Below are positions 1 through 64,000 of a DNA stretch of 64,000 nucleotides, piece after piece. Within the stretch, counting starts at the first letter, position 1. Every line of letters starts with the position of its first letter. The position numbers were made by a program, and so were the translations under genes. This DNA is from an uncultured Acidobacteriota bacterium (GTDB lineage Bacteria; Acidobacteriota; Terriglobia; Terriglobales; Acidobacteriaceae): contig CAILAC010000012.1 of assembly GCA_903832055.1 (NCBI GenBank), positions 272,991 through 336,990 of the forward strand, read 5' to 3'. The notes under the pieces were generated by a model. It was given only the letters and a program-made list of their open reading frames with translations, ran no database searches and was not told the origin of the DNA.

Positions 1-2
1 TG

Positions 3-731
3 GCGGGCGAAGGAATGGAGAGCAGCGACCGACAGTCCCTGAATCTGGGCCAGGAAGATCTCATCAAGCAGGTGTACGCGGCCAATCCCAGGACGGTGGT
101 GGTGCTGGTAGCCAGTGCGCCGTATGCCATCAACTGGACCGAGGAGCATGTGCCGGCGATATTGCACACCTCACACAACGGGCAGGACGAGGGCACCGCG
201 ATTGCCGATGTGCTCTTCGGGAACTACAACCCGGCGGGCCGACTCGTGCAGACCTGGGTGAAGTCTGAGGCGCAACTGCCGCCAATGCTGGACTACAACC
301 TGCGTCATGGGCGGACCTACATGTACATGAAGGAGAAGCCGCTGTATCCGTTTGGATATGGGCTGAGCTATACGAGCTTCAAGTATGCGGGTTTGAAGAT
401 GAACGCAGCGACGATGGGCAAGGATGGGGCGGTCTCAGTCACAGTGGATGTGACAAACACCGGCGCACGCGATGGCGATGAAGTGGTGCAACTTTACGTG
501 AAGCATCTGGGCAGCAAGGTTGAGCGGCCGCTGAAGGAATTGAAAGGCTTTGAGCGGATTTTCCTGGGCAAAGGACAATCGGCTACGGTCGGCTTCACGG
601 TGAAGGCGAGCGATCTGGCCTATTGGGATGAGGCCGGGAAGGGCTGGGCTGTGGAGGCGGAACCGGTGGAGATCGAGTTGGGTGGGTCTTCGGCGGAAGT
701 GCTGGCAAAGGGGACCGTGCGGGTGGAGTAG
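3..731 (+). CDS. Glycoside hydrolase family 3 beta-glucosidase, C-terminal part (5' truncated by window edge)
   Basis: The reading frame is open to the left edge, so only the last 242 residues are visible. The first residues, GEGMESSDR, match the loop at the start of the GH3 C-terminal alpha/beta sandwich. ADVLFGNYNPAGRL and YPFGYGLSYTSF are hallmarks of GH3 beta-glucosidases and beta-xylosidases. Roughly the last 100 residues form the fibronectin-III-like domain (EVVQLYVKHL, RPLKELKGFERI). The N-terminal TIM barrel with the catalytic aspartate lies outside the window. The enzyme probably hydrolyses terminal glucosyl or xylosyl residues of oligosaccharides, but the exact substrate cannot be told from this fragment. 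It ends at TAG 729-731 and is followed by a strong hairpin at 750-786. Confidence 0.93.
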   Translation, partial: AGEGMESSDRQSLNLGQEDLIKQVYAANPRTVVVLVASAPYAINWTEEHVPAILHTSHNGQDEGTAIADVLFGNYNPAGRLVQTWVKSEAQLPPMLDYNLRHGRTYMYMKEKPLYPFGYGLSYTSFKYAGLKMNAATMGKDGAVSVTVDVTNTGARDGDEVVQLYVKHLGSKVERPLKELKGFERIFLGKGQSATVGFTVKASDLAYWDEAGKGWAVEAEPVEIELGGSSAEVLAKGTVRVE

Positions 732-749
732 CTTCTGGGGATTTGTAAT

Positions 750-786
750 CCCACCCTTGCCGCGATGGAGCTGCGGTAAGGATGGG
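750..786. repeat. Hairpin-forming repeat element, copy A
   Basis: The left arm CCCACCCTTGCCGC (750-763) pairs with GCGGTAAGGATGGG (773-786) around a 9-nt loop, with one mismatch and one G-T pair. It sits between the convergent ends of the GH3 gene and the moeB-like gene. The right side continues as GGCACCC, the same tail as the hairpin at 7169-7194. It could act as a bidirectional terminator, but there is no clear T-tract. A dispersed REP-like repeat is the likelier identity. Confidence 0.6.
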
Positions 787-811
787 GCACCCGAAAAATT
801 GCTGAAACTGA

Positions 812-2002
812 CTAGTACTTCTGCAGGGTCGGGTCGATTTCGTCGGCCCAGGCGAGGATGCCGCCGGCAACGTTTGAGACCTTGCTGAAGCCGTTTGCTT
901 TGAGCAGTTCCGCGATCTTCTGGCTGCGTGCGCCGCTGCGGCAGTAGATGAGAATCTCCTGCTCGGGGTTGAGTTCGTCGAGGCGGTTCTGCACGTCGTT
1001 CTGGGGGATGAGCTTGCCGCCGATGTTGGCAATCTGGATCTCGTACGGCTCGCGAACATCGAGCAGAAGGAAGTTGTCGTTGCGGGCTTCCTTTTTGTCG
1101 AGGCGTTCCTTGAGGGCTTTCACCGAGATCTGCGCGATGCCGTTTTTGATGGGCGCGTCGGCTGCGGGCTCATTGGCGATGCCACAGAACTGGTTATAGT
1201 CAATGAGCTCGGTGACGGTGGGGTTGGTGCCGCAGACCGGGCAATCGGGGTTCTTGCGCAGCTTGAGTTCGCGGAACTTCATCGAGAGCGCGTCAAAGAG
1301 CAGCAGTCGGCCGATGAGCGGGTCGCCCTTGCCGAGGATGAACTTGATGACTTCAGTGGCCTGGATGACGCCGATGATGCCGGGGAGGATGCCGAGTACG
1401 CCACCCTCGGCGCAGCTGGGCACGAGCCCGGGCGGCGGCGGCTCTGGATAGAGGCAGCGGTAGCAGGGGCCGGTTTCAGTGGCAAAGATGCTGGCCTGGC
1501 CCTCAAAGCGGAAAATCGACCCGTAGGCATTGGGCTTGCCCAGCAGCACGCAGGCGTCGTTGACCAGGTAGCGGGTCTGGAAATTGTCAGTGCCGTCGGC
1601 GACGATGTCGTACTGGGCAAAGATTTCAAGAGCATTGGCGCTGGTGAGCATGGTGTCGTGCTTGACGACGTTGAGGTGGGGATTGAGAGCGTTGAGCTTT
1701 TCCTGCGCGGAGTCAATCTTTTTGCGACCAATGTCTTTGGTGGAGTGGATGATCTGGCGCTGCAGGTTGCTGGCGTCGACCACGTCGAAATCCACGAGTC
1801 CGAGAGTCCCGATACCGGCGGCAGCGAGGTAAAAGGCGAGCGGCGAGCCGAGGCCTCCGGTGCCAACGCAGAGAACCTTGGCGGCCTTGAGGCGCTGCTG
1901 CCCCTCCATGCCGACCTCGGGCAGGATGAGGTGGCGGCTGTAGCGGCCGAGTTCGTCATTGGTGAGCTGGGGTAGAGCTTCGGGGGCGACTGCGGTGGTC
2001 AT
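812..2002 (-). CDS. moeB: MoeB/ThiF-type E1-like adenylyltransferase fused to rhodanese (MoeZ-like)
   Basis: This 396-residue protein adenylates the C-terminal glycine of a ubiquitin-like sulfur carrier (MoaD, ThiS or CysO type) and can deliver sulfur through its rhodanese domain. Residues 1-260 are the E1-like domain. It has the nucleotide-binding GTGGLG (47-52), the DFDVVDASNLQRQ strand, and the DGTDN motif (136-140). The structural zinc cysteines are C180/C183 and C254/C257, and there is a candidate thioester cysteine at SCAEGG (C197). Residues 290-396 are a rhodanese domain with an intact active-site loop CRSGAR (C354). Length and architecture match MoeZ/MOCS3 proteins. The next gene upstream on the same strand is a JAMM protease, a pairing known from CysO/Mec sulfur-carrier systems. 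No carrier gene is visible here, so its partner (molybdopterin, thiamine or cysteine route) is unresolved. moeA at 36.5 kb belongs to the molybdopterin pathway. Confidence 0.92.
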   Translation of the reverse strand: MTTAVAPEALPQLTNDELGRYSRHLILPEVGMEGQQRLKAAKVLCVGTGGLGSPLAFYLAAAGIGTLGLVDFDVVDASNLQRQIIHSTKDIGRKKIDSAQEKLNALNPHLNVVKHDTMLTSANALEIFAQYDIVADGTDNFQTRYLVNDACVLLGKPNAYGSIFRFEGQASIFATETGPCYRCLYPEPPPPGLVPSCAEGGVLGILPGIIGVIQATEVIKFILGKGDPLIGRLLLFDALSMKFRELKLRKNPDCPVCGTNPTVTELIDYNQFCGIANEPAADAPIKNGIAQISVKALKERLDKKEARNDNFLLLDVREPYEIQIANIGGKLIPQNDVQNRLDELNPEQEILIYCRSGARSQKIAELLKANGFSKVSNVAGGILAWADEIDPTLQKY

Positions 2003-2062
2003 CGTTGAATTCCTTGGAAAATGTCGGAGTCTTCAGGATAAACCACTTCAACTGATGGCGAA

Positions 2063-2536
2063 TCATCGGGAGGCGGCGTTGGCCAGTTCTGGCGCGGCCA
2101 TGAGGGCAATTTTCTCACTCTGGAAGTGCTTGTCTTCTTCGCGGGTACCGGCGAGGTGGAAGGAGTGGGAGGCGCTGGCGCGGCCATTTTCGACAGACGT
2201 AATGAGATAGGAGCAGCCAATCCAGTGCGCTTCGGCGAGGTCGGTAAGGGACCAGTGGGCGGGGTGATCGGGGTGGGAGTGGTAGAAGCCGAGGATGGAT
2301 TCGCCGCTGGCTGTGGCTGCGCGCTCGATGTGGATGAGGTCGATGGGGGCGATTTCGTAGTGATGGTGGGGGTGGGGGCTGGCGTTGGAAGCGGGGACGG
2401 CGCGAGTGACGGTCTTGACTTCACCGGCGGCGGTGCCAAGCAGGATGCCGCAGCATTCGTCGGGATAGGCTGCCTCACCGTGCTCGCGAAGCTGGTCGTA
2501 AACGGTTTGCGGGAGTCGCAGCATCGATGATTCCAT
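2063..2536 (-). CDS. JAMM/MPN+ metalloprotease (Mov34/Mec family)
   Basis: This is a small cytosolic zinc isopeptidase-like protein. The complete JAMM signature is present: a glutamate in DECCGILLG, then HSHPDHPAHWSLTD, which satisfies HxH-x7-S-x2-D exactly. Bacterial stand-alone MPN+ proteins such as Mec+ cleave a fusion between a sulfur carrier and its cargo amino acid. The neighbouring E1/rhodanese gene, 60 bp downstream on the same strand, supports that role. The frame is open to 2605. I chose ATG 2536 because the family homology begins with the nearby MLRLPQ. ATG 2524 is equally plausible, and no strong ribosome-binding site separates them. Confidence 0.87.
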   Translation of the reverse strand: MESSMLRLPQTVYDQLREHGEAAYPDECCGILLGTAAGEVKTVTRAVPASNASPHPHHHYEIAPIDLIHIERAATASGESILGFYHSHPDHPAHWSLTDLAEAHWIGCSYLITSVENGRASASHSFHLAGTREEDKHFQSEKIALMAAPELANAASR

Positions 2537-2741
2537 CTCTTCTAATCGAATTGAATGCATAACCGAATTGCGATTGCCAACGGGCATGTGCGAGAGTTGA
2601 AGCAATCGGCTAAGTTGCCGATACCTATTTCAACACCTTGCGACGGGGTTTGCTGAGCAACAGGCCGCATTTTTCAAAAGAGTTTCTGTAAACAGGCCTG
2701 GTTGCATGCGAAGCACGTTGCGGGGGACTGGATCGTTTCTG

Positions 2742-3215
2742 ATGGCACGCAAGACGAAAGCTCTCACACTGGAGCAGGTGCAGGATGCGCTGCGAGCGCA
2801 CGGTTTTGAAGTAACCATCGCTTCGGGCACGCTGAAGGTCGCGAAGCATGGATGCGCGGCAGTTCTGGTGCCAAGCAACGCAGTCGGGCAGGAACTGGGT
2901 TCGGCGACCGGGACGGAGACTGTGGTGGCCTACCAGGAGCGTCCGGGCGCTGTGGTGAAGGGAGAAATCTCCCGACTGCTGGACCGTGGCTACCAGAAAT
3001 TCCTGAAAACGAGCCAGTACGAGCTTCCGGCGACGGCGCAGCAACTACAGGCGATTCACGAGTTTACAGAGGAACTGACGCAGGTGACAGGCGGCGTAAG
3101 TCTCTACAACGAGGCATTGGGCACGACCAGCGACGTGTATCAATATGACCGGGTGAAGGGCCGCGAGGCACAACAGCCCGCAGCGGCCCGTCCCTGGGAC
3201 GGCGCTGGACACTAG
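2742..3215 (+). CDS. Conserved hypothetical protein
   Basis: No family is recognised in this 157-residue soluble protein. The N-terminus is basic (MARKTKALTLEQVQDAL) and is followed by a predicted helix and strands. The middle contains a helix-rich stretch (EISRLLDRGYQKFLK) and the C-terminus is low in complexity. There is no signal peptide or membrane segment. ATG 2742 was chosen over the in-frame ATG 2706 because the intervening residues look like non-coding translation. It is divergent from the JAMM gene and precedes a PilZ gene on the same strand. Confidence 0.65.
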   Translation: MARKTKALTLEQVQDALRAHGFEVTIASGTLKVAKHGCAAVLVPSNAVGQELGSATGTETVVAYQERPGAVVKGEISRLLDRGYQKFLKTSQYELPATAQQLQAIHEFTEELTQVTGGVSLYNEALGTTSDVYQYDRVKGREAQQPAAARPWDGAGH

Positions 3216-3281
3216 GGACGAAGCCAGACGGCCAGTTAGCTGGGGCCAGATACGAAGGAAAGGGTTTCAGGGTCAGGCGGG

Positions 3282-3680
3282 ATGGCGACTTCGGCAACAG
3301 TTGCGGGTGGAACGGCCATGCAGCAGATTGGCGTACAGCCAGGGAGCGGCCCGGAACGGCGCGCTTATCCCCGATACCGGGTCGACTGCCCGGCCACCAT
3401 CACGCCCGTGCTTGGCGCATCCCGGATGACGGGGCGTCTGCTGGAGCTAAGCCTGGGGGGATGCCGGGTGGAGACAGACCAGCGCTATCTGGCGAACATC
3501 ATGGTGCGCATGGAGGTCGAGTTCAACATGCGCGGGATTCCCTTCCGGCTGGTTGGCGTGACGGTTGGAACGCGGTCGAAGACGAGCTTTGCCGTGCGAT
3601 TTCTGGACATGAGCGAGCGGCGGCGGGAACAGTTGGCAGAGCTGTTGGCAGAGATCGCCCAGGAAGCCGACGCAAAATAG
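3282..3680 (+). CDS. PilZ domain protein
   Basis: This 132-residue, probably cytosolic protein consists mainly of one PilZ domain, the usual c-di-GMP receptor. The two binding motifs are recognisable: an arginine-rich segment (RRAYPRYRVDCP, consensus RxxxR) and an SxxG segment (ELSLGGCRVET, consensus D/NxSxxG with E-L in front). The C-terminal helix (ERRREQLAELLAEIAQ) is charged. The downstream partner is unknown, because no motility or exopolysaccharide gene is adjacent. The gene is convergent with rsmI, with 16 bp between the stops. Confidence 0.85.
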   Translation: MATSATVAGGTAMQQIGVQPGSGPERRAYPRYRVDCPATITPVLGASRMTGRLLELSLGGCRVETDQRYLANIMVRMEVEFNMRGIPFRLVGVTVGTRSKTSFAVRFLDMSERRREQLAELLAEIAQEADAK

Positions 3681-3696
3681 TCGTGATTGGAGTGGA

Positions 3697-4653
3697 TCAG
3701 CGGCCCTGGCGTGTGACGCCGGGGCCTTTCTTTGCGCGTTCGCGTTGCAGTTCGCGGTAGAGATCGCTTTTGGATTGGCCGAGTTCGCGGGCGAGTTGCT
3801 TGAGGGCGTCCTTTTCCTCAAGGCCCTCGGCCTGGAGTTGCTGAACGCGGGTGAGCAGGCTGGCGGTTGAAGCCCCCTGAGTGAGCGGGACGGCTTCAAC
3901 GAGAAGGGTGATTTCGCCGCGGACGCGGTCGCGAGATGCGAGATCTGCTTTTACGTCGGCAACGGTACCGCGAAGGAATTCTTCGTGCATCTTGGTCAGT
4001 TCGCGGGCCACAACGACGCGAAGCGTGGGACCCCAGACGGATTCGAGGTCGGCCAGGGTTTCGAGGATGCGGTGCGGAGCTTCATAGAAGATGAGCGTTC
4101 GCGGGCGATCTGTAACTGCCGATTGGCTGAGCTTTTCAAGTACCGTGCGGCGAGCGCCGGCCTTTTCCGGAAGAAAGCCGAGGAACTGGAACTCCTCCAT
4201 CGAGAGGCCGCTGGCGACCAGGGCGCTGACGGCGGCGTTTGCTCCCGGAATGGGGAAGACGGGTGCTCCGGCGGCGATAGCGGCCTGGGTGATGTGCCCT
4301 CCAGGATCGCTGATGCCGGGCATGCCAGCATCGGAGACAAGAGCGAGACGCTTGCCGGCGAGGATTTCAGCGACCAGTTCGGCGGCGCGGTCCCGTTCGT
4401 TGTGCTGGTGCAGGCTGATGGTCGGCGTGGTGATGCTGAAGTGGTTGAGCAGCTTCTGCGTCTGGCGGGTGTCTTCGCAGGCGATACGGTCAGCCTGGCG
4501 CAGGACGCGCAGGGCGCGGAGAGTGATGTCTTCGAGGTTGCCGATGGGCGTGCCGACGAGGTAGAGGCCGGGCGCGAGGGTCCGCTGTTGAGGTGAAAGC
4601 TCGGGCGACTGAAGTTCTGGGGTGAGTTCGGGCGTGAGTTCAGAGTCGGACAC
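3697..4653 (-). CDS. rsmI: 16S rRNA (cytidine1402-2'-O)-methyltransferase RsmI
   Basis: This 318-residue protein belongs to the tetrapyrrole-methylase-fold (SPOUT-unrelated) family. It uses SAM to 2'-O-methylate C1402 in the decoding centre of 16S rRNA. Diagnostic segments are LYLVGTPIGNLEDITLRA, ACEDTRQTQKLL, SDAGMPGISDPG and FYEAPHRI, all in family order. The C-terminal helical part (KDALKQLARELGQSKSDLY) is also typical. Translation probably starts at GTG 4653. The first 25 residues are a low-complexity run of ELTPEL-type repeats that may be an extension. The gene is divergent from the tannase-family gene across a 155-bp spacer. Confidence 0.95.
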   Translation of the reverse strand: MSDSELTPELTPELQSPELSPQQRTLAPGLYLVGTPIGNLEDITLRALRVLRQADRIACEDTRQTQKLLNHFSITTPTISLHQHNERDRAAELVAEILAGKRLALVSDAGMPGISDPGGHITQAAIAAGAPVFPIPGANAAVSALVASGLSMEEFQFLGFLPEKAGARRTVLEKLSQSAVTDRPRTLIFYEAPHRILETLADLESVWGPTLRVVVARELTKMHEEFLRGTVADVKADLASRDRVRGEITLLVEAVPLTQGASTASLLTRVQQLQAEGLEEKDALKQLARELGQSKSDLYRELQRERAKKGPGVTRQGR

Positions 4654-4808
4654 TGCAAGCAGGATAGCGCAAGGCTGGGCCGGTGCATTCGATCTGCTGA
4701 ATCAGGGCACGTGGAGAGATGCATGGGCAGTCATCAGACACAGGTCAGTCGTTCGCTGTAGAATCGCTTTCGCATTCCATTGCCGCTACAGAAGTAGAGA
4801 ATCGACCG

Positions 4809-6470
4809 ATGAAGTTGAGGATGAAAATGTTGCCAGTTTCCAGGACCCTTGTTTTTTGTGCATTCGTGATGAGTGCCTCGCCGGTTTGGGCACTCTCGCC
4901 CGCTGACCCGATAGCGGCAACGTGCAGCGAACTGGCGGGCATGAAGATTGCGAATACCGTCATCTCTGAGGCGGTGGCGGTGCCCGCGGGCCAGCCACTC
5001 ACGATTCCCGGTGGATTTGGGCCGCCTTCAGTTATCAATTCTCTCCCCTCGCACTGCCTGGTGCATGGCGTGACCAACGGCCACAAGGGGGCGGACGGCA
5101 AGGAGTATGGCGACCAATTTGAGCTGCGCATGCCGGATGCCTGGCAGGGACGGCTCCTGTACATGGGCGGCGGCGGTCTCGATGGCGTGCTGAACCCGGC
5201 GCTTGGATTGCAGGGCGCGAGCGCAATTCCCGAGCGGAAGTCGGCGCTGACAATGGGCTATGCGGTGGTTTCGACCGACGGCGGCCACCATGATTCAGGG
5301 GCGATCAACAGCGATGGGACCTTCGGTTCTGACCCTGATTCGCGCGCGGACTATAACTACCGTTCGACCAAGCTGGTGACCGATGTTGCCCGGAAGATTA
5401 TCGATCAGTTTTACCGAAAGCCCATCCGGTACTCGTACTTCCAGGGGTGTTCCAATGGCGGCCGCGAGGGGCTGATGACGGCCGAGCGGTATCCGGAGTA
5501 TTTCGACGGAGTCATCGCGGGCGCGCCTGCCTTTAACCTGACGCATGCGGCGATTGCCGAGGCGTGGAACACGGTGCAGCTTGCCTCAATCGCGCCAAAG
5601 AAGGCGGATGGCACGGCTGACCTGGCGCAGTCGCTGACCGAGGCAGACCTCAAACTGCTCACGAGCGCAGTGCTCGATAAGTGCGATGCGCTCGACGGGT
5701 TGAAGGACGGGCTGATCTTCAATCCCGAGGCCTGCCACTTTGATCCGGCCGTGCTCCGGTGCGCGGCTGGTGCGAGCGCTGGATGTCTCTCCCCGGAGAA
5801 GGTGGCCGTGATCGACAGCATCTTCAAAGGGCCGCATGACTCTGCGGGGAAGGCAATCTATTCGCCGTGGCCGTATGATTCAGGCGACTCAGCCGAGGGC
5901 TGGCGGGTTTGGATGACGGGCTTTGGACCAGTGCCGTCGATCAACGTGATGATTTTTCCGTCGTTCTTCAATGGACTGGCGCTGGCGAGCGCGCCGCCAA
6001 AGATCGACATTTTCAAGTTCAACTTTGATAGTGACCCGGCGCGCATTGACAAGGCTGCTGCGGAGATCAACCCGACCTCGACCGACTGGTCTGCCTTTCA
6101 CAAGCGGAAGGGCAAGCTGCTGCTGTATTCAGGCATGGCCGACCCGGTGTTTTCAGCGCTCGACCTGATCCGCTACTACCGGCAGATTGAAGAGAAGAAC
6201 GGCGGCGAAAAGGAAGTACAGAGCTTTGCGCGGCTGTTTTTGACGCCGGGAATGAACCACTGCAGCGGCGGGCCGGGTCTGGACGACTTTGACACGCTGG
6301 GCGCGATGCAGACCTGGGTGGAGGACGGCAAGGCTCCGACGAGCCTGCTGGCGAGTGGAAAGGCCTTTCCGGGGCGGACGCGCCCGCTGTGCGCTTATCC
6401 GCTGATTGCGAAGTACAAAGGCGCGGGCAACGCGGAGGATGCTGCGAGCTTCAGCTGCGAGAAGCCTTAA
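4809..6470 (+). CDS. Tannase/feruloyl esterase family secreted hydrolase
   Basis: This 553-residue exported esterase is of the tannase/feruloyl esterase type, which hydrolyses esters of gallic or hydroxycinnamic acids from plant polyphenols and cell walls. The nucleophile elbow is GCSNGG (S215). The likely acid is D445 in GMADP and the histidine is H484 in GMNHCSGGPG, with the adjacent cysteines that the family uses for a disulfide beside the triad. ATG 4809 begins a clear Sec signal peptide (MKLRMKMLPV then a hydrophobic stretch ending near VWA). The frame is open further upstream to 4719, but that part lacks signal-peptide character. Substrate preference cannot be fixed from sequence. Confidence 0.9.
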   Translation: MKLRMKMLPVSRTLVFCAFVMSASPVWALSPADPIAATCSELAGMKIANTVISEAVAVPAGQPLTIPGGFGPPSVINSLPSHCLVHGVTNGHKGADGKEYGDQFELRMPDAWQGRLLYMGGGGLDGVLNPALGLQGASAIPERKSALTMGYAVVSTDGGHHDSGAINSDGTFGSDPDSRADYNYRSTKLVTDVARKIIDQFYRKPIRYSYFQGCSNGGREGLMTAERYPEYFDGVIAGAPAFNLTHAAIAEAWNTVQLASIAPKKADGTADLAQSLTEADLKLLTSAVLDKCDALDGLKDGLIFNPEACHFDPAVLRCAAGASAGCLSPEKVAVIDSIFKGPHDSAGKAIYSPWPYDSGDSAEGWRVWMTGFGPVPSINVMIFPSFFNGLALASAPPKIDIFKFNFDSDPARIDKAAAEINPTSTDWSAFHKRKGKLLLYSGMADPVFSALDLIRYYRQIEEKNGGEKEVQSFARLFLTPGMNHCSGGPGLDDFDTLGAMQTWVEDGKAPTSLLASGKAFPGRTRPLCAYPLIAKYKGAGNAEDAASFSCEKP

Positions 6471-6503
6471 CAGGAAGAGACTCGAATCCGATAGTCTTGA
6501 GTC

Positions 6504-6911
6504 ATGGCAAATTGGACTTCTTACCTGGCAACGACTCGGGAGATCGCGGTGAGCGTTGAGCCTGTCTACGACGAGGCGCATTCGTCGCCGGGCAGTTCGC
6601 AGTATTTCTGGGCATACCGCGTGACGATTGAGAATCAGGGTCGCGAAACAGTGCAACTGCTGAGCCGGCACTGGATGATTACCAACGGACGGGGCGAATT
6701 CACCGAGGTGAAGGGCCCGGGGGTGGTGGGCGAGCAGCCGGTGCTGAAGCCCGGGCAAAGCTATGTGTACACGAGCGGATGCCCGCTCAATACTCCGTCT
6801 GGAATGATGGGCGGGGCTTACCAGATGGAGACGGCGAGCGGGGAGCAGTTTGATATTGAGATCCCGACATTTTCGCTGGACATTCCCGAGCGGGGCGGGC
6901 TGGTGAACTAG
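6504..6911 (+). CDS. apaG: ApaG domain protein
   Basis: This 135-residue protein is a single ApaG (DUF525) beta-sandwich domain. Conserved features are the YRVTIENQG strand, QLLSRHWMITNGRG, the GPGVVGEQPVLKPG loop and the YTSGCPLNTPSGMMGG segment. ApaG proteins are linked to Co2+/Mg2+ handling and occur as the substrate-binding domain of some F-box proteins, but their biochemical role is not settled. It follows the tannase-family gene by 33 bp and could be co-transcribed with it. The gene downstream is convergent. Confidence 0.92.
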   Translation: MANWTSYLATTREIAVSVEPVYDEAHSSPGSSQYFWAYRVTIENQGRETVQLLSRHWMITNGRGEFTEVKGPGVVGEQPVLKPGQSYVYTSGCPLNTPSGMMGGAYQMETASGEQFDIEIPTFSLDIPERGGLVN

Positions 6912-7233
6912 CGGGTTCGCTGATTTGTGGTTCAAAGGGGGGGGGTACCCCTGTTTTGCGTGTATCCCGCTTTTTATCAATTAGGTAAGTGTGTTTTTTG
7001 TGTTGTTTTGGTGTGTTTTTGTGCGCATTTGAGGTGCTTTTGCTGGCCAGGTGCTTGCGGGACGTGTGGCTTGAGTGCCGGGTCTATTGCGAGTGTACGC
7101 GGATGCGAGTTAATTCTCGGCAAGGTGCGGGTGGTTTGGGTGCTGAAGAATTTGTGGCGATTGAGAAACCCAGGTCTCAAGGGCGAGACCTGGGGCACCC
7201 GAATTGCTTAGGAATAAGCGATGGTCCGCTCGG
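6912..7233. other. 322-bp convergent intergenic region, G/T-rich, with hairpin
   Basis: There is no supported gene between the ends of apaG and the sugar dehydrogenase. It begins with a run of nine G (6937-6945) running into TACCCC. A strand-asymmetric G/T-rich stretch with several T-runs follows (about 6970-7035). It closes with the hairpin at 7169-7194. The T-runs could contribute to termination of apaG transcription, but no stem directly precedes them. Confidence 0.6.
7169..7194. repeat. Hairpin-forming repeat element, copy B
   Basis: This is a perfect 10-bp inverted repeat, CCCAGGTCTC (7169-7178) and GAGACCTGGG (7185-7194), with a 6-nt loop. It continues as GCACCCG, as copy A does. It lies 40 bp beyond the stop of the minus-strand sugar dehydrogenase and in the 3' region of apaG, so it may also stabilise transcript ends. 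Confidence 0.6.
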
Positions 7234-9054
7234 CTATTGATGGTGGCTTAGGGACCAGACGTATGCGGCGACTGCTTCGACTTGTTCGGGAGTTAGCTGG
7301 GCTCCACCTTTGGCGGGCATGGGGGCGCGGTATTGTTTGGGGGCGAGGACTCCCTGGGCAATGATTTTGGTGATGCCGGCGAGGGAGCCATCGCTCCAGA
7401 GCCAGGTGTTTTTGGTCATGTCGGGGCCGAGGGGGGTTCCGCCGCCGGTGGCACCGTGGCAGGCGGCGCAGGTGCCGCTGGCGACTTTGCCGTGGTAGAT
7501 GCGATCGCCGAGGGCTACCATTTCGGCGGTTGCGCCGGGGGGTACGGCGAGGGGCGCTGCGGGTTGGGTGTCTTCAGCGGGCCTGGCCTCGGCCTGCATT
7601 TCTCCGGCAGATGCGGTGAGGCTGGGGCAGGGAGTGAACTGCGGCGGGGCTGTGGTGGCGGCTGCAGCAGCCGGGTTGCCGGTGTAGGTGATGCGGTAGA
7701 TGGTGCCTTTCATGTCGTCGGCGACGAAGAGGGCACCATCGGGAGCGACGGCGACGCCGGAGGGGCGGTGGACGGCGCCTTCGGGAGAGACGATGCCTCC
7801 AGCGAATCCATCGGCGAAGATTTCGCAGCGGCCGGGCGTGCCAGTGCGGGAGAGGGCCTGAAAGACGATGTTGTAGCCGCCCTGCACGTAGGGAGCGCGA
7901 TCCCACGATCCGTGAAAGGCGATGAAGAGGCCGTTGTGGTAGGCGGCGGGGAACTGATGCTGGTCATAGAAGACCATGCCGTTCGGCCCCCAATGGGCAG
8001 GAAAGGCTGCTACGGGGTCGAGCTTGGTGGCGCAGACGCCGGCCTTTTTGCCGTCGCCGCCATATTCGGGGGCGAGGACGAGGTGCTTGAGGCCGGGGTC
8101 GTAGTAGCAGCGGGGCCAGCCGTAGTCTCCACCGTCTTTGAGGAGCATGACTTCTTCTGAGGGGAGTGTGGCTTCCTGCTCGGGCTGGTAGATTTCGGGC
8201 CAGTTGGCGTGGAGCTGGTCGCGGCCGTGCTGGGTGACGTAGACGCGGCCAGTGGACTTGTCGATGCCGAAGCCCTCGGCGTTGCGGATGCCGGTGGCGT
8301 AGCGCTCGGCGGGGGAGAAGGTCTGGCCGGTTTTCTTTGCGTCATAGCGCCAGATGCCGCCGCGGGTTTCTAGCTCTTTGCAGGGTTCGAGGCCGGGGGA
8401 ATGGGGGGTGCGGTTGGTGGTCTGGCAGGCGTTGGTGGCGGTGGCGACATCGACATAGAGCCCGCCGTCGGCTGCGATGTAGAAGGGGTGCATGGGGTGG
8501 TCGCCGGTTAGGGGAAGGCCGGAGAGGACGGTGACGGCCGGGCCGGTGGGCGCGATGGAGCCGGCGGGCAGGGTGAGTCGGTCTATGCGGTCGTTGACCT
8601 CGAAATAGACGGAGCCGTTGTAGAGAGCGATGCCCGTGCCGCCGTGGGAGCCCTCCTGCAGGGTGGGGCCGAAGCGCTCGATGACGTCGGCTTTGCCGGT
8701 GCCGGACTTGTCCTGGAGGGCGACAAGGAAGCCGCCGTCGTGGACCTTTTCGCCGGCGGGAAAGTAGCCGCCGGACCAGGTGTTGACGTAGACGACTCCG
8801 TTGGGGGCAACGACGAGATGGCGCGCGTGGCCGATGCCGTCGGCGAAGATGGTGGCGCAGAAGCCGGGAGGGAGCTTGAGTCCGCTGTCGTTGCTGGGGC
8901 AGGTGGCGGCGGCGAGGGCCGTGGCGTAGGTGGAGTGCGACGGGCCTATGGAGGTCGGGCCTATTCCAGAGAAGAGGGCGATGGTGCCGAGGGCTACGAG
9001 GGCGGAGCAGAGAATTCTGAACAGGGGGATACGGAATAGGGCGGGTGATCGCAT
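7234..9054 (-). CDS. Secreted PQQ-type sugar (sorbosone/glucose) dehydrogenase with C-terminal cytochrome c
   Basis: This 606-residue exported oxidoreductase has an N-terminal hydrophobic segment (IPLFRILCSALVALGTIALF) that serves as signal peptide. Residues from about 50 to 450 form a six-bladed propeller of the GDH-B/sorbosone dehydrogenase type (ARHLVVAPNGVVYVNTW, GVAVAPDGALFVADD). The C-terminal 100 residues are a class I cytochrome c domain with haem motif CAACH (C529-H533) and a probable axial Met in APMPAKGG. Such fusions pass electrons from sugar oxidation straight to the respiratory chain in the periplasm. Substrate and PQQ dependence are family-level inferences. No pqq synthesis gene is in the window. 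Confidence 0.88.
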   Translation of the reverse strand: MRSPALFRIPLFRILCSALVALGTIALFSGIGPTSIGPSHSTYATALAAATCPSNDSGLKLPPGFCATIFADGIGHARHLVVAPNGVVYVNTWSGGYFPAGEKVHDGGFLVALQDKSGTGKADVIERFGPTLQEGSHGGTGIALYNGSVYFEVNDRIDRLTLPAGSIAPTGPAVTVLSGLPLTGDHPMHPFYIAADGGLYVDVATATNACQTTNRTPHSPGLEPCKELETRGGIWRYDAKKTGQTFSPAERYATGIRNAEGFGIDKSTGRVYVTQHGRDQLHANWPEIYQPEQEATLPSEEVMLLKDGGDYGWPRCYYDPGLKHLVLAPEYGGDGKKAGVCATKLDPVAAFPAHWGPNGMVFYDQHQFPAAYHNGLFIAFHGSWDRAPYVQGGYNIVFQALSRTGTPGRCEIFADGFAGGIVSPEGAVHRPSGVAVAPDGALFVADDMKGTIYRITYTGNPAAAAATTAPPQFTPCPSLTASAGEMQAEARPAEDTQPAAPLAVPPGATAEMVALGDRIYHGKVASGTCAACHGATGGGTPLGPDMTKNTWLWSDGSLAGITKIIAQGVLAPKQYRAPMPAKGGAQLTPEQVEAVAAYVWSLSHHQ

Positions 9055-9166
9055 GGGGCTCTCCTGAGGGGCGGTGTCGAGAAGGGTGGTACGGGCGCGA
9101 AATCCATTATCTATCGTCGATCCCTATGGACGGTCAACTCCGGGAGAATCGAAGTGCAAGACTGAG

Positions 9167-10282
9167 CTAGTTGCTGTATTCGTTGCGGTCGATTTTTCTT
9201 TGTTCGGCCAGGAGGGACATGCTGGTCATCAGGTTTTGGACGCTGACCATGCCGACGATTTTTTCGCCTTCTGCGACGGGGATGAGGGTGAGTCCTTTAC
9301 CGGCGGTGATGCGGCGGATGATGGCACCGAGGGTGTCTTCTGGCTTGGCAACCTGGAAGGTGCGGCTCATGACGCCCTGGATGTAGCCGTTGCCGTCGGC
9401 GCGGAGTGTTTCGACGATGCGCTGGCGGTTGACGATGCCGACGAGGTAGGAGCCGCGGACGACGGGAAAATCTTCCTGGAGGGAGTGGACGCAGCGACCG
9501 AGGGCGTCGGCGAGGGTGTCAGAGGGGGAGAGGGTGGCGAAGTCGGTGAGCATGACTTCGCGCATCTGAACGGTGTCGACGACGGACTGGAAGAAGATGC
9601 CCTGATCTTCGAGCTGGGCTGCGATGAAGATGAAGAAGCCGGCGGCGGCGAGGATGGGGTCGCGGAGGAAGAATCCCCAGGCGAGCAGGCCCATGGCGAG
9701 GGCGGGGCCGAGGCTGGCAAGGGCGCGGCTGGCGGGGGTGGGTCCGTGGGGGCGGGCGAGGGCGTTGCGCAGGACGCGGCCTGCGTCAAGGGGGTAGGCG
9801 GGGAGCAGGTGAAGCACGCCGAGGAAGGCATGAATCCAGACGAGGCTGCGCAGCAAGGCGAGCGGCGTAACCAGGGGCTGGGCCATCAGATCGAGGTTGC
9901 CGCTGGTGCCGGTTAGGACGGCGGCGAGGACGAGTGCGGTGGCGAGGTTAGCGATGGGTCCGGCGAGGGCGAGGGCGTATTGGGTGTTGCCGGAGTTGGC
10001 CTGATCCTGGCTCTCGGGGTTGGCGTAGGCGAAGAGGCCACCGATGGGGAGCAGCATGACGGTGCGCAGGCGCAGGCCGCACCAGGCGGAGACGATGAGG
10101 CGCGCAAATTCGCGGACCGCTACGGCGGAGGCGATGAGCAGCCAGAGCGCGAAGCCGGTAGCCGAGCCGCCGCCGATGTACTGGCTATAGAGCAGGCAGA
10201 CAACGGCGAGGGTGACGAAAAAGGTGTGGATGCGGATTTCGACGCCCATCCACCGGCCCAACGGGATTGACCAACCGCGCAT
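9167..10282 (-). CDS. M50 site-2-protease-like membrane protein with CBS domains, zinc motif lost
   Basis: This 371-residue membrane protein has the layout of Rip3/SpoIVFB-like site-2 proteases: several transmembrane helices (residues about 15-210) followed by a CBS pair. The start MRGWSIPLGRWMGVEIRIH is typical, and ATG 10282 avoids the overlap with rsmD that the longer frame would cause. The usual HExxH is REFAR (R57-E58-F59-A60-R61), so both zinc histidines are replaced. The second motif keeps its aspartate (PLDAGRVL, D166). It is therefore probably not a working zinc protease. It may bind or position membrane substrates, with adenine nucleotides sensed by the CBS domains. Its partner is unknown. 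Confidence 0.85.
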   Translation of the reverse strand: MRGWSIPLGRWMGVEIRIHTFFVTLAVVCLLYSQYIGGGSATGFALWLLIASAVAVREFARLIVSAWCGLRLRTVMLLPIGGLFAYANPESQDQANSGNTQYALALAGPIANLATALVLAAVLTGTSGNLDLMAQPLVTPLALLRSLVWIHAFLGVLHLLPAYPLDAGRVLRNALARPHGPTPASRALASLGPALAMGLLAWGFFLRDPILAAAGFFIFIAAQLEDQGIFFQSVVDTVQMREVMLTDFATLSPSDTLADALGRCVHSLQEDFPVVRGSYLVGIVNRQRIVETLRADGNGYIQGVMSRTFQVAKPEDTLGAIIRRITAGKGLTLIPVAEGEKIVGMVSVQNLMTSMSLLAEQRKIDRNEYSN

Positions 10283-10428
10283 ACATTGATTGTAGCCACT
10301 GGGCCTCGCTGTGCGCGGCGCGGGGGCGTTTTGCAGGGCACAGTTGCGCGGCTGAGGCTGGTTTGAGAGGGTGAGAGTGTGCGTGTGAAGTGTGAAAGCC
10401 AAACGCAACAACGGTTGGGAGGCTAGAT

Positions 10429-11016
10429 GTGCGGGTGATTGCCGGGAAATATCGGTCGCGGCCGCTGGTGGCTCCGGCAGGGATGGACACGCGGCCAACG
10501 GCGGACCGATTGCGGGAGACGCTCTTTAACGTGCTGACGCAGGGCGCGGTGGACCGGGTGGCCGGGGCGGCTTTTCTGGATTTGTATGCAGGTTCAGGGG
10601 CGGTGGGGATTGAGGCTCTGAGCCGGGGTGGGGCCAGGGTGACCTTTGTGGAGCACGGAGCGGCGGCGCTGGCGGTGCTCAGGAAGAATCTCGATGCGCT
10701 GGGGATGCGCGAAGGCGTGGCGGTGGAGCGGCGAAGTGTGGCGGCGTTTCTACGGCGAGAGGGCATCGGGCCGTTTGGGGTGATCTTTCTCGATCCGCCG
10801 TATGAAGAGGCTGAGGAATATGCGCGGACACTCGGATTTTTAGGGGGCGAAGGCGCGGGGTTGCTGGCGGAGGATGCGCTGGTGGTGGCGGAGCACCGGA
10901 AGAAGGATTCGCTGGCGGAGCGGTACGGGGCGCTCAAGCGGGTGCGGGTGAAGGAGCAGGGGGATGCTGGGTTGAGCTTTTATGAGGTGGCTCAGGCTGA
11001 TTCCGCAGCTCAATAG
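10429..11016 (+). CDS. rsmD: 16S rRNA (guanine966-N2)-methyltransferase RsmD
   Basis: This 195-residue Rossmann-fold SAM methyltransferase modifies G966 of 16S rRNA during 30S assembly. Diagnostic segments are VIAGKYRSRPL at the N-terminus, TRPTADRLRETLFNVL, the SAM loop FLDLYAGSGAVGIEALSRG, and the catalytic motif IV FLDPPYEE. The start is GTG 10429, with GGGAGG just upstream. The overlapping ATG 10427 is out of frame. It is divergent from the M50-like gene and its end overlaps the convergent hypothetical gene by 7 bp. Confidence 0.95.
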   Translation: MRVIAGKYRSRPLVAPAGMDTRPTADRLRETLFNVLTQGAVDRVAGAAFLDLYAGSGAVGIEALSRGGARVTFVEHGAAALAVLRKNLDALGMREGVAVERRSVAAFLRREGIGPFGVIFLDPPYEEAEEYARTLGFLGGEGAGLLAEDALVVAEHRKKDSLAERYGALKRVRVKEQGDAGLSFYEVAQADSAAQ

Positions 11017-11534
11017 GGCTCAGCGTTGGGAGACATGATGTCCTGAGGCGCAGAAGTTTCTGGCTGGAAGCAGTTGATTCGCCCGCTGGGGTTGACCCAT
11101 AGATGCACTGGAACTGGGCACGGTTTCGAATCGATGACTTGGAAGAACCGGATGCCTGCACCCGTTGGATCGCTGTCGTAGAAGAGGCTGGTTACGGCTC
11201 CGGAGGGAGTGCGAACGATGGCCACGGCGATCGAGGAATCGAAACCCATCCGGTTGTAGATGACACGAAAGGGTTTGCCAGCTTGATTGGCAGCAAGTGC
11301 GCAATCGGTTGCCTGTTTTGGGTTGCCCCGAACACTGACCCGGCCGCAATTTATCCCATCTCGTCCGGCAAGCTCCTTTGAGCGAACTTCAATGAGTTCG
11401 GGGACTAGATGCGAGATAAGCCTGATCGAACGCGGGCCATTGAGTGCAGCCACAACGATAAGTGCTACCGGAACTGACATGAGGGCGAGTGCTATCTTCA
11501 GAAATTTGATGGGACACCTCTGGATTGATGGCAA
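11010..11534 (-). CDS. Hypothetical membrane-anchored or exported protein
   Basis: This is a 174-residue protein of unrecognised family. Residues about 12-32 (LKIALALMSVPVALIVVAAL) form one hydrophobic helix preceded by basic residues, so it is a signal anchor or signal peptide. The remainder is a compact domain with paired cysteines (GINCGRVSVRG and ATDCALAANQAGKPF) and a strand-rich middle (FRVIYNRMGFDSSIAVAIV). Those cysteines could form a disulfide outside the cytoplasm. There is no functional clue from the neighbours. Confidence 0.7.
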   Translation of the reverse strand: MPSIQRCPIKFLKIALALMSVPVALIVVAALNGPRSIRLISHLVPELIEVRSKELAGRDGINCGRVSVRGNPKQATDCALAANQAGKPFRVIYNRMGFDSSIAVAIVRTPSGAVTSLFYDSDPTGAGIRFFQVIDSKPCPVPVHLWVNPSGRINCFQPETSAPQDIMSPNAEPY

Positions 11535-11579
11535 TCAGTTCGATGAGTGGACCCTGGTGCAACGGTCTGGTTCGTAAAT

Positions 11580-12263
11580 CTAGTTCATCTGGGATGATTT
11601 GGATTTCAGGTATTTGTCGAAGGGGATTTCGAAGTAGAAGAGTTCGTGGCCGTCGGCGTCTTTGATTTTGCGCAGGTTGAGGATTGCGCCTTTGAGTGGG
11701 CGTGAGAGGCCGCTGATGTCGTAGAAGAGGAAGCCGGCGCGGGTGGTGTGGGGTTCTACGACGAGCGCCTGGAACTCGAAGGTGTCGAAATCTTCTTCAA
11801 TCTGTTTGTCGCTGGCCTTGGGTTTGAGGTGAATGGAGGGGAGGGGGCCGGGGAGGGGGATCTTGGTACCGGCCTTCTCTTTGGAAGTCATGAGGCGCTC
11901 CACGTCTTCGGGCTCGGCGGCGGGGATGCGATCGCCGAGGGCGGTGACGTAGATGATGCGGGCGTCGCGGAGAGAGATGGGGTGGTCACTGTTGTTTGTG
12001 ACGATGAGACGCACCGGGAGGACCCCGTGGGAGATGTAATCGACGCGGAAGAGAGCCATCTTTTCGACGGTGTCGTAGGGCTCGGCGGCGATGGCGAGCT
12101 TTTCGTCGGCGTGGACTTCGACGGCGGCGAATTCGGTGGCTGGCTGCACGGCGGGCGGGGTGTGGTCGGCGGCACGAGAGGCGCGCGAGACCGAAATCAC
12201 CAGCAGAAGGACGAGTGCAAAGCGACGGGCGCAGGCGTTTGGATGTAGGCGGGGATATCGCAT
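11580..12263 (-). CDS. Hypothetical exported protein
   Basis: A 227-residue protein with a good Sec signal peptide (MRYPRLHPNACARRFALVLL, cleavage likely after SRAA). The mature part is beta-rich, with segments reminiscent of bacterial Ig-like or NEAT-type sandwich folds (VRLIVTNNSDHPISLRDARI, KGAILNLRKIKDADG). I recognise no family. ATG 12263 was preferred over an in-frame ATG 24 bp upstream because it places the basic residues directly before the hydrophobic core. It is divergent from waaA. Confidence 0.7.
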   Translation of the reverse strand: MRYPRLHPNACARRFALVLLLVISVSRASRAADHTPPAVQPATEFAAVEVHADEKLAIAAEPYDTVEKMALFRVDYISHGVLPVRLIVTNNSDHPISLRDARIIYVTALGDRIPAAEPEDVERLMTSKEKAGTKIPLPGPLPSIHLKPKASDKQIEEDFDTFEFQALVVEPHTTRAGFLFYDISGLSRPLKGAILNLRKIKDADGHELFYFEIPFDKYLKSKSSQMN

Positions 12264-12369
12264 CGGATTCTCAGAAGTGCGGCTCACCTTTGGGTTACTG
12301 GGCTCGACTGTATCATTTCCTTGGCTAACTCTTGCAGCTTAGACCGGGGACCGGGTGATTCGGTAACGC

Positions 12370-13698
12370 ATGATTCTTTTCTTTTACAATCTGGCGCTGG
12401 TGGCGGCACTTGTACTGGGCGCGCCGTGGTGGCTGTGGCGGGTGGCGACCACGATGAAGTACCGCGAGGGGCTGCTGGAGCGGCTGGGCCTGCTGCCAGC
12501 GGGACTGATGCAGAGCGTAAGGCGTGATGGTCGGCCGGTGCTGTGGATTCACGCGGTTTCAGTGGGCGAGGTGCTGGCGGTGAGCCGGCTGGTGCAGTCG
12601 CTGGATGCAGCGCTGCCGGGCTACCGGGTGCTGGTTTCGACGACGACGCGGACCGGGCAGGCGCTGGCGCGGGAGCGGTTTGGGCGAGAGCGGGTCTTCT
12701 ACTGCCCGCTGGATCTGCCCTGGGCGGTGCGGGCCTATCTCAGGGCGCTGAAGCCGGCGATGCTGATTCTGGCGGAGACAGAGTTCTGGCCGAACCTGCT
12801 GAGCGGATGTTTCCGGCGGGGGATTCCGGTGGCGGTGGTGAATGCGCGGATCTCTGACCGCTCGTGGCCGCGCTATTGGCGACTGCGGAGCCTGTGGCGG
12901 CGCTGGCTGAGCCAGCTGGCGGCGGTGCTGGCGCAATCGGAGACCGATGCCGAACGGCTGGAGGCGCTGGGCTGCGCCCCTGAGCGCACAGCTGTGAGCG
13001 GCAATCTGAAGTTTGACGTGCGGGCGGCGGAAGAGGCCGAGGCGACGACGCTGCTGCGAGATGCGCTGGGAGAGATGCGGCTGGTGGTGGCGGGGAGCAC
13101 GCTGGAGGGCGAGGAAGAGCGGCTGCTGGCGGCCTGGGCGGTGCTCGAGAGGGACCATGCGGGGCTGGCGCTGGTGCTTGCGCCGCGGCACCCGGAGCGG
13201 TTTGAGGCGGTAGCTGAACTGCTGGAGGCCGGGGGATTTGCCTGGCGGAAGCGGTCTTCGTTTGGAGACAGGCGGCTGGTGGCGGGGGAGATTGTGCTGT
13301 TGGATTCAATTGGAGAGCTGGCTAGCGTGTATTCGCTGGCGGCGGTGGCCTTTGTGGGGGGGAGCCTGTTTGCAGCGGGAGGGCACAATCCGCTGGAGCC
13401 GGCGCAGTTTGGCGTGCCGATTGTGATGGGGCCGAGCTTCCAGAATTTCAGAGCGATTGTGCAGTTGCTGCTGATCAAGGACGCGATAAGGATTGTGAAA
13501 CCGGGCGAAGCGGGGGCAGCGAACGGGGCCGGGGAGCTGGCAGGCGCGCTGCGCGAGCAGTTGATTGCCGGTGTGGACGGAAAAGTTGCGAGCGGGCGCG
13601 GCGAGCGAGCGCTTGAGGTGTATGAGGAGCAGGCGGGGGCGACGGGGCGCACGATGGCTGCGTTGCTGGCGATTTTGCAACAGCGGGGGAAGGCCTGA
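12370..13698 (+). CDS. waaA: 3-deoxy-D-manno-octulosonic acid (Kdo) transferase
   Basis: This 442-residue GT30 enzyme transfers Kdo from CMP-Kdo to lipid IVA at the inner membrane. An N-terminal hydrophobic helix (LALVAALVLGAPWWLWR) anchors it. WIHAVSVGEVLAVSRLV and VLVSTTTRTGQ belong to the acceptor domain, and AETEFWPNLL to the inter-domain region. The C-terminal donor domain carries FVGGSLFAAGGHNPLEPAQ, the strongest family signature. Its stop overlaps the lpxK start (TGATG), so translation is likely coupled. The number of Kdo residues added cannot be read from sequence. Confidence 0.96.
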   Translation: MILFFYNLALVAALVLGAPWWLWRVATTMKYREGLLERLGLLPAGLMQSVRRDGRPVLWIHAVSVGEVLAVSRLVQSLDAALPGYRVLVSTTTRTGQALARERFGRERVFYCPLDLPWAVRAYLRALKPAMLILAETEFWPNLLSGCFRRGIPVAVVNARISDRSWPRYWRLRSLWRRWLSQLAAVLAQSETDAERLEALGCAPERTAVSGNLKFDVRAAEEAEATTLLRDALGEMRLVVAGSTLEGEEERLLAAWAVLERDHAGLALVLAPRHPERFEAVAELLEAGGFAWRKRSSFGDRRLVAGEIVLLDSIGELASVYSLAAVAFVGGSLFAAGGHNPLEPAQFGVPIVMGPSFQNFRAIVQLLLIKDAIRIVKPGEAGAANGAGELAGALREQLIAGVDGKVASGRGERALEVYEEQAGATGRTMAALLAILQQRGKA

Positions 13699-14660
13699 TG
13701 GGGGCGAGACGGGCCTGGCTTGCGCCGCTGGTACCGCTGTACCGGGCTGCGTCTGCGCTGCGCTGGATGGGGGTAAAGCCGCAACGGCTGGCGCTGCCAG
13801 TGGTGAGCGTGGGGAATCTTTCGGCGGGGGGAACGGGGAAGACGCCGTTTGTGATTGCGCTGGCGAAGCTGCTCAAGGCGGAGCGGATGTATGTGGATGT
13901 GCTTTCGCGGGGGTATGGTCGGAGTTCGAGTGAGGCGGCGTGGGTGAATCCCGAGGGGACGGCGGCGGAATATGGGGACGAGCCGCTGCTGATTGCCCGG
14001 GAGGCCATGGTCTACGTGGCTGCGAAGCGGATTGAGGCGGGTCGGCTGGCGGAGTCGCTGGCGGGTGGCACGCTGGCTCTGCACTTGCTCGATGATGGGT
14101 TTCAGCATCGGCAGCTGCATCGGGATGTGGATATTGTGCTGGTGAATTCCGAAGACCTGGGCGATTGGCTGCTGCCGGCTGGGAATCTGCGCGAGCCGCT
14201 GAGAGCGCTGGGGCGGGCGACGGTGTTTGCGGTATCAGTGGAAGACGACACGGCGGTGGAGCGGCTGCGAGCGATGGGGCTGGGGCAGCCGGTGTGGCGG
14301 TTTCGGCGGGAGATGGTGGTGCCGACGGTGGAAGGGCCGGTATATGCCTTTTGCGGGATTGCGCGGCCGGAGCAGTTTTTTGCCGGGCTGGAGGCGGGTG
14401 GCTTGACGCTGGTGGCGAGGAAGGCTTTTCGGGATCATCACCGGTTCAGCGCGGAGGACTTAAAGGCCCTGGTGGGGTTGGCGGAGCGCGGCGGCGCAAG
14501 GGCGCTGGTGACGACGGAAAAGGACCGGGTGCGAATTGGGGAGCTGGCGAAGCATCTGGGACAGTTCCCGCTGGTGACGGCAGGCTTGAGGATTGTGCTG
14601 GAGGATGAGGCGGGGGTTGCTGCGTGGCTAAGGACGAGAGTTTCCTCCGCGATGCTCTGA
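13698..14660 (+). CDS. lpxK: Tetraacyldisaccharide 4'-kinase
   Basis: This 320-residue inner-membrane enzyme phosphorylates the 4'-position of the lipid A disaccharide to give lipid IVA, the substrate of the preceding WaaA. The P-loop SVGNLSAGGTGKTPF is complete. The family motifs SRGYGRSS, LLDDGFQHRQLHRDVD and FRDHHRFSAEDL follow in order, and the DDGFQH aspartates belong to the catalytic site. A short N-terminal hydrophobic segment provides membrane association. The start overlaps the waaA stop. Confidence 0.97.
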   Translation: MGARRAWLAPLVPLYRAASALRWMGVKPQRLALPVVSVGNLSAGGTGKTPFVIALAKLLKAERMYVDVLSRGYGRSSSEAAWVNPEGTAAEYGDEPLLIAREAMVYVAAKRIEAGRLAESLAGGTLALHLLDDGFQHRQLHRDVDIVLVNSEDLGDWLLPAGNLREPLRALGRATVFAVSVEDDTAVERLRAMGLGQPVWRFRREMVVPTVEGPVYAFCGIARPEQFFAGLEAGGLTLVARKAFRDHHRFSAEDLKALVGLAERGGARALVTTEKDRVRIGELAKHLGQFPLVTAGLRIVLEDEAGVAAWLRTRVSSAML

Positions 14661-14707
14661 CGACATGGCGCGTGAAGCCGGAATCTGGCCTGTGAGAAAA
14701 TTGAGGC

Positions 14708-15910
14708 TTGCGCAAACAGGTTCAGTTTCGATTGCTGGTGGTGCGGCTGGGGGCGATGGGCGACATTCTCCATGCGTTGCCGGCGATTACGGCGCTGCGG
14801 CGGGCGCATCCTGCATGGAAGATTGGCTGGGCGATTGAGCCGCGCTGGCGTGCGCTGCTGGCGACGGAGCTTGACCAGCTTTCTCAGGCGCCGATGCGCA
14901 GTGCGGCGAGTGGAGAGAGAAGCCAGGCGCGTCCGCTGGTTGACCAGATTCACCTGGTGCCAAGCAAGGCGTGGGGGCGCAAGCCTCTGAGCCGGGAGAC
15001 CCTGGATGGGATTCGGTCGTTGCGCGCGGAGTTGCGCGCCGCCGAGTATGAAGCGGTGCTGGATCTGCAGGGAGCGATTCGCTCCTCTGTGGTAGCGCGG
15101 CTCTCTGGATGTCGCCGGATTGTGGGGGAGGCCGTGCCGCGCGAGGCAGTGGCAAAGTGGCTGTTTCATGAACGCATTGAGACCGTGGGCGCGCATGTGA
15201 TTGAGCAGGATGTGGAGCTGGCGAGTGCAGTTGTGGGAGATATGCTGGTGCCCATGGCTCCGGCATTGCCGGTAAGCACGCGGGCGGAGGAGTGGTGCGA
15301 GGATCTGCCGGAGCTGCGCGCGGCGAGTTGGGGAAACAAGCCGGTGGTGCTGATTCACCCTGGGGCGGGGTGGGGCGCTAAGCGCTGGCCGGTGAGCCGC
15401 TATGGTGCGGTGGCAGAAGAGTTTGCGATGCGCGGAGCGACGGTGCTGGTGAATGCAGGGCCGGGCGAGGAAGCGCTGGCAGCGCAGGTGGTAGAGGCAG
15501 CGCATGGGCTGGCGACGGTGGTGCAGAGTTCGCTGGAGCAGCTGATCGAGCTGACGCGGCGGGTTTCGCTGGTGATTGGCGGGGATACCGGGCCGCTGCA
15601 CCTGGCATGCGCGCTGGGCAAGCCGGTGGTGGGGATTTATGGGCCGACTGATCCGCGGCGCAACGGGCCGTATGGCAGTTTGTTTCGCGTGCTGCGTAAT
15701 CCCGAGAGCCGGAGGGACCATACGCGGCGGGAGCAGCCAGAGGCGGGGCTGCTGACGATTACCCCCGACGCGGTGATTGTTGCGGCGGCCGAGTTGTTGC
15801 TGGAGGAGCGCAAAAGACGGCAAGGCGCCGGCGGCAATGCAAGTGGCTGGACGGCAAGTGGCCATACCGGAAATAGTCGAACCGTAGATGTAGAGGGAGG
15901 GCAGCGATGA
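14708..15910 (+). CDS. Lipopolysaccharide heptosyltransferase-like glycosyltransferase (GT9)
   Basis: A 400-residue GT-B glycosyltransferase of family 9. LLVVRLGAMGDILHALPA at the N-terminus and GGDTGPLHLACALGKPVV in the C-terminal domain are the GT9 signatures of WaaC/RfaC-type heptosyltransferases that build the LPS inner core. It follows lpxK by 47 bp. The start appears to be TTG 14708, since no ATG or GTG precedes the conserved strand. The last 35 residues are a low-complexity Gly/Ser-rich tail. The donor could be ADP-heptose or another nucleotide sugar, because no heptose synthesis genes are nearby. Confidence 0.9.
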   Translation: MRKQVQFRLLVVRLGAMGDILHALPAITALRRAHPAWKIGWAIEPRWRALLATELDQLSQAPMRSAASGERSQARPLVDQIHLVPSKAWGRKPLSRETLDGIRSLRAELRAAEYEAVLDLQGAIRSSVVARLSGCRRIVGEAVPREAVAKWLFHERIETVGAHVIEQDVELASAVVGDMLVPMAPALPVSTRAEEWCEDLPELRAASWGNKPVVLIHPGAGWGAKRWPVSRYGAVAEEFAMRGATVLVNAGPGEEALAAQVVEAAHGLATVVQSSLEQLIELTRRVSLVIGGDTGPLHLACALGKPVVGIYGPTDPRRNGPYGSLFRVLRNPESRRDHTRREQPEAGLLTITPDAVIVAAAELLLEERKRRQGAGGNASGWTASGHTGNSRTVDVEGGQR

Positions 15911-16533
15911 CAGAGCCCACACGAGAAGGACAGGCTGCCGGCATTCCCTTCATGGAGCGATGGCAGAAGATTGCGCGGCGCATTCGTGTGCCGCTGGGGT
16001 TTGTGGCGGCGCTGGTGTACCTGTGGCAACTGGCGGTGCATCGGCCGCAGCCTGCGGCGGTGGCCTGGAGCCTGGTGCTGGTGGTGCCGGGGTGCTGGCT
16101 GAGGAGCTATGCGGCAGGATATGTGAAGAAGAATCGTGAACTGACACAGACCGGGCCGTACGCGCATACGCGGAATCCCTTGTACCTGGGTTCGATGCTG
16201 ATGGCGGCGGGATTTGCGGTGGCGCTGATGAGCTGGCCGTTTGCACTGACGCTGGTGGTGGGGTTTGCGGTGATTTATGTGCCGGTGATCGCCTCAGAAG
16301 AGGCATTTTTGCGGCGTACGTTTCCGGAATTTGAGGCTTACTGCCGCCGGGTGCCGAGGCTGCTGCCGCGGTTGACGCCGGGGAGGGTGGAGAAGGCTGC
16401 GGGCAGCGAAGGCGGACGCTTTTCGCTCGAGCTTTACCGCAAGCATCGCGAGTACAATTCAGCAATAGGGGCCGCTCTGCTGTACTGTAGCGTGTTGCTG
16501 GGGATGCTGCTGCATTCAATCCTGGGACGCTGA
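15907..16533 (+). CDS. Isoprenylcysteine carboxyl methyltransferase-like membrane protein (ICMT/PEMT family)
   Basis: This 208-residue integral membrane protein has about four or five hydrophobic segments. The cytosolic SAM-binding signature of ICMT/PEMT-type methyltransferases is clear: TGPYAHTRNPLYLGS, then IASEEAFLRRTFPEFEAYC. In bacteria such proteins methylate lipids or other small hydrophobic molecules, and protein prenyl-cysteine is not expected here. ATG 15907 overlaps the preceding stop (ATGA), placing it in the LPS operon and suggesting a lipid or envelope substrate. That substrate is inference only. Confidence 0.85.
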   Translation: MTEPTREGQAAGIPFMERWQKIARRIRVPLGFVAALVYLWQLAVHRPQPAAVAWSLVLVVPGCWLRSYAAGYVKKNRELTQTGPYAHTRNPLYLGSMLMAAGFAVALMSWPFALTLVVGFAVIYVPVIASEEAFLRRTFPEFEAYCRRVPRLLPRLTPGRVEKAAGSEGGRFSLELYRKHREYNSAIGAALLYCSVLLGMLLHSILGR

Positions 16534-16650
16534 TGGTTTCGAGGCATCGAAACGGGCGATTCCTGCAGGTGTCGCTGGCCGTCATGAAGTGGGATTTGGA
16601 AATGATTTCGGCAGTTGCCGGAAACCGCGATTTGAGTTGAGGAGCAGGCC

Positions 16651-17484
16651 CTGAATCTGAAGCGAGAAATCTTTCCCTGGCGGATTACGCGTGCGCATCC
16701 CCGCGTTCTTTTGTACGGTTCTCTGCTGATGCTCGCGATGGCGGCGGCGGTTGCGGTTGACGCGCAGCAGAATGCGGCACTGGTTCCTGCTTCCCTGCCG
16801 CCGCCGCGGCCGGGTTTCAACTTTCCGGCTCACCAGACGCTTTCCTATTCGGTAGATTGGCGGGTGTTTCCGGCAGGCACCGCGGTGCTGCATTTTGACC
16901 AGGATGGCAGCAAGGAGCGGCTTACGGCCGATGCCGAGACGATCAGCGCGATCAACCTGCTGTTTCATGTAAGCGACAAGTTTCAATCTACCTTTGACCG
17001 GGAAAAGGGCTGCACGGCTGAGTTTGACAAGCAGACGGTGGAGGGACGCAGGCAGATCAACTCCACCATGAAGCTGGATTACGCGCAGGGGCGGTCGATT
17101 CTGGATGAGAAAAACATGGTCAATGGGCAGACCAAGCACCTGGAGTCGGGGATTCCGGGGTGCCTGACGGACCTGCTGACGGGGGTGTTTTATGCCTCTT
17201 CGCAGGTGCTACAGGTGGGCAAGAGCTTTGACATGCCGGTAGTTGACCCGCTGCGGACGGTGATTGTAACGATGAAGGCAGAGGGGCGCGAGGAGCTCAA
17301 GACGCCGGCCGGGACTTTCCAGACGATTCGGGTGCAGCCGACGGCGGACGCCGGGGTGGTGAAGAATCGCGGGAATATCTGGATTTGGTATTCAGATGAT
17401 GAGCGGCACTTGCCGGTGCAGATGCGGGCGCGGCTGTTCTGGGGGACGATTACTTTCCGGCTGACGTCGGTTGAAAATAAATAG
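16651..17484 (+). CDS. DUF3108 domain exported protein
   Basis: A beta-rich exported protein of the DUF3108 family, of about 277 residues from the start proposed here. The family features are LSYSVDWRVFPAGTAVLHF, KFQSTFDREKGC, DLLTGVFYASSQ and the C-terminal IWYSDDERHLPVQMRAR. Its function is unknown, but members are periplasmic and often lie beside envelope genes, as here. The start is unusual. The frame contains no ATG or GTG upstream of the domain. TTG 16711 would leave a signal peptide without basic residues. CTG 16651, preceded by GAGGAG, gives a normal N-region (NLKREIFPWRITR). I favour CTG but cannot exclude TTG. Confidence 0.8.
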   Translation: MNLKREIFPWRITRAHPRVLLYGSLLMLAMAAAVAVDAQQNAALVPASLPPPRPGFNFPAHQTLSYSVDWRVFPAGTAVLHFDQDGSKERLTADAETISAINLLFHVSDKFQSTFDREKGCTAEFDKQTVEGRRQINSTMKLDYAQGRSILDEKNMVNGQTKHLESGIPGCLTDLLTGVFYASSQVLQVGKSFDMPVVDPLRTVIVTMKAEGREELKTPAGTFQTIRVQPTADAGVVKNRGNIWIWYSDDERHLPVQMRARLFWGTITFRLTSVENK

Positions 17485-17796
17485 CTATTGCATGCGGTAG
17501 CGCTCGCGCATGGTGCGCTGGAGTCGCGGCCAATAGAGGAGATCGAAGGCCCTTTCTTTGCCGGGAAACATGGCGAGAGCGGCGCGGCGGGCATCGGCAA
17601 CCAGTGCTGAGGCGCGCTCGACGGGCAGAGGGCGATCCTGCTCGATGACGAACATGACCAGGTGCATCATTCTTTGCAGGCGCCGGATGCGTTCTGCCTC
17701 TTCGGCCTTTTCCTGGGCGGATGGCATGGGCTGGGTCTCCTGCGCATCGGTGCCTGGCTGTGCGGTGCTTTCTGGCAGAGCTTGGGTTTGGGACAT
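17485..17796 (-). CDS. Small conserved hypothetical protein
   Basis: A 103-residue protein with no recognised domain. It begins with a Gln/Pro/Ala-rich segment, followed by a charged helix (KAEEAERIRRLQRMM) and two more amphipathic helices (ERASALVADARRAALAMF, RLQRTMRERYRMQ). There is no membrane segment. ATG 17796 was chosen over TTG 17820. It is convergent with the DUF3108 gene (stops directly adjacent) and lies downstream of comEC on the same strand. Confidence 0.6.
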   Translation of the reverse strand: MSQTQALPESTAQPGTDAQETQPMPSAQEKAEEAERIRRLQRMMHLVMFVIEQDRPLPVERASALVADARRAALAMFPGKERAFDLLYWPRLQRTMRERYRMQ

Positions 17797-17915
17797 GCGC
17801 GACAAGGGCCTCCGGGGCAAAATGCGATGCGGATGCGTACCTGCTTTGCTGCATGCTACACCAGATTGCGGGGTGAGATTCTGGCGATTTTTTCAGACTG
17901 GCATCTGGACTTGCA

Positions 17916-20681
17916 TCAAGGCGATGCCGGTTTCGATGGCATGCACATGGGCTCTGCGGTGACGGATTTGCCATCGAGCAGGAGGCAGGTGGTGCCGTCA
18001 ATGTCGGTGCGGAAGGTGCGGACGCGGGCGGTCTGAAGTTCGGCGAGAATCTCGGGGCGGGGATGGCCGAAGCGGTTGCGGCGGCCGCAGGAGATGACCG
18101 CCCATTGGGGAGCGACCTGGGCGAGGAACGCGGGGCCGGTGGAGGTGAGACTGCCGTGGTGGCCCACCTTGAGGACTGAACTTGCCAGGCCGGGGCTTGC
18201 CAGGCCGGGGTTGGACAGGCCGGGACCGGTGCGGAGGAAATCTTCTTCCGGGGCTTCGGCGTCGCCCTCAAGCAGGAGGGAGGTTGCGCCGTAGCGGGCC
18301 TGGAGGACGAGGGAGTCGTTGTTGCTGGGCGCGACGCCGGGTTGGTAGCTGGCGGCGGGGGCAAGGACGCTCATGGTGGCGGAGCCGAAAGAGATTGAAT
18401 CCCCGGCGTGGAGAGGCATTAATTCGATGCCGAGGTCGGATGCCTGTTTGAGCAAATCTGTATAGGCGGGGATGGGCGGATTGCTGCCGACCCAGAGCTG
18501 ACGGGGGCGGAAGTTGCGCAGGATGGCGGGCAGGCCGCCCATGTGATCGTGATGCGCGTGGGTGAGGGCGACGGCATCGAGGCGGCGGATGCCCCTGGAC
18601 CAGAGAACGGTGGAGACGACTTCTTCGCCGATGTCAAAACTTGTCTGAGAGCTGGTATGGGGGGCGATCGATTTTTGTGGGCTGGTGAAGCCGAGCCCGC
18701 CGGCATCGACCAGAAGCGTTTTGCCGTCAGGGGTGATCAGCAGCAGCGAGTCGCCCTGGCCAACGTCGATGGCTTGGAAAAGCAGCGCGTTTGCGGGATG
18801 CTCGACCGGGCGTGGAACCAGGGAGACGGCAGCCATGAGCAGCAGGAGGACAAGGGCGCAGCGACGCAGGCGAGTCTGGGCGCGGACAAAAAGGATGGCG
18901 GCGACAAAGAGAGCTGCCGCTACCGCGATCTGGGTGGTGCCGGGCTCTGGAATGCGCAGATCGCCAAAGGCGAGAGCACCCAGACGTTGGACCACAGCGA
19001 CGCTGAGATGGAGCGCGGCGAGGCAGGCGGCGGCGGGGATAAAAGCGGCGGCAGGCCAGAGGGCGAGCACCAGCAACAGCAGCATGGCTGCCGGCAGCAG
19101 GAGGCCGAGCAGGGGCAGGATAAGGAGATTGACGGGCAGTGCGTAGACGGTGATGCGGTGGAAGTAGATGGCCATGGGGAGGGCGAGGGCGAGTTCGACG
19201 ACCAGGGTGACGAAGAGCAATTCGCCAAGACGGTAGAGGCTGCGGACGGCAAAGGGAAACCATGTCCAGGCGATGCGGGGACTAGTGGCCTGTTCGAGGG
19301 CCTGGGCGAGGATGCGGAGGGTGACACGTAACTGGGCGATTTTGGGCGGAAGTGTGGGGTCGAGGCTGATGAGGCGCAAGTTTTCTGTGGCGCGGATGCG
19401 GGCGTGGAGGGTTCGTTCGAGCAGGGGAATCGCGATGCCGGCAATGGCGGCGACGGAGAGCAGGGTCATCTGCAGGCTGGCGTCAAAGAGGCTGCGCGGG
19501 CTGGCGGCGAGCAGGCAGAGCGTGGCAAATCCAATGACGTTGAGCGGGCTGCGGTTGCGGTAAAGCAAGCGGCCGATGAGATAGAGAGTGATCATCCAGA
19601 AGGCACGCTGGGCGGGAACGGCGAAGCCGGTGAAGCAGGCGTAGGCCAGAGTGACAGCGATGGTGACCGCGGTGGCAGGCAACTGGGGCAGGCGCAGGCG
19701 GCGCACGAGCGAGAAAACGCACCCCGCGAGAATGGCCAGATGCAGGCCAGAGACGATGACGAGGTGGAAGGAACCGGTGCGTTCAAAGCCGACCCGAAGG
19801 CTGCGGGTGAGGTAGGTGCGGTCGCCTACGAGAAGGGCGTCAAGCATGGCGGCATCTTCGGGCGATGCGCGAAGAGAGCGGGGGAGCCAGCGAGTGAGGG
19901 CAGGGAGGGATTGAATGCGGATGCTTGCGGCGTTGCGCCAACCATTGAGCAGGCAGGGAACGGAGCGGGTTGGAGCAGTGGATGCGCGAGTGAGTCGGGG
20001 TTGTCCCGCATCGGTCTCGGCTGGATTGAGGGAGCCGGTGGCGGCAATTTCCTGGGATTCGAGGTAGGCGGCGCGGCTCCAGACGCCGGGGTCGTGGAAT
20101 GTATCTGGGGGCAGAAATCGAACGACGGCGGTCAGCTGCTGGCCGCAGGAAATAGCGGGAAAACCGGTGGCGGCGCGGATGCTGAGGCGCAGGCGGGCGG
20201 TTTCGGCATCGGGGATGGAGCTGAGTTGGTCGGAGGTGTCAGTGACGACCTCGACCGCGCTGACCTGCAGGTCGATTTGCTGTAGCTGGCTGGTGGATGC
20301 AGCGGGGGGTTCTTCCTCTTCGCCGAAGTCTGCGAGACGCAGCGGTCCTGCCGCAACGACTGTGCCCTGGACGGTGCGGAGGAGGCCATCGGCGAGCGGT
20401 GCGAGGGCAGCGGCCGGGGCTGGAGAGGGTTCGGTTTCTGCTGACCAAGTGCCAAGCAGGACCCAGACGGTGGCAAGGGGGAGCCAGGCGAGGCGGGGCG
20501 TTTTCAGGATGGCGAAGATGGCGAGAATTGCCAGCGGCAGCAGACTGGCCAGCAGGAGGCCAGGACGGAAATATGCTGCGCGGCTGAGTGCGATGCCGCC
20601 CAGGAAGAGCAGCGCTGCGTGCAAGAGCGGAACGAGTGCCGGCGAGGGAGGCGCGGGTTGATGCAGGGCAGGGGCGGGCAC
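17916..20681 (-). CDS. comEC: ComEC/Rec2 family DNA-uptake channel protein
   Basis: A 921-residue polytopic inner-membrane protein that carries single-stranded DNA into the cytoplasm during natural transformation. The N-terminal part holds membrane helices and an OB-like domain. The central competence domain contains HLVIVSGLHLAILAG and CFTGFAVPAQRAFWM, both typical of ComEC. The C-terminal 280 residues form a metallo-beta-lactamase domain with an intact THAHHDHMGG motif (first H is residue 708) and KVGHHGS. Start GTG 20681 is preceded by a strong AAGGAGG. A small 15-bp tandem repeat inside the lactamase domain encodes repeated PGLAS-like units near residues 819-833. No other competence genes are visible. 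Confidence 0.95.
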   Translation of the reverse strand: MPAPALHQPAPPSPALVPLLHAALLFLGGIALSRAAYFRPGLLLASLLPLAILAIFAILKTPRLAWLPLATVWVLLGTWSAETEPSPAPAAALAPLADGLLRTVQGTVVAAGPLRLADFGEEEEPPAASTSQLQQIDLQVSAVEVVTDTSDQLSSIPDAETARLRLSIRAATGFPAISCGQQLTAVVRFLPPDTFHDPGVWSRAAYLESQEIAATGSLNPAETDAGQPRLTRASTAPTRSVPCLLNGWRNAASIRIQSLPALTRWLPRSLRASPEDAAMLDALLVGDRTYLTRSLRVGFERTGSFHLVIVSGLHLAILAGCVFSLVRRLRLPQLPATAVTIAVTLAYACFTGFAVPAQRAFWMITLYLIGRLLYRNRSPLNVIGFATLCLLAASPRSLFDASLQMTLLSVAAIAGIAIPLLERTLHARIRATENLRLISLDPTLPPKIAQLRVTLRILAQALEQATSPRIAWTWFPFAVRSLYRLGELLFVTLVVELALALPMAIYFHRITVYALPVNLLILPLLGLLLPAAMLLLLVLALWPAAAFIPAAACLAALHLSVAVVQRLGALAFGDLRIPEPGTTQIAVAAALFVAAILFVRAQTRLRRCALVLLLLMAAVSLVPRPVEHPANALLFQAIDVGQGDSLLLITPDGKTLLVDAGGLGFTSPQKSIAPHTSSQTSFDIGEEVVSTVLWSRGIRRLDAVALTHAHHDHMGGLPAILRNFRPRQLWVGSNPPIPAYTDLLKQASDLGIELMPLHAGDSISFGSATMSVLAPAASYQPGVAPSNNDSLVLQARYGATSLLLEGDAEAPEEDFLRTGPGLSNPGLASPGLASSVLKVGHHGSLTSTGPAFLAQVAPQWAVISCGRRNRFGHPRPEILAELQTARVRTFRTDIDGTTCLLLDGKSVTAEPMCMPSKPASP
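18181..18225. repeat. 15-bp tandem repeat inside comEC
   Basis: Two exact copies of CTTGCCAGGCCGGGG (18181-18195 and 18196-18210) are followed by a diverged third. They are in frame in comEC and encode Pro-Gly-Leu-(Ala/Ser)-(Ser/Asn) units between two conserved strands of the lactamase domain. Slippage could change copy number without breaking the frame. Confidence 0.7.
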
Positions 20682-20750
20682 CGCTTCCTCCTTGGGCTGT
20701 TTACAAAATGCCGTGGAAAATCTGGCACCCAGCCTATCAGGATTTTGCGG

Positions 20751-21989
20751 TCAGAATCGGCGAAGCTTCACGACCGTTTCCATGTGGAAGGTCTGGGGAA
20801 ACATGTCGACGAGGGTGACGCTGTCGATGCGGTAGCGCTCCTGGGTGAGGGCGCGCAGGTCGCGGGCGAGCGTGGTGGGGTCGCAGGAGACATAAACCAG
20901 GCTGGGAGCGCCAACGGCGTTGAGCAGGGTGGTGACCTGATCGCCGAGACCGGCGCGGGGTGGGTCGAGAACGATGAGGTCGGGGCGGGGTTCGCGGTTT
21001 TCGCGGTTGTTGCGGAGGAAGTCCAGAGTGGTGGAGTTGGCGACTTGACTGCCGGTCTCGCGCAGGTTTTCCCTGAGGGATTCGACGGCGGCAGGAGCGG
21101 ATTCGACAGCGTGGACCTGGCTGAAGGAAGCGGCGAGGCGGCGGGCGAAGAGACCTACGCCGGCGTAGAGATCCCAGGCCAGGGAGCCGGATTGGTTGGC
21201 GGTGACGTGCTCAGCGAAGCGGTCGAGGAGATGGCGGTTGACCTGGAAGAAGGCTCCGTGGGACACGCGATAGTTGAAGCCGGCAACGCCGTAGGTGAGG
21301 AATCGTTCTTCGGTTCGCTCGAGTTTGAAACGCGTGGCGTCTGCGGAGCGGGTGAGGCGGAGTCCTCTGCTTTGCGGTTCAGCGGTTTCGAAGAACAAGG
21401 TGAGCGACAGTTCCGAGTCGTCTTGATTGGTGAAGAGTTCGATCTCAGAGATGCTGTCCTGGGTGGTCGCTTCTTCAAGGAAGGAACCGAAATCGAGTGC
21501 TATTTCGGCGAGAAGCGGGGCGGCGATGGGGCATTCGCGGATGGGAACGATTTGATGCGAGCCACGGCTGCGGTAGCCGATTTCGCCCGAGGGGGTGACA
21601 GCGAGGCGGATGCGGTTGCGGTAGTGCCAGGGGTCGGCGGCGAGAATTGCGATTTCGGCGGGCAGAGGGACATGGGCGCGTTGTAGGGTTTCCCTGAGGA
21701 TCTGCTGTTTGAAGGCGAGCTGCGCTGGATAGTTGGCGTGCTGGTATTGGCAGCCTCCGCACTGGCCATAGTGGGGGCAGCCTGGGGCAACGCGATCGGG
21801 CGAGGCGGTGAGGATCGCATTGGCCTCTGCCTGGATGTGGTTTCGCTTTTCTTCGACAATTTGCGCTTCGATGGTTTCGCCGGGGAGGGTGAGGGGGACG
21901 AAGACGGCTTTACCGGGCTTGCCGCCGTTGGGGGGCAGGTGCGTGAGGCAGTCGCCGCCGTAGACGGGTTTTTGAAGGGTGAGATTCAT
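20751..21989 (-). CDS. rlmD: 23S rRNA (uracil-5-)-methyltransferase, RlmD/RumA type
   Basis: A 412-residue SAM enzyme making m5U in 23S rRNA (U1939 for RlmD). The iron-sulfur cluster motif is visible as CPHYGQCGGC (C71, C77, C80), with a further cysteine in IRECPIAAP. The SAM-binding domain has AWDLYAGVGLFARRLA, the catalytic NPP-like motif is LIVLDPPRAGL, and the catalytic cysteine lies in VYVSCDPTTLARDL. The N-terminal TRAM-like strand segment (GGDCLTHLP) is short. Specificity among RlmC, RlmD and TrmA is inferred from overall layout. Its start overlaps the end of the upstream coiled-coil gene by 4 bp. Confidence 0.9.
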   Translation of the reverse strand: MNLTLQKPVYGGDCLTHLPPNGGKPGKAVFVPLTLPGETIEAQIVEEKRNHIQAEANAILTASPDRVAPGCPHYGQCGGCQYQHANYPAQLAFKQQILRETLQRAHVPLPAEIAILAADPWHYRNRIRLAVTPSGEIGYRSRGSHQIVPIRECPIAAPLLAEIALDFGSFLEEATTQDSISEIELFTNQDDSELSLTLFFETAEPQSRGLRLTRSADATRFKLERTEERFLTYGVAGFNYRVSHGAFFQVNRHLLDRFAEHVTANQSGSLAWDLYAGVGLFARRLAASFSQVHAVESAPAAVESLRENLRETGSQVANSTTLDFLRNNRENREPRPDLIVLDPPRAGLGDQVTTLLNAVGAPSLVYVSCDPTTLARDLRALTQERYRIDSVTLVDMFPQTFHMETVVKLRRF

Positions 21990-22681
21990 ACCTGCCTCAT
22001 ATAAAACAGGCTGAAACGGGGAATCCGGTAAAGCTCGAGCAGGCGCTTGTGAACGAATTGCTGCTCGACCTGGCGAAGCTGCACGGCGGACATGCGGCTG
22101 CGGTAGGCGGCGAGGTCGCGTGCGGCCTCGGCTTTCAATTGAAGGAGCTGCTCCTCGGGAACGCTGGTGGTGAGGGTGGCGAAGAGCTTTTCTTCGAGGA
22201 CGGCGAGTTGGCGTTCGAGATCTTCAACGTCGGTGAGGCGGGCGGGGAGGGTTTCGATAATCGCGCGGAGGCGGAGAGCGATGGCCGCCAGGGGTTCCTG
22301 CGCAATGGTGGCCGCTTCAAGGGCGTTGGCGCCGGCGGCGAGGTGCTCGGCGATGCGGGCGGTTTCAAAGCCCGCGTCTGCTTCTGTCGTACGGGCGGGA
22401 GCTGCGCCGATGGCGGCTTCCTTTTGCTGCTCGGCGGCTTCCATGACAGCCTGGGCGCACCAGGCGAGGCCGTTGACCCGGCGAAGGGGGCCGCGGCGCT
22501 GGCGGGCCTCGTACTTGTCAAAGGCCTCGTCAATGCCGCGCAGGGCCACTTCGAGGGGAATGCCGGCCTCCTGCCAGGTTTCAATGAGCGCCCAGTCGAG
22601 GGTAGAGAGCAGCAGCAGCGAGCCACGGCGGCGCTGGAAATGCTCTTCGATCTCGGTGAAGTAGTTGAAGTAATTTTGCAC
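21986..22681 (-). CDS. Conserved helical protein of unknown function
   Basis: A 231-residue protein, almost entirely helical and rich in Ala, Glu and Leu, without signal peptide or membrane segment. The N-terminus (NYFNYFTEIEEHFQRRRG, then LSTLDWALIETWQEAGIP) is its most distinctive part. It reads like a short helical domain specifying one partner, followed by a coiled coil (DVEDLERQLAVLEEKLF). I recognise no family. The 4-bp overlap with rlmD suggests coupled translation, so a ribosome- or RNA-related role is possible. Confidence 0.7.
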   Translation of the reverse strand: MQNYFNYFTEIEEHFQRRRGSLLLLSTLDWALIETWQEAGIPLEVALRGIDEAFDKYEARQRRGPLRRVNGLAWCAQAVMEAAEQQKEAAIGAAPARTTEADAGFETARIAEHLAAGANALEAATIAQEPLAAIALRLRAIIETLPARLTDVEDLERQLAVLEEKLFATLTTSVPEEQLLQLKAEAARDLAAYRSRMSAVQLRQVEQQFVHKRLLELYRIPRFSLFYMRQV

Positions 22682-22707
22682 GGGCGGGCCTGACGGAATG
22701 CTATTGA

Positions 22708-23571
22708 TTAGAGCTTTGACTTGCGCGGCCGGGTGGGCCTGGTGACTGCGGACTTTTCTGGCATGTTGCGGTCAAAGAGCAGGCGCAGGCCGTCGAGGGT
22801 GAGCATGTCATCGACGATGGCGATGTAGCGGAAATCCTCGGCGATGAGGCCCGCGAGGCCGCCGGTCGCGATGATTTTAGGGGTGGAGCTTGTGGCGTTG
22901 GCGCAGCGGGGGTCGGTGGCCATTTCGGCGATCATGCGCTCGCAGATGCCGTCGACGAGGCCGATGTAGCCGTAGTAGAGGCCGCTCTGGATGTGGGCGA
23001 CTGTGTTGGTGCCGATGACTTTGGCGGGGCGCTTGATGTCGACGCGACCGAGGCGGGCGGCGCGGGAAAACAGCGCATCGGCGCTGATGCCGAGGCCGGG
23101 GGTGATGACGCCGCCGAGATATTCGCCCCGTGCAGAGACAACGTCAAATGTGGTGGCAGTGCCGAAATCGACGACGATGGCCGGGCCGCCGTATTTTTCG
23201 TAGGCGGCGATGGCGTTGACGAGGCGGTCTGCCCCGAGTTCGGCGGGGTTATCGACCAGCACGGGCATGCCGGTCTTGATGCCGGGCTCGACGAAGAGGG
23301 GCTTGACGTGGAAGTAGCTTTCGCAGACCTCGAGCAGGGTGCTCTCGACCGGCGGAACGACCGAGGAGATGATGATGTGGTGCACCTGATCCGTCGATAA
23401 GCCGTGCAGATTGAATAGGTTGACGAAGAGGACGCCGTATTCGTCGGCGGTCTGAGTGTGGTGGGTGGAGACGCGCCAGTGGGCGACGATGCTGTCTTCG
23501 CTCGGCTTGGCGTCGAGGCGGTAGAGGGCGAGGACGGTGTTGGTGTTGCCGACGTCGAGGGCGAGAAGCAT
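22708..23571 (-). CDS. coaX: Type III pantothenate kinase
   Basis: A 287-residue ASKHA-fold kinase for the first step of coenzyme A synthesis. It opens with MLLALDVGNTNTVLALY, the phosphate-binding motif of CoaX. It continues with PAELGADRLVNAIAAYE and IVVDFGTATTFDVV, which include the catalytic and pantothenate-binding aspartates, then GGVITPGLGISADALF and ATGGLAGLIAE. The frame runs open to 24057 on the same strand, but the region upstream of ATG 23571 is the antisense of birA and not protein-like. It forms a cofactor cluster with birA and nadC. Confidence 0.96.
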   Translation of the reverse strand: MLLALDVGNTNTVLALYRLDAKPSEDSIVAHWRVSTHHTQTADEYGVLFVNLFNLHGLSTDQVHHIIISSVVPPVESTLLEVCESYFHVKPLFVEPGIKTGMPVLVDNPAELGADRLVNAIAAYEKYGGPAIVVDFGTATTFDVVSARGEYLGGVITPGLGISADALFSRAARLGRVDIKRPAKVIGTNTVAHIQSGLYYGYIGLVDGICERMIAEMATDPRCANATSSTPKIIATGGLAGLIAEDFRYIAIVDDMLTLDGLRLLFDRNMPEKSAVTRPTRPRKSKL

Positions 23572-23617
23572 ACGAGATTCAGCGTAGCAGAAAGCGGGGA
23601 TGGCGGAGTTCGCGGAG

Positions 23618-24406
23618 CTAGCCTTCGCGCAGGCCGCCGGTGGTGATGGTGACCAGGCCCTCGCTGGTGCGGAGGCGAAGGAAGCCCTGGGGGTCGAGGC
23701 CGGCGGTTTCGCCAGAGAGCTGCTGCGGGCCGTGGACCTGGACGCGGCGGCCGCGTACCCAGCTGGAGATGGCCTCGATGCGGTCGGGAATGGCGGCGGC
23801 ATCGAAAGCAGTGATCTCAGCGTGCAGAGCTTGCAGCAGGGCGATGAGCAGTTGCTGGCGGCTGACGGTGAGGCCGGTTTCGAGGTCGAGCGAGGTGGCG
23901 GGGGTGGCGAGGTCGGGCGGGAACTCACGCTGATGGAGGTTGATGCCGATGCCGATGACGGCGGCGGTGACGCGATTGGAATCGGTTTGAGCCTCAACGA
24001 GGATGCCCGCAACCTTGCGCGGGCCGATGAGGATGTCGTTGGGCCAGCGGAGGTCAATCTGATCGGGAGCGAGGCCGGTCACTTCTTGAATTGCCCGGTG
24101 GACGGCGAGACCGGCCATGAGGGGCAGCCAGACCAGATCGGCCATGGCGATTTGCGGGCGGAGCAGCACGCTCAGATAAAGGCCGGCGCATGCTGCTGAA
24201 TGCCAGCGGTGGTCGCTGCGTCCTCGGCCGGCGGTTTGTTCATCCGCGAGGTAGGAGGAGCCGTGGGGTGCACCCTGCTTTGCCTGTTCAAGGGCGTGCG
24301 TGTTGGTGCTGCCGATGGTGGCGAAGTGGTGCAAGTTGCCGGCGAAGGGTGTACCGGCGAGGGCGGCGGCGATCACTTCGGGTTCGAGGGGGTCGGGTGC
24401 CGCCAC
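23618..24406 (-). CDS. birA: Biotin--[acetyl-CoA-carboxylase] ligase
   Basis: A 262-residue monofunctional biotin protein ligase. It activates biotin as biotinyl-AMP and attaches it to the BCCP subunit of acetyl-CoA carboxylase. Key motifs are GSTNTHALEQA, the biotin/ATP loop ADEQTAGRGRSDHRW, LYLSVLLRP and the KVAGILVEAQ strand. The N-terminal DNA-binding winged helix of E. coli BirA is missing, so it is not expected to repress biotin genes. The C-terminal SH3-like domain is present. It is separated from nadC by only 2 bp. Confidence 0.95.
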   Translation of the reverse strand: MAAPDPLEPEVIAAALAGTPFAGNLHHFATIGSTNTHALEQAKQGAPHGSSYLADEQTAGRGRSDHRWHSAACAGLYLSVLLRPQIAMADLVWLPLMAGLAVHRAIQEVTGLAPDQIDLRWPNDILIGPRKVAGILVEAQTDSNRVTAAVIGIGINLHQREFPPDLATPATSLDLETGLTVSRQQLLIALLQALHAEITAFDAAAIPDRIEAISSWVRGRRVQVHGPQQLSGETAGLDPQGFLRLRTSEGLVTITTGGLREG

Positions 24407-24408
24407 CG

Positions 24409-25344
24409 TCAGCTATTCTCCGCGGTGATGCGCATGCTGATGTCGGCGGCTTTGGCGGAGTGGGTGAGCGCTCCTACAGAGATGAAATCGACGCCGGTAA
24501 GGGCGTAGGCGCGGATGTTTTCGAGGACGATGCCGCCGGAGGCTTCGGTGGGGATGAAGCGCTTTTTTGCGCCTTCGCGGGTGGGATGGGCGACTTCCCG
24601 TTCCGCCTCGGCCTGCTTGATGCGGGTGACGGCGGCGGCGACCTGGTCGGGGGTCATGTTGTCGAGCAGGAGAGCTTCAGCGCCGTATTTGAGGGCGTCT
24701 TCGAGCTCAGCCGTGGTGCGCACCTCGATCTGGACGCGCTGGCCGGGCTTGCGGCCGGTGAGGGCTTTGCCGAGCACCTGTTTGACGCCGCCGCCGAGGG
24801 AGATGTGGTTGTTTTTGATGAGGATACCGTCGGAGAGGTCGAGGCGGTGGTTGGTGCCGCCGCCGCAGGTGACCGCGTATTTATCGAGTGCGCGCAGGCC
24901 GGGAACGGTCTTGCGGGTGTCGAGCACGTGGGCTTTCGTGCCTGCGAGTGCATCTGCGAAGCTCCGGGTCAATGTCGCGATGCCGCTCATGTGCTGCATG
25001 AGGTTGAGGATGACGCGTTCGCAGCTGAGCAGGGCGCGGGCGTTGTGGCGGATGACGGCGAGAGCCTGACCGTCATGGACGCGGACGCCGTCGAAGACTT
25101 CAGGGTGGCTGATGACTTCAAAACGAGTCTGGGCGGGGCCGCGCGCGTCGAGGTGGCTGAAGATTTCAAAGATGCGAGGGATGCAGCCGAGGCCGGAGAC
25201 GACCATCTCCTGGCGTGCGAGGACGGTGGCGGTGGCGCGCAGGTCGGGGTCAATCGTGAGATTGGTGGTCGAGTCGCTGGCGGCTTTGTCTTCGATGAGG
25301 GCCTGTTCGAGCAGGGCGTCGATGCGGCGGTTTTTCCAGTCCAT
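24409..25344 (-). CDS. nadC: Nicotinate-nucleotide pyrophosphorylase (carboxylating)
   Basis: A 311-residue enzyme that converts quinolinate and PRPP to nicotinate mononucleotide in de novo NAD synthesis. Family motifs are ERVILNLMQHMSGIATLT, DTRKTVPGLRALDKYAV, GGGTNHRLDLSDGILIKNNH and EASGGIVLENIRAYA, in order. The length is slightly above the usual 280-300 residues because of a helical insertion rich in Lys/Arg (VAHPTREGAKKRFI). It is the first gene of the nadC-birA-coaX cluster. A hairpin at 25371-25396 separates it from valS. Confidence 0.96.
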   Translation of the reverse strand: MDWKNRRIDALLEQALIEDKAASDSTTNLTIDPDLRATATVLARQEMVVSGLGCIPRIFEIFSHLDARGPAQTRFEVISHPEVFDGVRVHDGQALAVIRHNARALLSCERVILNLMQHMSGIATLTRSFADALAGTKAHVLDTRKTVPGLRALDKYAVTCGGGTNHRLDLSDGILIKNNHISLGGGVKQVLGKALTGRKPGQRVQIEVRTTAELEDALKYGAEALLLDNMTPDQVAAAVTRIKQAEAEREVAHPTREGAKKRFIPTEASGGIVLENIRAYALTGVDFISVGALTHSAKAADISMRITAENS

Positions 25345-25370
25345 TTTGCAAACCAGGGAATAGGGATTAG

Positions 25371-25396
25371 GGAACAGGGAATAGCCGCCCTGTTCC
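25371..25396 (-). terminator. Hairpin between valS and nadC, possible terminator
   Basis: A perfect 9-bp inverted repeat, GGAACAGGG (25371-25379) and CCCTGTTCC (25388-25396), with an 8-nt loop, just beyond the valS stop on the minus strand. The transcript continues as CTAATCCCTATTCCC rather than a T-run, so intrinsic termination would be weak. The surrounding short repeats (AGGGAATAGGG type) could have produced the stem by slippage. Confidence 0.4.
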
Positions 25397-25405
25397 GATT
25401 TCAGT

Positions 25406-28348
25406 TTACTCTGCAGGCAGAGCGGCTAAGGCTGCCTGTGCTTTGGTAAGGAGCTGGCGGTTTTCGCTCTCCTGCTTTTTGAGGCCCTCGACGATGGCGG
25501 CGGGGGCTTTGGCGAGGAAGGCTTCGTTGCCGAGCTGGCGTTCTGCGGAGGCGAGGCCTTTTTCGAGTTTGGCAATTTCTTTGGTGAGGCGTTCGCGCTC
25601 GGCGGGGATGTCGATGGTGCGCTCATAAGAGAGCACGACTTCAAAGTTGGGCTGTTGAATTAAGTTACCCAAATTCAAGAGACGTATTCTTGCCTCCTCG
25701 TCTATTTCGCCGAACTGGATTTCCGAGACGCTCGTGAGCTTTCGAATGACGTCAACATTCTGCTGAAAGGTTGCTCGAACGTCATTACGGCCTTCGCTTG
25801 GGATTATAGTGATGGGGATAAATTCCTTTTGAGGAACATCGGCCCTCTGCCGCCAATTCCGCACCACATTTACCAGATTTTGAAGGTGAAACATGCCTTC
25901 GTAAACACCGTCTGTTTCAGCCTTCTGGTCAATGCGAATTGCTAACTCTCTTTCAATTGCCGGATAGCTGGCCAATGCAATTGAACGAGAGGGGGGATTA
26001 CCGTCGTAAACTGCATGCCAAATCTCTTCCGTGAGGAAGGGCATGAAAGGAGATAGGAGACGGAGAGACGACTCAAAAACGCTCAGCAGTGTGGTAAGTG
26101 CCGCACCGACCGTTGCCTTGTCTGCCGTTTCAGAGAAATCGAGATGGGGTTTGACTATCTCTAGATACCAATCGCAAAACAATCCCCAGAAGAATTGGTA
26201 AATATTGCTGGCTGCATTGTCATATCGATAGTCCGCCAAATCTTCATTGACTAGCATTGCGGTTCTGTTGAATTGAGCCACGATCCAGCGGGCTTCCAGA
26301 GGGTCGGTCTCGGCGGCGGTCGGCATGCCGCCGAGGGCGGCGGGATCGACGTGAATGCCGATTTCGGCGGCGCGGTCGACGTTCATGAAAAGGAAGCGGG
26401 CGGCGTTCCAGATTTTGTTGGCAAACGCGCGGTAGCCTTCGGTTCTGGCTTCGTTGAAGGCGATGTCGGTGCCTGGCGATGCCATTGAGGCGAGCGTGAA
26501 GCGAACCGCATCCGTCCCGTATTTCTTGACGATTTCAATGGGATCGATGACGTTGCCCTTGGTTTTGGACATCTTTTCGCGGTTGGCGTCGCGGACCAGG
26601 GCGTGGATGTAGACCTCGCGGAATGGTACGGACTCGGCGAGCGGGCGCGGCGAGCCATCCGGCATGGGCACATCTGCCGCGAACCAGCAGCCCATCATGA
26701 TCATGCGGGCGACCCAGAAGAAGAGGATGTCGAAGCCGGTGACGAGCAGGCTGGTGGGGTAGAAAGTGGTGAAGTCGGGAGAAACCCCGGCACCCGCATT
26801 TTTCAAAAAGGGCCAGCCGAAGACACTGACGGGCAGCAGGCCGGAGGAGAACCAGGTGTCGAGGACGTCGGTTTCCTGGGTGATTTCACCGCTCTGGCAG
26901 TGGGAGCAGCGCGTCGGATCAGACTTCGCACCGGGCTCTGGCACGGTGATCTGGTGGCAGATTTCGCAGTGCCAGGCGGGGATGCGGTGGCCCCACCAGA
27001 GTTGGCGAGAGATGCACCAGTCGTGGATGTTTTCCATCCAGTTGAGGTAGGTCTTTTTGTAGTTGTCGGGCGTGAAGCGGACGTGGCCCTCTTCAACGGC
27101 CTGGATAGCACGGGCCGCGATGGAGGAACCAAACCCGGAGGGTGTCTTGTTGACAGCAATGAACCATTGCGTCGAGAGGCGCGGCTCGATTACGTCTTTG
27201 CTGCGGTCGCAGCGGCCGACGGAGAGCTTATGGTCGTGGATGGTGCCGAGAAGGCCGAGGGCTTCGAGGTCTTCAAGGACGCGCTTGCGGGCGGCGTAGC
27301 GCTCGAGGCCGGCGTAGGGGCCGCCGTTCGCGTTGATGTGGGCGCGGTCGTCCATCACGTTGATTGAGGGCAGGTTGTGGCGCTGGCCCAGGGCGAAGTC
27401 GTTGGGGTCGTGGGCAGGCGTGATCTTGACCGCGCCGGTGCCAAAGTCGCGGCTGACCCAGGGGTCAAGGACGATGGGGATTTCGCGATTGAGCAGTGGC
27501 AGCAGGAGCTTTTTGCCGTGGAGGTGCAGGTAGCGCTCGTCCTCGGGGTGGATGGCTACGGCGACGTCGCCGAGCATGGTTTCGGGGCGCGTGGTGGCGA
27601 TTGTGAGCCACCCCAACGACGAAGACCTGTCGTTGGGGGCCCCGGATAGCTCGCCCTCAGAGCCTACGACGGGGTAGCGAATCTCCCAGAGCTTGCCGAG
27701 GGTCTCTTCGTGGACGACCTCGAGGTCGCTGACGGCGGTCTGGCAACTGGGGCACCAGTTCACGACATAGGCACCGCGGTAGATGAGGCCCTGCGCGTAG
27801 AGGCGGGTGAAGGCTTCGCGGACGGCGATGGAGAGGTCGGCGTCCATGGTGAAGTATTCGCGGGACCAGTCGACGGAGGCGCCGAGGCGCTTCATCTGGT
27901 CGAGGATAGCTTTGCCGTATTGGTCGCGCCACTGCCACACGCGAGCTTCGAAGGCCTGGCGACCGAGGGCCTGGCGCGAGGTGCCTTCGGAGGCGAGCTG
28001 GCGCTCGACCATCATCTGCGTGGCGATGCCGGCGTGGTCGGTGCCGGGGACCCAGAGGGTTTTGTCGGCAGTTCCAGCACTGCGCATGCGGTGCCAGCGA
28101 GTGAGGATGTCCATCTCGGTCTGGTTGAGCATGTGGCCCATGTGCAGGCGGCCGGTGACGTTGGGGGGCGGCAGCAGAATCGTGAAGGCCTGCGCGGCGG
28201 GCGAATCGCCTTCGGCAGGCTTCGAGCCGGTTTCCGTAGGTGTGGCTTGGGCGAAGAGGTTTTCGCGGACCCAGTATTCGGCCCATTTATCTTCAATGGC
28301 GGCGGGGTCGTAGGCTTTGGGGAGGTCCATTTTGGAAAGCTGGGGCAT
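25406..28348 (-). CDS. valS: Valine--tRNA ligase
   Basis: A 980-residue class Ia aminoacyl-tRNA synthetase. Motifs in order: the HIGH-type HMGH (69-72), NWCPSC (zinc-finger-like), the editing-domain core ATTRPETML (from residue 251), and KMSKT (592-596). The anticodon-binding domain follows, and the C-terminal coiled coil (KEIAKLEKGLASAERQL) closes the protein. Two oddities: residues about 235-248, just before TTRPET, are encoded by a palindromic repeat (27611-27638), and the segment for residues about 689-903 is far AT-richer than the rest. Despite these the frame is intact and all catalytic motifs are present, so the enzyme should be functional. An internal Met at residue 7 is an alternative start. 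Confidence 0.97.
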   Translation of the reverse strand: MPQLSKMDLPKAYDPAAIEDKWAEYWVRENLFAQATPTETGSKPAEGDSPAAQAFTILLPPPNVTGRLHMGHMLNQTEMDILTRWHRMRSAGTADKTLWVPGTDHAGIATQMMVERQLASEGTSRQALGRQAFEARVWQWRDQYGKAILDQMKRLGASVDWSREYFTMDADLSIAVREAFTRLYAQGLIYRGAYVVNWCPSCQTAVSDLEVVHEETLGKLWEIRYPVVGSEGELSGAPNDRSSSLGWLTIATTRPETMLGDVAVAIHPEDERYLHLHGKKLLLPLLNREIPIVLDPWVSRDFGTGAVKITPAHDPNDFALGQRHNLPSINVMDDRAHINANGGPYAGLERYAARKRVLEDLEALGLLGTIHDHKLSVGRCDRSKDVIEPRLSTQWFIAVNKTPSGFGSSIAARAIQAVEEGHVRFTPDNYKKTYLNWMENIHDWCISRQLWWGHRIPAWHCEICHQITVPEPGAKSDPTRCSHCQSGEITQETDVLDTWFSSGLLPVSVFGWPFLKNAGAGVSPDFTTFYPTSLLVTGFDILFFWVARMIMMGCWFAADVPMPDGSPRPLAESVPFREVYIHALVRDANREKMSKTKGNVIDPIEIVKKYGTDAVRFTLASMASPGTDIAFNEARTEGYRAFANKIWNAARFLFMNVDRAAEIGIHVDPAALGGMPTAAETDPLEARWIVAQFNRTAMLVNEDLADYRYDNAASNIYQFFWGLFCDWYLEIVKPHLDFSETADKATVGAALTTLLSVFESSLRLLSPFMPFLTEEIWHAVYDGNPPSRSIALASYPAIERELAIRIDQKAETDGVYEGMFHLQNLVNVVRNWRQRADVPQKEFIPITIIPSEGRNDVRATFQQNVDVIRKLTSVSEIQFGEIDEEARIRLLNLGNLIQQPNFEVVLSYERTIDIPAERERLTKEIAKLEKGLASAERQLGNEAFLAKAPAAIVEGLKKQESENRQLLTKAQAALAALPAE
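27611..27638. repeat. Palindromic repeat element, copy C, inside valS
   Basis: A perfect 10-bp inverted repeat, CCCCAACGAC (27611-27620) and GTCGTTGGGG (27629-27638), with an 8-nt loop. The right side continues as GCCCCGG and the left is preceded by CCA, resembling the flanks of copies A and B. It is read in frame by valS on the minus strand and adds about 14 residues (GAPNDRSSSLGWL region) that ordinary ValRS proteins lack at this place. Confidence 0.7.
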
Positions 28349-28462
28349 GGGGTCTGGTCTTCGATTTCGGCGGGCCGGATTTGTTGCGAAACGGCCGGAA
28401 TTCAGGCGGTTTTTCGCATCGGGGCCAACCCCTCACGATAGCACAGGGGCGAGATTTCAGCG

Positions 28463-28861
28463 CTACGGCGTGATCAGGGGCACGGATGGGAAATAGGTCC
28501 GGTAGCGGCTGTCATCACGGGTAAGAATTGGGCAAGCCAGGACTGAGGCGTGAGCTCCGATAAAGAAGTCGCCCAGAACGCTGGTCCTGGTTCCGCCCTT
28601 TTTGCGGTAGAGGAGGAAGGCTTTGCCGGCGAGGAATGCAGCTTCATTGGGGATTTCGAGGAGCGAGATTCCTAAATCGGTCAGGGCCTTCTCAACAACT
28701 AGATGAGAAGGAAAGCGCACCGAGGCTTCTGCGAAGACAACCGTGTTGATAGCAAGTTCATCCGTGGCGGCCAGGATTTGGAGGGCCTTGGTCGATCCGG
28801 GAGCCCAATGAGGGTCGTTTTGCCAGATGTCCAACAGGATATTGCTATCGATGAGGACCAC
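28463..28861 (-). CDS. PIN-domain toxin (VapC-like)
   Basis: A 132-residue PIN-domain protein, the usual size for VapC toxins, which cleave tRNA or rRNA. Acidic metal-binding positions are visible: D in MVLIDSNILLDIW, E in VVFAEASVRF, D in LGDFFIGAHA, and D in TRDDSRY. The GTG start at 28861 overlaps the TAG stop of the upstream AbrB-type gene, the arrangement expected for a type II toxin-antitoxin pair with the antitoxin first. The pair sits between valS and an AT-rich stretch, in an accessory position. Confidence 0.88.
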   Translation of the reverse strand: MVLIDSNILLDIWQNDPHWAPGSTKALQILAATDELAINTVVFAEASVRFPSHLVVEKALTDLGISLLEIPNEAAFLAGKAFLLYRKKGGTRTSVLGDFFIGAHASVLACPILTRDDSRYRTYFPSVPLITP

Positions 28862-29103
28862 TAGTCTTCGCCACGGAGCAGGTTCATTAACGCGTCTGTT
28901 CCACCTGGATATGCGGGAAGGATGCCGCGCGCTTTCTTGAAGCGATCCGGATCAGCGTTCTTGGCGATTCTTTCGGGGCGAAGAATCAACTCGCCCTTTT
29001 CGTTGGCATCCAGGACCAATTTGCTGCCCGGCACCAATCCGAGAACCTCCCGGACATGTTCGTCCAAGCTAATCTGACCTTTTTCATCGACGGTAAGGGT
29101 CAT
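28861..29103 (-). CDS. AbrB/MazE-like antitoxin
   Basis: An 80-residue protein starting MTLTVDEKGQISLDEHVREVL, the swapped-hairpin AbrB/SpoVT fold (consensus: a strand, KGQI, then a helix with LGL.PG..L). The C-terminal half (AKNADPDRFKKARGILP) is the flexible toxin-binding tail. It should bind its own promoter and neutralise the downstream PIN protein. The frame is open to 29295, but ATG 29103 marks the beginning of the family homology and the upstream residues look non-coding. Confidence 0.87.
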   Translation of the reverse strand: MTLTVDEKGQISLDEHVREVLGLVPGSKLVLDANEKGELILRPERIAKNADPDRFKKARGILPAYPGGTDALMNLLRGED

Positions 29104-29598
29104 GGGTTGGCTCCGGTGCTCTGACTGGTCTGATTGTAATACTGATTGGAAATGGCAGATGGCGCAATCAGCGAATTGACCATCTCTCTGGCGTAAGGTC
29201 GCGGAAGTTGAGTTCAGCGATGACAAGGGGCGGACGGACGGGACCGCTGCGCTGACGCAGAGCGATTCGGTGTGCTTGCATCCTGCGCCGCTCAAAGTGG
29301 TCGCATGACGCGGACTCTACGCTCCCAGTTCTCAAAGTCGAGACCTTGGGCGCCCGGCACACGCCTCTAGTCAGATAAGCATTTCGTTACGCAGCACTCT
29401 ATAGGGGTTCGTATGGGTGACATTACGAAACTCCTACGCGCGCGTGTACGCGCCTCCCACGACGCTTGTATAACGTGTGCTATCGGAATCCTCTACGCGG
29501 GCGTACGTAATACGCGTATAAGACATTTAAAATAAACAACTTAACTCATTGACAAGTGCTTCGATTCCGGCTATTTTGAGTTCAGTTTGGAGGCCCTA
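29104..29598. other. 495-bp AT-richer intergenic region with clustered TACGCG motifs
   Basis: It holds the upstream regions of the antitoxin (minus strand) and of the orphan gene (plus strand). No supported gene is seen in it. Four copies of TACGCG occur within 82 bp (29435, 29447, 29494, 29511), with the perfect palindrome ATACGCGTAT at 29510-29519 and CGTACG next to it. These alternating purine-pyrimidine stretches could bind a regulator or adopt unusual DNA structure. A consensus promoter follows at 29549-29577. Confidence 0.6.
29549..29577 (+). promoter_or_regulatory. Sigma-70-type promoter of the orphan gene
   Basis: TTGACA (29549-29554) is followed after exactly 17 bp by TATTTT (29572-29577). 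The expected start of transcription near 29584 lies just before TTTGGAGG and ATG 29599, giving a leader of about 15 nt. The match to the consensus -35 box is exact, which is rare in this GC-rich sequence. Confidence 0.65.
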
Positions 29599-30147
29599 AT
29601 GGCACACGAGAATCTACTTGCAACGATCGAAGCAATCCGCAATTCCAATCCTGACCGATGGAATAAAACGCCCTATCAAAATGAACGGGAGCTTTGGGGA
29701 TGGCACTTTGCGTTTCCTTACTACGGCTCGTGGCACTTTGTTTCGATTCACAACTTACCCGCTGCTCTGCCGCGTCCAGAGTTGATTGCGAACGCCATCG
29801 AGGGAATCGACGTCATCCTCGATGAGAAGTGGGGTATCTATGGAAATAAAAAGGGCATTCTGGGATATTACGCAACGGCGCGAAGCACTCGCGCCCTCGA
29901 TGGAAGCGACAATCATTGGTTCATGATTGGGCGCTCTTTTAGAAAGAACATTGAGTCTGCTCAAACCGAAGTTCGATCACTCTTACTTCAAAAAAGTTTC
30001 CTCAAACCGGAAGAAACAGACATTCTTCAGTACCTGTCCAGGAGGACAGACAAGCATTCGAATGACAGCAATCCATTTTTGCCGGGTTACCATCGCCGCG
30101 AGAACATTGCAGAGACCATTGCAAAGCAGACTGTGCGTCAATACTGA
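29599..30147 (+). CDS. Orphan hypothetical protein in AT-rich island
   Basis: An unrecognised 182-residue protein without signal peptide or membrane segment. The N-terminal third is unusually aromatic (ELWGWHFAFPYYGSWHFVS). The middle has mixed strands (IEGIDVILDEKWGIYGNKKG), and the C-terminal third is helical and charged. ATG 29599, preceded by TTTGGAGG, is better than the in-frame TTG 29587. By hand count the block 29941-30000 is 22/60 G+C (37%), against about 70% in neighbouring housekeeping genes, so recent acquisition is likely. It stands between a toxin-antitoxin pair and acnA. A defence or mobile-element origin is conceivable but not shown. Confidence 0.75.
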   Translation: MAHENLLATIEAIRNSNPDRWNKTPYQNERELWGWHFAFPYYGSWHFVSIHNLPAALPRPELIANAIEGIDVILDEKWGIYGNKKGILGYYATARSTRALDGSDNHWFMIGRSFRKNIESAQTEVRSLLLQKSFLKPEETDILQYLSRRTDKHSNDSNPFLPGYHRRENIAETIAKQTVRQY

Positions 30148-30179
30148 AGCCCAGTCTGCCCATGGTTAGGCCGCATTAT

Positions 30180-32951
<2,772 letters not shown>

Positions 32952-33142
32952 TGCAGAAGGCCTTTCTTATTTTTGAGAACTGGGAATCACGGTGAATGCG
33001 TGGGGGCGTCTCGATGGAATGCCATCGGGCACAGCGCGCACTTTGAGAATTACTCGACCGCTCAATTTTAAGGCATTTGGGCGCTGTGCGAGTCTCGATG
33101 CGAGGCGGCAGGCGCGATTCGCGGCGCAGACAAGCGGGCGGA

Positions 33143-33190
33143 CCGCACGCACCTCGTGCCGTCTGACACGGTCTGACGAGGTGCGTGCGG
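33143..33190. repeat. Large perfect inverted repeat upstream of acnA
   Basis: Arms CCGCACGCACCTCGT (33143-33157) and ACGAGGTGCGTGCGG (33176-33190) are 15 bp and fully complementary. The 18-nt loop itself contains CCGT and ACGG, which can pair. On the minus strand it follows the TonB-like gene (stop at 33213) and precedes acnA, so it could terminate the former. There is no T-run, and the flank GGGGCCCTGGGTGCC makes a repeat element another option. Confidence 0.5.
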
Positions 33191-33212
33191 GGGCCCTGGG
33201 TGCCTGGAGTGA

Positions 33213-34367
33213 CTATTTCGCCGGAGCTGCCGCGGCGGCGGGGGCTGGCGGCGGGGGTGGCTGGGAGCCATACCCGATCTGGCCCTTGAAGGGCTTGCCG
33301 TCGTAGACGTAGATGAGGCTGTCAGAGACATCGACTGCCTCGCCATCGACTTTGAAAGGCTCGAATTTGTAGCCAGTGAAACAGTCTGCGGTCGATTGGC
33401 CGAGGTCCCAGGGGCCCATGGGCATTCCGTTGGCTTTGACACTGCCGTCTTTACGGATGATGACGGGCACAAAGACTGGGCCGTGCTCCTGATTTTGGAG
33501 GGCAGACATGGGAATGGGGCAGGCTGCTGTGCGGACGGGCACCAGCGGCGGGTCTGAGGCCAGATGAACGTAGGGCAGCGGTACGGCGTTTGATGGCGGC
33601 GTGAGACCTGCCTGATCGGCTGCGGCGAGAGGCTCAAGCAGGGTGATCTGTGCCGAGGCAACCAGCTTGCCGCGCACGGCTACATCCATTTTTGTGTCAA
33701 CGGTGTGGGTTCCCAGCGGTTTGAACTCGCTGTAAGTGACCAGCGTGTCGGTGGTGAGCAGGTAGTGGAGGCTGGAGTCCTTCACATCAAAACAGTAGCG
33801 GGGAAAGATGGAATCGGGAGCAACCTTGGGAAAGTAGCGCTCGGGTGCTTCGATGTTGACGCAGTTGAGCACCAGCCCTGAGAAGGTGCCGGCGGTGCCA
33901 TCCATCGTAAATTCCGGTTTGAAATTCGCAGCCTGTGAGAGCGGATTGGTCAGGGCGTTAGCGATGCGCTGGTCGAGCTGGCCGTAATCGACGCGATTGT
34001 CATCGTTGGCCTTGGATTTGAACTGCTTGGTGTGGCTCACGCTCCATTCGGTGCCTGAGACTTTCTTTTCTGTGTAGTTGCGTCGCCAGACCCAGGGCGC
34101 GCTCCACCATTGCTCAAGAACGCCGGTCTCATAGGCGACACCCTTGGGATCAAAGAGGCTGTAGTTGGCCTTGATGTGCCAGGGTTGGGCATCGGGGGCG
34201 GAGAAGCCAGCGGCCTTGATGCCCTTTTCAAGAATGGCGTGAGCCTGTGCATTGATGCTGGGCTTGGCGGGTGCGGCAGTTTGGGCTGGAGACAAGGCAC
34301 TGCCCACGATGGCACATGCTGCGGTAAAGACGATGAATAGGCGAGAACGAAAATAGGGGTGAGTCAT
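33213..34367 (-). CDS. Exported protein with TonB-C-like domain
   Basis: A 384-residue protein with a Sec signal peptide (MTHPYFRSRLFIVFTAACAI, ending near SPAQT). The first 220 mature residues are strand-rich, with tryptophans (QPWHIKANYSLF, LEQWWSAPWVWRRN), similar to beta-barrel lipid-binding-type domains. Residues about 290-370 resemble the TonB C-terminal fold (FVPVIIRKDGSVKANG, then YKFEPFKVDGEAVDV). A Pro/Ala-rich tail closes it. Unlike true TonB it has no proline-rich periplasm-spanning stalk between anchor and domain, so energy transduction is doubtful. The next gene upstream also encodes a TonB-like protein. Confidence 0.75.
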   Translation of the reverse strand: MTHPYFRSRLFIVFTAACAIVGSALSPAQTAAPAKPSINAQAHAILEKGIKAAGFSAPDAQPWHIKANYSLFDPKGVAYETGVLEQWWSAPWVWRRNYTEKKVSGTEWSVSHTKQFKSKANDDNRVDYGQLDQRIANALTNPLSQAANFKPEFTMDGTAGTFSGLVLNCVNIEAPERYFPKVAPDSIFPRYCFDVKDSSLHYLLTTDTLVTYSEFKPLGTHTVDTKMDVAVRGKLVASAQITLLEPLAAADQAGLTPPSNAVPLPYVHLASDPPLVPVRTAACPIPMSALQNQEHGPVFVPVIIRKDGSVKANGMPMGPWDLGQSTADCFTGYKFEPFKVDGEAVDVSDSLIYVYDGKPFKGQIGYGSQPPPPPAPAAAAAPAK

Positions 34368-34476
34368 CGGTTGCTCCTGACAGGCGCAAGCAGTTTATAC
34401 CAACCAGGGTCAGGTGCGCAGCGATGGAGGCATCGAAGCATATCGATTTACCTCAGGCATTCAGCATCAAAGCGCC

Positions 34477-35601
34477 TCAGTGGGTGTTGTACTGGAAGCG
34501 GAATCTCAGTTGCAGATAGGGGCCGTGGAATTCGCGCGGCAGCGGCGGGTAGTCTGCGCCCTCAATGGCGCCCCAGGCGGCGCGGTCGAGCGCCACATCG
34601 CCGGAGCGCCCGGTGAGCATCATGGCGTGCGCCTGCAGGCGGCCATTGGGCAGGATCGTAAAAACAATCTCGACCTCGCCGCGCTTGAGGATGGGGGGAT
34701 TGACCTCTTCAGGAATGAGGGGGTCCCAGGTGCGATAGGTTTCGCGGATCACCTTTTGCATGTAGGGGCCAAAGTCGACGCCCTGGGTATCGGAGAGGAT
34801 TTCAGCTCCGCCATCGGCGCTGGGATGCTGGTTGAGTGATCCTCCGGTTGCTCCGGAAGTGCCCTGGCCATGATTGTGCGCGGAGTCGCGCAGGGCCTGA
34901 CGCAGCTGATCGGCAGGATTCTGTGAACCGAGCGAAAAGTTTGGCCGGGCGGGTACGGGCGCAGGACGCGGCGTATCAAGAGCCAGCTGGGGAGTGGGCT
35001 GCGGGGTGGCTACGGACGGCGGCACCGGGGTGACCTTTTCCTCAGGAAGCTGCGCTGCGGGCGGCGGCGTCTCCTGGACGGGAGCAGGGGTCGGGGCCGC
35101 AGGTTTGGGCATCGCCTTGAGCTCCTCGAGGGTCTTCTTGTCCACGACGGTCTGGTTGGGCTTGAGGGCCGGCACCTTTGGCTTTTGCAACTGCTTGAGA
35201 GCGCTGGGCAGTTCGTCGAGGTAGGTCAGGTCCTTGCGCTTGCGGATGGCGTCAAACGGGTCAATCACGACCGGGGTGTGAAAGACGTAGCGGGGAATCC
35301 AGGTGAGCGCAGAGAAGAAGAGAATATGCGCGATGATTGAGATCCAGATGCCCTCGCGAATGCGCTGCCAGCGTCGCTCGTCCTCATACTGCGAGATTTT
35401 TTCGAGCAGCTCGTGGGCGTCGTAGTCGACGTAGCGCGAGGTGGAGTAACCACCGAAGGCTCGCCCTTCCCTTTCCTGCGCTTCCGGTCCGCCGTTCAAA
35501 TCAGGCGCGGCCTCGGCGACGGCAGTCGAGGTCGACTCGGAATGCGTCCGGGCAGTGGGCTCAGGGAGCTTCGGGTTGGAGGGCGTTTCGCTGGCTGGCA
35601 T
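34477..35601 (-). CDS. TonB family energy transducer
   Basis: A 374-residue inner-membrane protein. An N-terminal cytosolic segment (about 85 residues, low complexity) precedes one transmembrane helix (IWISIIAHILFFSALTWI). A long Pro/Ala/Thr-rich region that can span the periplasm follows (PAPTPAPVQETPPPAA). The C-terminal domain has YMQKVIRETYRTW and GEVEIVFTILPNGRLQ, as in TonB/TolA proteins. It would transmit proton-motive force to outer-membrane receptors. No ExbB/ExbD genes are adjacent. The ATG at 35601 is the only good start before the conserved part. Confidence 0.85.
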   Translation of the reverse strand: MPASETPSNPKLPEPTARTHSESTSTAVAEAAPDLNGGPEAQEREGRAFGGYSTSRYVDYDAHELLEKISQYEDERRWQRIREGIWISIIAHILFFSALTWIPRYVFHTPVVIDPFDAIRKRKDLTYLDELPSALKQLQKPKVPALKPNQTVVDKKTLEELKAMPKPAAPTPAPVQETPPPAAQLPEEKVTPVPPSVATPQPTPQLALDTPRPAPVPARPNFSLGSQNPADQLRQALRDSAHNHGQGTSGATGGSLNQHPSADGGAEILSDTQGVDFGPYMQKVIRETYRTWDPLIPEEVNPPILKRGEVEIVFTILPNGRLQAHAMMLTGRSGDVALDRAAWGAIEGADYPPLPREFHGPYLQLRFRFQYNTH

Positions 35602-35830
35602 CAGACATTCAATCGCCGATGTGGGGGCACCGGGCGTAGGTGCTGCGGGTCTCTCGCTATTCTCTCATTGTCTTGAATCGAGGGCCAAACGCGCCGTGCA
35701 TTCATCTCTGTGGCTGACAGCTTAGAATGGCGTTATCCCCAGAGCGAAAGCGGCTTGTCATCGCAGGCGGCGACCACTCGTTCAAGGTTATGGACGTTCT
35801 TCGATAGCTGACGTTAACAAAGGCCAATTT

Positions 35831-36475
35831 TTGAAATCTTTTTTCACCAATTTGATGGCTCGCTGGAAGTTCCTGGTATTGCCGGCGCTGGCCAAGTTTG
35901 GCTTCTGGGGCGTTGGCATCATTGCACTTGTAGACGCATCAAGCCTGCCGGTGCCCATGGACCTGATCCTTGCCGGATATATCTGGGCTGACAAGGCGCA
36001 TTTTTGGGTCTACTGCCTGATGGCCTCGGCGGGATCGGCAATTGGCGGCCTGGTGCCCTATGGGCTGGGGCGGGCAGGCGGAGAGCTCTTCCTGCTCAAG
36101 CGGGTGAATCGCGAGCGCTTTGAAAAGATGCGCGACCGCTTTGAGCGGCAGGAGTTTTTGGCGGTGCTGGTGCCCAGCATGTTGCCGCCCCCCACGCCGT
36201 GGAAGGCATTTGTGTTTGCGGCAGGCGTCTTTGAGATGCGGGTTGCGCCCTTTTTGCTGGCGGTATTTGTGGGCCGGGTGGTGCGCTGGCTGGTGCTTTC
36301 GCTGCTGGTGGTAAAGCTGGGGCCGGAGGCGGTTTCAGTGGTTGGCGGGCTGATTCACACCCACCTCAATCTGCTGCTGGAAGCGCTGGTGCTGGTCTTC
36401 CTGGCCATCAGCGTGTGGGCCTTGCGCAAGCGGCGCAACGGCAGGAAGGCGAAGCAGCTGGAGCAACAGCCCTGA
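35831..36475 (+). CDS. VTT-domain (DedA/SNARE-associated-like) membrane protein
   Basis: A 214-residue polytopic membrane protein of the VTT/DedA superfamily. Members work in lipid or undecaprenyl-phosphate transport and membrane homeostasis. Typical features are the re-entrant loop region (ALVDASSLPVPMDLILAGY), GLVPYGLGRAGG, and the amphipathic stretch PSMLPPPTPWKAFVFAAGVF. A basic tail (RKRRNGRKAKQ) ends it. The start is TTG 35831, with AAAGG upstream. ATG 35855 is an alternative that would lose eight residues. A 229-bp spacer separates it from the divergent TonB gene. Confidence 0.85.
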   Translation: MKSFFTNLMARWKFLVLPALAKFGFWGVGIIALVDASSLPVPMDLILAGYIWADKAHFWVYCLMASAGSAIGGLVPYGLGRAGGELFLLKRVNRERFEKMRDRFERQEFLAVLVPSMLPPPTPWKAFVFAAGVFEMRVAPFLLAVFVGRVVRWLVLSLLVVKLGPEAVSVVGGLIHTHLNLLLEALVLVFLAISVWALRKRRNGRKAKQLEQQP

Positions 36476-36493
36476 ACCGATCTGGTCGCCTGG

Positions 36494-36532
36494 GGTCAGG
36501 TGAGCAGGTCAGGTGAGCAGGTCAGATGAGCA
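36494..36532. repeat. 13-bp tandem repeat over the moeA stop codon
   Basis: Three copies of GGTCAGGTGAGCA (36494-36506, 36507-36519, 36520-36532), the last with one G-to-A change. The moeA stop codon (36522-36524 on the minus strand) lies in the third copy, so expansion or loss would alter the 3' end of the transcript and could leave the protein nearly unchanged. Confidence 0.8.
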
Positions 36533-37760
36533 GGATGGTCACGATGCCGCCCGCTTCCATAGTGGCGCAGGCCGCCGGGACCATGACAAAGCAGTTGGAG
36601 CGAGCAAAGGCGGCAATATCGCCAGAGCCCTGCCAGGGCACGAGGCGCACCTGAGGGAAAAGCGCAAAGTCACACCAGGCAGGCAGAAAGCGCGTGAGCC
36701 CCGGTTTGCCGTGCCAGTTCCCTTCAAGCTGTGCCTGAGCAAAGCGCGGTTGGGGGCTGGTGTCATCGGCCAGCGCAGCCAGCAGCGGCAAAGCGAAGAG
36801 CTGAAAAGTGACGGCACTGGAAATGGGATTGCCGGGCAGGGCAAAGAATGGAAGGGCGCCCTGAGCGCGTGGAATCTGGCCGAAGACGACCGGCTTTCCC
36901 GGCTGCATGGCGACGCCATCAAAGAAGAAATTGGCTCCAGCGCGGGCCAGCGCCTCCTCCACCAGGTCGAAGCGCCCGGCGGAGACGCCACCGGAAATCA
37001 GGAGCAGATCTGCGGGCAAAGCTCCGGCAATGGCCTCATCCAGAGCGTCGTTATTGTCAGGCACTGCCGGCAGGATCACGGGCACCGCTCCCGCCGCCGC
37101 AACCATGGCGGCGAGCATCGGTGCGTTGGAGTTGCGAATCTGGCTCGGCCCTGGGTCCTGATCAACTGCAACCAGTTCATCACCCGTAGAAAGAATTGCC
37201 ACCCGGGGGCGGGCGATGACATTCAAATGCGCAGCGCCGCATTGCGCCGCCAGAGCAATCTGGGCTGCGCCGAGGCGCACTCCGGGGGGCAGCAGCAGGT
37301 CGCCTGCCCTGGCTTCTGCACCCTGAGGGACGATGTTCTCGCCTTCTTCGATGGAACGGGGTGGGGCCAGGCGGACGAAGCTTGAGGCAATCTCGGCGTG
37401 CTCGACCATGAAGACAGCGTCGGCGCCGGCGGGGACGGGTGCCCCGGTCATGATCTCCCAGACTTCGCCGCTGCCCAGACTTGCCGAGATGGTTTCACCG
37501 GCGCGCACACGGCCTGCCAGGAAGAGGAGCTGATGTGTATTTGCCTCGGCGGCACGGCAGGCAAAGCCATCACGAGTGGAACGCGGAAATGGCGGCTGGT
37601 CGCGGTCGGCGCGCAACCCGTCTGCCAGCACACGGCCAGCAACGCCGCTGAGAGGCAGGCTCTCAACGAGAGAAAGCGGTGCGTCATTTTCGGCCCGGGC
37701 GAGGATGTGCCTGTGGACTTGTTCAGCCGCTTCAGCGTAACTAAGCAAATGATTTGCCAT
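36522..37760 (-). CDS. moeA: Molybdopterin molybdenumtransferase
   Basis: A 412-residue MoeA, which inserts molybdate into adenylated molybdopterin. Family motifs are PPFPRSTRDGFACR, IMTGAPVPAGADAVFMVEH, VAILSTGDELV, IRNSNAPMLAAM and LISGGVSAGRFD, and PVVFGQIPRAQGALPFFALPG precedes the C-terminal beta-barrel domain. ATG 37760 (MANHLLSYAEAA) starts at the family's usual N-terminus. The frame extends 33 bp further. The gene stands alone, but the E1-like moeB-like gene at 0.8-2 kb may feed the same cofactor pathway. Confidence 0.95.
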   Translation of the reverse strand: MANHLLSYAEAAEQVHRHILARAENDAPLSLVESLPLSGVAGRVLADGLRADRDQPPFPRSTRDGFACRAAEANTHQLLFLAGRVRAGETISASLGSGEVWEIMTGAPVPAGADAVFMVEHAEIASSFVRLAPPRSIEEGENIVPQGAEARAGDLLLPPGVRLGAAQIALAAQCGAAHLNVIARPRVAILSTGDELVAVDQDPGPSQIRNSNAPMLAAMVAAAGAVPVILPAVPDNNDALDEAIAGALPADLLLISGGVSAGRFDLVEEALARAGANFFFDGVAMQPGKPVVFGQIPRAQGALPFFALPGNPISSAVTFQLFALPLLAALADDTSPQPRFAQAQLEGNWHGKPGLTRFLPAWCDFALFPQVRLVPWQGSGDIAAFARSNCFVMVPAACATMEAGGIVTILLI

Positions 37761-37799
37761 CACTGGGGATTGTAGCGGGACACTGCCCGGCAAAGGAAA

Positions 37800-37833
37800 G
37801 AGCCCCCGCGCTCAGAAGCGAAAACGGGGGCTC
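37800..37833 (-). terminator. Rho-independent terminator of the TPR-protein gene
   Basis: On the minus strand GAGCCCCCG pairs perfectly with CGGGGGCTC (arms 37825-37833 and 37800-37808, 16-nt loop). It is followed directly by TTTCCTTT, 22 bp beyond the TPR gene stop. The strong stem and T-rich tail fit an intrinsic terminator. Its position also insulates moeA, which starts 40 bp further on. Confidence 0.8.
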
Positions 37834-37854
37834 GGATGTGATTGAAGGTTGAGC

Positions 37855-38976
37855 TTACTTCTTGTTTTTGATCTTGGACTCGACCTTGGTCTGGGTAGCC
37901 GCGATCAGAGCCTTGACGTCGGCGACGAACTGCCCGGTCGGCGCAAGTTCAAGATACTTGTTATACGCGTCGAGCATGCCCGGAGGCGTGATGTATGCGC
38001 CGGTCTTGGGATCGACTGTGATTTTGCCGGCCAGTGCCTGACCCTTGAGGTAATACTGAATTGCATTCTTGGGGTCGGCAGCAATCGCCTTGTCCGCAGA
38101 CACAGCCTGCGCATCGGAGTTGCCCACCTGGGAGAAGACGACTGTCTCGTTCCCGAGGTAGAAGGCTGCCTTCGCGGGGTTGGTCTTGGCTGCCAGATCG
38201 TACTCTGCCTGCGCGTCGTCGGGCTTGTTGGTGCGGGCGAGAACTTCGCCAAGAGCCGAGTGGGCGCCGGCGATGAGCTCTGGATTCGGCTTCTTGGAAG
38301 TAGCGGAAACGTCCAGCGTCTTTTTGAGGGAGTTGGTGGCGTCGTCCCACTTCTTCAGGCCGAGTTGCGCCATGCCGAGCTCGTACCAGAGGGTCTCACC
38401 CTGGGGCGGGAGGGGCACGACGGAAGTGTCCTTGAGCATGAGGGTTTCGGCTTCTTCGTATTTCTTGTCGCGGTTGGCGGCCCGGGCTGCGGCCAGGTCG
38501 GCATTGAGAGTCTTGATCACCTGGTTGGTCTTGCTGACCTCGGCGTTCTTCTTCTTGAACTCTTCAACCTGTTTGCGCATCTCAGGAGTCATCTTGTCGA
38601 GATATTCCTTGCGAGACATATCGACATCCTGGAGTGTGTCTTCGCTGGCGACGATCTTGACCGTCTCGATCTGATCAACGAACTGACCTGCTGGTGTATC
38701 CGGCATGCGAAAGACGAGGGTGTAAGTGCCGGGGGCAATGGCGTCGCCGGCGTAGTCGCCGGTAGGGCCCACCTGGAAGGTGTACTTCATGGTGTGGCCC
38801 ATGTCGCCCGACAAGCTGACCGAGCCGGTTGTCTTGGACATGCCGGCAGGGTCGGTGACGTGGCCGTGGATCTTGCCGGGGATTCCCTGAGCACCGGCCG
38901 AAAGCGCACACAGAGCCAGCACAGAGATGGAAAACAGCATGGCGGCGGCGCGAGAGATGGTGGTTCTAAGCTTCAT
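37855..38976 (-). CDS. Exported tetratricopeptide-repeat protein
   Basis: A 373-residue protein. The signal peptide is MKLRTTISRAAAMLFSISVL with likely cleavage after SAGA. The next 100 residues form a carboxypeptidase-regulatory-like or transthyretin-type strand domain (KIHGHVTDPAGMSKTTGSV, GTYTLVFRMPDTPAG). A charged coiled coil (KQVEEFKKKNAEVSK) then leads into at least four TPR-like helical repeats with ALG/AEY spacing (GAHSALGEVLARTNKPDDA). It probably acts as a periplasmic scaffold. Start ATG 38976 has AAGGAG at the right distance. It is followed by a good terminator and lies downstream of queC. Confidence 0.85.
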   Translation of the reverse strand: MKLRTTISRAAAMLFSISVLALCALSAGAQGIPGKIHGHVTDPAGMSKTTGSVSLSGDMGHTMKYTFQVGPTGDYAGDAIAPGTYTLVFRMPDTPAGQFVDQIETVKIVASEDTLQDVDMSRKEYLDKMTPEMRKQVEEFKKKNAEVSKTNQVIKTLNADLAAARAANRDKKYEEAETLMLKDTSVVPLPPQGETLWYELGMAQLGLKKWDDATNSLKKTLDVSATSKKPNPELIAGAHSALGEVLARTNKPDDAQAEYDLAAKTNPAKAAFYLGNETVVFSQVGNSDAQAVSADKAIAADPKNAIQYYLKGQALAGKITVDPKTGAYITPPGMLDAYNKYLELAPTGQFVADVKALIAATQTKVESKIKNKK

Positions 38977-39171
38977 TGTCTTCTCCTTGAAATCGAATAA
39001 CGGGAAATCTTGAAACTGCAAACTGTGAAACGGTAAACCAAAGGTCGGCAACTGACGGGACTCTCCATACTGCATTGAACACCGGTGCTACCACAATAGT
39101 TTTGTTTACGGGCGAAACCGTGAGGCCATCATCGATCGCGGAGTTCATCGCTCTTAGCCTCATTTGCCCCA

Positions 39172-39906
39172 TCAACTCTCGCCGGGCTGCGCACGCGCAG
39201 CGTAAGGAATGGGATCAGACACTCCAGCCAAAGCAAAAGCCCTTAGTCGCAATACGCAGCTTTCGCAGGAACCACATGCTCGCTGCCCTTCCTTGTAGCA
39301 GGACCACGTTAAATCCAAAGGTGCACCGTATTCAAGGCCAAGGCGCACAATCTCCGCCTTACTCTTGGCGATGAGCGGGGTGACGATCTCGATCTTGCCG
39401 TCGCGGGTGCCGGTTCGCACGACCTGCTGGAATGCGTCGTAATACGCCGGGCGGCAATCAGGGTAGCCGGAGCTATCCTGCTCGACCGCACCGATGTAGA
39501 CGCGGGTCGCGCCAAGCACCTCTGCCCAGCTGACCGCAGCCGACAGGAAGTGCGCGTTGCGGAAGGGCACGTACGTGACAGGTATGACCGCGCTGTCGCT
39601 TGCGGACTGCGATTCATGGCCAAAATCAGGAGCTGCATCGGGTACGGCGATGGAGTTGTCGGTGAGGGCTGAGCCGCCGATTCGCCGGAAAACATCGGTC
39701 TGCAGGTGAAGAAAATCAGCAATCCCAAGTCGTGCAGCCACTGCGCGGGCCGACGCAAGTTCGCGAGCCTCGGTGCGCTGCCCATAGCTGAAGTGCAAAG
39801 CAAAGGCTTCGGTCTCGGCGGCCGCCAGCGCGGCGGTCACGCAGCTATCCATGCCGCCGGAAAGGCAGATGACAGAGCGTTCTCTGGTTGATTGCTGAAA
39901 CCCCAC
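39172..39906 (-). CDS. queC: 7-cyano-7-deazaguanine synthase
   Basis: A 244-residue QueC, an ATP-dependent enzyme that makes preQ0, the precursor of queuosine in tRNA. The PP-loop is LSGGMDS (15-21). ALHFSYGQRTEARELASA and VTYVPFRNAHFLSAAVSWAE are family motifs. The C-terminal zinc site (CYKEGQRACGSCESCVLR) is complete with four cysteines. Other queuosine genes are absent from the window except gluQ at the far end, which modifies queuosine in tRNA-Asp. It is divergent from the GNAT gene. Confidence 0.96.
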   Translation of the reverse strand: MGFQQSTRERSVICLSGGMDSCVTAALAAAETEAFALHFSYGQRTEARELASARAVAARLGIADFLHLQTDVFRRIGGSALTDNSIAVPDAAPDFGHESQSASDSAVIPVTYVPFRNAHFLSAAVSWAEVLGATRVYIGAVEQDSSGYPDCRPAYYDAFQQVVRTGTRDGKIEIVTPLIAKSKAEIVRLGLEYGAPLDLTWSCYKEGQRACGSCESCVLRLRAFALAGVSDPIPYAARAQPGES

Positions 39907-40017
39907 GTAACTATCCTACCGCCCGTAGATGGGGCAACAAGTGATTGCCGACACATCGGTTTGCAGAGAGCGGACCAGCCTTGCCACGCCAGCAACAAGC
40001 ACGCCTAGAATAAGAGG

Positions 40018-40545
40018 ATGCCTACCCTGATTCGCAAAGCCGTTGCCGCCGATGTGCCGGTCATTCTTGACTTCATCCGGGGGCTCGCGATTTACGAGCG
40101 CGAACCGGATGCCGTGACCGCGACTGAGGCAGACCTGTTGCGCGATGGCTTCGGCCCCGAGCCCTATTTTCACTGCCTGATTGCAGAGCATGATGGACCG
40201 GAAGGAAGACGACCGGCCGGATTTGCCTTTTACTTCTTCAATTACTCAACATGGACCGGGCGGCCAGGGCTTTATCTTGAAGACCTTTTCGTGAATACCG
40301 AGTTTCGCGGCCTGGGCATCGGCAAGGCACTGCTGGCGCAGGTAGCGGCAATCGCAGTGGAAAAAGGCTGCCCTCGACTGCAATGGGAAGTGCTGGACTG
40401 GAATACGCCGGCGGTGGATTTTTATGCCGCGCTGGGGGCGGACTTTCTGGACGAGTGGCGCAATGTACGCATGACCGGCGAGGCGATTCAAAAGCTGGCG
40501 GCGCTGGCGCCCGGGCTTACTGAGAATGCCGAGGCCCGGTCTTGA
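40018..40545 (+). CDS. GNAT family N-acetyltransferase
   Basis: A 175-residue acetyltransferase of the spermidine/diamine acetyltransferase-like GNAT group. Motif A, which binds acetyl-CoA, is LEDLFVNTEFRGLGIGKALL, including the R/Q-x-x-G-x-G/A loop. Motif B is LQWEVLDWNTPAVDFYAALGA. The N-terminal segment (IRKAVAADVPVILDFIRGLA) is typical. The substrate (polyamine, amino-acid derivative or antibiotic) cannot be predicted. Its stop overlaps the trmFO start. Confidence 0.9.
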   Translation: MPTLIRKAVAADVPVILDFIRGLAIYEREPDAVTATEADLLRDGFGPEPYFHCLIAEHDGPEGRRPAGFAFYFFNYSTWTGRPGLYLEDLFVNTEFRGLGIGKALLAQVAAIAVEKGCPRLQWEVLDWNTPAVDFYAALGADFLDEWRNVRMTGEAIQKLAALAPGLTENAEARS

Positions 40546-41936
40546 TGCCGCGCAGGATTCGCGTCATCGGCGGCGGCCTCGCCGGGCCAGAAGCGGCGCT
40601 GACCGCAGCCAGACTGGGCTGTGAAGTCGACCTCTACGAGATGCGGCGCGACAATCCCGATGACCCAGCCAGGCCGGTGCTGACCCCGGCCCACCAGACG
40701 ACCGAATTTGGCGAGCTGGTCTGTTCGAATTCTCTGAAGAGCGAGTCGCCCAATACGGCTCCCTGGCTGCTCAAGCAGGAGATGCGGCGGGCCGGATCGC
40801 GGCTGATTGCGCTGGCGGATGAAACGGCCGTCCCGGCCGGGCACGCGCTGGCGGTCGACCGCGTCGAGTTTTCGCGCCGGATCGCCGAGGCCATTGCCGC
40901 CGAGCCGCTGATTACCGTGCACCGCGAAGAGGTCACTTCGCTCGCAACGGATGGCGACGCGCTGACGATTGTGGCTTCGGGTCCGCTGACCTCAGACGCA
41001 CTGAGCCAGCAGATTGCTCGGCTTACCGGGGCGGAGCACCTGGCCTTTTACGACTCGATTTCGCCCATTGTCGATGCGGATTCGATCAACATGGACCGCG
41101 TCTACTTTGCCGCGCGCTGGGACAAGGGCACGGCGGATTACATCAATTGCCCAATGAACCGCGAGGAGTATGCCGTATTTCTCGACGCTCTGACAACCGC
41201 CGAAGCCACAGAAGCAAAAGAGTGGGAGAAGGCCGAGTATTTTGAGGGCTGCCTGCCGATTGAGATTCTCGCCAAACGCGGTCCGGATACGCTGCGCTTT
41301 GGCCCCATGAAGCCGGTGGGCCTGCGCGACCCGCGTACCGGGCAGACGCCGTGGGCTGTCGTGCAGCTGCGCAAGGAAAATTTGCGGGCAGATAGCTACA
41401 ACCTGGTCGGCTTTCAGAATCATCTGAAATTCGGTGAACAGGCCAAGGTGCTGCGGCTGATTCCGGGGCTTGAAAATGCAAAGTTCCTCCGCTTCGGGCA
41501 GATTCACCGCAACACGTACATCTGCTCTCCGAGGGTGCTCGATGACCGCTTGCGGATGAAGGAGCACCCGAACCTGTTCTTTGCCGGGCAGATTTCCGGC
41601 GTCGAGGGCTATACGGAATCCATCGCTTCAGGGCTGCTGGCCGGGCTCTACGCGGCGGCTGTGGCGCACGGCGAAGAGCCAGAGGCTGCGCCGCGCCAGT
41701 CTGCGCTTGGTTCGCTGGTGAACTACATCACGCAGGCCGATCCGAAGCACTTCCAGCCGGCCAACATCACGTTTGATCTGCTGGTGCCGCTGGAGGAGGC
41801 GATGCGCAAGAAGGTTCGGGACAAAAAGGAGCGCCACCGCATTGTCTGCGAGCGAGCGCTGGAGGCCTTTGACGCGTGGTGGGCGAGCCGGGGGTTGGCT
41901 GGTTCTGATAAATTCGCAGCTGAAATCAAAGAGTGA
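40542..41936 (+). CDS. trmFO: Methylenetetrahydrofolate--tRNA-(uracil-5-)-methyltransferase
   Basis: A 464-residue folate- and FAD-dependent enzyme that makes m5U54 in the T-loop of tRNA. The FAD-binding N-terminus is RVIGGGLAGPEAALTAARLG. TEFGELVCSNSLKSESPNTA and FYDSISPIVDADSINMDRVY are family hallmarks. FAGQISGVEGYTESIASGLL closes the FAD site. The length matches the family (about 435-470). It overlaps the GNAT gene (ATGA) and the SGNH hydrolase gene (GTGA), forming a tight three-gene unit. Confidence 0.97.
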   Translation: MMPRRIRVIGGGLAGPEAALTAARLGCEVDLYEMRRDNPDDPARPVLTPAHQTTEFGELVCSNSLKSESPNTAPWLLKQEMRRAGSRLIALADETAVPAGHALAVDRVEFSRRIAEAIAAEPLITVHREEVTSLATDGDALTIVASGPLTSDALSQQIARLTGAEHLAFYDSISPIVDADSINMDRVYFAARWDKGTADYINCPMNREEYAVFLDALTTAEATEAKEWEKAEYFEGCLPIEILAKRGPDTLRFGPMKPVGLRDPRTGQTPWAVVQLRKENLRADSYNLVGFQNHLKFGEQAKVLRLIPGLENAKFLRFGQIHRNTYICSPRVLDDRLRMKEHPNLFFAGQISGVEGYTESIASGLLAGLYAAAVAHGEEPEAAPRQSALGSLVNYITQADPKHFQPANITFDLLVPLEEAMRKKVRDKKERHRIVCERALEAFDAWWASRGLAGSDKFAAEIKE

Positions 41937-42727
41937 AGAGGTCCGCCATCTCCATGCCAATGAAGCAGAGTCCATCGTCCAAATTGTCTCTTCCGGTTTT
42001 CACCAACATTGCTGTTGCAGTCGCGATCTTTGGCCTGGGCGTGGTCGCGGCGTCAGCCCAGACGGCCGCGCCCGATCCGCTGCGCACGGACTGGCCGAAC
42101 CTCAAGCGCTTCCAGGCGGAGAACGCTGCCCTGCCCGCGCCGGCAGCCGGTGAGAAACGCGTGGTCTTCATGGGCGACTCGATCACCCAGAACTGGCTGC
42201 GCAACGGCCAGCCGGATTCCGTGCCCGACCCTGGATTCTTTCCCGGCAAGCCTTACGTCAACCGCGGCATCAGCGGCCAGACGACGCCGCAGATGCTGCT
42301 GCGCTTTCGCCAGGATGTGCTGGCGCTGAAGCCGGCTGCCGTGGTGATTTTTGCCGGGACCAACGACGTGGCCGGCAACACGGGCGACATGACGCCGGAG
42401 CAGTCAGAAGACAACATCGCCTCGATGGCCGACCTGGCTCATGCCAACGGGGTGCGCGTGGTGCTGTGCTCGATTCTGCCCGCTTTTGATTTTCCCTGGA
42501 AGCGCGGTCGCGAACCTGCGCCTAAAGTTCTGGCCCTGAACAAGTGGATCAAGGACTACGCGGCAGCAAATGGATATGTCTACGTGGATTTCCATACAGC
42601 GATGACCGATGAGCGCGGCGGGCTGCCGGTAAAACTGAGCGCCGACGGCGTGCATCCCAACAAGCTGGGCTACGACATCATGAATCCACTGGTCGAGGCG
42701 GGCATCGTAAAAGCGCTGACGAAGTAG
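41933..42727 (+). CDS. Exported SGNH/GDSL-type hydrolase
   Basis: A protein of about 264 residues with a signal peptide (hydrophobic NIAVAVAIFGLGVVAASA). The SGNH blocks are present: block I FMGDSITQNW with the nucleophile serine, block II G in RGISGQ, block III N in FAGTNDV, and the catalytic D and H in SADGVHPNKLGY. Such enzymes de-esterify lipids, acetylated glycans or platelet-activating factor-like substrates. The GTG 41933 start overlaps the trmFO stop. ATG 41954 and ATG 41960 also fit a signal peptide. Confidence 0.9.
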   Translation: MKRSAISMPMKQSPSSKLSLPVFTNIAVAVAIFGLGVVAASAQTAAPDPLRTDWPNLKRFQAENAALPAPAAGEKRVVFMGDSITQNWLRNGQPDSVPDPGFFPGKPYVNRGISGQTTPQMLLRFRQDVLALKPAAVVIFAGTNDVAGNTGDMTPEQSEDNIASMADLAHANGVRVVLCSILPAFDFPWKRGREPAPKVLALNKWIKDYAAANGYVYVDFHTAMTDERGGLPVKLSADGVHPNKLGYDIMNPLVEAGIVKALTK

Positions 42728-42730
42728 CCG

Positions 42731-44752
42731 TCACGGCTTCGCAGCTTCCAGCGTTTTGCTGTGAATCGTCACCTGGGTTTCGGGGATGGTGCCGTCGTTG
42801 AGGCGGACCTCCGTTGGTAGGCCCTGGAGGAGGATCCGCTGAACGCTCTTTGACCTTGCCCCGAGCATTACCCGCTGAGTCACCGAAGACGAATCGCTGA
42901 TGACCTGCACCGGAGCCTCAACCGCTGCGTAGCCGTTGTTATTGAGATTTACAGTGACCAGGTAGGAGCCTGGAACCGACGCCTTGCTTGAAAAGACGCT
43001 CTCGATCGTCAGATCGGGCAGCCCCTTGTCGGCATACACCCAATCGGCAAAGAAGCTGGCGAGAGACTTGCGCTGCCCTGCCTGCTCGATGAGCCTTTCA
43101 AAGGAATCGCGGGCGGTGTCCGTGGCCGGATCATAGGCCCTGAGGGCTGCCGACAGGGTTGGATCGCCGACCATGTCGCGCAGCATCCAGAAGACATAGG
43201 CCGCCTTGGTGCGGTAGTAGACAGGTGAAATGCAGGCGACCAGCGGCTGTCCGTCGCTCGCGCCGGGACTCTCCGGCTCGGCCAGCGCCAGGGCTGACCG
43301 CGCGCTGTCAAGGGCGGCCAATGCACGGTCACGCCCCTGCTGCTTTTCAATCCAGAGAGTGCCCATGAAGTGAGCGACGCCTTCGCTGAGCCAGGCCCGG
43401 GGCGACAGCACCCAGGCGTGGGTCAGCGCGTGAGCCATGACGCCGTCCAGTACTTCGGGCGTTGCGGAGCGAACCGGCGTGGCCAACATGGCGCCGGTTT
43501 CAAAGGGGATATCGCCATCGTCGGGCAGTTCAAGAATGGTCAACTGCGAACGAGGCTTTACCCCAAGCCAGCCTTGCAGGAAGGGCGTCACATCAGCTGC
43601 GGCATTGCTCCAGGCGGCGATGTTGTGTTCCGATTCGGGCCGGGTCCAGAGCATGACATTCGTGGCAGTGTGGCCGGTGCGGCTGGCGATAAAGAGGCTG
43701 GGGGCCTCAAAGCCCAGGGTTGCGTCTTCGACCCGCCCTGTCGCCACGCTGGCCACCGAGGCATCCGCGCCGGCAAAGTTGGTGAGCGCAACCGGGCGAC
43801 CATTGACGAGGGCGATGTTGGGAGTGAGTCCGTTGCCGACCAGTACCGGCGACGTTTCGACGGTAAGCCCGAGGCGAAAGTGCGCGCCAGCAAGCCGCAG
43901 CTTGTGGGTGCCGATCTCATCAAAAAGCCGCGCGCCATCGCCAAGAATCACTGGTACAGAGCTGACCGGATACCAGACCACGTTGCCAAATCCACGCAGG
44001 CCGGTAAATTCGGGCGCAATGCGGTCCCAGTCGGAGTGGGCGGCTGCATCGTCTGGCGTGCCGATGGCCAGCAGGCGTTTGGCCGATTGCGGGATGGTGC
44101 CTGAGTAGGTAACATCCAGCTGCAGGGTTGCGCCGGGGGCGAGCGGCGTATCAACGTTGACGACTGCTTCGCGCAGCTGCCCGGTGTGGTCGGCGTCTGA
44201 ATTCAGCAGGGCCGTGGTGAAGGGGACTGACCGGCCCTGAATCCGAATCACTTCCCAGTTCAGCGTTGAAGATAGCTGCAGCGGCACGTGCGTGAGTGCC
44301 ACTTTGCCGTCATTGCGCACGGTCAGCAGCGCGCGGACAGCAAGATAGCTTTCCGCCGGGCGCAGGCGTACATCGAGATCAAAGTCGGTGGACGTGAGAG
44401 CCGTTCGTTCGGCGTCCAGGGCAGATGGAGCTTCCGGCGCTGGCGTCTTGCCGGAAATACTGGGAGCCTTGGCGGCTGGCGTCGGCTTGGCCGGGAGCGG
44501 TTCAGGCGGGGGCAGCGTGTCGGTCGTCTGGCCGTTCTCGTCGGTCGAGCGCTGCAGGATAACCTTGCTCTTCTTCTGCTTGTTCTTTTCTGTCTGGCGA
44601 ATGGTTTCTGAGGAGACCGGCGGGGCGCTTGAGGAGGTCTGGGCCCACGCAACCGGGCCACCCGACACAGCGGCAAACGCCGCCGAGATTGCGGCGAGCC
44701 CGACCAGATTTTGCCACCCGCCCCTTTGCCACCCGCCGCGACCTGCTTTCAC
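42731..44752 (-). CDS. M1-like exported pseudopeptidase
   Basis: A 673-residue exported protein: a signal peptide (LVGLAAISAAFAAVSGGPVAWA), a low-complexity linker, then an M1-aminopeptidase-like N-terminal sandwich (DLDVRLRPAESYLAVRALLT). A gluzincin-like helical domain follows, and a final strand domain ends it (SYLVTVNLNNNGYAAVEAP). The zinc motif HExxH is HALTH, with the downstream glutamate kept in WLSEGVAHF. The codon is GCG (Ala) where GAG (Glu) would be needed for catalysis. It should bind but not hydrolyse peptides, unless another residue substitutes. The 4-bp overlap with rlmB suggests co-transcription. Confidence 0.8.
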   Translation of the reverse strand: MKAGRGGWQRGGWQNLVGLAAISAAFAAVSGGPVAWAQTSSSAPPVSSETIRQTEKNKQKKSKVILQRSTDENGQTTDTLPPPEPLPAKPTPAAKAPSISGKTPAPEAPSALDAERTALTSTDFDLDVRLRPAESYLAVRALLTVRNDGKVALTHVPLQLSSTLNWEVIRIQGRSVPFTTALLNSDADHTGQLREAVVNVDTPLAPGATLQLDVTYSGTIPQSAKRLLAIGTPDDAAAHSDWDRIAPEFTGLRGFGNVVWYPVSSVPVILGDGARLFDEIGTHKLRLAGAHFRLGLTVETSPVLVGNGLTPNIALVNGRPVALTNFAGADASVASVATGRVEDATLGFEAPSLFIASRTGHTATNVMLWTRPESEHNIAAWSNAAADVTPFLQGWLGVKPRSQLTILELPDDGDIPFETGAMLATPVRSATPEVLDGVMAHALTHAWVLSPRAWLSEGVAHFMGTLWIEKQQGRDRALAALDSARSALALAEPESPGASDGQPLVACISPVYYRTKAAYVFWMLRDMVGDPTLSAALRAYDPATDTARDSFERLIEQAGQRKSLASFFADWVYADKGLPDLTIESVFSSKASVPGSYLVTVNLNNNGYAAVEAPVQVISDSSSVTQRVMLGARSKSVQRILLQGLPTEVRLNDGTIPETQVTIHSKTLEAAKP

Positions 44753-45561
44753 GAACCCAGCCCTTTCTGCTTCTTTGGTTTGGACGCGGCCTTGCCAAAT
44801 TGGTCAGGCAATTCGCCTTTTGAGGCGCCCCGCGCCCTTGCCCTGCGCTGCCGGTAGGCCTCAAACAAGACGACCGCCCCTGCCGCCGAAACGTTGAGAG
44901 AACTGACGCCCCCCGCCATCGGAATGCGCAGCAAATGGTCGCAGGTGCGGCGCACCAGGTCATGCAGCCCGTCGCCTTCGCGGCCCATCACCAGCACGCA
45001 GTCGCCAGAAAAGTCGTACTGATCGTAGTCCATCGTGCCGCGCTCGTCGAGGCCGATAATCCACATGTTCTGGCGCTTCAGCTCTTCGAGCGAACGGACG
45101 AGATTGACGACGCGGGCGATGCGCAGATGCTCCTGCGCGCCAGCCGCAGCTTTGGCCGCGACCGCACTCAGCGGAGCGGCCCGACGCTCGGTCATCACGA
45201 CAGAATCAACCCCGGCACCATCAGCTGAGCGCAGCAGCGCGCCCAGATTTTGCGGGTCTTCGACGCCATCAAGGGCCAGCACCAGGCGCGGCTTGCCGGT
45301 GGGTTGAAGCACGTCTTCAATGGTCAAAAACTGCTGCGCTCTGACAATGGCCACAACGCCCTGATGGGCAGGGGTCTTGGCCATATCGGTGAGTGTCTCG
45401 CGGGGCTCGGTGCGCACGCGGATCTTCAGCTCTTTGCAGAGCGACACAATTGCTTCCAGCCGCTCGTCCCGGCGCTCCCGCGCCACCAGCACGTGGTCAA
45501 AGCGGCGCTTGCCCGCCTTGAGCGCCTCTTCGACTGGGTGAATCCCGTATAAAGTCTGCAT
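44749..45561 (-). CDS. rlmB: 23S rRNA (guanosine2251-2'-O)-methyltransferase-type SPOUT enzyme
   Basis: A 270-residue SpoU/TrmH-family methyltransferase. The N-terminal substrate-binding domain starts LYGIHPVEEALKAGKR. The trefoil-knot catalytic domain has ALDGVEDPQNLGALLRSADG, VLVMGREGDGLHDLV and IPMAGGVSSLNVSAAGAV, which are motifs 1-3 of SpoU enzymes. RlmB is the closest match by layout, but a tRNA target is not excluded. The basic C-terminus (KPKKQKGL) may bind RNA. Confidence 0.93.
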   Translation of the reverse strand: MQTLYGIHPVEEALKAGKRRFDHVLVARERRDERLEAIVSLCKELKIRVRTEPRETLTDMAKTPAHQGVVAIVRAQQFLTIEDVLQPTGKPRLVLALDGVEDPQNLGALLRSADGAGVDSVVMTERRAAPLSAVAAKAAAGAQEHLRIARVVNLVRSLEELKRQNMWIIGLDERGTMDYDQYDFSGDCVLVMGREGDGLHDLVRRTCDHLLRIPMAGGVSSLNVSAAGAVVLFEAYRQRRARARGASKGELPDQFGKAASKPKKQKGLGS

Positions 45562-45661
45562 CTCTTCAGTTTAGGCCTTTTCTCTTCAAAATCATCGGCT
45601 CATGACGAATCAATGCAGCGACGACATGTACCAGCGCCGTGCCTATATGATTCACTACGCT

Positions 45662-47503
45662 ATGATGCCAAACTTTCCTGCTCTTGCTACTTTCAGGCGC
45701 CGCGCGATTGCGGCTGCACTCCTGCTGCTACCGCTCGCTGCCGCGAGCCAGGTGGATGTGCTGACCCAGCGCAACGACAATGAGCGCACAGGGGCCAATC
45801 TCCGGGAGACGGTGCTGACGCCCGCGAGCGTCAATCCGCATCACTTCGGCATGCTCTTCAAGCGGGTCGTGGACGATCAGCTCTACACCCAGCCGCTGGT
45901 CGCTACCCACATCAAGGTCGGCGGGGGATGGCACGATCTGGTCTTTGTGACCACCGTCAACAACAGCGTCTATGCCTTCGACGCCAGAGACGCAGCGGCC
46001 ACCGCGCCCATCTGGCACGTCAACTTTGGCACTCCGGCCAATCTCAATGACGCGGACTTCGGATGCCTCGACATCAACGGCCAGATGGGCATTATCGGTG
46101 CGCCGGTCGTCAATGCCGCAAAGACCGCGCTTTACGTCGTGGCCATCACCAAATCCGGGGGCAAATTTGAGCAGCGGATGCACGCGCTCGACCTCGCTAC
46201 CGGGGCCGATCTGACGGGCAGCCCTAAAACCATCGAAGCGCCTGACTTTGACCCCCTGCTGCAGAATCAGCGCCCGGCCCTCGCTCTGGCTGGCGGCAAG
46301 GTGCTGATCAGCTACGCATCTCATTGCGACAAGGGGCCGTACCACGGTTTTGTGCTGACGTATGATGCCGAGACGTTGAACCAGACGAGCGTCTTCAATA
46401 CGTCTCCGGGTGGAGACGGCGCAAGCATCTGGCAGTCCGGGCTGGCGCCGGCCGTCGATGCCGAGGGGAATATCTACGTTGTCACGGGCAATGGAAGCTG
46501 GAACGGCACGACACAGTTCAGCGAAAGCTTTCTCAAGCTTGACCCTGGGCTGCACCTTGCGGACTGGTTCACGCCAACCAACCACGTTCAGCTCGACAAG
46601 GACGACGCCGATATCGATTCTTCCGGAGCGATTCTGATTCCGGGGAAGCATCTGGTGGCTGACGGCGGCAAGGAGGGAATCCTCTACCTCATCGATACCG
46701 AGAAGATGGGCCACCTGGGCGACGAACATGCCGTGCAGCGCATCCCGGTCACGGGCTCGCATCTGCACAGCCTTGTGTACTGGAAGAGCCGAAAGAATGG
46801 CGAACTGCTCTATCTCTGGGGCCAGCGTGACCGGATTCGCGCCTACCAGTTTGAGGGCAGAAAGCTGAAAGAGGCTGCCGTGATGTCCCGGCCTGAGATG
46901 AACGAGGGCCACCCGGGGGCGATGCTGTCGCTGTCAGCCAATGGCGACCATGACGGAATTTTGTGGGCTGCGATTCACGCAACGGGCGACTCATGGCACG
47001 AGTCTCGGCCCGGCATCCTGCACGCTTACGAGGCGGACGACCTGGGCCGCGAGTTGTGGAACTCACTCCAGAACCCGGCGCGCGACGACTGTGCCAACTA
47101 CTCCAAGATGGCTCCGCCGACGGTCGCCAACGGGCGCGTCTATCTGGCCAGCTTTGGCACGGAAAACACCGGCACCGGCCAGTTGTGCGTGTACGGATTG
47201 CTGCCGGAAGGACCGCTTCCTGCCGCTCCGGCGGGCGTCAGCGCCAAGATCGAAGGCCGGTTTGTTGCGGTTGCCTGGAGTGTCGTGCCGGGAGCCGAAA
47301 CCTACTCTGTCGAGCAAATTCAGAGTGGTCTCGCGCGGATCATCGCGTCCGGGCTGACCGAGCCGGCTTTTACGCTCCCCGCCGCAGACAAGGGAACAGC
47401 GGATTACGCCGTGATCGCGGTGAATGCCAACGGCAGCAGCGCTGCTTCGAAGCCGGCGTCTGCGACGGTTCAGCAGGTCCCAGAGCCGCGCATTCACCAC
47501 TGA
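45662..47503 (+). CDS. Exported PQQ-like beta-propeller protein with C-terminal Fn3-type domain
   Basis: About 613 residues. A signal peptide (FRRRAIAAALLLLPLAAASQ) precedes strand-rich repeats with Y(V/F)D/DAR motifs (VYAFDARDAAATAPIWHVNF, GIIGAPVVNA, LYVVAITKSGGKFEQRMHAL), typical of propeller proteins. The C-terminal 90 residues resemble a fibronectin-III domain (EGRFVAVAWSVVPGAETYSV). No catalytic residues are recognisable, so a binding or structural role is likely. ATG 45662 precedes the signal peptide, although the frame is open to 45602. Confidence 0.75.
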   Translation: MMPNFPALATFRRRAIAAALLLLPLAAASQVDVLTQRNDNERTGANLRETVLTPASVNPHHFGMLFKRVVDDQLYTQPLVATHIKVGGGWHDLVFVTTVNNSVYAFDARDAAATAPIWHVNFGTPANLNDADFGCLDINGQMGIIGAPVVNAAKTALYVVAITKSGGKFEQRMHALDLATGADLTGSPKTIEAPDFDPLLQNQRPALALAGGKVLISYASHCDKGPYHGFVLTYDAETLNQTSVFNTSPGGDGASIWQSGLAPAVDAEGNIYVVTGNGSWNGTTQFSESFLKLDPGLHLADWFTPTNHVQLDKDDADIDSSGAILIPGKHLVADGGKEGILYLIDTEKMGHLGDEHAVQRIPVTGSHLHSLVYWKSRKNGELLYLWGQRDRIRAYQFEGRKLKEAAVMSRPEMNEGHPGAMLSLSANGDHDGILWAAIHATGDSWHESRPGILHAYEADDLGRELWNSLQNPARDDCANYSKMAPPTVANGRVYLASFGTENTGTGQLCVYGLLPEGPLPAAPAGVSAKIEGRFVAVAWSVVPGAETYSVEQIQSGLARIIASGLTEPAFTLPAADKGTADYAVIAVNANGSSAASKPASATVQQVPEPRIHH

Positions 47504-47584
47504 AGCTGTTTTCGGCGGTGATTCTTCGCGCCGATCAAAAAAACTGTCATCGTTGCGGTGGCAATTTGCGTCTAAGAGTTTGTG

Positions 47585-48259
47585 ATGACAAACTTTGCCT
47601 CCGCAGCCGCCGCCTCAGTACTGAGTGCCCGTGAAGCCCAGGACCAGGTACGCCAGGAAAGTCTCGCCATTGCTCAAGGCCTGAAACGCCAGGACGCTGG
47701 ATTGATCGACTCGCTCATCCTGCGCTACCAGCACCGCCTGCTGCGTTATCTGCTCTATCTGACCAGCAATCGCGAACAGGCAGAAGACCTCTTTCAGGAA
47801 GTATGGATGCGGGTGCTGGTGCGCGGAGGCCAGTTCAACGGCAAGGCGCGCTTTGATACCTGGCTCTTTACCATTGCGCGCAATCTGGTGATTGACCTGC
47901 GCCGCAAGCGCACCATGTCGAGTCTCGACGAAATGTTCGAGGCCTCGGGCGATGACGACCGCGCCTCAGGCATTGAAATCGCGGCGGATAGTCCCTCCCC
48001 TTTTGAGCAGTTCGCCAGCCTTGAAGACAAGGACCGGCTTGCCGTCGCTTTGCTCGAATTGGAGCCGCTGCACCGCGAAGTTCTGGTGCTGCGCTTCCAT
48101 GAGGAGCTTTCGCTGGAGGAAATTGCCAACGTAACCCGGGCACCGCTCTCCACGGTAAAATCACGTCTGTACCGGGGCCTGGCGTCAATGAAACCCCGTC
48201 TGGCTGAAGCGATGCAGCCGGGCCGGCCAGTCAACGAATCGTATCCTGCGGGAGCCTGA
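47585..48259 (+). CDS. ECF-type RNA polymerase sigma factor
   Basis: A sigma-70-family regulator of about 224 residues. Region 2 is RYQHRLLRYLLYLTSNREQA, EDLFQEVWMRVLVR and FDTWLFTIARNLVIDLRRKR, which contact the -10 element and core polymerase. Region 4 is VLRFHEELSLEEIANV plus STVKSRLYRGLASMKP, the -35-binding helix-turn-helix. Its N-terminus is about 25 residues longer than in minimal ECF factors. The upstream stretch ends with CGTCTAA near 47570, which resembles an ECF -10 element, but I cannot assign a matching -35 box. The next gene may encode its anti-sigma partner. Confidence 0.93.
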   Translation: MTNFASAAAASVLSAREAQDQVRQESLAIAQGLKRQDAGLIDSLILRYQHRLLRYLLYLTSNREQAEDLFQEVWMRVLVRGGQFNGKARFDTWLFTIARNLVIDLRRKRTMSSLDEMFEASGDDDRASGIEIAADSPSPFEQFASLEDKDRLAVALLELEPLHREVLVLRFHEELSLEEIANVTRAPLSTVKSRLYRGLASMKPRLAEAMQPGRPVNESYPAGA

Positions 48260-48682
48260 TTGAACCAAGGTTCAAATGCCGAAAATGCCGCTGCCTCTTC
48301 TGCCTCAGCAGAGCGTGCCGGGCAGGGCGCGGCTCCTCATCGGGTGATGGACCGTCAGAATGGCTTGATTTCAGCAATCACCGGCCGCGAGGCCAACCGC
48401 GAGCGGGCAGTGGCTCATCGCACCCGCCGCGTGATGTTCAGCTCGCTTGGAGTGCTGCAGGAGCGGAAGCAGGATAAAAGCCGCGCACGTGCGCTGGCGA
48501 TTGGCCTTGCCTGCCTGGTTTTGCTGCTGATAGCGCCCCTGCTGTGGGAGGCCACGGACAGCCTTATCGCCGGCGAACACCTCGCCGACCCTGGCAGCCA
48601 GCTGAGTCTTTGGGCGTGCATGGTGTGCCCTACCCTGCTGGGCGCGGCGCTGCTGGTGGGCTGGCTGCGCCGCCGCTCGTAA
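48260..48682 (+). CDS. Small membrane protein after ECF sigma factor
   Basis: A 140-residue protein with a soluble N-terminal half and two transmembrane helices (ALAIGLACLVLLLIAPLLW and LWACMVCPTLLGAALLVGWL). There is no zinc-binding HxxxCxxC anti-sigma motif. Its TTG start directly follows the sigma-factor stop, so coupled translation is likely, and a role as membrane anchor or modulator of the sigma factor is plausible. I have no family match. Confidence 0.65.
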   Translation: MNQGSNAENAAASSASAERAGQGAAPHRVMDRQNGLISAITGREANRERAVAHRTRRVMFSSLGVLQERKQDKSRARALAIGLACLVLLLIAPLLWEATDSLIAGEHLADPGSQLSLWACMVCPTLLGAALLVGWLRRRS

Positions 48683-48816
48683 GATTTGCATTTCCTCGGC
48701 TCAAATATTTCCGCCAACCTTTCCATTGCGTGCCGAATCGCAACTTCTTTTGCATCTATCCCGTCTGAATATGTAGATTTGCAGTACTAACCAGGTTATT
48801 TTGGCAGGACTCTTGC

Positions 48817-49344
48817 GTGCGCGATCCACAATCCATCCCGGTCAATGAAGATGCGCGGTTAATCCCCGTATGGTCGATGGTTGCTGCGGGTCTGGCCTTT
48901 GTCGCCGTCGAATACTATTTCTGGTTCATTCTTCCAGAGCAGCGCCATCATGGCCCCGCGCCGCTCGGCCTGCGCGTCTACTTCAACCTGTCCTGGGGCC
49001 TGCTGGCGGCGCTCTACTTCCTGATGGTTGGGTACGTGAGCCGCGATGCGCCGAGGCGCTCAATGAGCACGCGCTTCTGGATGCTGATCTGCTTCGTTCT
49101 GCCGGGCGGGATTGGCGCGGTGCTCTATTTCCTGCTGCGGATGCCGGTGACTTCGCAGTGCCCTGCCTGCAACACGCACGTCCAGAGTGAATTTCACTTT
49201 TGCCCGCAGTGCGCTTACCAACTGACGGCGAGTTGCGGCAACTGCTTCCGGTCAGTCCGCATCACAGACCAGTTCTGCACCCGCTGCGGACACGAGCTGG
49301 CTGAGGATCACATGCCGGCGCGCCTGAGAGCGATGGCCGACTGA
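48817..49344 (+). CDS. Membrane protein with double zinc ribbon
   Basis: A 175-residue protein with three predicted transmembrane helices (WSMVAAGLAFVAVEYYFWF, LSWGLLAALYFLMVGYV, FWMLICFVLPGGIGAVLYF). A cytosolic C-terminal double zinc ribbon follows, with four CxxC pairs (CPACNTH, CPQCAY, CGNCFR, CTRCGHE). Such ribbons usually mediate protein or nucleic-acid contacts. The start is GTG 48817, with a weak ribosome-binding site. The gene lies 134 bp after the sigma-linked membrane protein, so it may be a separate unit. Confidence 0.8.
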   Translation: MRDPQSIPVNEDARLIPVWSMVAAGLAFVAVEYYFWFILPEQRHHGPAPLGLRVYFNLSWGLLAALYFLMVGYVSRDAPRRSMSTRFWMLICFVLPGGIGAVLYFLLRMPVTSQCPACNTHVQSEFHFCPQCAYQLTASCGNCFRSVRITDQFCTRCGHELAEDHMPARLRAMAD

Positions 49345-49556
49345 GCCGAGCATTTTTCATGCTCATTCCGGCGCAGGCCGCGTATTCTTCTTCCTGGCGG
49401 GTTTCCTGACCAATTCCGCTGCAATTGAAGGAACGCCATTTGACTTCCTCCCTGAATCTCGTGAGATTCCAGGGAAGAAAGGCTTCAGCCTTGCCCAACC
49501 GGATTCCCAAAGACGATTCCCTGCAACCAAATTCCGTGTCCGTCGCTCCAATTGCT

Positions 49557-50402
49557 ATGCCGCTGACCGCGCTGATCGTCGATAACGAACAGTTGGCTCG
49601 CGAAGAGCTGAGATTCCTGCTGGATTCCTTGGACAATGTGGATGTGCTCGCCGAGGGCGCAAACGGCATTGAAGCTGTGGAGTTGATTGAAGAACATCAG
49701 CCCGATGTGGTCTTTCTTGATGTGCAGATGCCGGGCCTTGATGGCTTCGCGGTTCTCAAACACCTGATCGAGCACCGGGGCATGCAACGGCTGCCTCAGA
49801 TTGTCTTTGCCACCGCCTACGACCAATACGCGGTGCGTGCCTTTGACGTGAATGCCGTCGATTACCTGCTCAAGCCCTTTGACCGGAACCGCGTACGACA
49901 GGCGGTGGAGCGGACTCGCACCCGGCTGACGGATTCAACGCAGGATGTGGCCGCTTTGGCTGCCAATCTTGATGAAACAGCGGTGAATGGCAAGGGTGCC
50001 GGGATCGATACGCTGCTCCAGATGCTGCTCCGACAGCAAGCGGCACCGCCGGCGCCGAGCAAGATAACCAGCAAACTGATCGTCCAGGTGCAGAGCCGGT
50101 TGCTGCTGGTGGACCAGACGGAGATCTGCTTTGCCGCCATTGAAGACGGGACAATTCGAGTGGTCACGCCCACTCTCGAGGGCCAGTCAAAATGCAGGAC
50201 GCTCGAAGACCTGCTGGAGTTGCTCGACCCGCAGCTCTTCTGGCGCGCCCACCGGGGTTTTGTCGTGAATATCAACCATATCCGCGAGGTGGTGCCGTGG
50301 TTCAAGTCGAGCTACCAACTGCGCATGGATGACCGCAAACAAACAGAAATCCCGGTAAGCCGCGCTCAGACCAAGCGGCTGCGGGAGCTATTTAATCTGT
50401 AA
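49557..50402 (+). CDS. LytTR-family response regulator
   Basis: A 281-residue response regulator. The receiver domain has IVDNEQLAREEL, FLDVQMPGLDGF with phospho-acceptor D55, and FATAYDQYAVRAFDV with the switch threonine. Its second acidic-pocket position is Asn instead of Asp. A linker leads into a C-terminal LytTR DNA-binding domain (QLFWRAHRGFVVNINHIREV). Such regulators control autolysis, biofilm or extracellular polysaccharide genes. No histidine kinase is in the window. I chose ATG 49557 because the receiver domain starts there. The frame extends to 49425. Confidence 0.93.
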   Translation: MPLTALIVDNEQLAREELRFLLDSLDNVDVLAEGANGIEAVELIEEHQPDVVFLDVQMPGLDGFAVLKHLIEHRGMQRLPQIVFATAYDQYAVRAFDVNAVDYLLKPFDRNRVRQAVERTRTRLTDSTQDVAALAANLDETAVNGKGAGIDTLLQMLLRQQAAPPAPSKITSKLIVQVQSRLLLVDQTEICFAAIEDGTIRVVTPTLEGQSKCRTLEDLLELLDPQLFWRAHRGFVVNINHIREVVPWFKSSYQLRMDDRKQTEIPVSRAQTKRLRELFNL

Positions 50403-50467
50403 TCCTTGGTCAGGCAAAGGAGCGGGGCGAAATCGACCGCTTTGGTGCAGACGGAGAATTTCTCTTC

Positions 50468-50647
50468 ATGGGTCCATTCAAGATCGTTACGCGCGCCTTC
50501 ATCGACTTCTTCAGCATTACCTCGCCGACGCCGGAGCAGGAAAAGCGAGCGACAATTTTCATCTGCAGTCTGCTGGCACTGATTGTGCTGATGGCGGGGC
50601 TGACGTTTGCAGTCGTGGTGATGGCCTTTGGGCATGGGGGCCGCTAA
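50468..50647 (+). CDS. Small single-pass membrane protein
   Basis: ATG 50468 to TAA 50645 encodes 59 residues. The first half is amphipathic and basic (MGPFKIVTRAFIDFF), and the second half is one transmembrane helix (FICSLLALIVLMAGLTFAVV) with a short Gly-rich end. It lies 65 bp after the LytTR gene. I recognise no family. The hydrophobicity pattern and context support a real gene, but no strong ribosome-binding site is seen. Confidence 0.5.
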   Translation: MGPFKIVTRAFIDFFSITSPTPEQEKRATIFICSLLALIVLMAGLTFAVVVMAFGHGGR

Positions 50648-50793
50648 GAAGAACTGGGCACGCGCAATTCGACTGAAAACTCCTGGTAAACGAGTGGATG
50701 GGCTTCTCCTCAGGAAACTGAAGAAAAGCAGGAAACTGAAGAAAAGCCCACCGATGCGTTTGACCTTGTTAGCCTACCTGGATTCTCAGTTCG

Positions 50794-51630
50794 CTAGTCG
50801 TAGCGCTCAAAGATGATCTGCTTCTTGTGCCAGCCGTAGCCGGTGAGCTTGTCGCGCACAGCAGAAACCATGTTGTTGAGGCCGCAGATATAGGTATGAA
50901 TATCGAAGGCGGGGATTTCGGCGAGGACTGGTTCAGCAACGGCGACCGAGGAATGCCCGGCGACGACAGCCTCGACTGCGGGGGCGAGCTTGCGGTTACG
51001 CTCATCGACGATGTGACCGACATACTCCTGCACGTAGCCGCGCAGACCTGACCACTCTGCCGGGGCGCGGCTGAGGGTCTTGATGTAGTGGAAGTTCTCG
51101 TGCTCGGCGGCGACGCGCTCGAAGTAGTCGCGGTAGTAAAGCTCGCTCTCATGGCGGGTGCCATAGACCAGCCAGATGTCTTTGCCCTGGCTCCGGTCTT
51201 GTCCCGCATGTTCGCCAGCCTCAGGAAAGAGCCACTGGGTAAAGCTGCGCATGGGGGCAATTCCGGTGCCGGTGGCGACGAAGATTGAATCTGTCAGCGG
51301 GGCACGCAGCGTGAAATTGCCGTGGGGGCCGTGGACCTGAATGGTTCCACCCTCCGGCAGGTCAGCGAGATGGTTGGAAAAGAAGCCGCCCTCGACCCGG
51401 TTAACGCACAGCTCAAACTTGTTGGCATTGGCAGCAGACGCCAGGGAGTAAGCCCGGGTCTGCAACTTTCCGTTGCCATCAACGGCGAGGGTAGAGATGA
51501 ACTGCCCGGCGGCGAAATCCAAGCTGGCCAACTCTTCGATGACAAATTCAAGGTGATAGCACTGGGCGGATTCGGAAATACAGGCCTTTTTCACAAGGCG
51601 GGCAGTCTGTGTAGGTCGAGCCAAGGTCAA
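50794..51630 (-). CDS. Ferredoxin/flavodoxin--NADP+ reductase-like flavoprotein
   Basis: A 278-residue FAD-dependent reductase. The FAD motif RAYSLAS, the NAD(P)-binding GTGIAPMRSF and the C-terminal YICGLNNMVSAV are in the order of FNR/phthalate-dioxygenase-reductase proteins. The chain ends without a 2Fe-2S domain. It would transfer electrons between NADPH and a small carrier. There is a longer linker (EAVVAGHSSVAVAEPVL) ahead of the C-terminal motif. The start appears to be TTG 51630, since no ATG or GTG is available near the conserved N-terminus. Confidence 0.9.
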   Translation of the reverse strand: MTLARPTQTARLVKKACISESAQCYHLEFVIEELASLDFAAGQFISTLAVDGNGKLQTRAYSLASAANANKFELCVNRVEGGFFSNHLADLPEGGTIQVHGPHGNFTLRAPLTDSIFVATGTGIAPMRSFTQWLFPEAGEHAGQDRSQGKDIWLVYGTRHESELYYRDYFERVAAEHENFHYIKTLSRAPAEWSGLRGYVQEYVGHIVDERNRKLAPAVEAVVAGHSSVAVAEPVLAEIPAFDIHTYICGLNNMVSAVRDKLTGYGWHKKQIIFERYD

Positions 51631-51723
51631 GTTCTCGCTTAAGAAGAAGATGAGGCCAATTACAAGCCTGAGGTGATTATAGGCCGAGGGTGAAGATGAG
51701 ATTGTGATATCGGATACATGAGG

Positions 51724-53457
51724 TCAGGGCCGCTGGCTGGCGAGGCGGGCGGGTTCAAACTCGTCTCCGTGGTTCCAGGTGATGGGAGCCTTTGAGGAAA
51801 TCACCTGCCAGCCGAGATCCATGCCAAAGCGAAGCAGCTTGGCGTTGCCAGTGAAATCCCACTCAGGGCGGAAGTTGTCGCTGAAGTTGTGATAATCGTG
51901 GTCTTCAAAGTCCTGGAACTTGTCCTCTGCCCATTTCCGTTCGTGGCCTTCGTAGAGAGTGCCGGATTCAACCGAGAAGGCTGGAATGCCAACACGCGAG
52001 AGCGAAAAATGGTCAGAGCGGTAGTAGCTGCCGGCCTCTGGGCGCGGATCGGGGACAATGGCCAGATTGAAGGCTTTGGCAGTCGCCTGGACGGCAGGAA
52101 GGAAGCTGGTGCGCTGAGCGCCGTTGACGTTGGTTTCGAGGGGGACGCCGATCGGCAGAACCATGTCGTAGTTGATGTCGAGCGCGATCTGGGCGGCAGG
52201 GATGGGGGGATTCTGGCCCAGGAACTGTGATCCGAGCAGGCCCTGCTCCTCCGCAGTGACGGCTGAGAAGAGAACCGAATGGGGCAGTAGAGACTTCATC
52301 TGGCCAAAGACCCGGGCGAGTTCGAGAATCATGCCGACGCCGGTCGCATTATCGGCTGCTCCGTTGTAGATGTTGTCGCCGGGCAGCTCGGGCTTGAAGC
52401 CGAGATGGTCGTAGTGGGCGGTGTAGAGGACAGCCTTATCGGGGCTGGGCTTTTTGTCAGGAGAGAGAATGCCGACAACATTGGGCGACTGGAAGGGCCG
52501 GACGGTGCTGGCGACATGAGCCTTGAGGCGGACGTTGAGCGGCACTGCCTTGAAGCCGGGCTTGCCGGCGGAGGCGAATTGTGCGTCAAAGTCGAGACCG
52601 GCGGCGGCGAAGAGCTTCTTTGCAACATCGAGCTGAATCCAGCTGGCGGCCAGGAGGCGCGGATTTTTGTCGTCGCGAAGGAAGGTCTTTTCGCTGGTGT
52701 TGGAGTTTTTGACCACTCCCCAGCCGTAGCTGGCGAGGTCAGTGCGATGGATGATCAGCGCTCCGACGGCACCCATGCGGGCGGCCTGCTCAAACTTGTA
52801 GGTCCAGCGCCCGTAGTAGGTGAGAGCCTTGCCGCCGAAGAACTTCGGATCGTCGGAGGGCGGGTCGCCAACGATGCAGACGATGACTTTGCCTTTCACG
52901 TCGGCACCGGCGTAGTCGTCCCAGGCGAATTCAGGCGCGGTGGCTCCATAGCCCACAAATACCAGCGGGGCGTCGATCTCTGCCGAGGGCGTGAGCATGG
53001 AATTGAAGACGACATAGTCTTCAGCGTAGGTCAGCGGGATAGGCGCGCCGGTCGCAGGAACGAGAGTGAAGCTGGTTTCGCCGGGGATAGCCTTCATGCC
53101 GACGAAGTTGATCTGCTGGAAGTAAGTGCCGTTATCGCCGGCGGGGGCCAGACCGTCGAGGGCAAACTGGGTGGCGACGTATTTGGCCGCGAGCTCGCCT
53201 CCGCGCAGCCCGGGGTAGCGGCCTTCCATCAGATCATCTGACAGGTACTGGACGTGGGCGCGAACCCTGGCGGGATCGATCTGTGCTTCGTAGCTGCGGA
53301 TGGTCTCAATCGCAGGCCGAGCAGCAGTGCTTTCATGCGTGGGCTGGGCGAGAACCGCCGGAGCGCAACCGGAGACAAAAAGAAGAAGAGTCAGCAGGCG
53401 TGAGAGGGAGTGTGTCTTGGGCTCGGATTTCAAGGATGCCTCCGTTTTGAAAAGCAT
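51724..53457 (-). CDS. M28 family metallopeptidase with PA domain (lipoprotein)
   Basis: A 577-residue exported aminopeptidase-type enzyme. A signal sequence with lipobox VSGC (C31) suggests lipidation. An inserted PA domain (LVFVGYGATAPEFAWDDY, GKVIVCIVG) precedes the di-zinc catalytic domain. YTAHYDHLG, YNGAADNATGVGMILELAR and VTAEEQGLLGSQFL carry the metal ligands and catalytic glutamate, and the final histidine is likely in YYRSDHFSL. It probably releases N-terminal amino acids from peptides at the cell surface or in the periplasm. Confidence 0.93.
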   Translation of the reverse strand: MLFKTEASLKSEPKTHSLSRLLTLLLFVSGCAPAVLAQPTHESTAARPAIETIRSYEAQIDPARVRAHVQYLSDDLMEGRYPGLRGGELAAKYVATQFALDGLAPAGDNGTYFQQINFVGMKAIPGETSFTLVPATGAPIPLTYAEDYVVFNSMLTPSAEIDAPLVFVGYGATAPEFAWDDYAGADVKGKVIVCIVGDPPSDDPKFFGGKALTYYGRWTYKFEQAARMGAVGALIIHRTDLASYGWGVVKNSNTSEKTFLRDDKNPRLLAASWIQLDVAKKLFAAAGLDFDAQFASAGKPGFKAVPLNVRLKAHVASTVRPFQSPNVVGILSPDKKPSPDKAVLYTAHYDHLGFKPELPGDNIYNGAADNATGVGMILELARVFGQMKSLLPHSVLFSAVTAEEQGLLGSQFLGQNPPIPAAQIALDINYDMVLPIGVPLETNVNGAQRTSFLPAVQATAKAFNLAIVPDPRPEAGSYYRSDHFSLSRVGIPAFSVESGTLYEGHERKWAEDKFQDFEDHDYHNFSDNFRPEWDFTGNAKLLRFGMDLGWQVISSKAPITWNHGDEFEPARLASQRP

Positions 53458-53512
53458 ACCGCAGCAACAGAGACCCCGTATTGGTAAGGGCTCATCTGCC
53501 TTTTAGCCGGGC

Positions 53513-54223
53513 TTACTCGACGAGACGCGTAAGGTGAGCAACCTGGTCGCGCAGCTCTCCGAGTTCGCGGGTGAGGATAGCGACTTCCGCTTCGAGCTGG
53601 GCCCTGCGCTCCTGCAATTCCGGGTCGGGTTCAGCATGGCTGACGGCGGTTGATGTCGCATACGAAGATACGTAGGAGTGCGCGGCGGCTGACTCGGGCG
53701 CCGCAAATCCCTCCACGTCGCCCGAGAGCAGGTGGGCGTAGCGAGCCTCCTTGGTACCGGGCTGGCGGGGCAGCACTTTCACCAGCGGAGCCGGCTCGCG
53801 GGTCATGAGCTTTTGCAGGACACTCTGAACATCGGACAGCTCATCAAATTTGTACATGCGTTCGCTGCGGCCGCGCAGTTCGCCGGGGGTCTGCGGACCA
53901 CGCAGCAGCAGAACGCACATGATGGCGACCTCGCCGCGGGTGAAATTGAAGACTTCCTGGCAGCGGTGCTCGTACTTTGATACGCGTGAGTCGCCACGAA
54001 CTGCGCCGGCGAGCCGTTCCGTCTCCAGCCCATGCAGGGCCTGGCGAACCTCCACGTCGTCCAGAGCCATGACCGGTTCGCGGTTGTTCTTTTGGTTGCA
54101 GGCATTGACGAGCGCGTTGAGCGAGAGCGGGTAGTACTCGGGGGTGGTGATTTCCTTTTCAATCAGCGCGCCGAGAACGCGTGCCTCGACGGGAGAGAGG
54201 TGGATGGAGGGCAGCGGATTCAT
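53513..54223 (-). CDS. yceH: YceH family (DUF480) protein
   Basis: A 236-residue protein of two winged-helix domains, as in E. coli YceH. It begins LSPVEARVLGALIEKEITTP and YYPLSLNALVNACNQKNNRE, the diagnostic region. VMCVLLLRGPQTPGELRGRS-type sequence (AIMCVLLLRGPQTPGELRG) starts the second repeat. A C-terminal coiled coil (ERRAQLEAEVAILTREL) is an addition. Function is not established; a role in regulation or DNA contact is inferred from the fold. Confidence 0.93.
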   Translation of the reverse strand: MNPLPSIHLSPVEARVLGALIEKEITTPEYYPLSLNALVNACNQKNNREPVMALDDVEVRQALHGLETERLAGAVRGDSRVSKYEHRCQEVFNFTRGEVAIMCVLLLRGPQTPGELRGRSERMYKFDELSDVQSVLQKLMTREPAPLVKVLPRQPGTKEARYAHLLSGDVEGFAAPESAAAHSYVSSYATSTAVSHAEPDPELQERRAQLEAEVAILTRELGELRDQVAHLTRLVE

Positions 54224-54274
54224 GGGAGTATTCTCACAGAATTCACGAGGTTGTGGCGGCCTTCAGCAGCCGGT

Positions 54275-57046
54275 CTAGTTGTGCGGGGCACGGGGGGATG
54301 CTGTGGAGGCATCGTCGGTGCGGTTGGGAGCGGTGGCTGCGGGCGCGGGAGCGGTTGTGGTTGCGGGCGCGGGCGCAGAAGCGGCCGTGGCGGCTGCGTC
54401 TGCCCCGGCAGGGGAGTTCGTTGCTACCGGAGTGATAGGGAGTGTGAGGGTCTGGATCGTGTCTGGATCGTCGCGGAGGCGGACGTAGAGGGTTCCAGTG
54501 GTGCCGGCGCGCAGTGGGTTCGGGGCGATATTGGGCACGGGCAGTGCGGTGCTGGCGAATTCGAGTGGCACATCGACGGCGTTGCTCATGTCTGGGGCGG
54601 CGCTGACTGCGGCGATGAGAAAGAGATTGCTGGCAGCCAGCAGGCAGGGCTTTGCGGGATTGCGGGGGCATCGCAGGTCATGATTTCCGCTGAAGCCGGG
54701 CAGGCGGACCAGGGTGCCGAGCGGAACCCAGTCGCCGGAAATGCCTTCGGCTGTCACAGCGCGCAGTTGAAGCGGACCAAAGGCCGAGGCTCCAAAGCGC
54801 GCCAGAGGATCGATAACGGCGACGGCGGTGTGTGTGTCCTCGAGCATGAGGCTGCCATCGGCGAGCGAGAGGGTGGTCTGAAAGCTGCCGTCAACGGCGG
54901 CGATTTCCACTTTTTCAGTGCGCACAAAGGCGGCCGGAACCCGGGAGCGCAGGAAAAAGACCAGACGCCGCTGCAGGGGCAGGTCGTTGATCGAGCCAAG
55001 GTGGATGGGCGGCGGTGCGGTAGAGTCCGAGTCAGACTCATCATGCTGCACGCCTTTACTGAGCAGATCCACCTGGGGCCGGGGCGGGCCGACAGTGGCG
55101 GGAACGTGGAGAGTGCGGCCATCGCGCAGTGTGATGCGGGCCGAGTAGTTGCTGCCGGGCTCAAGCGTGGCGGTAACCCCGGTGGCAGTCAGCGCCAGCT
55201 GGTCAAAGTCCTGCACGCGGTTCAGTGCAGAGGGTGCAAAGGTGATGCCGGCGAGGTCGGCTGATTGCACTTCGTCCAGACGCTTGCCGCGCAGGATTGC
55301 ATCCTTGTCGCCCGCGCTGAGGTTGAGTCGATCAAGCGCTGCGGCCTCAGCATAGGCGGTGAGCTGCAGCTCTTCTGGCTTGGCGAGGCCATGCTGCCGA
55401 ATTGAGACAGTCACCGTGCCGGGCTTGGCGTCCTTGAGTGGAACCGCAATCTCCAGCGTCTCTGGGTGGGGCGACTTCCAATTCAAATGAAGAGGTGCGG
55501 CGGCGGTTGTGGCCGGAGCGGCAGCAGGCAGCGTCACCTGGACTTCAGCGACGCAGAGCGTACTCTCACCCTGGATGTGAAGGATGTCTTCGCGCCCGGT
55601 GATGAGAGCGTTCTGATCAGAGAGCGGAACAACCCAGCCGCCGGGGTGGGGCGCATGAAGGTGAAACCTGGGACCCTCCCAGGTGTCGAATCCCCACCTG
55701 CCGCGGATTTCGCCGACGGCTTCCGATTCAGGAAAGACGGGGAGGGGCTTTTCAAGGACAAAACCGCCGACCGATGGATCGGGACGAAGCGGGATGTCGA
55801 TACCGCCTTCGCCCTGCGCCGCAGCCGGCTGGGCGGCGAGTTCCTGATGCGCCGGTTCTGGCGTCAGAGCCTTGTCGGGGGCTTTGGCTTTGGTTTCGAC
55901 ATGCAGGGTCAGGTCGTGCGCCATGGCAGTGGCAAAGACCAGGGGCGCGCCCTCGACAGGAAAGGCGAGATTCGGCCTGGTTCCGCAGTAGGTCTGCAGG
56001 GGATTCTGGGCAATGTCTGCGGGGTGCAGCTGCGGAGCACGGCTGGGGGCGATGGGCGGCAGCGCCACAACAATGACTGATTTGGGATCGCGGAAGGAGG
56101 GCGGCACGTTGAGGCGCAGATTGAGCGTATCGCGCTGGTCTTTCTGGGGAAGCGCCAACGCCGGGATGTATTGGTAGCGGGCCGTGTGGAAGGTGCTGAG
56201 GATGCGGGCCAGATCAACCACCGCGCCAACATAGGGGCTGAACTGACCTGCGCCGCCAAGAGCGGAGTAGCTGAGCTGATTCATCAGGTCGGCCGTCGAG
56301 CCATTGGCAATCTGGGTCACCAGCGACTGGGCGTTGGCGTCATCGAGCACCAGTCCGTCAGTGTGCTGCACAAGGCACGGGGCCTGTTGCTCGGTGGGCT
56401 TGTCAAAGCACTCCTGCTCGACGCGGATGCCCAGGCTGCGGGCGGCGAGGGCGGTGCGCTCCTTGAGCAGCTTGGGGTCGCCATTCGAAGCTGATTTCAC
56501 CTCGGCCAGGTAGGCATCCAGGCGCAGACGGTCCCAGCTGGCCTGCTGCAGGTCCTGGGTGGCGCGGACAAAGGCACCGGGGCGGCCGCGGACAGCGGTA
56601 CGCAGAGTGCTGAAGTCGCCACCGGTTTCTGGGGCGAGGAAGAGCAGCGCCTGCTGGGCCTCGGATGGAACGGTGACAAAAACACCCTCTTCGCGGACCG
56701 CGCGCGTCCAGGTTTCCACGCGGGTAAACCATTCTGCTGGCGGCGGGTTGGTGGCGCCGCGCAGGAAAGCAACGATGAGGACGTAGTGGGTAGATTGGCT
56801 CTCGGGCAGATCTGGATGGATCCACAGCCGGTCACCGGCCAGGAGATTGGGCACTTCCGCGATGGCCAGCGTTTTGCCCTGCCGCTGTACGTGCACATCG
56901 ACTTTCGGGCCAGAGAGATCAAATGCCGGGGAATCCGCATACAGCGATTGCCCCATGCCGAGGATCGTCGCGAAGATGAGTGCAAGTGCGAGAGGCTCGA
57001 TTCTTGGCACGCGGATGAAAAAGCGGGAGGCGAGACGACGGCGCAT
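54275..57046 (-). CDS. Large exported protein of unknown function
   Basis: A 923-residue protein. The signal peptide (MRRRLASRFFIRVPRIEPLA then a hydrophobic core ending near LYADS) is clear. The mature protein is rich in strands and Ig-like modules (PVTPVATNSPAGADAAA tail, TLHVPATVGPPRPQVDLL). It includes a GDRLWIHPDLPESQS segment and a repeated IP-type propensity for beta sandwiches. No catalytic motif or family is recognised. The tail is Ala/Pro/Thr-rich and ends RAPHN. ATG 57046 was chosen because it directly precedes the signal peptide. Cell-surface or periplasmic location is the only firm inference. Confidence 0.8.
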   Translation of the reverse strand: MRRRLASRFFIRVPRIEPLALALIFATILGMGQSLYADSPAFDLSGPKVDVHVQRQGKTLAIAEVPNLLAGDRLWIHPDLPESQSTHYVLIVAFLRGATNPPPAEWFTRVETWTRAVREEGVFVTVPSEAQQALLFLAPETGGDFSTLRTAVRGRPGAFVRATQDLQQASWDRLRLDAYLAEVKSASNGDPKLLKERTALAARSLGIRVEQECFDKPTEQQAPCLVQHTDGLVLDDANAQSLVTQIANGSTADLMNQLSYSALGGAGQFSPYVGAVVDLARILSTFHTARYQYIPALALPQKDQRDTLNLRLNVPPSFRDPKSVIVVALPPIAPSRAPQLHPADIAQNPLQTYCGTRPNLAFPVEGAPLVFATAMAHDLTLHVETKAKAPDKALTPEPAHQELAAQPAAAQGEGGIDIPLRPDPSVGGFVLEKPLPVFPESEAVGEIRGRWGFDTWEGPRFHLHAPHPGGWVVPLSDQNALITGREDILHIQGESTLCVAEVQVTLPAAAPATTAAAPLHLNWKSPHPETLEIAVPLKDAKPGTVTVSIRQHGLAKPEELQLTAYAEAAALDRLNLSAGDKDAILRGKRLDEVQSADLAGITFAPSALNRVQDFDQLALTATGVTATLEPGSNYSARITLRDGRTLHVPATVGPPRPQVDLLSKGVQHDESDSDSTAPPPIHLGSINDLPLQRRLVFFLRSRVPAAFVRTEKVEIAAVDGSFQTTLSLADGSLMLEDTHTAVAVIDPLARFGASAFGPLQLRAVTAEGISGDWVPLGTLVRLPGFSGNHDLRCPRNPAKPCLLAASNLFLIAAVSAAPDMSNAVDVPLEFASTALPVPNIAPNPLRAGTTGTLYVRLRDDPDTIQTLTLPITPVATNSPAGADAAATAASAPAPATTTAPAPAATAPNRTDDASTASPRAPHN

Positions 57047-57721
57047 ACCTCTATTGTAAAGTTGCGCCATGGCGGTGGCATGTTCGCGACCGGGAGCGGG
57101 AATACCGACTGACCCGCCTGACGGGAATGAGTGGCGCCAGAGCTACCTCGCCCGTATGTTCATTAGGAATCCCAAAAGGATTCTGTAGCATCAAAATTTG
57201 TACAAGTTTTGTTCCACTAAAGGCCTATTTGTAAAGGTTTTTCGGTTCGCCGGTTGCAAGCGCAAGGGTTCGAAGTAAGATGATTTCACTGGCATTCCTG
57301 TTGGCTTGAAGGCCAGTTGGTGATCGTTTAAACGAAACTAGATGAGCGCAGCCGATTTGGCGCAGATTTTGCTGGCACTCCAGATCTCTTCCCCGGGTCT
57401 GTAGTTGATATAGAACTTCAGTTTTGACCGGGCACATCAGGTTTTCACATGGGCCGAGTTTCAAAGCGACGACCGTCAATGGGGTCGTTTTTAAACATTT
57501 GAGTAACGCTGCAGTTTGAGCAAATTTAGCTATGAACTTAAGCCCCGCAAGAGGTCGGCAACCATAACGGAACGGTCGCAGAGACGACAGGAAAATCAGG
57601 GTACAGATACGGTTGGGAACATCTGTTGACCTGCTCCAGGAATCCGGGGTGTCACCCGCAGATAAAGCGGCGGGATCCCCAGGAAACCTGGAATCAGTGG
57701 GACAGATCGAGAGCAGGACAT
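57047..57721. other. 675-bp AT-richer intergenic region and leader
   Basis: It separates the divergent exported protein and the 58-kb two-gene unit. Stop codons are frequent in the plus frames up to about 57620, and the one long minus-strand open frame has no protein-like composition. A 6-bp stem (GAATCC/GGATTC, 57167-57183) lies near the left end. A larger nested stem occupies 57636-57691, just before the plus-strand gene. The region looks like a long regulated leader or a decayed insertion. Confidence 0.55.
57636..57691 (+). ncRNA. Candidate structured 5' leader element
   Basis: Three nested helices can form: CCAGG/CCTGG (57636-57640 and 57687-57691), GGGG/CCCC (57646-57649 and 57677-57680) and CCGC/GCGG (57656-57659 and 57667-57670). 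They are separated by near-symmetric internal loops of 5/6 and 6/6 nt and closed by a 7-nt AGATAAA loop. It ends 30 nt before ATG 57722. The layout is that of a riboswitch-like or protein-binding RNA. I do not recognise a known class. Confidence 0.4.
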
Positions 57722-58483
57722 ATGGAGAGAACGATGAAAGCGGTACAGAACACACCGATTGATGTAGAGATTGAAAACCTCACGATTCCCGAAGCAGAAG
57801 AAGTAATCGAAGAAGCTCTCGGTGAGCTTGCCTATACAAATGATCCGGGACTTGTGCGCGCGCTGCGCTTTTTGGCACCTCCGGGCTACCAGGCGATTGT
57901 GGAACTCTGCGGCGAAAACGGACGCAGCAAGCGTCGTAACGCCAGCGCGGCAAGCTGGACGCCGGAAGAAGACGAAATTCGAATCTATTTTGAGCGAATC
58001 GACGAATCGGCCGAAGATGGTGACGATGACTATCACCCCGCTCCTGTGGCGCGTCCGCGGGCGGTTATTCGCCAGGCCGTTGCATCCTTTGAAGACGGCA
58101 ACGTCGACGAGAGCGCTGGCGGCTTGCCGGCAGACATTGACGAGCGCATCAAAGAGTTGTGCTCGACGCTGGCCGAGGCCGAGCGCGGGGGTCACGCGTT
58201 TATTGCGCTCAAGTGGTTCCGCGATTCCTTTTTGCCGCGCAAGTCGTTCAACTGGAATCAGAATCCTGAGTCCCGGCAATTGATTCTCGCGGAAGCCATC
58301 CTGCGCGGCGTTGTGCTGACCAGCAAGATTCCAAATCCGAAGACGCCTGCGTACCCGACAACGACGATTCGGCTGAATCGCGCTGAAGCCGGGGTGCCGG
58401 AAGAGGCGCAACGCTTCCGTCCCGTCTCAGTCAGTGGCGAGTCGCTTTCGGCCACCCTGGACGACGACCGGGGGAACCAGTGA
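57722..58483 (+). CDS. Unknown acidic protein coupled to a PIN protein
   Basis: A 253-residue soluble acidic protein. The N-terminal 60 residues are helical (NLTIPEAEEVIEEALGELAY, VRALRFLAPPGYQAIVELC). A flexible acidic linker follows (ERIDESAEDGDDDYHP). The C-terminal 90 residues (AFIALKWFRDSFLPRKSFNW and IRLNRAE) read like a compact, possibly winged-helix domain ending in a basic strand. I have no family match. Its stop overlaps the GTG start of the PIN gene (GTGA), so the two are coupled. It is much larger than ordinary VapB antitoxins. ATG 57734 is an alternative start, with GGAGAG before it. Confidence 0.75.
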   Translation: MERTMKAVQNTPIDVEIENLTIPEAEEVIEEALGELAYTNDPGLVRALRFLAPPGYQAIVELCGENGRSKRRNASAASWTPEEDEIRIYFERIDESAEDGDDDYHPAPVARPRAVIRQAVASFEDGNVDESAGGLPADIDERIKELCSTLAEAERGGHAFIALKWFRDSFLPRKSFNWNQNPESRQLILAEAILRGVVLTSKIPNPKTPAYPTTTIRLNRAEAGVPEEAQRFRPVSVSGESLSATLDDDRGNQ

Positions 58484-58935
58484 CCTGCTATTTTCTGGAC
58501 GCGACGGCCTTCGTGAAGCTCTTTGTACAGGAAGCCGGGACTGACACCATCATCCGGCTTATGGAGGCCACCGAAGACAACCGCAAGCTCATCTCTGCGG
58601 GCACCCCGCTGGAGGTCTACGCGGCCCTCAAGCGGCGCGAGCGCAATGGAGGCATCTCTGCGGCTGATGGCGAGGCGGCGCGCAATATCCTGCGCGTGGA
58701 AGCTGCGCGAATGGTGCAGCAGCCGCTGAATCCGGCAGTTCTGGAGGCGGCGCGGCAACTGCTCGATCGCCACGAACTGCGTTCGGCAGAGGCGCTGCAA
58801 CTGGCAGCGGCTATCGTTGCGCGGGAGATGTTTCAAGGCCTGGAGATTGTATTCGTAAGCGCGGATGCGCGACTGCGCGAGGCCGCGCACAAGGAACACT
58901 TTGAGGTGCTTGAGCCTGTCGATCAGGAAGCTTGA
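58480..58935 (+). CDS. PIN-domain protein (VapC-like)
   Basis: A 151-residue PIN nuclease. It starts MTCYFLDATAFVKLFVQEAG with the first metal-binding aspartate, has a glutamate in TPLEVYAALKR, a further acidic position in LRSAEALQLAAAIVAR, and a final aspartate in VFVSADARLREAA. These are the four acidic positions of PIN domains, with Glu where many VapCs have Asp at the third. The likely activity is ribonuclease. The GTG start overlaps the stop of the acidic partner gene, which could be its antitoxin or adaptor. Downstream, a hairpin at 58958-58993 should end transcription. Confidence 0.85.
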   Translation: MTCYFLDATAFVKLFVQEAGTDTIIRLMEATEDNRKLISAGTPLEVYAALKRRERNGGISAADGEAARNILRVEAARMVQQPLNPAVLEAARQLLDRHELRSAEALQLAAAIVAREMFQGLEIVFVSADARLREAAHKEHFEVLEPVDQEA

Positions 58936-58957
58936 AAGAAGTTCTGAAAACTGCACA

Positions 58958-58993
58958 AAATCTGCCTGAGATCGCGTGCGATCAGGCAGATTT
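58958..58993. terminator. Bidirectional terminator hairpin
   Basis: AAATCTGCCTGA...TCGC and GCGATCAGGCAGATTT form a 16-bp stem with a 2-nt bulge (GA) and a 2-nt loop. The A-run at the left and T-run at the right give short U-tracts in both directions. It lies between the PIN gene (plus) and the small membrane-protein gene (minus), whose stop codon falls inside the stem. Confidence 0.7.
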
Positions 58994-59134
58994 GCGGCGG
59001 AAGAGATCATCTTTCTCTTTGCATCCGCACGTCGCACAACTGAGGCAGCAGAAGATCAGCACTCCTACGCCTGCGGTCACCAGCACCGCAAGCAGCGTTC
59101 CCATCGAAAATAGAGTATGCGCTAAAGTATGCAT
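58982..59134 (-). CDS. Small cysteine-rich membrane protein
   Basis: ATG 59134 to TGA 58982 encodes 50 residues. One transmembrane helix (MGTLLAVLVTAGVGVLIF) is followed directly by a cluster of cysteines (CCLSCATCGCKEKDD) and a basic end (LFRRKSA). The helix followed by cysteines and charged residues is the pattern of small membrane proteins, not of random translation. The convergent terminator at its 3' end supports it. The ribosome-binding site is weak (AGGG), and the internal ATG at residue 11 is an alternative. Confidence 0.45.
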   Translation of the reverse strand: MHTLAHTLFSMGTLLAVLVTAGVGVLIFCCLSCATCGCKEKDDLFRRKSA

Positions 59135-59356
59135 CGCAATTCAACCCTGCCGAGCGAACTTATAAGGAACTCTGGTGAACCGATTTTCCAGCGAAACGAA
59201 CAACCGCACTCGTTTGCCTGCCAAAGGTACACCGAATCGCCTTCGCGTCAAGTGTAGCATCAGGTTCACTCGCTGAATAGTTCGATGTTGAATCAAAAAT
59301 TACGGTTGCTTATAGGCGAAACTTAGGCGAAAATAGAGCGAACGGGAGAAGCTACC

Positions 59357-60709
59357 ATGGCCACCCCTGGCGACGCGCCGACCCTTTCCCCATCAGTCCG
59401 TGTCGCTCCGTCTGGCATCACCTCGCCTGAGGTGAACTGGCTGTTTCTCGATCTGAATTCCTATTTCGCATCTGTCGAGCAGGAGGCACGGCCAGAGCTG
59501 CGCAATCGTCCCGTCGGCGTGGTTCCGATGGAGGCCGAAACGACAGTCTGCCTGGCGGCCAGCTACGAGGCCAAGGCATTTGGCGTGAAGACCGGCACAA
59601 TGGTGCGCGAGGCACGGCAGATGTGCCCCGGAATCGTGTTTGTGGAGGCGCGGCACGAGCTCTATGTGCAGTACCACCACCGGATTATCGCGGCCGTCGA
59701 GAGCTGCCTGCCGGTGACGGCGGTGCTTTCAATCGACGAAATGGCCTGCCGGCTCATGGGCCGGGAGCGGCCACTGCTTGCCGCAATGCAACTTGGCCGC
59801 CAGGTGAAAGAAGCCGTTCGGACGCAGGTCGGCAGTACACTGCGCTGCTCGGTGGGGCTGGCGCCAAACCGCTATCTGGCCAAGATTGCCAGCGACATGG
59901 AAAAGCCGGATGGCCTGGTGGCGCTGACGCCTGACATTTTGCGCGAGGCTCTGCTGGGGCTGACTCTGCGCGACCTGCCCGGTATTGGCGTGCAGACAGA
60001 AAAGCGGCTCAACGAGCGCGGCGTGAGGACCATGGCCGACCTGCTGGCGCTTGACGGCAAGGAACGCACCCGGGAGCAGACCGGCGAACTGTGGGGTTCA
60101 GTGTGGGGCGAGCGGCTGTGGCACTGGCTCCGCGGCGAAGACTTTGACATGGGCGACAACGAACACAGCAAGTCGCTGAGCCACCAGCACGTGCTCGGCC
60201 CGGAGCTGCGCAATATCGATTCCGCCTGGGCAGTGGCGCACAAGTTGCTGCACAAGGCCGCGATGCGGATGCGCGACGAAAAGCTGTGGGCGGGGCGGAT
60301 CAGCCTGGCGCTGAGCTTTGTCGGTGAGGGGCCGGTACGTGCGCCCTCCGCCTTTGGACCAAGCCGGGCCGATAGCTGGACCAGCGAACTGAAGCTGACC
60401 GAGTGCCAGGATAATCCCACGCTGATCGCAGCTCTCAAGAAGCTGTGGGAGGGCCGCCCGCGCGGACCGAAATATGAGCAGCCGTTCTTCGTTTCAGTGG
60501 CGCTCACCGGGCTGGTGCCGGATGCACTGCATTCGCTGAGCCTGTTTGACGCGCATGACGGCGGCGAAGAACGGAGCCGTCTGGCGCAGACGATGGACGC
60601 GCTCAACCACAAGTACGGCCTCGCGACGCTGGCTCCGGCGACGATGCTGACAGCCCTGAAGGCTGCGCCAACGCGGATCGCGTTTGCTTCCATTCCGGAT
60701 ATGTTCTAG
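59357..60709 (+). CDS. Y-family DNA polymerase (DinB/UmuC-type)
   Basis: A 450-residue translesion DNA polymerase. The catalytic residues are conserved: D32 in LFLDLNSYFASVEQ and D127/E128 in LSIDEMACR. Between them are AASYEAKAFGVKTGT and the finger region. CSVGLAPNRYLAKIASDMEKPDG and LRDLPGIGVQTEKRLNERG (helix-hairpin-helix) follow, then a little-finger domain. It lacks an obvious beta-clamp motif at the very end. The first 25 residues (ATPGDAPTLSPSV) are an extra tail. I see no LexA-type box in the 220 bp upstream, so SOS control is unproven. An assignment to Pol IV or an ImuB-like branch cannot be made by eye. Confidence 0.93.
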   Translation: MATPGDAPTLSPSVRVAPSGITSPEVNWLFLDLNSYFASVEQEARPELRNRPVGVVPMEAETTVCLAASYEAKAFGVKTGTMVREARQMCPGIVFVEARHELYVQYHHRIIAAVESCLPVTAVLSIDEMACRLMGRERPLLAAMQLGRQVKEAVRTQVGSTLRCSVGLAPNRYLAKIASDMEKPDGLVALTPDILREALLGLTLRDLPGIGVQTEKRLNERGVRTMADLLALDGKERTREQTGELWGSVWGERLWHWLRGEDFDMGDNEHSKSLSHQHVLGPELRNIDSAWAVAHKLLHKAAMRMRDEKLWAGRISLALSFVGEGPVRAPSAFGPSRADSWTSELKLTECQDNPTLIAALKKLWEGRPRGPKYEQPFFVSVALTGLVPDALHSLSLFDAHDGGEERSRLAQTMDALNHKYGLATLAPATMLTALKAAPTRIAFASIPDMF

Positions 60710-60801
60710 AGATTCCTGATTCCCTGAACATCTCTCTCAAAATAAACGTATCGCTCTGCATCCTGCAGACCGTTGGGTTGCGGATATGAGAGTAGAAGCG
60801 C

Positions 60802-61368
60802 ATGAGTGAGCCGTTGAACTGGTTGCCCGAGCTGGAAGAACTCGTTGAAGAGCACCAGTCGATGGTCTACTCCATCGCGCTGAGAATGACGGCAGATTCC
60901 GGCCTGGCCGAGGAGCTGGCGCAGGATGTTTTCCTCGAACTGGATCGGAACCTGTCAAAGCTGGGTTCTGCCGAACATGTCCGCCACTGGCTGCGCCGGG
61001 TAACGCTGCATCGGGCCGCGGACGCGCTCCGGCGACGGAGGGTGCATGCGCCGACGCTGGGGCGGGATGTCTGGGTGGAGTTGGAAGAGCAACATGGGCT
61101 GGTTGAGATGAATGTTGGTCTGGCACTGGCAGCTCGGGTTGAAGAGCTGCTGGCAGGGTTGCCAGAGGCGCAGCGGGCGGCGCTGGTGCTGCGCTACCAG
61201 GAGGACCTGACGCCAGAGGAGATTGCAGTGACGCTTGAGGCACCGGTAGCCACCGTGAAGAGCCACTTGCAGCGCGGGTTAAAGCGGTTGCGAGCGATGG
61301 TCTTTGCCGGAAACGGACGGAAGACAGAAGCGGGGCAAAAGCTGAGGGAGTATGTGCGTGGATCCTAA
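60802..61368 (+). CDS. ECF-type RNA polymerase sigma factor
   Basis: A 188-residue ECF sigma factor. Region 2 comprises HQSMVYSIALRMTADSGLAE, ELAQDVFLELDRNL and VRHWLRRVTLHRAADALRRR. Region 4 is EAQRAALVLRYQEDLTPEEI and VATVKSHLQRGLKRLRA. The last 17 bp overlap the next gene, which encodes a membrane protein that may hold it inactive. The two following genes encode exported DUF4252-type proteins, so the operon looks like an envelope-response unit. Confidence 0.95.
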   Translation: MSEPLNWLPELEELVEEHQSMVYSIALRMTADSGLAEELAQDVFLELDRNLSKLGSAEHVRHWLRRVTLHRAADALRRRRVHAPTLGRDVWVELEEQHGLVEMNVGLALAARVEELLAGLPEAQRAALVLRYQEDLTPEEIAVTLEAPVATVKSHLQRGLKRLRAMVFAGNGRKTEAGQKLREYVRGS

Positions 61369-61792
61369 GAATTGGAACGAGCAGGATGGGAACAAGCAGG
61401 ATGGGAACGACCAGGAAATTGCCGCGTTTGAGCAGAGGCTGCGCGTAGCTATCGAGCGCAGAGCAGCTCCAGCAGGGTTGAAGCAGCGCGTGCTGGCCGA
61501 GGCCGCAAGGCGCCGGCAGCGGCAAAGCTGGCTACCGGGCAGGCGCTTTTCAGCAGGCCGTGGGATGCAAGGCCAGGGCGGAGAGGGCCGTGGCTGGATG
61601 CTGCAGCGAATTGCTGCTTCGGCATTGCTGGCCGTACTATTCGGCGGATTTGCGGTGTATGAACGGCACCAGAAGCAGGTGGCGGAGTTACTCCGGGGAG
61701 AAGAAGCCCGCGAGCAGGTGCTCACGGCAATGCGAATTACGACGCGGACGCTGGGTCGTGTGAATGCGCGGTTGGCGGATGAAAGCCGGTAA
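61352..61792 (+). CDS. Putative membrane-anchored anti-sigma factor
   Basis: A 146-residue protein: a cytosolic N-terminal 80 residues, one transmembrane helix (IAASALLAVLFGGFAVY), and a short periplasmic helix. The segment FEQRLRVAIERRAAPAGLKQ resembles the sigma-binding helices of membrane anti-sigma factors. No zinc motif is present. A 15-bp tandem repeat at 61371-61415 encodes three Asn-x-Gln-type units near the N-terminus. It starts inside the sigma gene (ATG 61352), so coupled translation is likely. Confidence 0.7.
   Translation: MCVDPKNWNEQDGNKQDGNDQEIAAFEQRLRVAIERRAAPAGLKQRVLAEAARRRQRQSWLPGRRFSAGRGMQGQGGEGRGWMLQRIAASALLAVLFGGFAVYERHQKQVAELLRGEEAREQVLTAMRITTRTLGRVNARLADESR
61371..61415. 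repeat. 15-bp tandem repeat in the anti-sigma-like gene
   Basis: Three copies of a unit like ATGGGAACAAGCAGG (61371-61385, 61386-61400, 61401-61415), the outer two differing by one to three bases. They are in frame and add five-residue units (N-x-Q-D-G) to the cytosolic N-terminus. Confidence 0.75.
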
Positions 61793-61867
61793 GCCGGCGA
61801 GACCTCCGGCAATTCGCAGGGAAATAACCAAATCAGAATTCCCAATTGGGAGAGAGAGCAGGACAAG

Positions 61868-62455
61868 ATGAAGCGCAATCAAGTGTGGGCCAGCGTGCTG
61901 GCATTGGGAATGGTAGCGGTTATGGGCGGTGCGGCGAGGGCGCAAGATCAACTACCGGCACCCTCCCCCATCGAAAAGGACCTGGCCTCGCGGGCCAGCC
62001 ACGTAACCGAGGTGACGCTTGACCGCACCATGCTGGAGTTTGCGGCCAAGTTCATGGACAGCAAGGATGGCGGCGACAAGGGCGACAAGGATGCGCAGGC
62101 GGCCATTGCCATGATTCAGAACCTCAAGGGCGTCTATGTGCGGGAGTATGACTTTGACAAGGAGCACTCCTACTCCACCGAAGAATTGGAAGGGCTGCGC
62201 AAGTACTTTGAAAGCTCCGACTGGTCAGCGATGGTGCGCGAGCGGACCAAGGGAATTGCGCAGGGCACCGATGTCTACGTGAAGCTGGTGAATGGTCAGA
62301 TGCAGGGGCTGTTTGTGCTCGATGCTGAGCCCAAGGAGCTTTCGCTGGTGCTGATTCTCGGCCCCATCGACATTCACAGCCTGAGCAAGCTGGGCGGCAA
62401 CTTCGGCATTCCCAAGGACGTGGTGAAGAAGGCCCAGAAAGAGGTGACGAAATGA
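61868..62455 (+). CDS. DUF4252 domain exported protein
   Basis: A 195-residue protein: a Sec signal peptide (MKRNQVWASVLALGMVAVMG, cleavage near ARA) and one DUF4252 domain. EVTLDRTMLEFAAKFM, NLKGVYVREYDFDKEHSYS and VYVKLVNGQMQGLFVLDAEP are recognisable family segments. Its function is unknown. Members occur beside ECF sigma genes in Bacteroidetes and Acidobacteria, consistent with this operon. A good AGGA precedes ATG 61868. The last base pairs overlap the following gene. Confidence 0.85.
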   Translation: MKRNQVWASVLALGMVAVMGGAARAQDQLPAPSPIEKDLASRASHVTEVTLDRTMLEFAAKFMDSKDGGDKGDKDAQAAIAMIQNLKGVYVREYDFDKEHSYSTEELEGLRKYFESSDWSAMVRERTKGIAQGTDVYVKLVNGQMQGLFVLDAEPKELSLVLILGPIDIHSLSKLGGNFGIPKDVVKKAQKEVTK

Positions 62456-63060
62456 TGCAGAGCCGATGGAAGGCCTTGTTGATTCCCGTGGGGATTGCAG
62501 CCATCATGACGCCCGCAATTGTGTTGGCAGCCGGCGGCAGCAGCGAAGAGGGCTTTGACGCGATCGTGCACGGCATTGAGACGCAGTATCACGCCCATGC
62601 CACGCGCATCCCCTTTCTGGGGCTGATCAGCGGGCTGGCCGGAATCTCGACCCATGGCGGCGTGCGCAACCTGCATCTGGCAGAGTTTGACGACGTGCAT
62701 GGCTCACAGACCGGCGGCGTGAACGGGGACGAGCTAAATGCCCTGGTGCAGGCGCATGTGGGGCAGGGCTGGCAGCGCATTGTGCGCGAGACGAGCCGCG
62801 AAGGCGACGAACAGAACCTGCTTTATGTGCATCCTGAGGGCAACCGGCTGGGCATGCTGGTGGTGGATCTCGAGGGGCACGAGCTTTCACTGGTGCAGAT
62901 TTCCATCAATCCCGACCAGCTGACGCGAGAACTTCGCGACCGGCATGAACGGCACCATCGTCACGATGCGGATTCAGATGCAGACAAGCATGATTCGGAC
63001 GGGAAACCAGACGCCAAACCCGAGGAAACCAAGCCCGACGAGCCGAAGTCGGAGCAGTAG
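62452..63060 (+). CDS. Exported hypothetical protein, distantly DUF4252-like
   Basis: A 202-residue protein starting ATG 62452 inside the preceding gene's end (ATGA). The signal peptide is PVGIAAIMTPAIVLAAG. The middle (RIVRETSREGDEQNLLYVHP, GMLVVDLEGHELSLVQI) parallels the strand pattern of the DUF4252 gene before it, suggesting a diverged duplicate. The final 50 residues are His/Asp/Lys-rich and low in complexity (HERHHRHDADSDADKHD), which may bind metal. Function unknown. Confidence 0.75.
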   Translation: MMQSRWKALLIPVGIAAIMTPAIVLAAGGSSEEGFDAIVHGIETQYHAHATRIPFLGLISGLAGISTHGGVRNLHLAEFDDVHGSQTGGVNGDELNALVQAHVGQGWQRIVRETSREGDEQNLLYVHPEGNRLGMLVVDLEGHELSLVQISINPDQLTRELRDRHERHHRHDADSDADKHDSDGKPDAKPEETKPDEPKSEQ

Positions 63061-63203
63061 AAAGATCAAGAACAGGCTGAAATGCGACGCGCGGCTGTGG
63101 GTAATCCAAAATGCCATAGCCGCGCGTTCTGCTGTCTGCGTAGACTCATGAGGTGGCATCCGACCGATTGCTTTTAAGTTCAGAGAACCCGGGCTTGCGA
63201 AAC

Positions 63204-64000
63204 ATGGCGTATCGGGGCCGTCTTGCGCCCTCGCCGACCGGGCTGCTGCATGTGGGGCATGGGCGGACTTTCTGGACCGCATACACGCGGGCCCGGCAGG
63301 CCGCCGGGACGCTGGTGATGCGCATGGACGATCTCGACCAGGAGCGCAGCCGCAGCGAATATGTGGACGCCGCGATTGAAGACCTGCGCTGGCTGGGGAT
63401 TCGCTGGCAGGAGGGTCCGGGCGCGACGGGGCTGAGAAAGCCCGGGCAAGGCGGCGCAGGTTACGACAAGTCTGGAACTGGTGGCCCGTACGGACCCTAT
63501 TTTCAGAGCAAGCGGCTGAGCCTCTACGAGATTGCCTGGCGCAAACTACTGCGGCGCGGCTACCTGTACCCGTGTCGATGCACGCGCCGAGAACTGGCTT
63601 CAGCCGCATCGGCCCCCCATGAAGGTGCAGCCCCGCAGGATGATGAGCCCATTTATCCGGGAACCTGCCGGCATATGAGCGTGGAGACCTCGCAGTTGCC
63701 GGGGCCCACGGCGAGCCGGTACGGGCCAGAGGCGGCAAACTGGCGTTTTCGCGTCAATGACGGCGTAGCGGTGGAGTTTTACGACCAGCACCTGGGGCCG
63801 CAGCGGTTTGTGGCCGGTGTAGACTTTGGCGATTTTCTGGTGTGGCGGCGGGACAACGTGCCCAGCTACCAGCTCGCCTGCGCGGTGGACGACGCGGCCA
63901 TGGCCATCACCGAAGTGGTGCGCGGGGCTGACCTGCTGAAATCAACGGCGCGGCAGATTCTGCTGCTGCGGGCGCTGGGCGTGGCTGCGCCCAGCTGGTA
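63204..64000 (+). CDS. gluQ: Glutamyl-Q tRNA(Asp) synthetase, N-terminal part (3' truncated by window edge)
   Basis: The frame starts at ATG 63204 and is open to the right edge (265 residues visible). It matches GluQ-RS, which attaches glutamate to queuosine in tRNA-Asp. The N-terminus GRLAPSPTGLLHVGHGRT is the HIGH-type ATP motif. The zinc site is CRCTRRE with PGTCR downstream. FRVNDGVAVEFYDQ and ADLLKSTARQILLLRALG follow. An unusual Gly-rich insertion sits near residues 74-93 (GATGLRKPGQGGAGYDKSG), just before the PYFQSKR motif. No anticodon-binding domain is expected in this family. Confidence 0.95.
   Translation, partial: MAYRGRLAPSPTGLLHVGHGRTFWTAYTRARQAAGTLVMRMDDLDQERSRSEYVDAAIEDLRWLGIRWQEGPGATGLRKPGQGGAGYDKSGTGGPYGPYFQSKRLSLYEIAWRKLLRRGYLYPCRCTRRELASAASAPHEGAAPQDDEPIYPGTCRHMSVETSQLPGPTASRYGPEAANWRFRVNDGVAVEFYDQHLGPQRFVAGVDFGDFLVWRRDNVPSYQLACAVDDAAMAITEVVRGADLLKSTARQILLLRALGVAAPSW

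Follow-up and report, generated by a model that had tools for sequence, protein, structure and literature searches.

The valS locus and its insert

The window (the whole stretch of DNA analysed, 64,000 nucleotides) carries on its minus strand valS (25406..28348), whose reading frame encodes a valyl-tRNA synthetase (ValRS) of 980 aa and matches the ValRS chain 1gax (E = 8.5e-188). Inside this host gene, and in the same orientation, lies a 38-nt repeat core, CCGGGGCCCCCAACGACAGGTCTTCGTCGTTGGGGTGG (27608..27645, minus strand), matched by a covariance model with 68.2 bits at 27603-27646; the limits of the core were taken from the anatomy and the flank comparison across many copies (see below). The palindrome described in the earlier note occupies exactly positions 27611-27638, with 10-bp arms (CCCCAACGAC, 27611..27620, and GTCGTTGGGG, 27629..27638, both as read on the plus strand) and an 8-nt spacer. 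In the protein the element corresponds to 13 codons, S235-W247 (SGAPNDRSSSLGW; 27608..27646, minus strand), which are missing in relatives without the element. Three residues past the insert, the conserved ATTRPET motif (residues 251-257; 27578..27598, minus strand), which we take to have a role in editing by ValRS, is unchanged in the alignment. Adjoining valS, a PIN-domain, VapC-type toxin-like ORF following an AbrB/MazE-like ORF was recognized by eye (28463-29104, minus strand).

ValRS was searched in 41 genomes and the loci of 29 relatives were compared, 28 of which cover the region before ATTRPET. The alignment identified S235-W247 as an insertion: the residues are missing in 27 of these 28 relatives, so that they are not a stretch shared by relatives with divergent DNA, and the only relative with them (L005 of genome G002, 79% identical) has the same DNA. 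The earlier note had proposed about 14 extra residues, S235-L248; the insertion itself was borne out, but its size is 13 residues and L248 belongs to the host. The window genome (G000) and G002 have in common the codons TCC GGG GCC CCC AAC GAC AGG TCT TCG TCG TTG GGG TGG, and L006 and L009 have no codons at this place in the codon-by-codon alignment. The 980-aa frame is open across the insert, i.e., the palindromic element sits in an essential gene with the frame kept, as had been noted. Exceptional DNA conservation of the valS copy between G000 and G002 was considered and rejected (99 of 2511 ungapped 38-nt windows of both genes are identical).

In relatives without the element, the loop before ATTRPET differs in length and sequence, and ordinary loop-length variation together with a chance palindrome would be in keeping with this. 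However, a search for the arms with a free spacer and up to three mismatches gave one match in the window and none in 100 shuffles of it, and near-identical 38-nt sequences occur in many genes and genomes; a chance palindrome is ruled out by these shuffles and dispersed copies, and we give this explanation practically no weight.

Aligned to ValRS chain 1gax, the insert falls in a gap; the short chains 1wka and 1wk9, also of ValRS, match from residue 246 on. In the AlphaFold2 model of ValRS (46 sequences; mean pLDDT, 90.3), the insert site was predicted as a low-confidence, disordered loop between two strands (211-227 and 247-252), with pLDDT below 50 at residues 234-237 and 242-244; the modelled insert thus fits a flexible loop.

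The covariance model, run on 59 of 80 valS loci, also found copies in the valS of L166 (the G002 record, two copies), L193, L184 and L167, all of them inside the open valS frame; that of the window included, valS was the target of about five insertion events. The loop of the window was hit twice: the ValRS of L184 has an insert of exactly 14 residues, SHPTDEDLSAGTPV, at this loop, read from the opposite strand of the element. The closeness of the insert to ATTRPET and the independent insert of L184, a second lineage, in the same loop could be read as selection of the insert for altered threonine editing. We consider this very improbable, since relatives lacking the element differ in the length and sequence of this loop, the model shows the insert as disordered, the L184 copy has the opposite orientation and a different peptide, and the element is also found in many unrelated proteins. 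The suggestion in the earlier note that valine/threonine editing may be altered found no support, the insert lying in a length-variable loop between strands, with much of it at pLDDT below 50 and with ATTRPET intact.

Dispersal and anatomy of the repeat

In the window, the covariance model found only the valS place, once per strand, at E values up to 10; none of the intergenic hairpins of the window is thus a member of the family, and the proposed likeness to two of them was not confirmed. In the window genome, three places, valS included, lie within three mismatches of the exact sequence, and the model (R2, built from 13 aligned copies) gave 10 matches at E values up to 0.1, so that the palindrome does occur elsewhere in the genome. 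The sequence CCAACGAC...GTCGTTGG was found in 6 of 19 genomes of relatives, and R2, at the same E limit of 0.1, matched 12 of 21 genomes, among them G002 with 15 matches and G022 with 36. The copies lie both between genes and in frame inside genes, in agreement with the proposal of a multi-copy, protein-coding repeat in Acidobacteria. Wider searches gave R2 matches in at least 94 of 300 Acidobacteriaceae genomes (at least 22 of 79 genera) and in at least 26 of 396 genomes sampled from the phylum, at least 21 of them in Acidobacteriaceae and at least 5 in other families; these are lower bounds, the family search having scored 21 candidates per genome and the phylum search 16. A pattern blind to stem pairing was found in 52 of the 300 family genomes, with none for the reversed control among the matches listed. 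The genome comparison covers one genome per species.

Two further observations were made in the course of the searches. G026 and G027, which belong to another family of the order, gave 12 and 23 weaker matches, mostly of 47 and 44 nt, possibly a sister family of repeats. In IMG/VR, the exact pattern of the element was found in 22 stretches of 20 viral contigs (L362-L383), several with the same flanks and many outside convincing genes; phages may carry the element.

The sample for anatomy, flanks and stem consisted of copies from the fetched loci only, with three odd-length copies dropped. Of its 140 distinct copies, 128 have the 38-nt core, and 109 of these cores are distinct. Their consensus is CCGGGGYCCCC nnn GAC AGGTCTTC GTC n'n'n' GGGGTGG, i.e., a hairpin with a 10-bp stem starting CCCC/GGGG, an 8-nt loop, and asymmetric ends, CCGGGG and GGTGG. 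Stops are lacking in all six frames in 82 of the 109 distinct cores, versus 33% of shuffled cores. Because model hits favour pairing, the stem test was repeated with a pattern ignoring the n positions; among the 102 distinct sequences so obtained (part of the matches listed), 89 pair at all three variable positions when G-T is counted. The stem covaries: the middle variable pair is Watson-Crick in 94 of 102 (shuffled mean, 33.6) and the inner pair in 96 of 102 (shuffled mean, 42.7), while the outermost pair, with 66 of 102, is hardly above the shuffles (mean, 56.8; largest, 67). At the outermost pair, G-T was seen 29 times versus A-C twice, an imbalance that gives a weak hint that the folding strand is the consensus strand as written.

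Some intergenic copies are nested in other hairpin repeats, GTGCCCCATCC...GGATGGG and TTGTCATCCTGAGC...GCGAAGGATCTGC (L086, L087, L077 and L122, L123, L124, L084); the host repeat TTGTCATCCTGAGC...GCGAAGGATCTGC looks like a TGTC/CGTC-type REP.

Insertion signature and copies inside genes

Among 98 single copies whose core is 38 nt long, 9 have identical 4-nt flanks at 42-nt spacing (2000 shuffles: mean 0.66, largest 5), and in 24 the flanks agree at three or more of the four letters (shuffles: mean 6.2, largest 16). Over the four letters that precede the core, agreement is raised at 42-nt spacing (0.36 to 0.59), and little or not at all at 41 or 43 nt. At 42 nt the agreement runs on into the first three core letters (0.43 to 0.59), because CCG often follows the right flank; as codon structure or target preference could also cause this, the length of the duplication is uncertain. 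The 4-nt excess thus agrees with a target site duplication as in MITEs, clean in only 9 of 98 copies. The valS copy itself has no clean repeat, its flanks, CTAT and CTCA, agreeing at two of four letters. Among 21 pairs of adjacent copies, the spacing is 42 nt in 14 and 43 nt in 5. A core of 38 nt plus 4 nt makes 42 nt, and the frame is therefore kept, though other gains occur: 39 nt in the CP1 region of valS and in lhr (versus G002), and 45 nt in GlyQ of G290 and in UvrA of G290 and G296.

Besides the intergenic copies, in-frame copies were found in valS, uvrA, glyQ, gltX, mutS2, holA, lhr and others. Copy-holding ORFs with Pfam matches include UvrA, a metallo-beta-lactamase fold protein, a HAD phosphatase, MutS2, a molybdopterin oxidoreductase and a Mutator transposase, the last with copies at the same site in G022 and G144. 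A succinate dehydrogenase/NadB-like flavoprotein ORF has three tandem copies, and further ORFs are a CysN-like GTPase, GlyQ, Lhr, a glycosyltransferase of the nucleoside phosphorylase type, HolA, RibD, GltX, DNA polymerase IV, dihydrouridine synthase, pseudouridine synthase and a biotin/lipoate ligase. Where a gene name goes further than the Pfam name, it is our interpretation, and some Pfam matches stop short of the insert (e.g. L114, L116). Copies also lie at a corresponding site of G000 (L079:3020) and G006 (L129:3030) in a coding sequence that we presume, by motif, to be YD-repeat (RHS)-like, the L079 ORF having no Pfam match.

Comparison of orthologues showed the copies as gains. Among 25 genomes, only the UvrA of G022 has the 14 residues PGVPNDGSSSLGWK; a different insert, of 15 residues and elsewhere in the protein, is common to G290 and G296. 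In GlyQ (25 genomes), an insert of 14 residues occurs only in G022, an independent one of 15 residues occurs in the same loop in G290, and G296 has 5 extra residues there; in G022, UvrA and GlyQ thus have exactly 14 extra residues each. In Lhr, 13 residues found in the window genome are missing in G002.

The frame used was counted in 33 hand-chosen ORFs (30 with a Pfam match, two valS, and L291, for which Pfam was not searched) holding 45 copies; the number of independent events is below 45, because copies in tandem arrays or shared by relatives were counted apart. Left out of this count were, among others, L131, L079, L125, L118, L103@744, L106@7293 and L157 (no Pfam match), and L100@1344, L351, L352 and L353 despite their Pfam matches. 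The frame A-G-V-P-x-D-R-S-S-S-L-G-W is used in 30 of the 45 copies and its opposite-strand counterpart, H-P-x-D-x-D-x-S-x-G-T-P, in 9; of the remaining frames, two are used 4 and 2 times and two never. Hydropathy does not account for this bias; selection is a possible cause, as is the codon phase of the targets.

The strong covariation at two stem pairs, and the orientation of 34 of the 45 copies as the gene, would also suit a hairpin kept for an RNA function (stability, processing, pausing or ribosome bypassing), with coding copies useful or skipped in translation. The sites, however, are scattered over unrelated genes and missing from orthologues, and the bias to one peptide frame suggests translation; a known RNA family was rejected, as the sole Rfam match near the valS site is sub-threshold and elsewhere (E = 4.4). 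Taken together, these points make an RNA role distinctly unlikely.

Movement of the element and comparison with known systems

The feature in valS probably belongs to a family of small, mobile and non-autonomous palindromes of Acidobacteriaceae, of which it is one copy. According to the mechanism we propose, the 38-nt unit can fold into a hairpin of 10 bp with an 8-nt loop, would insert at new places and would tend to duplicate about 4 nt of the target, with a net gain that would often be 42 nt, or 14 codons; since the unit is mostly stop-free in six frames, the reading frame would often survive. Copies in tolerant surface loops of proteins would persist, and others would stay intergenic or get lost. 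The valS copy would have been gained before the split of the window genome and G002, adding a flexible loop of 13 residues beside the editing domain. We infer that harmful copies are lost, that the effect on ValRS is near neutral, and that the element is moved by an enzyme supplied in trans that recognizes the hairpin.

No mobilising enzyme was found among the Y1_Tnp loci and the ORFs around copy pairs that were examined. Around five copy pairs (L351, L352, L353, L276, L292), no consistent transposase was seen, the ORFs being ordinary genes, an IS66 transposase next to the L276 pair, and genes of IS21-type transposases in which copies lie; an autonomous element seems unlikely on these grounds. 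Seemingly one IS21-type transposase gene in the same-genus genomes G005, G007 and G014 (L276, L277, L282) has two copies in opposite orientation, and in G005 (L276) its reading frame differs between the two sides of one copy.

Alternatively, the repeat could be of the REP/REPIN type and travel as a hairpin of single-stranded DNA, with a REP-associated tyrosine transposase (RAYT, Y1_Tnp) as its enzyme. A hairpin of one strand would fit the G-T pairs (a T-rich column alone could give the same), a search of 9 genomes gave 38 matches to Y1_Tnp in 8 of them, and a copy lies next to one such gene in the window genome. To our knowledge, however, IS200/IS605-type tyrosine transposases are not expected to leave 4-nt duplications, and the consensus has no GTAG. 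REPs flank RAYT genes, according to the available part of the source (PMC3733652), whereas of the 30 Y1_Tnp loci compared here only one had a copy within about 1.5 kb. Membership in the RAYT/REP class was rejected on this last count, and transposition by a RAYT seems unlikely to us, though with a small share of probability. As a side observation, the copy at L248:1311-1354, with a Y1_Tnp gene at a distance of about 150 nt, is embedded in the context CATACCAGCCTGGGGC...GCCCCAGG, which recurs around a G002 copy (L089:3026) and is possibly the end of a tyrosine-transposase element.

Returning to the non-autonomous mobile palindrome, a broader reading, to which we give somewhat less than an even chance, is that of a mobile-hairpin superfamily distinct from the GTAG/CGTC REPs. 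Its mostly stop-free 38 nt plus a 4-nt duplication, 42 nt in all, might be fitted to coding DNA, so that a hop would normally leave a working protein with 14 more residues; an enzyme reading folded DNA might move it, and phages might carry it between hosts. In-frame palindromes were already known in genes of Rickettsia and of some REP-rich bacteria. In the present family, copies are numerous and come from free-living soil bacteria, species differ in whether a given essential enzyme has one, the flanking repeats give a measurable signal, and the size of the unit often preserves the frame; with these features palindrome movement and protein tolerance become testable. It is also a warning that conserved enzymes here hold repeat-derived peptides that annotation treats as ordinary protein sequence.

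For in-frame palindromes in Acidobacteria, no earlier report was found among the papers listed in searches of an open-licence literature collection. In the available part of a report on Granulicella aggregans, counts of putative palindromes are given and the present element is not described (PMC12306157), and in that of PMC3733652 Acidobacteria come up solely in connection with tyrosine transposases that have terminal inverted repeats.

Among non-autonomous MITEs, the 107-bp Correia element, ERIC and YPAL are fused in frame to host genes, and YPAL has no TA ends and targets sites in or next to dyad symmetry, as far as the available part of PMC2229807 goes. The present element is likewise fused in frame and probably non-autonomous, but these MITEs are about 100-200 bp, whereas it is a single 38-nt hairpin with asymmetric ends. 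The GTAG/CGTC REPs, as given in the same part of PMC3733652, are palindromes of 20-40 bp, some of them in uvrA, tRNA synthetase and pseudouridine synthase genes; palindrome size and in-gene sites, including these three kinds of gene, are alike. However, CGTC-tagged REPs have there a stem of 8-9 bp with AT in the first two positions and a loop of 4-5 nt, versus a 10-bp CCCC/GGGG stem and an 8-nt loop here. Neither an unpaired CGTC (or TGTC/CCTC) nor a GTAG end is present, the ends being CCGGGG and GGTGG and GTAG being absent from the consensus of the 109 distinct cores, and the copies do not as a rule flank RAYT genes. The likeness to the in-frame palindromic elements of Rickettsia, pointed out in the earlier note, holds for the way of working: both are intergenic as well as in frame in conserved genes, adding a peptide (available parts of PMC10969869 and PMC2229807). 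The Rickettsia elements are confined to Rickettsia and are 105-146 bp long (PMC2229807), and their target duplication is stated as unknown in those parts of PMC10969869 and PMC2229807. Unlike them, the present element belongs to Acidobacteriaceae, is GC-rich and 38 nt long, shows a signal of 4-nt flanking repeats and adds about 14 codons. The best reading is of a family of small mobile palindromes that works like the Rickettsia palindromic elements and the intragenic REPs but differs from both in sequence.
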